Assembly: GCA_020216745.1 (NCBI GenBank) | Contig: JAIWNQ010000191.1 | Span: 1-10,000 of the forward strand | Reading direction: 5' to 3' | Length of the DNA: 10,000 bases | Source of the DNA: Candidatus Hydrogenedens sp. | GTDB taxonomy: Bacteria; Hydrogenedentota; Hydrogenedentia; Hydrogenedentales; Hydrogenedentaceae | Shown here: piece after piece, positions 1-10,000 of the stretch | How positions within the stretch are numbered: position 1 is the first letter of the stretch | How the letters are laid out: every line of letters starts with the position of its first letter | Made by a program: the position numbers and the translations under genes | The notes under the pieces: model-generated | Seen by the model: the letters and a program-made list of their open reading frames with translations, nothing else | What the model was told of the DNA's origin: nothing | The model's database searches: none

Positions 1-107
1 AAGACATAAAGTTATACATTGAGAACAAGAACACATATTTAGTATTCTTTATTGCTATAATTTTGCCATTTCTTTTTTTGTGCCTATATATAAGGAATGT
101 TTCATGA
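1..107 (+). CDS. 3' end of an unidentified membrane protein gene
   Basis: An open frame enters from the left edge (first full codon at 3) and ends at TGA 105-107, giving 34 visible residues. The visible tail is a charged and polar stretch (DIKLYIENKNTY), then one strongly hydrophobic segment of about 18 residues (VFFIAIILPFLFLCLYI), then a short basic end (RNVS). This is the look of a C-terminal membrane helix with a cytoplasmic tail. The other two plus-strand frames are closed early by stops at 7 and 20. The stop overlaps the ATG of the next gene as ATGA, and that gene's Shine-Dalgarno lies inside this frame, so the two are very probably co-transcribed and translationally coupled. The family cannot be named from this fragment. 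A membrane-bound glycosyltransferase or another envelope enzyme would suit the context, but that is only a guess. Confidence 0.6.
   Translation, partial: DIKLYIENKNTYLVFFIAIILPFLFLCLYIRNVS
95..106 (+). promoter_or_regulatory. Shine-Dalgarno and ATGA overlap that decide the start at 104
   Basis: AAGGA at 92-96 precedes ATG 104 by a normal distance, and the ATG overlaps the TGA of the upstream gene (ATGA, 104-107). The in-frame GTG at 80 follows a T-rich run with no ribosome binding site. This supports the shorter start and coupled translation. Confidence 0.7.
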
Positions 108-3100
108 AAAGAGTAATAATCACCTTGATAAAATTTATTATTACTTTTGGACTATTTGTATTGCTTTTCTGGCCTGAAACTTTTGGTCTATCACCTAACA
201 CCTTCGGAGGAATAAAACCATCTTCTTTGATAAACGAAATCCGTTCTTTAAATCCATCTCATGCTATCCCTTGGATATTATTTGCACTATTTATACGGCT
301 TGGTGGAATCATGTGTGGAGTTATTCGATGGAAAATACTTTTGAATGGCCAAAATCTATATATACCATTTTCATATATGACCCAAAGTTGGTTTATCGGC
401 CGTACCATTGGTATTTTTTTACCCAGCACCATTGGTTTAGATGGGTACCGTCTATATGATTCTGTCCGTTACACGGGGGATATTGTTCGCTGTACTACTG
501 TTATTTTCATCGAGAAAATTATTGGGTTTATATCATTAACAACCCTTGTCTTTTTGACTTTCCCTTTGGGTTTTCGATTATTGAAATTTAATACGTTAAT
601 ATTACTTATCATTCTCCTTATATTGGGTTTATCTGTCCTCTTCTTCCTTTCATTACTTATTCAACCTTATATCATTCAATTCATTTTGTACTCCATTCCT
701 GTGCCTCAGAAAGTAAAGAATCTCCTAAACCGTTTAGGCTCGTCTGCAACTGCCTATGCAGGCCATAGAAAATATCTCCTCTTAGCAATCTTATGCGGAC
801 TGGCTGTTCATTTAAGCGCCTGTTTTATGTATTTTGGGACTATGATGGCTCTTCGTTCTGAGAATACCAGCCTTTGGGATGTTTTATTTGCAAGTCCGTT
901 AATGATTTATGGAACGGTATTAGGACCTTCTATTGGAGGGGAAGGTATCCGCGAAATTGTGTTTGCAACTCTGCTGGGTGGAAAAGAAAACACATTAAAA
1001 GTCGTTGCTTTTGCTCATTTAGGATGGTGGATTGGTGATGTAGTTCCATTCCTGATTGGTTTACCTTTCCTCATTTTCCGCAAGCGACCTCAAAAAGAAG
1101 AGATTCAAAGACAAATGCAAAACATTCATCAGAGCCATCAAATTACAGACACCTTCTCTGCCGAAATTAATGTAGATGAATATCACATCATTAGAAACCA
1201 AATTGTAGTCAATATAATAGCAAGTATATTGGGTAGCGTTACTGCTGGTAGTATGTGCGGTCTATGTGAGTCTTTATGGATAACGCATATAATACCCAAC
1301 TTAAAGGAATACCAATTATTGTGGTGGAGTCCGTTAATCTACGGGATTGCTTCCATAGCAATTGGTATCTCCGTAGGTATTTTTATATGTTCGTGGATAC
1401 CTTTGCTAATTCGCAGTTTTCCATCTTCTGCCTTTTCTTACTCCATTTCATTTTTTGCTACATTGTTTTCTGTAGGTCTTATCCTTATACTTTGGAGGTA
1501 CTATAGAGATATTCTCATTCAAAAACCCGCTTCTTACATAACATATCTACCTATATCCATTTACTCCCTCGGGGGTATGATTATTATCTCTACAATTTTA
1601 TACACCATGAGTTTTTATCTCCTAAAAATGTTTAGGAAAACTATAATCCTTGTTTCACTTATATTAGCCATAATACCTACATTATTAGGGTTCTGTATTC
1701 CTGTATTATTTTCATTAAAAACTGAAACCCATCCTATATCCTTAGCTAAAGCCCCTCAAAATGCTCCTAACATTATTTTAATAATTGCAGATGCTCTTCG
1801 TGCTGATTATCTACCTATGTATAACCCATCTATAGAAACAGTCACACCAACATTAAATCATTTCGTTGAACAGTCCATTCTATTTATGGATTGCAGTGCT
1901 CAAGCTTCATGGACAAAACCTTCTTTTGCGTCAATTTATACTGGCACAATACCTTCCAGACATCATGCCACTTCAAAAAATGCCGTGATTAATCCAGAAC
2001 TTCCGACTCTTGCAGAAGTTCTTTTTCAACATGGGTACTATACAAAAGGATATGCAAATAATCCTAATGTTTATTCTATCTTTGGATTTGATAAAGGCTT
2101 TGTTGAATATACAGAACTTGAAACGAAACGTGCGCTCTTTGCGAAGGCATCCAGCTCAAAATTGACGATATATGAAATCTTACGTCGTGTCCATGGAAAA
2201 ATCTACACAACCCTTTCGAAACTATTAAAGCGTCCTCCCGATATAAAAGGATATTACCAACCTGCAGAAGCAGTAACATCCGAAGCAGTCCATTGGTTAA
2301 ATAATCGCCCTTATAAAGAAAATCCGTTCTACCTCGTTTTACATTATATGGATACGCATGACCCTTATTTGAATAGAAATAATTCTACGTTTTTTGCTCG
2401 GGCTCTTCTTGGTAACACACCTAAAAGTGCTCTAACACCACCTATGAGAGAAGCATACATTAGTGAGATTGAACATTTAGATAAACATTTAGGAACTCTT
2501 TTTAATGAATTAAGTAAACTTGGCTTAGATGAAAACACATACATTATTTTTACTGCAGACCATGGAGAAGAATTTGAAGACCATAATGGCTGGTGGCATG
2601 GTTTTACCCTATATCAAGAGATGTTACATGTCCCATTAATCATCAAGGTTCCCAAAACAAACCTCAACAACGCGCCTGTAAACAAAAGGATAGCTTCGTT
2701 AGTACGGCTTATTGATATTCCCCCGACAATTCTTGAAGTTGCTGGGATTGAATCTCCAAATACTTTTGAAGGGAAGTCGTTATTAACTCAAGGAGGTGAT
2801 ATTGCTGAATCAGATAACAACATTTATACATGGGCAGAAAATGAAATAGAGGGACAAATTATGCAATCAGTTCGCAACCAACAATTTAAACTTATCCTAT
2901 CATACCCCGAAAATCCCCGTGGATTAAAACCAGAAGAATTATACGACCTGAATAATGATTCAAAAGAACTACAGAACCTATCTCATATTCCTGATTTCAA
3001 ACAAATAAAGAATAGTCTCATGAATATTATCAATGAAATAAAAAATAGTGGCTCTACAAACAACATTACTTCCCAGCCAAAACAGGTTTCATTGCCAACA

Positions 3101-3142
3101 GAATTACAAGAAAAACTCAAAGCAATCGGCTATATGGAATAG
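104..3142 (+). CDS. Flippase-like membrane domain fused to a sulfatase/phosphotransferase-fold domain
   Basis: The product has 1012 residues in three blocks. Residues about 1-328 form a membrane domain of roughly eight helices resembling the UPF0104/MprF-type lipid flippase family, with FLPSTIGLDGYRLYD at 105-119 and PSIGGEGIRE at 275-284 at the expected places. After a polar linker (about 328-365), residues 366-550 hold five or six more helices that I cannot assign. Residues about 556-1012 are an alkaline-phosphatase-superfamily (sulfatase) domain, with metal-ligand Asp563 in ADALRAD, the nucleophile loop WTKPSFASIYTG, Asp819-His820 in ADHGE and His832 in WWHG. It ends in the family-typical LKAIGY tail. 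The nucleophile position is Thr604 instead of Cys or Ser, so a formylglycine sulfatase is unlikely; LtaS and EptA use Thr for phospho-group transfer. My inference is that it modifies an envelope lipid or glycan outside the inner membrane. ATG 104 is preferred to GTG 80 because AAGGA lies 8 bases upstream and it overlaps the previous stop. Confidence 0.85.
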   Translation: MKRVIITLIKFIITFGLFVLLFWPETFGLSPNTFGGIKPSSLINEIRSLNPSHAIPWILFALFIRLGGIMCGVIRWKILLNGQNLYIPFSYMTQSWFIGRTIGIFLPSTIGLDGYRLYDSVRYTGDIVRCTTVIFIEKIIGFISLTTLVFLTFPLGFRLLKFNTLILLIILLILGLSVLFFLSLLIQPYIIQFILYSIPVPQKVKNLLNRLGSSATAYAGHRKYLLLAILCGLAVHLSACFMYFGTMMALRSENTSLWDVLFASPLMIYGTVLGPSIGGEGIREIVFATLLGGKENTLKVVAFAHLGWWIGDVVPFLIGLPFLIFRKRPQKEEIQRQMQNIHQSHQITDTFSAEINVDEYHIIRNQIVVNIIASILGSVTAGSMCGLCESLWITHIIPNLKEYQLLWWSPLIYGIASIAIGISVGIFICSWIPLLIRSFPSSAFSYSISFFATLFSVGLILILWRYYRDILIQKPASYITYLPISIYSLGGMIIISTILYTMSFYLLKMFRKTIILVSLILAIIPTLLGFCIPVLFSLKTETHPISLAKAPQNAPNIILIIADALRADYLPMYNPSIETVTPTLNHFVEQSILFMDCSAQASWTKPSFASIYTGTIPSRHHATSKNAVINPELPTLAEVLFQHGYYTKGYANNPNVYSIFGFDKGFVEYTELETKRALFAKASSSKLTIYEILRRVHGKIYTTLSKLLKRPPDIKGYYQPAEAVTSEAVHWLNNRPYKENPFYLVLHYMDTHDPYLNRNNSTFFARALLGNTPKSALTPPMREAYISEIEHLDKHLGTLFNELSKLGLDENTYIIFTADHGEEFEDHNGWWHGFTLYQEMLHVPLIIKVPKTNLNNAPVNKRIASLVRLIDIPPTILEVAGIESPNTFEGKSLLTQGGDIAESDNNIYTWAENEIEGQIMQSVRNQQFKLILSYPENPRGLKPEELYDLNNDSKELQNLSHIPDFKQIKNSLMNIINEIKNSGSTNNITSQPKQVSLPTELQEKLKAIGYME

Positions 3143-3183
3143 GACTATATAGAGCAATGAATCAAAAACCTCATTAATTCCCG

Positions 3184-3303
3184 TTATTTAAAAATATGAA
3201 AAAGGAAAACAGAAAATACCCTCCGTAAAAAAATAGATAGTATCATTAAAACCGCTATTATTATGACAACCCATCTTTCCTTATAGGATAGTCTTGGCTT
3301 CAT
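3184..3303 (-). CDS. Putative 39-residue single-pass membrane protein
   Basis: A short minus-strand frame runs from ATG (3303-3301) to TAA (3186-3184). The product starts with a basic, polar stretch (MKPRLSYKER), continues with a clean hydrophobic helix at about 11-26 (WVVIIIAVLMILSIFL), then RR and a second hydrophobic, aromatic tail ending HIFK. The positive residues at both flanks and the position 13 bases after the stop of the 71-residue gene suggest a real second cistron. No convincing Shine-Dalgarno precedes the ATG, only a weak GAG about 12 bases away, and an alternative TTG start lies three codons upstream. I do not recognise a family. It fills most of the gap between the convergent genes. 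A chance frame in AT-rich DNA, which often looks hydrophobic, is the main alternative. Confidence 0.4.
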   Translation of the reverse strand: MKPRLSYKERWVVIIIAVLMILSIFLRRVFSVFLFHIFK

Positions 3304-3316
3304 AGATAACAAATAC

Positions 3317-3532
3317 TCATAACTTAATTGCATGCTTACATTTACTTCGTATCTCCTCGGGACACTGATCTATATATTGACAACAATGCTCTGATGAATT
3401 CCCTACTATTTCGCACGCCTTTGCACTTCGCTCACCTAATCGACGTTTTGCTAAAAGGTGAATACACACCCATGCACATCCGAATATCGAAGTTAAAATA
3501 ATTGTTAATAACAAGGTATATATAATGTTCAT
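3317..3532 (-). CDS. Small Cys-rich membrane-anchored protein, unknown function
   Basis: This is a 71-residue protein with one N-terminal hydrophobic segment (about residues 3-25) and a basic, Cys-rich soluble tail. It has seven cysteines (19, 23, 40, 50, 51, 57 and 65). Four or five lie in the tail as C-x9-CC-x5-C-x7-C, a spacing that could hold disulfides or a metal. The segment could be a membrane anchor or a signal peptide. IFGC at 16-19 is only a poor lipobox because of the Phe, so I do not call it a lipoprotein. The start ATG (3532-3530) has AGGAAG four bases upstream, a good but tight ribosome binding site, and an extended -10 promoter sits about 50 bases upstream. It reads towards the fusion enzyme gene and is followed by the putative 39-residue frame. 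I recognise no family; small cysteine-rich redox or metal-handling proteins would be candidates. Confidence 0.65.
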   Translation of the reverse strand: MNIIYTLLLTIILTSIFGCAWVCIHLLAKRRLGERSAKACEIVGNSSEHCCQYIDQCPEEIRSKCKHAIKL

Positions 3533-3580
3533 AAAGCTTCCTTTTAAATAAAAACAACAAAATGATTAAAATACTTTCCA

Positions 3581-3589
3581 ATTATAGCA
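3581..3589 (-). promoter_or_regulatory. Extended -10 promoter for the 71-residue gene
   Basis: On the minus strand the sequence reads TGCTATAAT (3589 down to 3581), a perfect TATAAT with the extended TGn element. The -35 position (TGATTC, 17 bases upstream) is poor, which is typical of extended -10 promoters. Transcription would begin near 3574, leaving about 40 untranslated bases before ATG 3532. This suggests the small genes are transcribed separately from the lipoprotein gene. Confidence 0.5.
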
Positions 3590-3640
3590 TTGACACACAA
3601 ATAGAATCAGGTGGGATATTAGATTTTTTTATTTGATAAC

Positions 3641-3661
3641 CATAAAAACCGATCTTTTATG
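3641..3661. other. AT-rich inverted repeat after the lipoprotein gene
   Basis: CATAAAA (3641-3647) and TTTTATG (3655-3661) are perfect 7-base inverted arms around a 7-base loop, starting 20 bases after the stop of the lipoprotein gene. The stem has only one G-C pair, and no T-run follows directly on the minus strand, so it is at best a weak terminator or an RNA-end hairpin. It is the only hairpin I see in the 148-base gap 3533-3680. Confidence 0.25.
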
Positions 3662-3680
3662 ACAGTAAAAATTAAGAAAT

Positions 3681-6600
3681 TTATTTTTCCTCCTCAATAT
3701 AGATATAAACATAAACGTATTCGACAATCGGATTATTGAAAATAGAATTAAATGAAAATTCTAAAATACTAAGATAAATACCAGGTTTTAACTTCGATAC
3801 TTTATTTTCGTCAAGTGCAACCATAAGTTCAAATGGGGTCTGGTTCTCAAAAATAATTCGGTCTTTTTCATCTGGTATTTCTATATCCTCATAATAATTC
3901 CCTTCTGCCACTTTAAAATCCCATTTTAATCCGACGTTAGTCGGTCTATGACTTCCCCCGATATTATAAAGATAAAAAGTGATTGCACCACCTCTGTTTA
4001 GTGAAATTTCATTACCATCACCCATTGCAGGGTCACTCACAATTTTAGGATATGGATTTGATGTCATAAAAGATGGATTATTTACTATTTCGAACAAGTT
4101 AGGATGAGTAAAGTATTTTGAATCTGGATATGCAGATATTTGCGGGTCTATAACATCGAATTCCAAATTAAATTCCTGAGTAACATTATCAAAATGCAAC
4201 ACACACAAAGGCCCAAACGCACCATAAGGTAATGGGGTATTCGTTGGTGAAGAGAAAGTAAAAATAGTTCCTGCTTGTGAAAAAGTCCAATCAGAAATAA
4301 TTCCACCTTGGGCAGGTGTAGGTTGTGATACAGACATTGTCATCCCTGCATTTCCCCCTGTTGTATTTACAGAGAACTGAAGTCTTGTAATATTTCTTGG
4401 CATATAATCAGAATATACGACGACATCAACAGCATTAGAATTTATTCCAGATGATATTAATTTAATTTGTCCTAACCTTACGTCGTTTGCGTACGTTAAT
4501 AAATCAACATTGGAATAACTAAAGGTGGTTGATATTTCTCCTTGGTCAGGCAAGCATAGGCTGTTATCATCCGCTGGGGAATTGAATGATAAATTCATCG
4601 TAATCGTAGCACCTGATTTTTGGTTTAATGCAATATATTCAAACAAAATTTGACTCTTTATATCTTCTGCAATCGAACGGTCACATGGGTCAGATGGATT
4701 TGTTTGTAGCCAATCCTCTAATGTAGACAACAAAGGTTTTGTAATAGGTCTTCCTAAACTATCTACTTCGCCTGTATCTTGATTCCGTGTTGAATAGACA
4801 TGTCCACCTGTTTCCTCAATTAATTGGAACAGAATATTATTATTAATTTTTTCACCCCAGCCAATAATTAACGGACGAACTCGGGTCATTTTTAGGAAAT
4901 CCGTTACTGGACTCATCTCCCCCGGAGGTGTGGTTAACTGACCATCTGTAATTAGCAACATAATACGGTCATCAGACACATCAAAGGGGACATGGTATCC
5001 ATCTGCAAGATATATTTCTAATGCCCCACTTGCTATTGCAGGAAGCAATGCCGTTGCACCGTGGTCAATAACATCTATATTCAGTAACCTGTTTTTTGCA
5101 ACATCCCGATTAAATGTAAACAGTGGTTCCCCATCGTTATTTATTAATATCCGTATTGAACTATCAAACCACTCTCTTTCATTAAATAAAGCCAAACCTA
5201 TCTTATAATTTTCGGGAATCTCATCAATCATAGGCAATACTGTACGAATATAAAATTCCCTAAGAGGGTCATCAGCATCCGATATGCCAGTTTCTCCCAT
5301 AGATTGAACTGACTTTAACATACTTCCAGAGGCATCCAACAAAATTAATATAGTCCCATTATGAGGAATTAATCTCTCAGCTTTTACAAACGGGATTAAG
5401 AATCGATTTGATTCAGTAACATCCAGAGATAGGTCATCCTCCGTTATTAAGAATTTATCTGCTAATACAGGCAAAAAGCTTTCTGGAAATTGTATCGCTC
5501 GTTGTTGCACATCTCGTAATGTCATCACAAAACGGACTAAAGAAGGTATTCGCAGATTAGGGGGTGCCATCTCTGGAGTTAGCGCAGGTGCGGAAGCGGT
5601 AATTGTTACAATGGCAGGCTCTATAGAAGTATCTATTTCTAAATTTCCATCCACAATTTTCGTGGCTACCACACTTATCTGACCAGAAGCATTCGCTCCT
5701 TCTAACTTTTCCCTATCAATCGCTACAGAAATTGTTTTCCAGTCTTTCATTTGCCCCGAAGTACCAAAACTGACTCCTGATTCCGGAAAAACAGATATCC
5801 AATCTTTATTAGGTATAAGCATAAAATTCAAAATTGTTTCCGGATCTCCTACATTTGCTACATCAAATGTTCTCAACATCTCTCTAAGACCATAGTTTAA
5901 TGCCTTGGGGAGAGTTCCTATTTTCGGCATTTTTGGAACCTGTACCTCTACTAACAATTTAACATTGGGATTATTTATATCATTCGATTTGATTGATAAC
6001 TCATAGACATCCCCTAAATATGTGAGGGTATCACGACTAATATTAATCTTTACCTTTTGTTCTTTTCCTTTAGCTAATGAACCCTGCAAAGGATTTATAC
6101 CTGTTATCCATGCTGGTAACTGACTCGAATCTATTTGCCATTCTAATGTTCCATTGCCATTATTTTTTATAGTAAATTCTTGTTCTATCTCCTCAAAAGC
6201 AAAGTTGATAAAAGGCAATCCACTACTATCTAACCCCTCCGCCTCAATTACAATTGCGGGTATTTGTGGAATAGACATACTTACCTGGACCAAAACGGTA
6301 TTGGATGCTGTGGAAGACTCAACAACATTCCCCGTGATACTAAATTGATGCTGATACGATGGACCCTCTGCTTCATTTGCTAAGGACCTGTCTACCTTCA
6401 CTCTTAATAAATCTGTCTGAGAGCCTTTTACCTGTCCTGAAGCGATACCCTGTGAATTAACTGGCGTAATACTTAACCATGTCGGGAAAGATGTGGTGTC
6501 TATCTGCCATGCAATTGTATCTTCTCCATCATTCCAAATAGCTAATACCTCTTCAGAACGAAGCTCACCGAAATTAATCAGTGTTGGCAAAGCCACCAAT

Positions 6601-7892
6601 TTAGGGGCTCTGGATGCCTCCATTTGTACATTTACTACTGCTGAACCCCAATTTGAACTTATCGTTACACTTCCACGATAAGCACCCACTCTAACTGCTA
6701 TTGGGTCAGCCTCAACCGTCACTGTTTGCGTCTCGCCCGCAGCGATATCAGCATTAGCAGGGTTTAATCTTAACCATGTGGCGTCCTCCGGAATAGCAGA
6801 GGTCCAACGCCATGATACCGGCGCCAAGTTCGTTACCGAAAATGTGGATGTTTGACGTTCTCGTATCTTCCCAAAATTAATATCTGTTGGTGAAACAGAT
6901 AAAGCAGGGATTCTCATTCGGACGGCGACCGGAAGTGTAAATCCTGACGCTACATCGATAACATTAAGAGTCCCTGTATAGTCATTAGGTACCAAACCTT
7001 CTGGGTTTGCAACAACTGGGACAACAACTTTTTGATTTGAGGACAGGGTAAACTCCGATGTTTGCACAGATAACCAATTTGTAGAGCCTTCTGAAATTTG
7101 AATTCTAATAGATACATCTCCTGTCCCTAAATTAGTTACCGATAAATCTTGTTGAGATACTGAACTAATTAATCCAAATTGTATCTCTCCCGGACTGACT
7201 TGTATTGCAGAGACTTCCATGCTCACAGGAATCTGCAACTCTTGAGAATCTGCTGTAATTTTAACCGTTGTCTGATATACTCCAACAGACAAACCACTAC
7301 GATTCACACGAAATGTCAGAACTACATCCCCATTAGCAGAAATCTCCCCTGTCTTGGGAACGACTGTTAACCATGTTGCATCATTTGAAATAGAGACACT
7401 CCAACTACTACTTATTCTACTTTGGTTCATCAAACTGACCTGAAGCTCCGTTAATACAGGTCCAAAATTTAACTCAGTCGGATTTACAGATAATTGCAAT
7501 ACCGCTGGCTTGGTAATACTAACCCGAACCACCTTTGTGCTACCACTACTTTTTACATATACTTCCCCAACACTGGTTCCCTCTGGCAATAAGGAGCGGT
7601 CTGCTATTAAGTCAATAAATCTTACTTTTTCGCTCGATAACTTTCCACTAATTGTAGTTCCCGTTGTTACCCCCCCATCTTTAGATAATTTTAACCAATC
7701 ATTTTTTATTTCCGCTTCCCATTCCCAATTCCCTCTTCTATTAAAAACAATCCGTATGGATTCTCTTGTCGAAACTTCACCGAATGTTACTGTTTCAGGT
7801 TCAACATAAAACTGAACAGATGGACATCCTGTTAAAATTATTAAACTTAATACAACATAAATTGAATAAAGTATCTTTTTTCCTTGCCTCAT
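3681..7892 (-). CDS. Large lipoprotein: seven BACON/ASH-like repeats, vWA domain, cohesin-like module
   Basis: This 1403-residue surface or periplasmic lipoprotein has a signal peptide (residues 1-22) with lipobox LTGC and acceptor Cys23. Seven tandem Ig-like repeats of 95-115 residues follow (about 28-768). Each opens with a P-x-x-x-(N/Q)-F/Y-G type strand and most carry a W(L/I)xxxP turn, as in BACON, ASH and choice-of-anchor families. A linker with an ITEDDLSL strand leads to a von Willebrand A domain (about 846-1050). Its metal site looks complete: DASGS at 853-857, Thr947 and TDG at 982-984. Residues about 1130-1265 form a cohesin-like module shared with the upstream gene, and the last 140 residues look like another beta domain. 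It is probably an adhesin or scaffold binding protein or glycan. The start is ATG 7892, with CAGGAG seven bases upstream. The longer TTG start at 7925 has no ribosome binding site and would put 11 residues before the signal peptide. It probably forms an operon with the upstream paralog. Confidence 0.85.
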   Translation of the reverse strand: MRQGKKILYSIYVVLSLIILTGCPSVQFYVEPETVTFGEVSTRESIRIVFNRRGNWEWEAEIKNDWLKLSKDGGVTTGTTISGKLSSEKVRFIDLIADRSLLPEGTSVGEVYVKSSGSTKVVRVSITKPAVLQLSVNPTELNFGPVLTELQVSLMNQSRISSSWSVSISNDATWLTVVPKTGEISANGDVVLTFRVNRSGLSVGVYQTTVKITADSQELQIPVSMEVSAIQVSPGEIQFGLISSVSQQDLSVTNLGTGDVSIRIQISEGSTNWLSVQTSEFTLSSNQKVVVPVVANPEGLVPNDYTGTLNVIDVASGFTLPVAVRMRIPALSVSPTDINFGKIRERQTSTFSVTNLAPVSWRWTSAIPEDATWLRLNPANADIAAGETQTVTVEADPIAVRVGAYRGSVTISSNWGSAVVNVQMEASRAPKLVALPTLINFGELRSEEVLAIWNDGEDTIAWQIDTTSFPTWLSITPVNSQGIASGQVKGSQTDLLRVKVDRSLANEAEGPSYQHQFSITGNVVESSTASNTVLVQVSMSIPQIPAIVIEAEGLDSSGLPFINFAFEEIEQEFTIKNNGNGTLEWQIDSSQLPAWITGINPLQGSLAKGKEQKVKINISRDTLTYLGDVYELSIKSNDINNPNVKLLVEVQVPKMPKIGTLPKALNYGLREMLRTFDVANVGDPETILNFMLIPNKDWISVFPESGVSFGTSGQMKDWKTISVAIDREKLEGANASGQISVVATKIVDGNLEIDTSIEPAIVTITASAPALTPEMAPPNLRIPSLVRFVMTLRDVQQRAIQFPESFLPVLADKFLITEDDLSLDVTESNRFLIPFVKAERLIPHNGTILILLDASGSMLKSVQSMGETGISDADDPLREFYIRTVLPMIDEIPENYKIGLALFNEREWFDSSIRILINNDGEPLFTFNRDVAKNRLLNIDVIDHGATALLPAIASGALEIYLADGYHVPFDVSDDRIMLLITDGQLTTPPGEMSPVTDFLKMTRVRPLIIGWGEKINNNILFQLIEETGGHVYSTRNQDTGEVDSLGRPITKPLLSTLEDWLQTNPSDPCDRSIAEDIKSQILFEYIALNQKSGATITMNLSFNSPADDNSLCLPDQGEISTTFSYSNVDLLTYANDVRLGQIKLISSGINSNAVDVVVYSDYMPRNITRLQFSVNTTGGNAGMTMSVSQPTPAQGGIISDWTFSQAGTIFTFSSPTNTPLPYGAFGPLCVLHFDNVTQEFNLEFDVIDPQISAYPDSKYFTHPNLFEIVNNPSFMTSNPYPKIVSDPAMGDGNEISLNRGGAITFYLYNIGGSHRPTNVGLKWDFKVAEGNYYEDIEIPDEKDRIIFENQTPFELMVALDENKVSKLKPGIYLSILEFSFNSIFNNPIVEYVYVYIYIEEEK
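3901..4550 (-). other. Cohesin-like module and C-terminal beta domain of the lipoprotein
   Basis: The module runs from NDVRLGQ (Asp1137) through SDYMPRN, a GGIISDW segment and YGAFGPL (Tyr1223) to KYF (Lys1259). The order of strands (a hydrophobic strand with LQFSV, then a G-x-I-S-x-W turn, then a strand ending in a small-residue turn and a final hydrophobic strand) resembles cohesin or cohesin-like carbohydrate-binding folds. That fold call is inference by eye. The same landmarks occur in the same order in the neighbouring gene. Two nearby cysteines (1070 and 1113) could form a disulfide linking the vWA domain to this module. Confidence 0.45.
5586..7811 (-). repeat. Seven tandem BACON/ASH-like protein repeats
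   Basis: Approximate residue ranges in the lipoprotein are 28-129, 132-228, 230-329, 331-429, 431-545, 547-655 and 657-768. Repeats 2 to 5 carry the clearest signature: (N/I)FG near the start, then DATWL or PTWL in the middle and a closing (L/V)xVxMxxxxP strand. Repeats 2 and 4 both have DATWL, and the DNA behind it is nearly the same (TTAACCATGT then GC on the plus strand near 7370 and 6770). Repeats 1 and 7 are the most diverged. The divergence argues for old duplications without recent homogenisation. Confidence 0.7.
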
Positions 7893-7898
7893 GCGAAG

Positions 7899-7904
7899 GC
7901 TCCT
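7899..7904 (-). promoter_or_regulatory. Shine-Dalgarno that sets the lipoprotein start
   Basis: The minus strand reads ACAGGAGCCTTCGCATG, with AGGAG about seven bases before ATG 7892. It lies in the 34-base gap after the upstream stop, so the two genes are probably translated from one message with separate initiation. Confidence 0.75.
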
Positions 7905-7926
7905 GTTTCTGATTAATAAGTTCAAA

Positions 7927-10000
7927 CTATGTATTCATACCTATATTTATGTTTAGTGTGCCAAATAAATCTGATTTTATGACAAGTACATCCTGAACTT
8001 GCGTTCCAGGAGCATATCCCGTTCTGTCTACATACAAAGTTACTATCTCTTTCTCTCCCGGAGCCAATGTTGACTTCGGAGTATTTGAATTTGCTTGTTC
8101 TCCATATTTTAGCTCTGTAACCCATGCAGGAGAAGATTGTATTTCCCATGAAAACGTATCCAATCGATTATTTATCACCGTAAAGGAAATTGAATTGGCA
8201 TTAGCAGGGATATTAAGTACCGTCGGTTTAACCCATGTTCCAGGGATATTTTTATCATTAGGCACAGGGTCCTGAAAATCAGGAAGCCCATCTTTATCTG
8301 CATCCCATACTCCTATATCTTCTGGATTAAAAGGCAATCCAGTAAGCCCTTCAATGGATGTTGAAGGTCCTGCTACTTTCGCGCTCGTAGTAATAGACAA
8401 CAAACCATCAAGATATGTAGGTCCGCCGGGGTATAAGAAATACTTGGTACGGGAACTCTGGCGAGGTGTCGCAGGACTAACGAGAGACTCATTATCCACA
8501 CGCATAGCCAGATTTAATATCGGCTCTGCATCTCCAAAAGACTGCACATACGTATCTAATCCGCTTAGTGTTATCTTAAACAAATTTCCAAACGCCCCAT
8601 AAGTAAATGCATTATCTTCTGATGTTAGGATAAGATAAATACCATCCCCCTCTTTAATAAACCTCCAACCACTATTTTCATATGATAATAACCCTCCTTC
8701 CGCAGGCTCAACATTCATCTGAACATTTGCAAGTAATAAATTCCATTGCGCATCCGTAACATCTTCAGGTTTTTGCAAGAAATAACGTGTCCTCAGGAAA
8801 TAAACATCCCTCGGTATATAATCTGCCCGAACAAATACCTCTGCTTGCCATGTTCTCCGTGTTGGATTTGTCGGGTCATTACCATAGAATAAACCTGAGG
8901 TTACTAATGACAATTGACCCGCTCGAACATCACCAATATAGGCAAATGCATCCTCTTCAAAAATACCAGTCAAAACAGGCAAATTTTCTCCAGGCTTATA
9001 TTCAAAACGAATCGTATACTTAAAATCTTTCTGCTTTGGTGTAATATACGTTAGAACCATCTGGTTCTTTAATTCCTCCCAGATACGACCTGCACCATCA
9101 TCAAGCCCAATAGATACACTTTCCCATCCTACTGTCTTGGATACTCCACTTACTTTGATAACTCCATCCCCATCGTTTGAAGTTATTGGAATTTCAGAAG
9201 TGACAACTACATCCGCATCTGCAAGTCCAGGTTGAGTTTTCACCGTAACTTTAACATTCCCCTTAGATGGTATCGTCCCTTGAGATGGTGTAATTTCAGA
9301 AATCCATTTCGGCAACTTGGATAAATCCGCTTGCCATCCAAGGTTTCCATCTCCCTCATTATATATATAGACACTTAAATCATTACCTGAACTTTGCAAA
9401 TCCGGCCTCAGAACCAATGATTTCTGATTACCCAATAACTGAACCAATTTGTCCACATCGTTTGCCACATACAAATGTCCACCCGTCTCAGTTGCAAGCT
9501 GAATTAGGTCTGCATTATTGATAGAACCACCAGAAGCAAACCCCAACGGATAAAGTCGAATCAAATTATCATGAGCCTTATTTTGGATATTACTTGCATC
9601 CACAGTAGAAGCATTGTCCCATCCGTCTGTAATAAAAACAATAGATTTTACGTCTGCATCATCAAACGGCAACGGATTTTTTGAATCTTCTGCCATAAGA
9701 CGGTCAATAGCCTCTGACAAAGCATCATAAATATCAGAAGCACCCATTAAATTTGGAGGCACATAAAAAGATTCCAGCGCATCTTTCAAGACGTCTTTAT
9801 TCGTGGTAAACGAACGGATTAACCGATTTGTTTGTTGCCTATCATTGTGTAACATAAGAGCAATCTGGTAAGAATCCGGTAAATCATAAATAAAATCAAC
9901 AACCGCTTTCTTTACCCTTTCAATCGCTTCTCCCGGTCTTAAAGGATTAATTTTATCATTTACACCTGCATAATACATACTACCTGTATAATCCAGTAAT
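7927..10000 (-). CDS. vWA/BACON/cohesin-like surface protein, N-terminus beyond the window
   Basis: The frame is open to the right edge; 690 residues are visible, ending at TAG 7929-7927. The first visible residues are LLDYTGSM, the vWA metal-binding motif with Thr for the usual second Ser, so an internal Met three residues later (9978) is not the start. The vWA domain continues through ITDGW and ETGGHLY to about residue 180. A BACON-like domain follows (about 195-285, WQADLSKLPKWI), then a cohesin-like module with GDVRAGQ, ADYIPRD, EGGLLS, YGAFGNL and KYFLYP. A calcium-loop segment WDADKDGLPDFQDPVPND comes next, and a final BACON-like domain (SSPAWVTEL, then LAPGEKEIV) closes the protein. 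A signal peptide should lie outside the window. It is the paralog and operon partner of the downstream lipoprotein and probably a secreted adhesion or scaffold protein. No sorting signal is visible at the C-terminus. Confidence 0.85.
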   Translation of the reverse strand, partial: LLDYTGSMYYAGVNDKINPLRPGEAIERVKKAVVDFIYDLPDSYQIALMLHNDRQQTNRLIRSFTTNKDVLKDALESFYVPPNLMGASDIYDALSEAIDRLMAEDSKNPLPFDDADVKSIVFITDGWDNASTVDASNIQNKAHDNLIRLYPLGFASGGSINNADLIQLATETGGHLYVANDVDKLVQLLGNQKSLVLRPDLQSSGNDLSVYIYNEGDGNLGWQADLSKLPKWISEITPSQGTIPSKGNVKVTVKTQPGLADADVVVTSEIPITSNDGDGVIKVSGVSKTVGWESVSIGLDDGAGRIWEELKNQMVLTYITPKQKDFKYTIRFEYKPGENLPVLTGIFEEDAFAYIGDVRAGQLSLVTSGLFYGNDPTNPTRRTWQAEVFVRADYIPRDVYFLRTRYFLQKPEDVTDAQWNLLLANVQMNVEPAEGGLLSYENSGWRFIKEGDGIYLILTSEDNAFTYGAFGNLFKITLSGLDTYVQSFGDAEPILNLAMRVDNESLVSPATPRQSSRTKYFLYPGGPTYLDGLLSITTSAKVAGPSTSIEGLTGLPFNPEDIGVWDADKDGLPDFQDPVPNDKNIPGTWVKPTVLNIPANANSISFTVINNRLDTFSWEIQSSPAWVTELKYGEQANSNTPKSTLAPGEKEIVTLYVDRTGYAPGTQVQDVLVIKSDLFGTLNINIGMNT
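8262..8316 (-). other. Calcium-binding loop of TSP3/dockerin type
   Basis: The encoded stretch DADKDGLPDFQDPVPND has the DxDxDGxxD spacing of a calcium-binding EF-hand-like loop followed by the proline-containing D-x-x-P-x-D continuation seen in thrombospondin type 3 repeats. Only one such loop is visible. It sits between the cohesin-like module and the last BACON-like domain and could be a rigid, calcium-stabilised joint. It is absent from the neighbouring lipoprotein. Confidence 0.6.
8422..8960 (-). other. Cohesin-like module of the upstream vWA protein
   Basis: From GDVRAGQLSLVTSGL (near 8930) through ADYIPRD, NVEPAEGGLLS and YGAFGNLFKITL (near 8595) to TKYFLYP, this region matches the lipoprotein's C-terminal module landmark by landmark. 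Here it is longer, with an insertion of about 15-20 residues around the PEDVTDAQWN stretch. The fold assignment is inference; the kinship between the two copies is visible directly. Confidence 0.5.

What the first reader, a model, noticed from the sequence alone, without database searches (positions are those of the whole stretch)
3901..8960. Shared, unnamed C-terminal module in two adjacent vWA proteins
Both proteins carry the same ordered landmarks after the vWA domain: (N/G)DVRxGQ-(I/L)xLxxSG, (S/A)DY(M/I)PR, an xGG(I/L)(I/L)S turn, YGAFGxL and KYFxxP. Overall similarity is otherwise low, so these residues are probably structurally important. The pattern recalls cohesin-like folds, but the YGAFG and DY(I/M)PR signatures are not ones I know from cohesins. 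This could be a distinct family of modules paired with vWA domains.
Basis: partly seen in the sequence, partly recalled or inferred. Interest (0 to 1): 0.7.

Follow-up and report, generated by a model that had tools for sequence, protein, structure and literature searches.

The report
Cohesin-like domain wedded to vWA lipoproteins
Two neighbouring bacterial envelope proteins share an unnamed domain that is predicted to fold like cohesin, a bacterial "socket" module, but in every case seen it is attached to a von Willebrand A domain and its number does not follow that of cohesin's usual partner, so it may be a new kind of adhesive head in one poorly known bacterial phylum.

Summary
p1 (3681-7925, -) and p2 (7927-9999, -, cut off by the contig end) share a C-terminal module of about 230-260 aa with all five landmarks in order. 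No Pfam family matches it above cut-off. Relatives occur in 53 of the 68 genomes searched of the window's phylum (Candidatus Hydrogenedentota).

All 93 module-bearing proteins examined carry vWA upstream. The pair is an old duplication, behind an LRR gene in 13 of 13 loci where this could be seen.

Verdict: a clade-specific variant of the cohesin fold, probably an adhesive or scaffolding head without dockerin; ligand unknown. The fold itself is not new.

The parts
3681..7925 (-). p1: 1414-aa ORF (class A); probable start at Met12 (nt 7892), giving 1403 aa like P0001, whose module is 98% identical
7824..7892 (-). p1 signal peptide with lipobox ...LILTGC (Cys34), followed by Pro
   Evidence: sequence; lipobox by a strict pattern in 32 of 42 related ORFs
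5586..7823 (-). p1 stalk: BACON/HYDIN/ASH-type beta-sandwich repeats
   Evidence: Pfam BACON_2 6 stretches, 3.8e-38; HYDIN Ig 2.8e-14
4650..5390 (-). p1 vWA domain (residues 846-1092), metal motif DASGS...TDG; no VWA family in the Pfam list
4491..4649 (-). p1 strand segment after vWA (first piece of the shared module; ...KSQILFEYIAL...)
   Evidence: model m3bb24800f58d strands 313-360; that it closes the vWA unit is inferred
4086..4490 (-). p1 cohesin-like domain with all five landmarks (second piece of the module)
   Evidence: alignment A1; model residues 366-500, pLDDT mostly over 90; no Pfam match; cohesin-like by homology to p2
3684..4085 (-). p1 C-terminal extension, no Pfam match
7927..9999 (-). 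p2: 690-aa open frame (class B), N-terminus cut off by the contig end
9436..9999 (-). p2 vWA domain (5'-truncated), metal motif DYTGS...TDG
   Evidence: Pfam VWA 2.1e-13; motif
9130..9417 (-). p2 BACON/ASH-like domain between vWA and module
   Evidence: BACON_2 2.4e-5, just under cut-off
8941..9102 (-). p2 strand segment before the cohesin-like domain (...ELKNQMVLTYITPKQ...)
   Evidence: alignments A1, A2; low confidence in the p2 model
8383..8940 (-). p2 cohesin-like domain with all five landmarks
   Evidence: model m680a67623336; Foldseek and VIA cohesin matches over model 60-245
7930..8379 (-). p2 C-terminal BACON-like domain
   Evidence: BACON_2 0.0096, below cut-off

Best explanation
The shared module is a divergent cohesin-fold beta-sandwich domain plus the short strand segment that closes the preceding vWA unit. 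It sits towards the far end of a lipid-anchored envelope protein: lipobox, beta-sandwich stalk of BACON/ASH repeats, vWA head with a metal motif, then the cohesin-like domain. p2 (B) and p1 (A) are old paralogues encoded together behind a small LRR gene with a lipobox, so the cell most likely builds a three-lipoprotein adhesive or scaffolding complex: the vWA metal site binds an acidic group on a protein or glycoprotein partner, and the cohesin-like domain gives a second, rigid protein-binding face. Its partner is probably not a canonical dockerin. Shown here: homology of the two modules, gene order, lipoboxes, vWA and cohesin folds by prediction, coupling to vWA in the proteins examined. Inferred: adhesion or scaffolding, a complex, surface exposure, metal-dependent binding, non-dockerin ligand.
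Confidence: 0.55

Rival explanations
1. It is a true but divergent cohesin that holds dockerin-bearing extracellular proteins on the cell, i.e. a lipid-anchored noncellulosomal scaffoldin.
For: Fold match. Dockerins are common in the phylum: 56 of 68 genomes, 7 matches in the window's own genome at E<=0.001, at least 63 in one genome. Module presence leans towards dockerin presence (46 of 53 with the module against 10 of 15 without; odds ratio 3.3, p 0.12) and towards canonical cohesins (48 of 53 against 10 of 15; p 0.035).
Against: Module number does not track dockerin number (rho 0.03, p 0.83), while canonical cohesin number does (rho 0.54, p 2e-6); 7 of 53 genomes with a module match have no dockerin at E<=0.001 (one, G015, has only a partial module match), and 10 of 15 genomes without the module have dockerins. 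Limits: no correction for shared ancestry, genome size or completeness; some canonical cohesins share an open frame with a dockerin (in G000 C274, C115, C294), which raises their correlation; and in the 42 genomes at least 90% complete presence and absence tell nothing (33, 4, 5, 0; p 1).
Confidence: 0.2
2. The domain is a passive structural spacer: a beta-sandwich that props up the vWA head, like the sandwiches around vWA in inter-alpha-inhibitor heavy chains or pilus adhesins, with no ligand of its own.
For: Downstream of vWA in 93 of 93 proteins; whole-model Foldseek rows include inter-alpha-inhibitor heavy chain and pilus proteins PitA and SpaC; the seven invariant columns of A1 are Q, G, G, W, G, F, P, mostly structural kinds.
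Against: Some relatives do without it: in G025 and G015 one match covers only the segment after vWA (query 32-83 and 31-83), so it is not needed there. It persists in class C proteins whose vWA metal motif has decayed.
Confidence: 0.25

Closest known systems
Cohesin domain (Pfam PF00963; e.g. C. thermocellum OlpC cohesin 4dh2, A. fulgidus noncellulosomal cohesin 2xdh)
   Different: No PF00963 match at E<=1; own signatures (DxRxGQ, ADYxPRN, GGxxxxW, YGxFGxL, KYFxxP); vWA upstream in 93 of 93 proteins; copy number independent of dockerins.
TMEM132 / coherin cohesin-Ig proteins (PMC6030884, passages read)
   Same: Membrane proteins combining a cohesin-homologous domain with Ig-like domains, with no detectable dockerins in vertebrates; adhesion proposed.
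   Different: Eukaryotic; 'von Willebrand' does not occur in that text; cohesin domain before, not after, the Ig-like domains. Comparison is by architecture only; no alignment was made.
vWA-bearing surface proteins (PitA, SpaC, inter-alpha-inhibitor heavy chain, 4fx5)
   Same: Structural matches of the p1 model, vWA beside beta-sandwich parts.
   Different: No cohesin-like domain is known to me in these (recalled); anchoring differs (recalled).
BACON / HYDIN / ASH (choice-of-anchor D) repeat proteins
   Same: The stalk belongs here: BACON_2 3.8e-38; NCBIfam choice_anch_D below cut-off, 40 against 45 bits.
   Different: Explains the stalk only, not the module.

Membership tests
Cohesin (PF00963) | Match to the curated profile above cut-off | tested here: not met
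   No PF00963 match at E<=1 for whole proteins or the cut domains
Cohesin (PF00963) | Cohesin beta-sandwich fold | tested here: met
Cohesin (PF00963) | Profile-profile similarity to bona fide cohesins | tested here: inconclusive
   hhalign P 0.5, reversed control 0.37, against only ten cohesins: no support, little power
Cohesin (PF00963) | Functional link with dockerins | tested here: inconclusive
   Copy numbers uncorrelated (rho 0.03) while canonical cohesins correlate (0.54); presence/absence odds ratio 3.3, p 0.12
Cohesin (PF00963) | Binds a dockerin | not testable with these tools
   Needs a binding experiment
vWA | vWA fold | tested here: met
vWA | Metal site (MIDAS): DxSxS and TDG | tested here: met
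   p1 DASGS and TDG, p2 DYTGS and TDG; the further Thr of the site was not examined; motif degenerate in part of class C
Bacterial lipoprotein | Signal peptide with lipobox | tested here: met
   p1 ...LILTGC at Cys34; 32 of 42 related ORFs by a strict pattern; p2's own N-terminus is missing

The most novel reading that the evidence does not exclude
A clade-specific branch of the cohesin fold that has left dockerins behind and become the second binding face of vWA adhesins, running an LRR-vWA-vWA lipoprotein operon that is a core envelope adhesion or assembly system of Hydrogenedentota.
Probability: 0.4. Interest if true: 0.62.

Novelty: new variant of a known kind. Interest (0 to 1): 0.48.

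Why it matters
What cohesin and dockerin domains do outside cellulosomes was called unknown in a 2017 paper (PMC5244752, passage). A cohesin-fold domain that is fused to vWA in every protein examined, conserved across a phylum, and independent of dockerin number would be a clean test case for cohesin-type domains with other ligands. It also gives a handle (an LRR-vWA-vWA operon) on the envelope of a phylum whose named records here are all MAGs, and a family definition that would annotate two or more unnamed proteins in most of its genomes.

Tried and rejected
Cohesin homology by sequence: hhalign of the core against ten Hydrogenedentota PF00963 cohesins was in the expected register but not better than the reversed control; a profile of A1 against PDB sequences gave only 3 unrelated matches, E 0.27 or worse. 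Both count against a sequence-level claim.

Spread outside the phylum: the genome-contig scan gave 17 loci; 13 are titled Hydrogenedent*, 3 'uncultured bacterium', 1 'Nitrospiraceae' (L051). The L051 genome gives the same places as G053, which genome search lists in the window's order, so that title looks wrong. Of the 51 proteins from the three protein searches 5 name an organism, each Hydrogenedent*. Other phyla were not searched systematically, so confinement to this phylum is not shown.

The fold search of the p1 model is filled by vWA rows, so the cohesin-like call was made on p2 and extended to p1 by homology. Enzyme function: no enzyme family in the Pfam lists of p1 and p2.

Literature: the listings of searches showed no paper on this module. 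'Hydrogenedentes' with 'von Willebrand' gave 0 papers. Of 464 and 23 papers in two searches only 20 and 12 were listed. Passages of four papers were seen. The library holds open-licence papers only. The review by Peer et al. 2009 is not held, so vWA-cohesin pairs described there cannot be excluded.

Limits of the counts. The 93 are 42 ORFs from fetched loci plus 51 database proteins, partly redundant and all gathered by the module; hits with E>1e-6 are outside (such as the 1022-aa ORF of L033, E 0.001). The vWA profile was built from rows of A3 (at most 25), mostly members of the same set, with a loose threshold (E<=0.01); L036 is a truncated 242-aa frame with a 40-residue vWA match. The protein searches were limited by length, so a free-standing module would be missed. 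The copy in L038 is missing because my ORF picker kept a longer frame on the other strand. The pattern misread the metal motif of L041 (DFTSS in alignment A3). LRR: profile search covered all loci fetched by then; besides the 13 it hit L053 (partial) and a 929-aa protein near a class C gene in L031; whether the loci L043-L059 reach upstream of B was not checked one by one.
Full report
Setting. The window is the whole of contig C148 (10,000 bases) of genome G000, 3.13 Mb in 295 contigs. Where relatives of its proteins name an organism, it is Candidatus Hydrogenedens or Hydrogenedentes/-ota, but for one title that looks wrong. The two proteins of the finding lie on the minus strand: p1 (3681-7925, 1414 aa as listed, probably 1403 aa from Met12) and, upstream of it, p2 (7927-9999), whose N-terminal half is beyond the contig end.

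The observation. All five landmarks are present in the stated order in both proteins. BLASTP finds the module pair at E 2e-9 and the vWA pair at E 2e-16. Database searches with the two modules found 25 and 6 proteins; a profile built from the window pair alone hits all 31 (they had been gathered by the module, so this shows that the two sets are one family). In the alignment of 32 modules (the window pair and 30 others) the recurring signature is DxRxGQ(I/L), (A/S)DY(M/I/V)PRN, GG(L/I)I-W, YGxFGxL and KYFxxP, with variations.

Is it a cohesin? By curated profile, no. By profile-profile comparison with ten canonical cohesins from the same phylum, not significantly. By function, the phylum offers a partial test. 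Canonical cohesins occur in 58 of 68 genomes and dockerins in 56 of 68; none of the six cohesin matches of G000 is in the window. Across these 68 genomes canonical cohesin number follows dockerin number (Spearman 0.54, p 2e-6), while module number does not (0.03, p 0.83); 7 genomes have a module match and no dockerin, 10 have dockerins and no module. Against this reading: by presence and absence the module leans towards dockerins (odds ratio 3.3, p 0.12) and towards canonical cohesins (4.8, p 0.035), some canonical cohesins share a frame with a dockerin, which raises their correlation (in G000 C274, C115, C294), relatedness, genome size and completeness were not corrected for, and one of the 7 (G015) has only a partial module match. 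I read this as evidence, not proof, that the module does not serve dockerins. A cohesin-homologous domain without detectable dockerins is known from TMEM132 in animals (PMC6030884, passages).

Coupling to vWA and the three classes. In 93 of 93 module-bearing proteins examined a vWA domain lies upstream (limits under Tried and rejected). In a tree of 44 rows they fall into three supported clades: A, like p1, with a long BACON/ASH stalk; B, like p2; and C, 16 rows of 460-829 aa (but for one truncated frame of 242 aa), 14 of them with a lipobox, away from the A-B pair in the fetched loci. Pfam sees a vWA above cut-off in 6 of the 9 class C proteins scanned, a weak one in 2, and none in 1 (L037). 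A and B each contain rows from eight families, so the window's pair is an old duplication and not a recent local one. The DxSxS-type metal motif is kept in the A and B rows (B has Thr at the second position; L041 reads DFTSS); the second motif read FSEG in one A row (P0014). Both decay in part of C. In G025 and G015 one relative matches only the segment after vWA and not the cohesin-like core.

Gene order. From the match list, counted by hand, 39 of 53 genomes carry B then A on one contig and strand within 5 kb; 6 have them on separate contigs, 4 have one of them, 3 have only class C, 1 has a partial match. In 13 of 13 loci (L013-L024, L033) an LRR gene with a frame of about 195-250 codons precedes B (nine of them built the profile); two were checked by Pfam (LRR_4 2.3e-13 and 5.9e-9). 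The nine sequences printed all have a lipobox-like GC(C/P/W) after a hydrophobic start. In the window this gene would lie beyond the contig end.

How it most likely works. Shown or directly read: lipobox, stalk repeats, vWA with metal motif, cohesin-like domain (predicted), co-encoded LRR protein with lipobox. Inferred: an envelope-anchored set of three lipoproteins acting as an adhesin or scaffold, with vWA binding an acidic ligand group through its metal and the cohesin-like domain giving a second face. The main doubt about location is the Pro after the lipid-bearing Cys in 24 of 32 detected lipoboxes, which may mean inner-membrane retention if E. coli rules applied (recalled). I put 0.55 on this reading, 0.25 on a passive structural role, 0.2 on a true dockerin receptor.

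Novelty. The listings of six searches show no paper on the module, and the two profile libraries used on these proteins gave no match above cut-off for it. The fold is known and both partners are known domains, so I call it a new variant of a known kind. It would deserve more if a non-dockerin ligand were shown.

Noticed in passing
window 80-3142 (+): 1020-aa protein fusing an LPG_synthase_TM (flippase-like) region to a sulfatase-type domain (Pfam 9.8e-19 and 3.9e-43); convergent with p1. Whether it keeps this place in relatives was not tested.
   Followed up: no
window 3317-3532 (-): 71-aa ORF downstream of p1 with one hydrophobic N-terminal stretch and several cysteines; no Pfam match.
   Followed up: no
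L081:8591-9382, L082:3680-6772, L087:5194-5970: Other proteins of the window's genome, two of them with a canonical cohesin match (L081, L087), end in repeats of the form DWxIxLxELLRVIQLYN; possibly an anchoring or docking repeat of its own.
   Followed up: no
G020, G033, G039: Large dockerin expansions: 63, 47 and 25 matches (the first two are lower bounds, candidates were capped), against 0-20 in the other 65 genomes searched, suggesting extensive noncellulosomal cohesin-dockerin systems.
   Followed up: no
L022:8932-10623 (+) and protein P0023: Class A protein with an EF-hand-like stretch inserted between vWA and the module.
   Followed up: no
class A, B and C N-termini: In 24 of the 32 detected lipoboxes the residue after Cys is Pro, which may bear on membrane sorting.
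   Followed up: partly
L031:1329-4091 (+): A 920-aa protein 0.6 kb upstream of a class C gene contains a stretch related to the LRR lipoprotein of the A-B operon (E 4.8e-26).
   Followed up: no
L051 (JAACEL010000105.1): A MAG titled Nitrospiraceae gives the same match places as G053, listed in the window's order, so the title seems wrong.
   Followed up: yes
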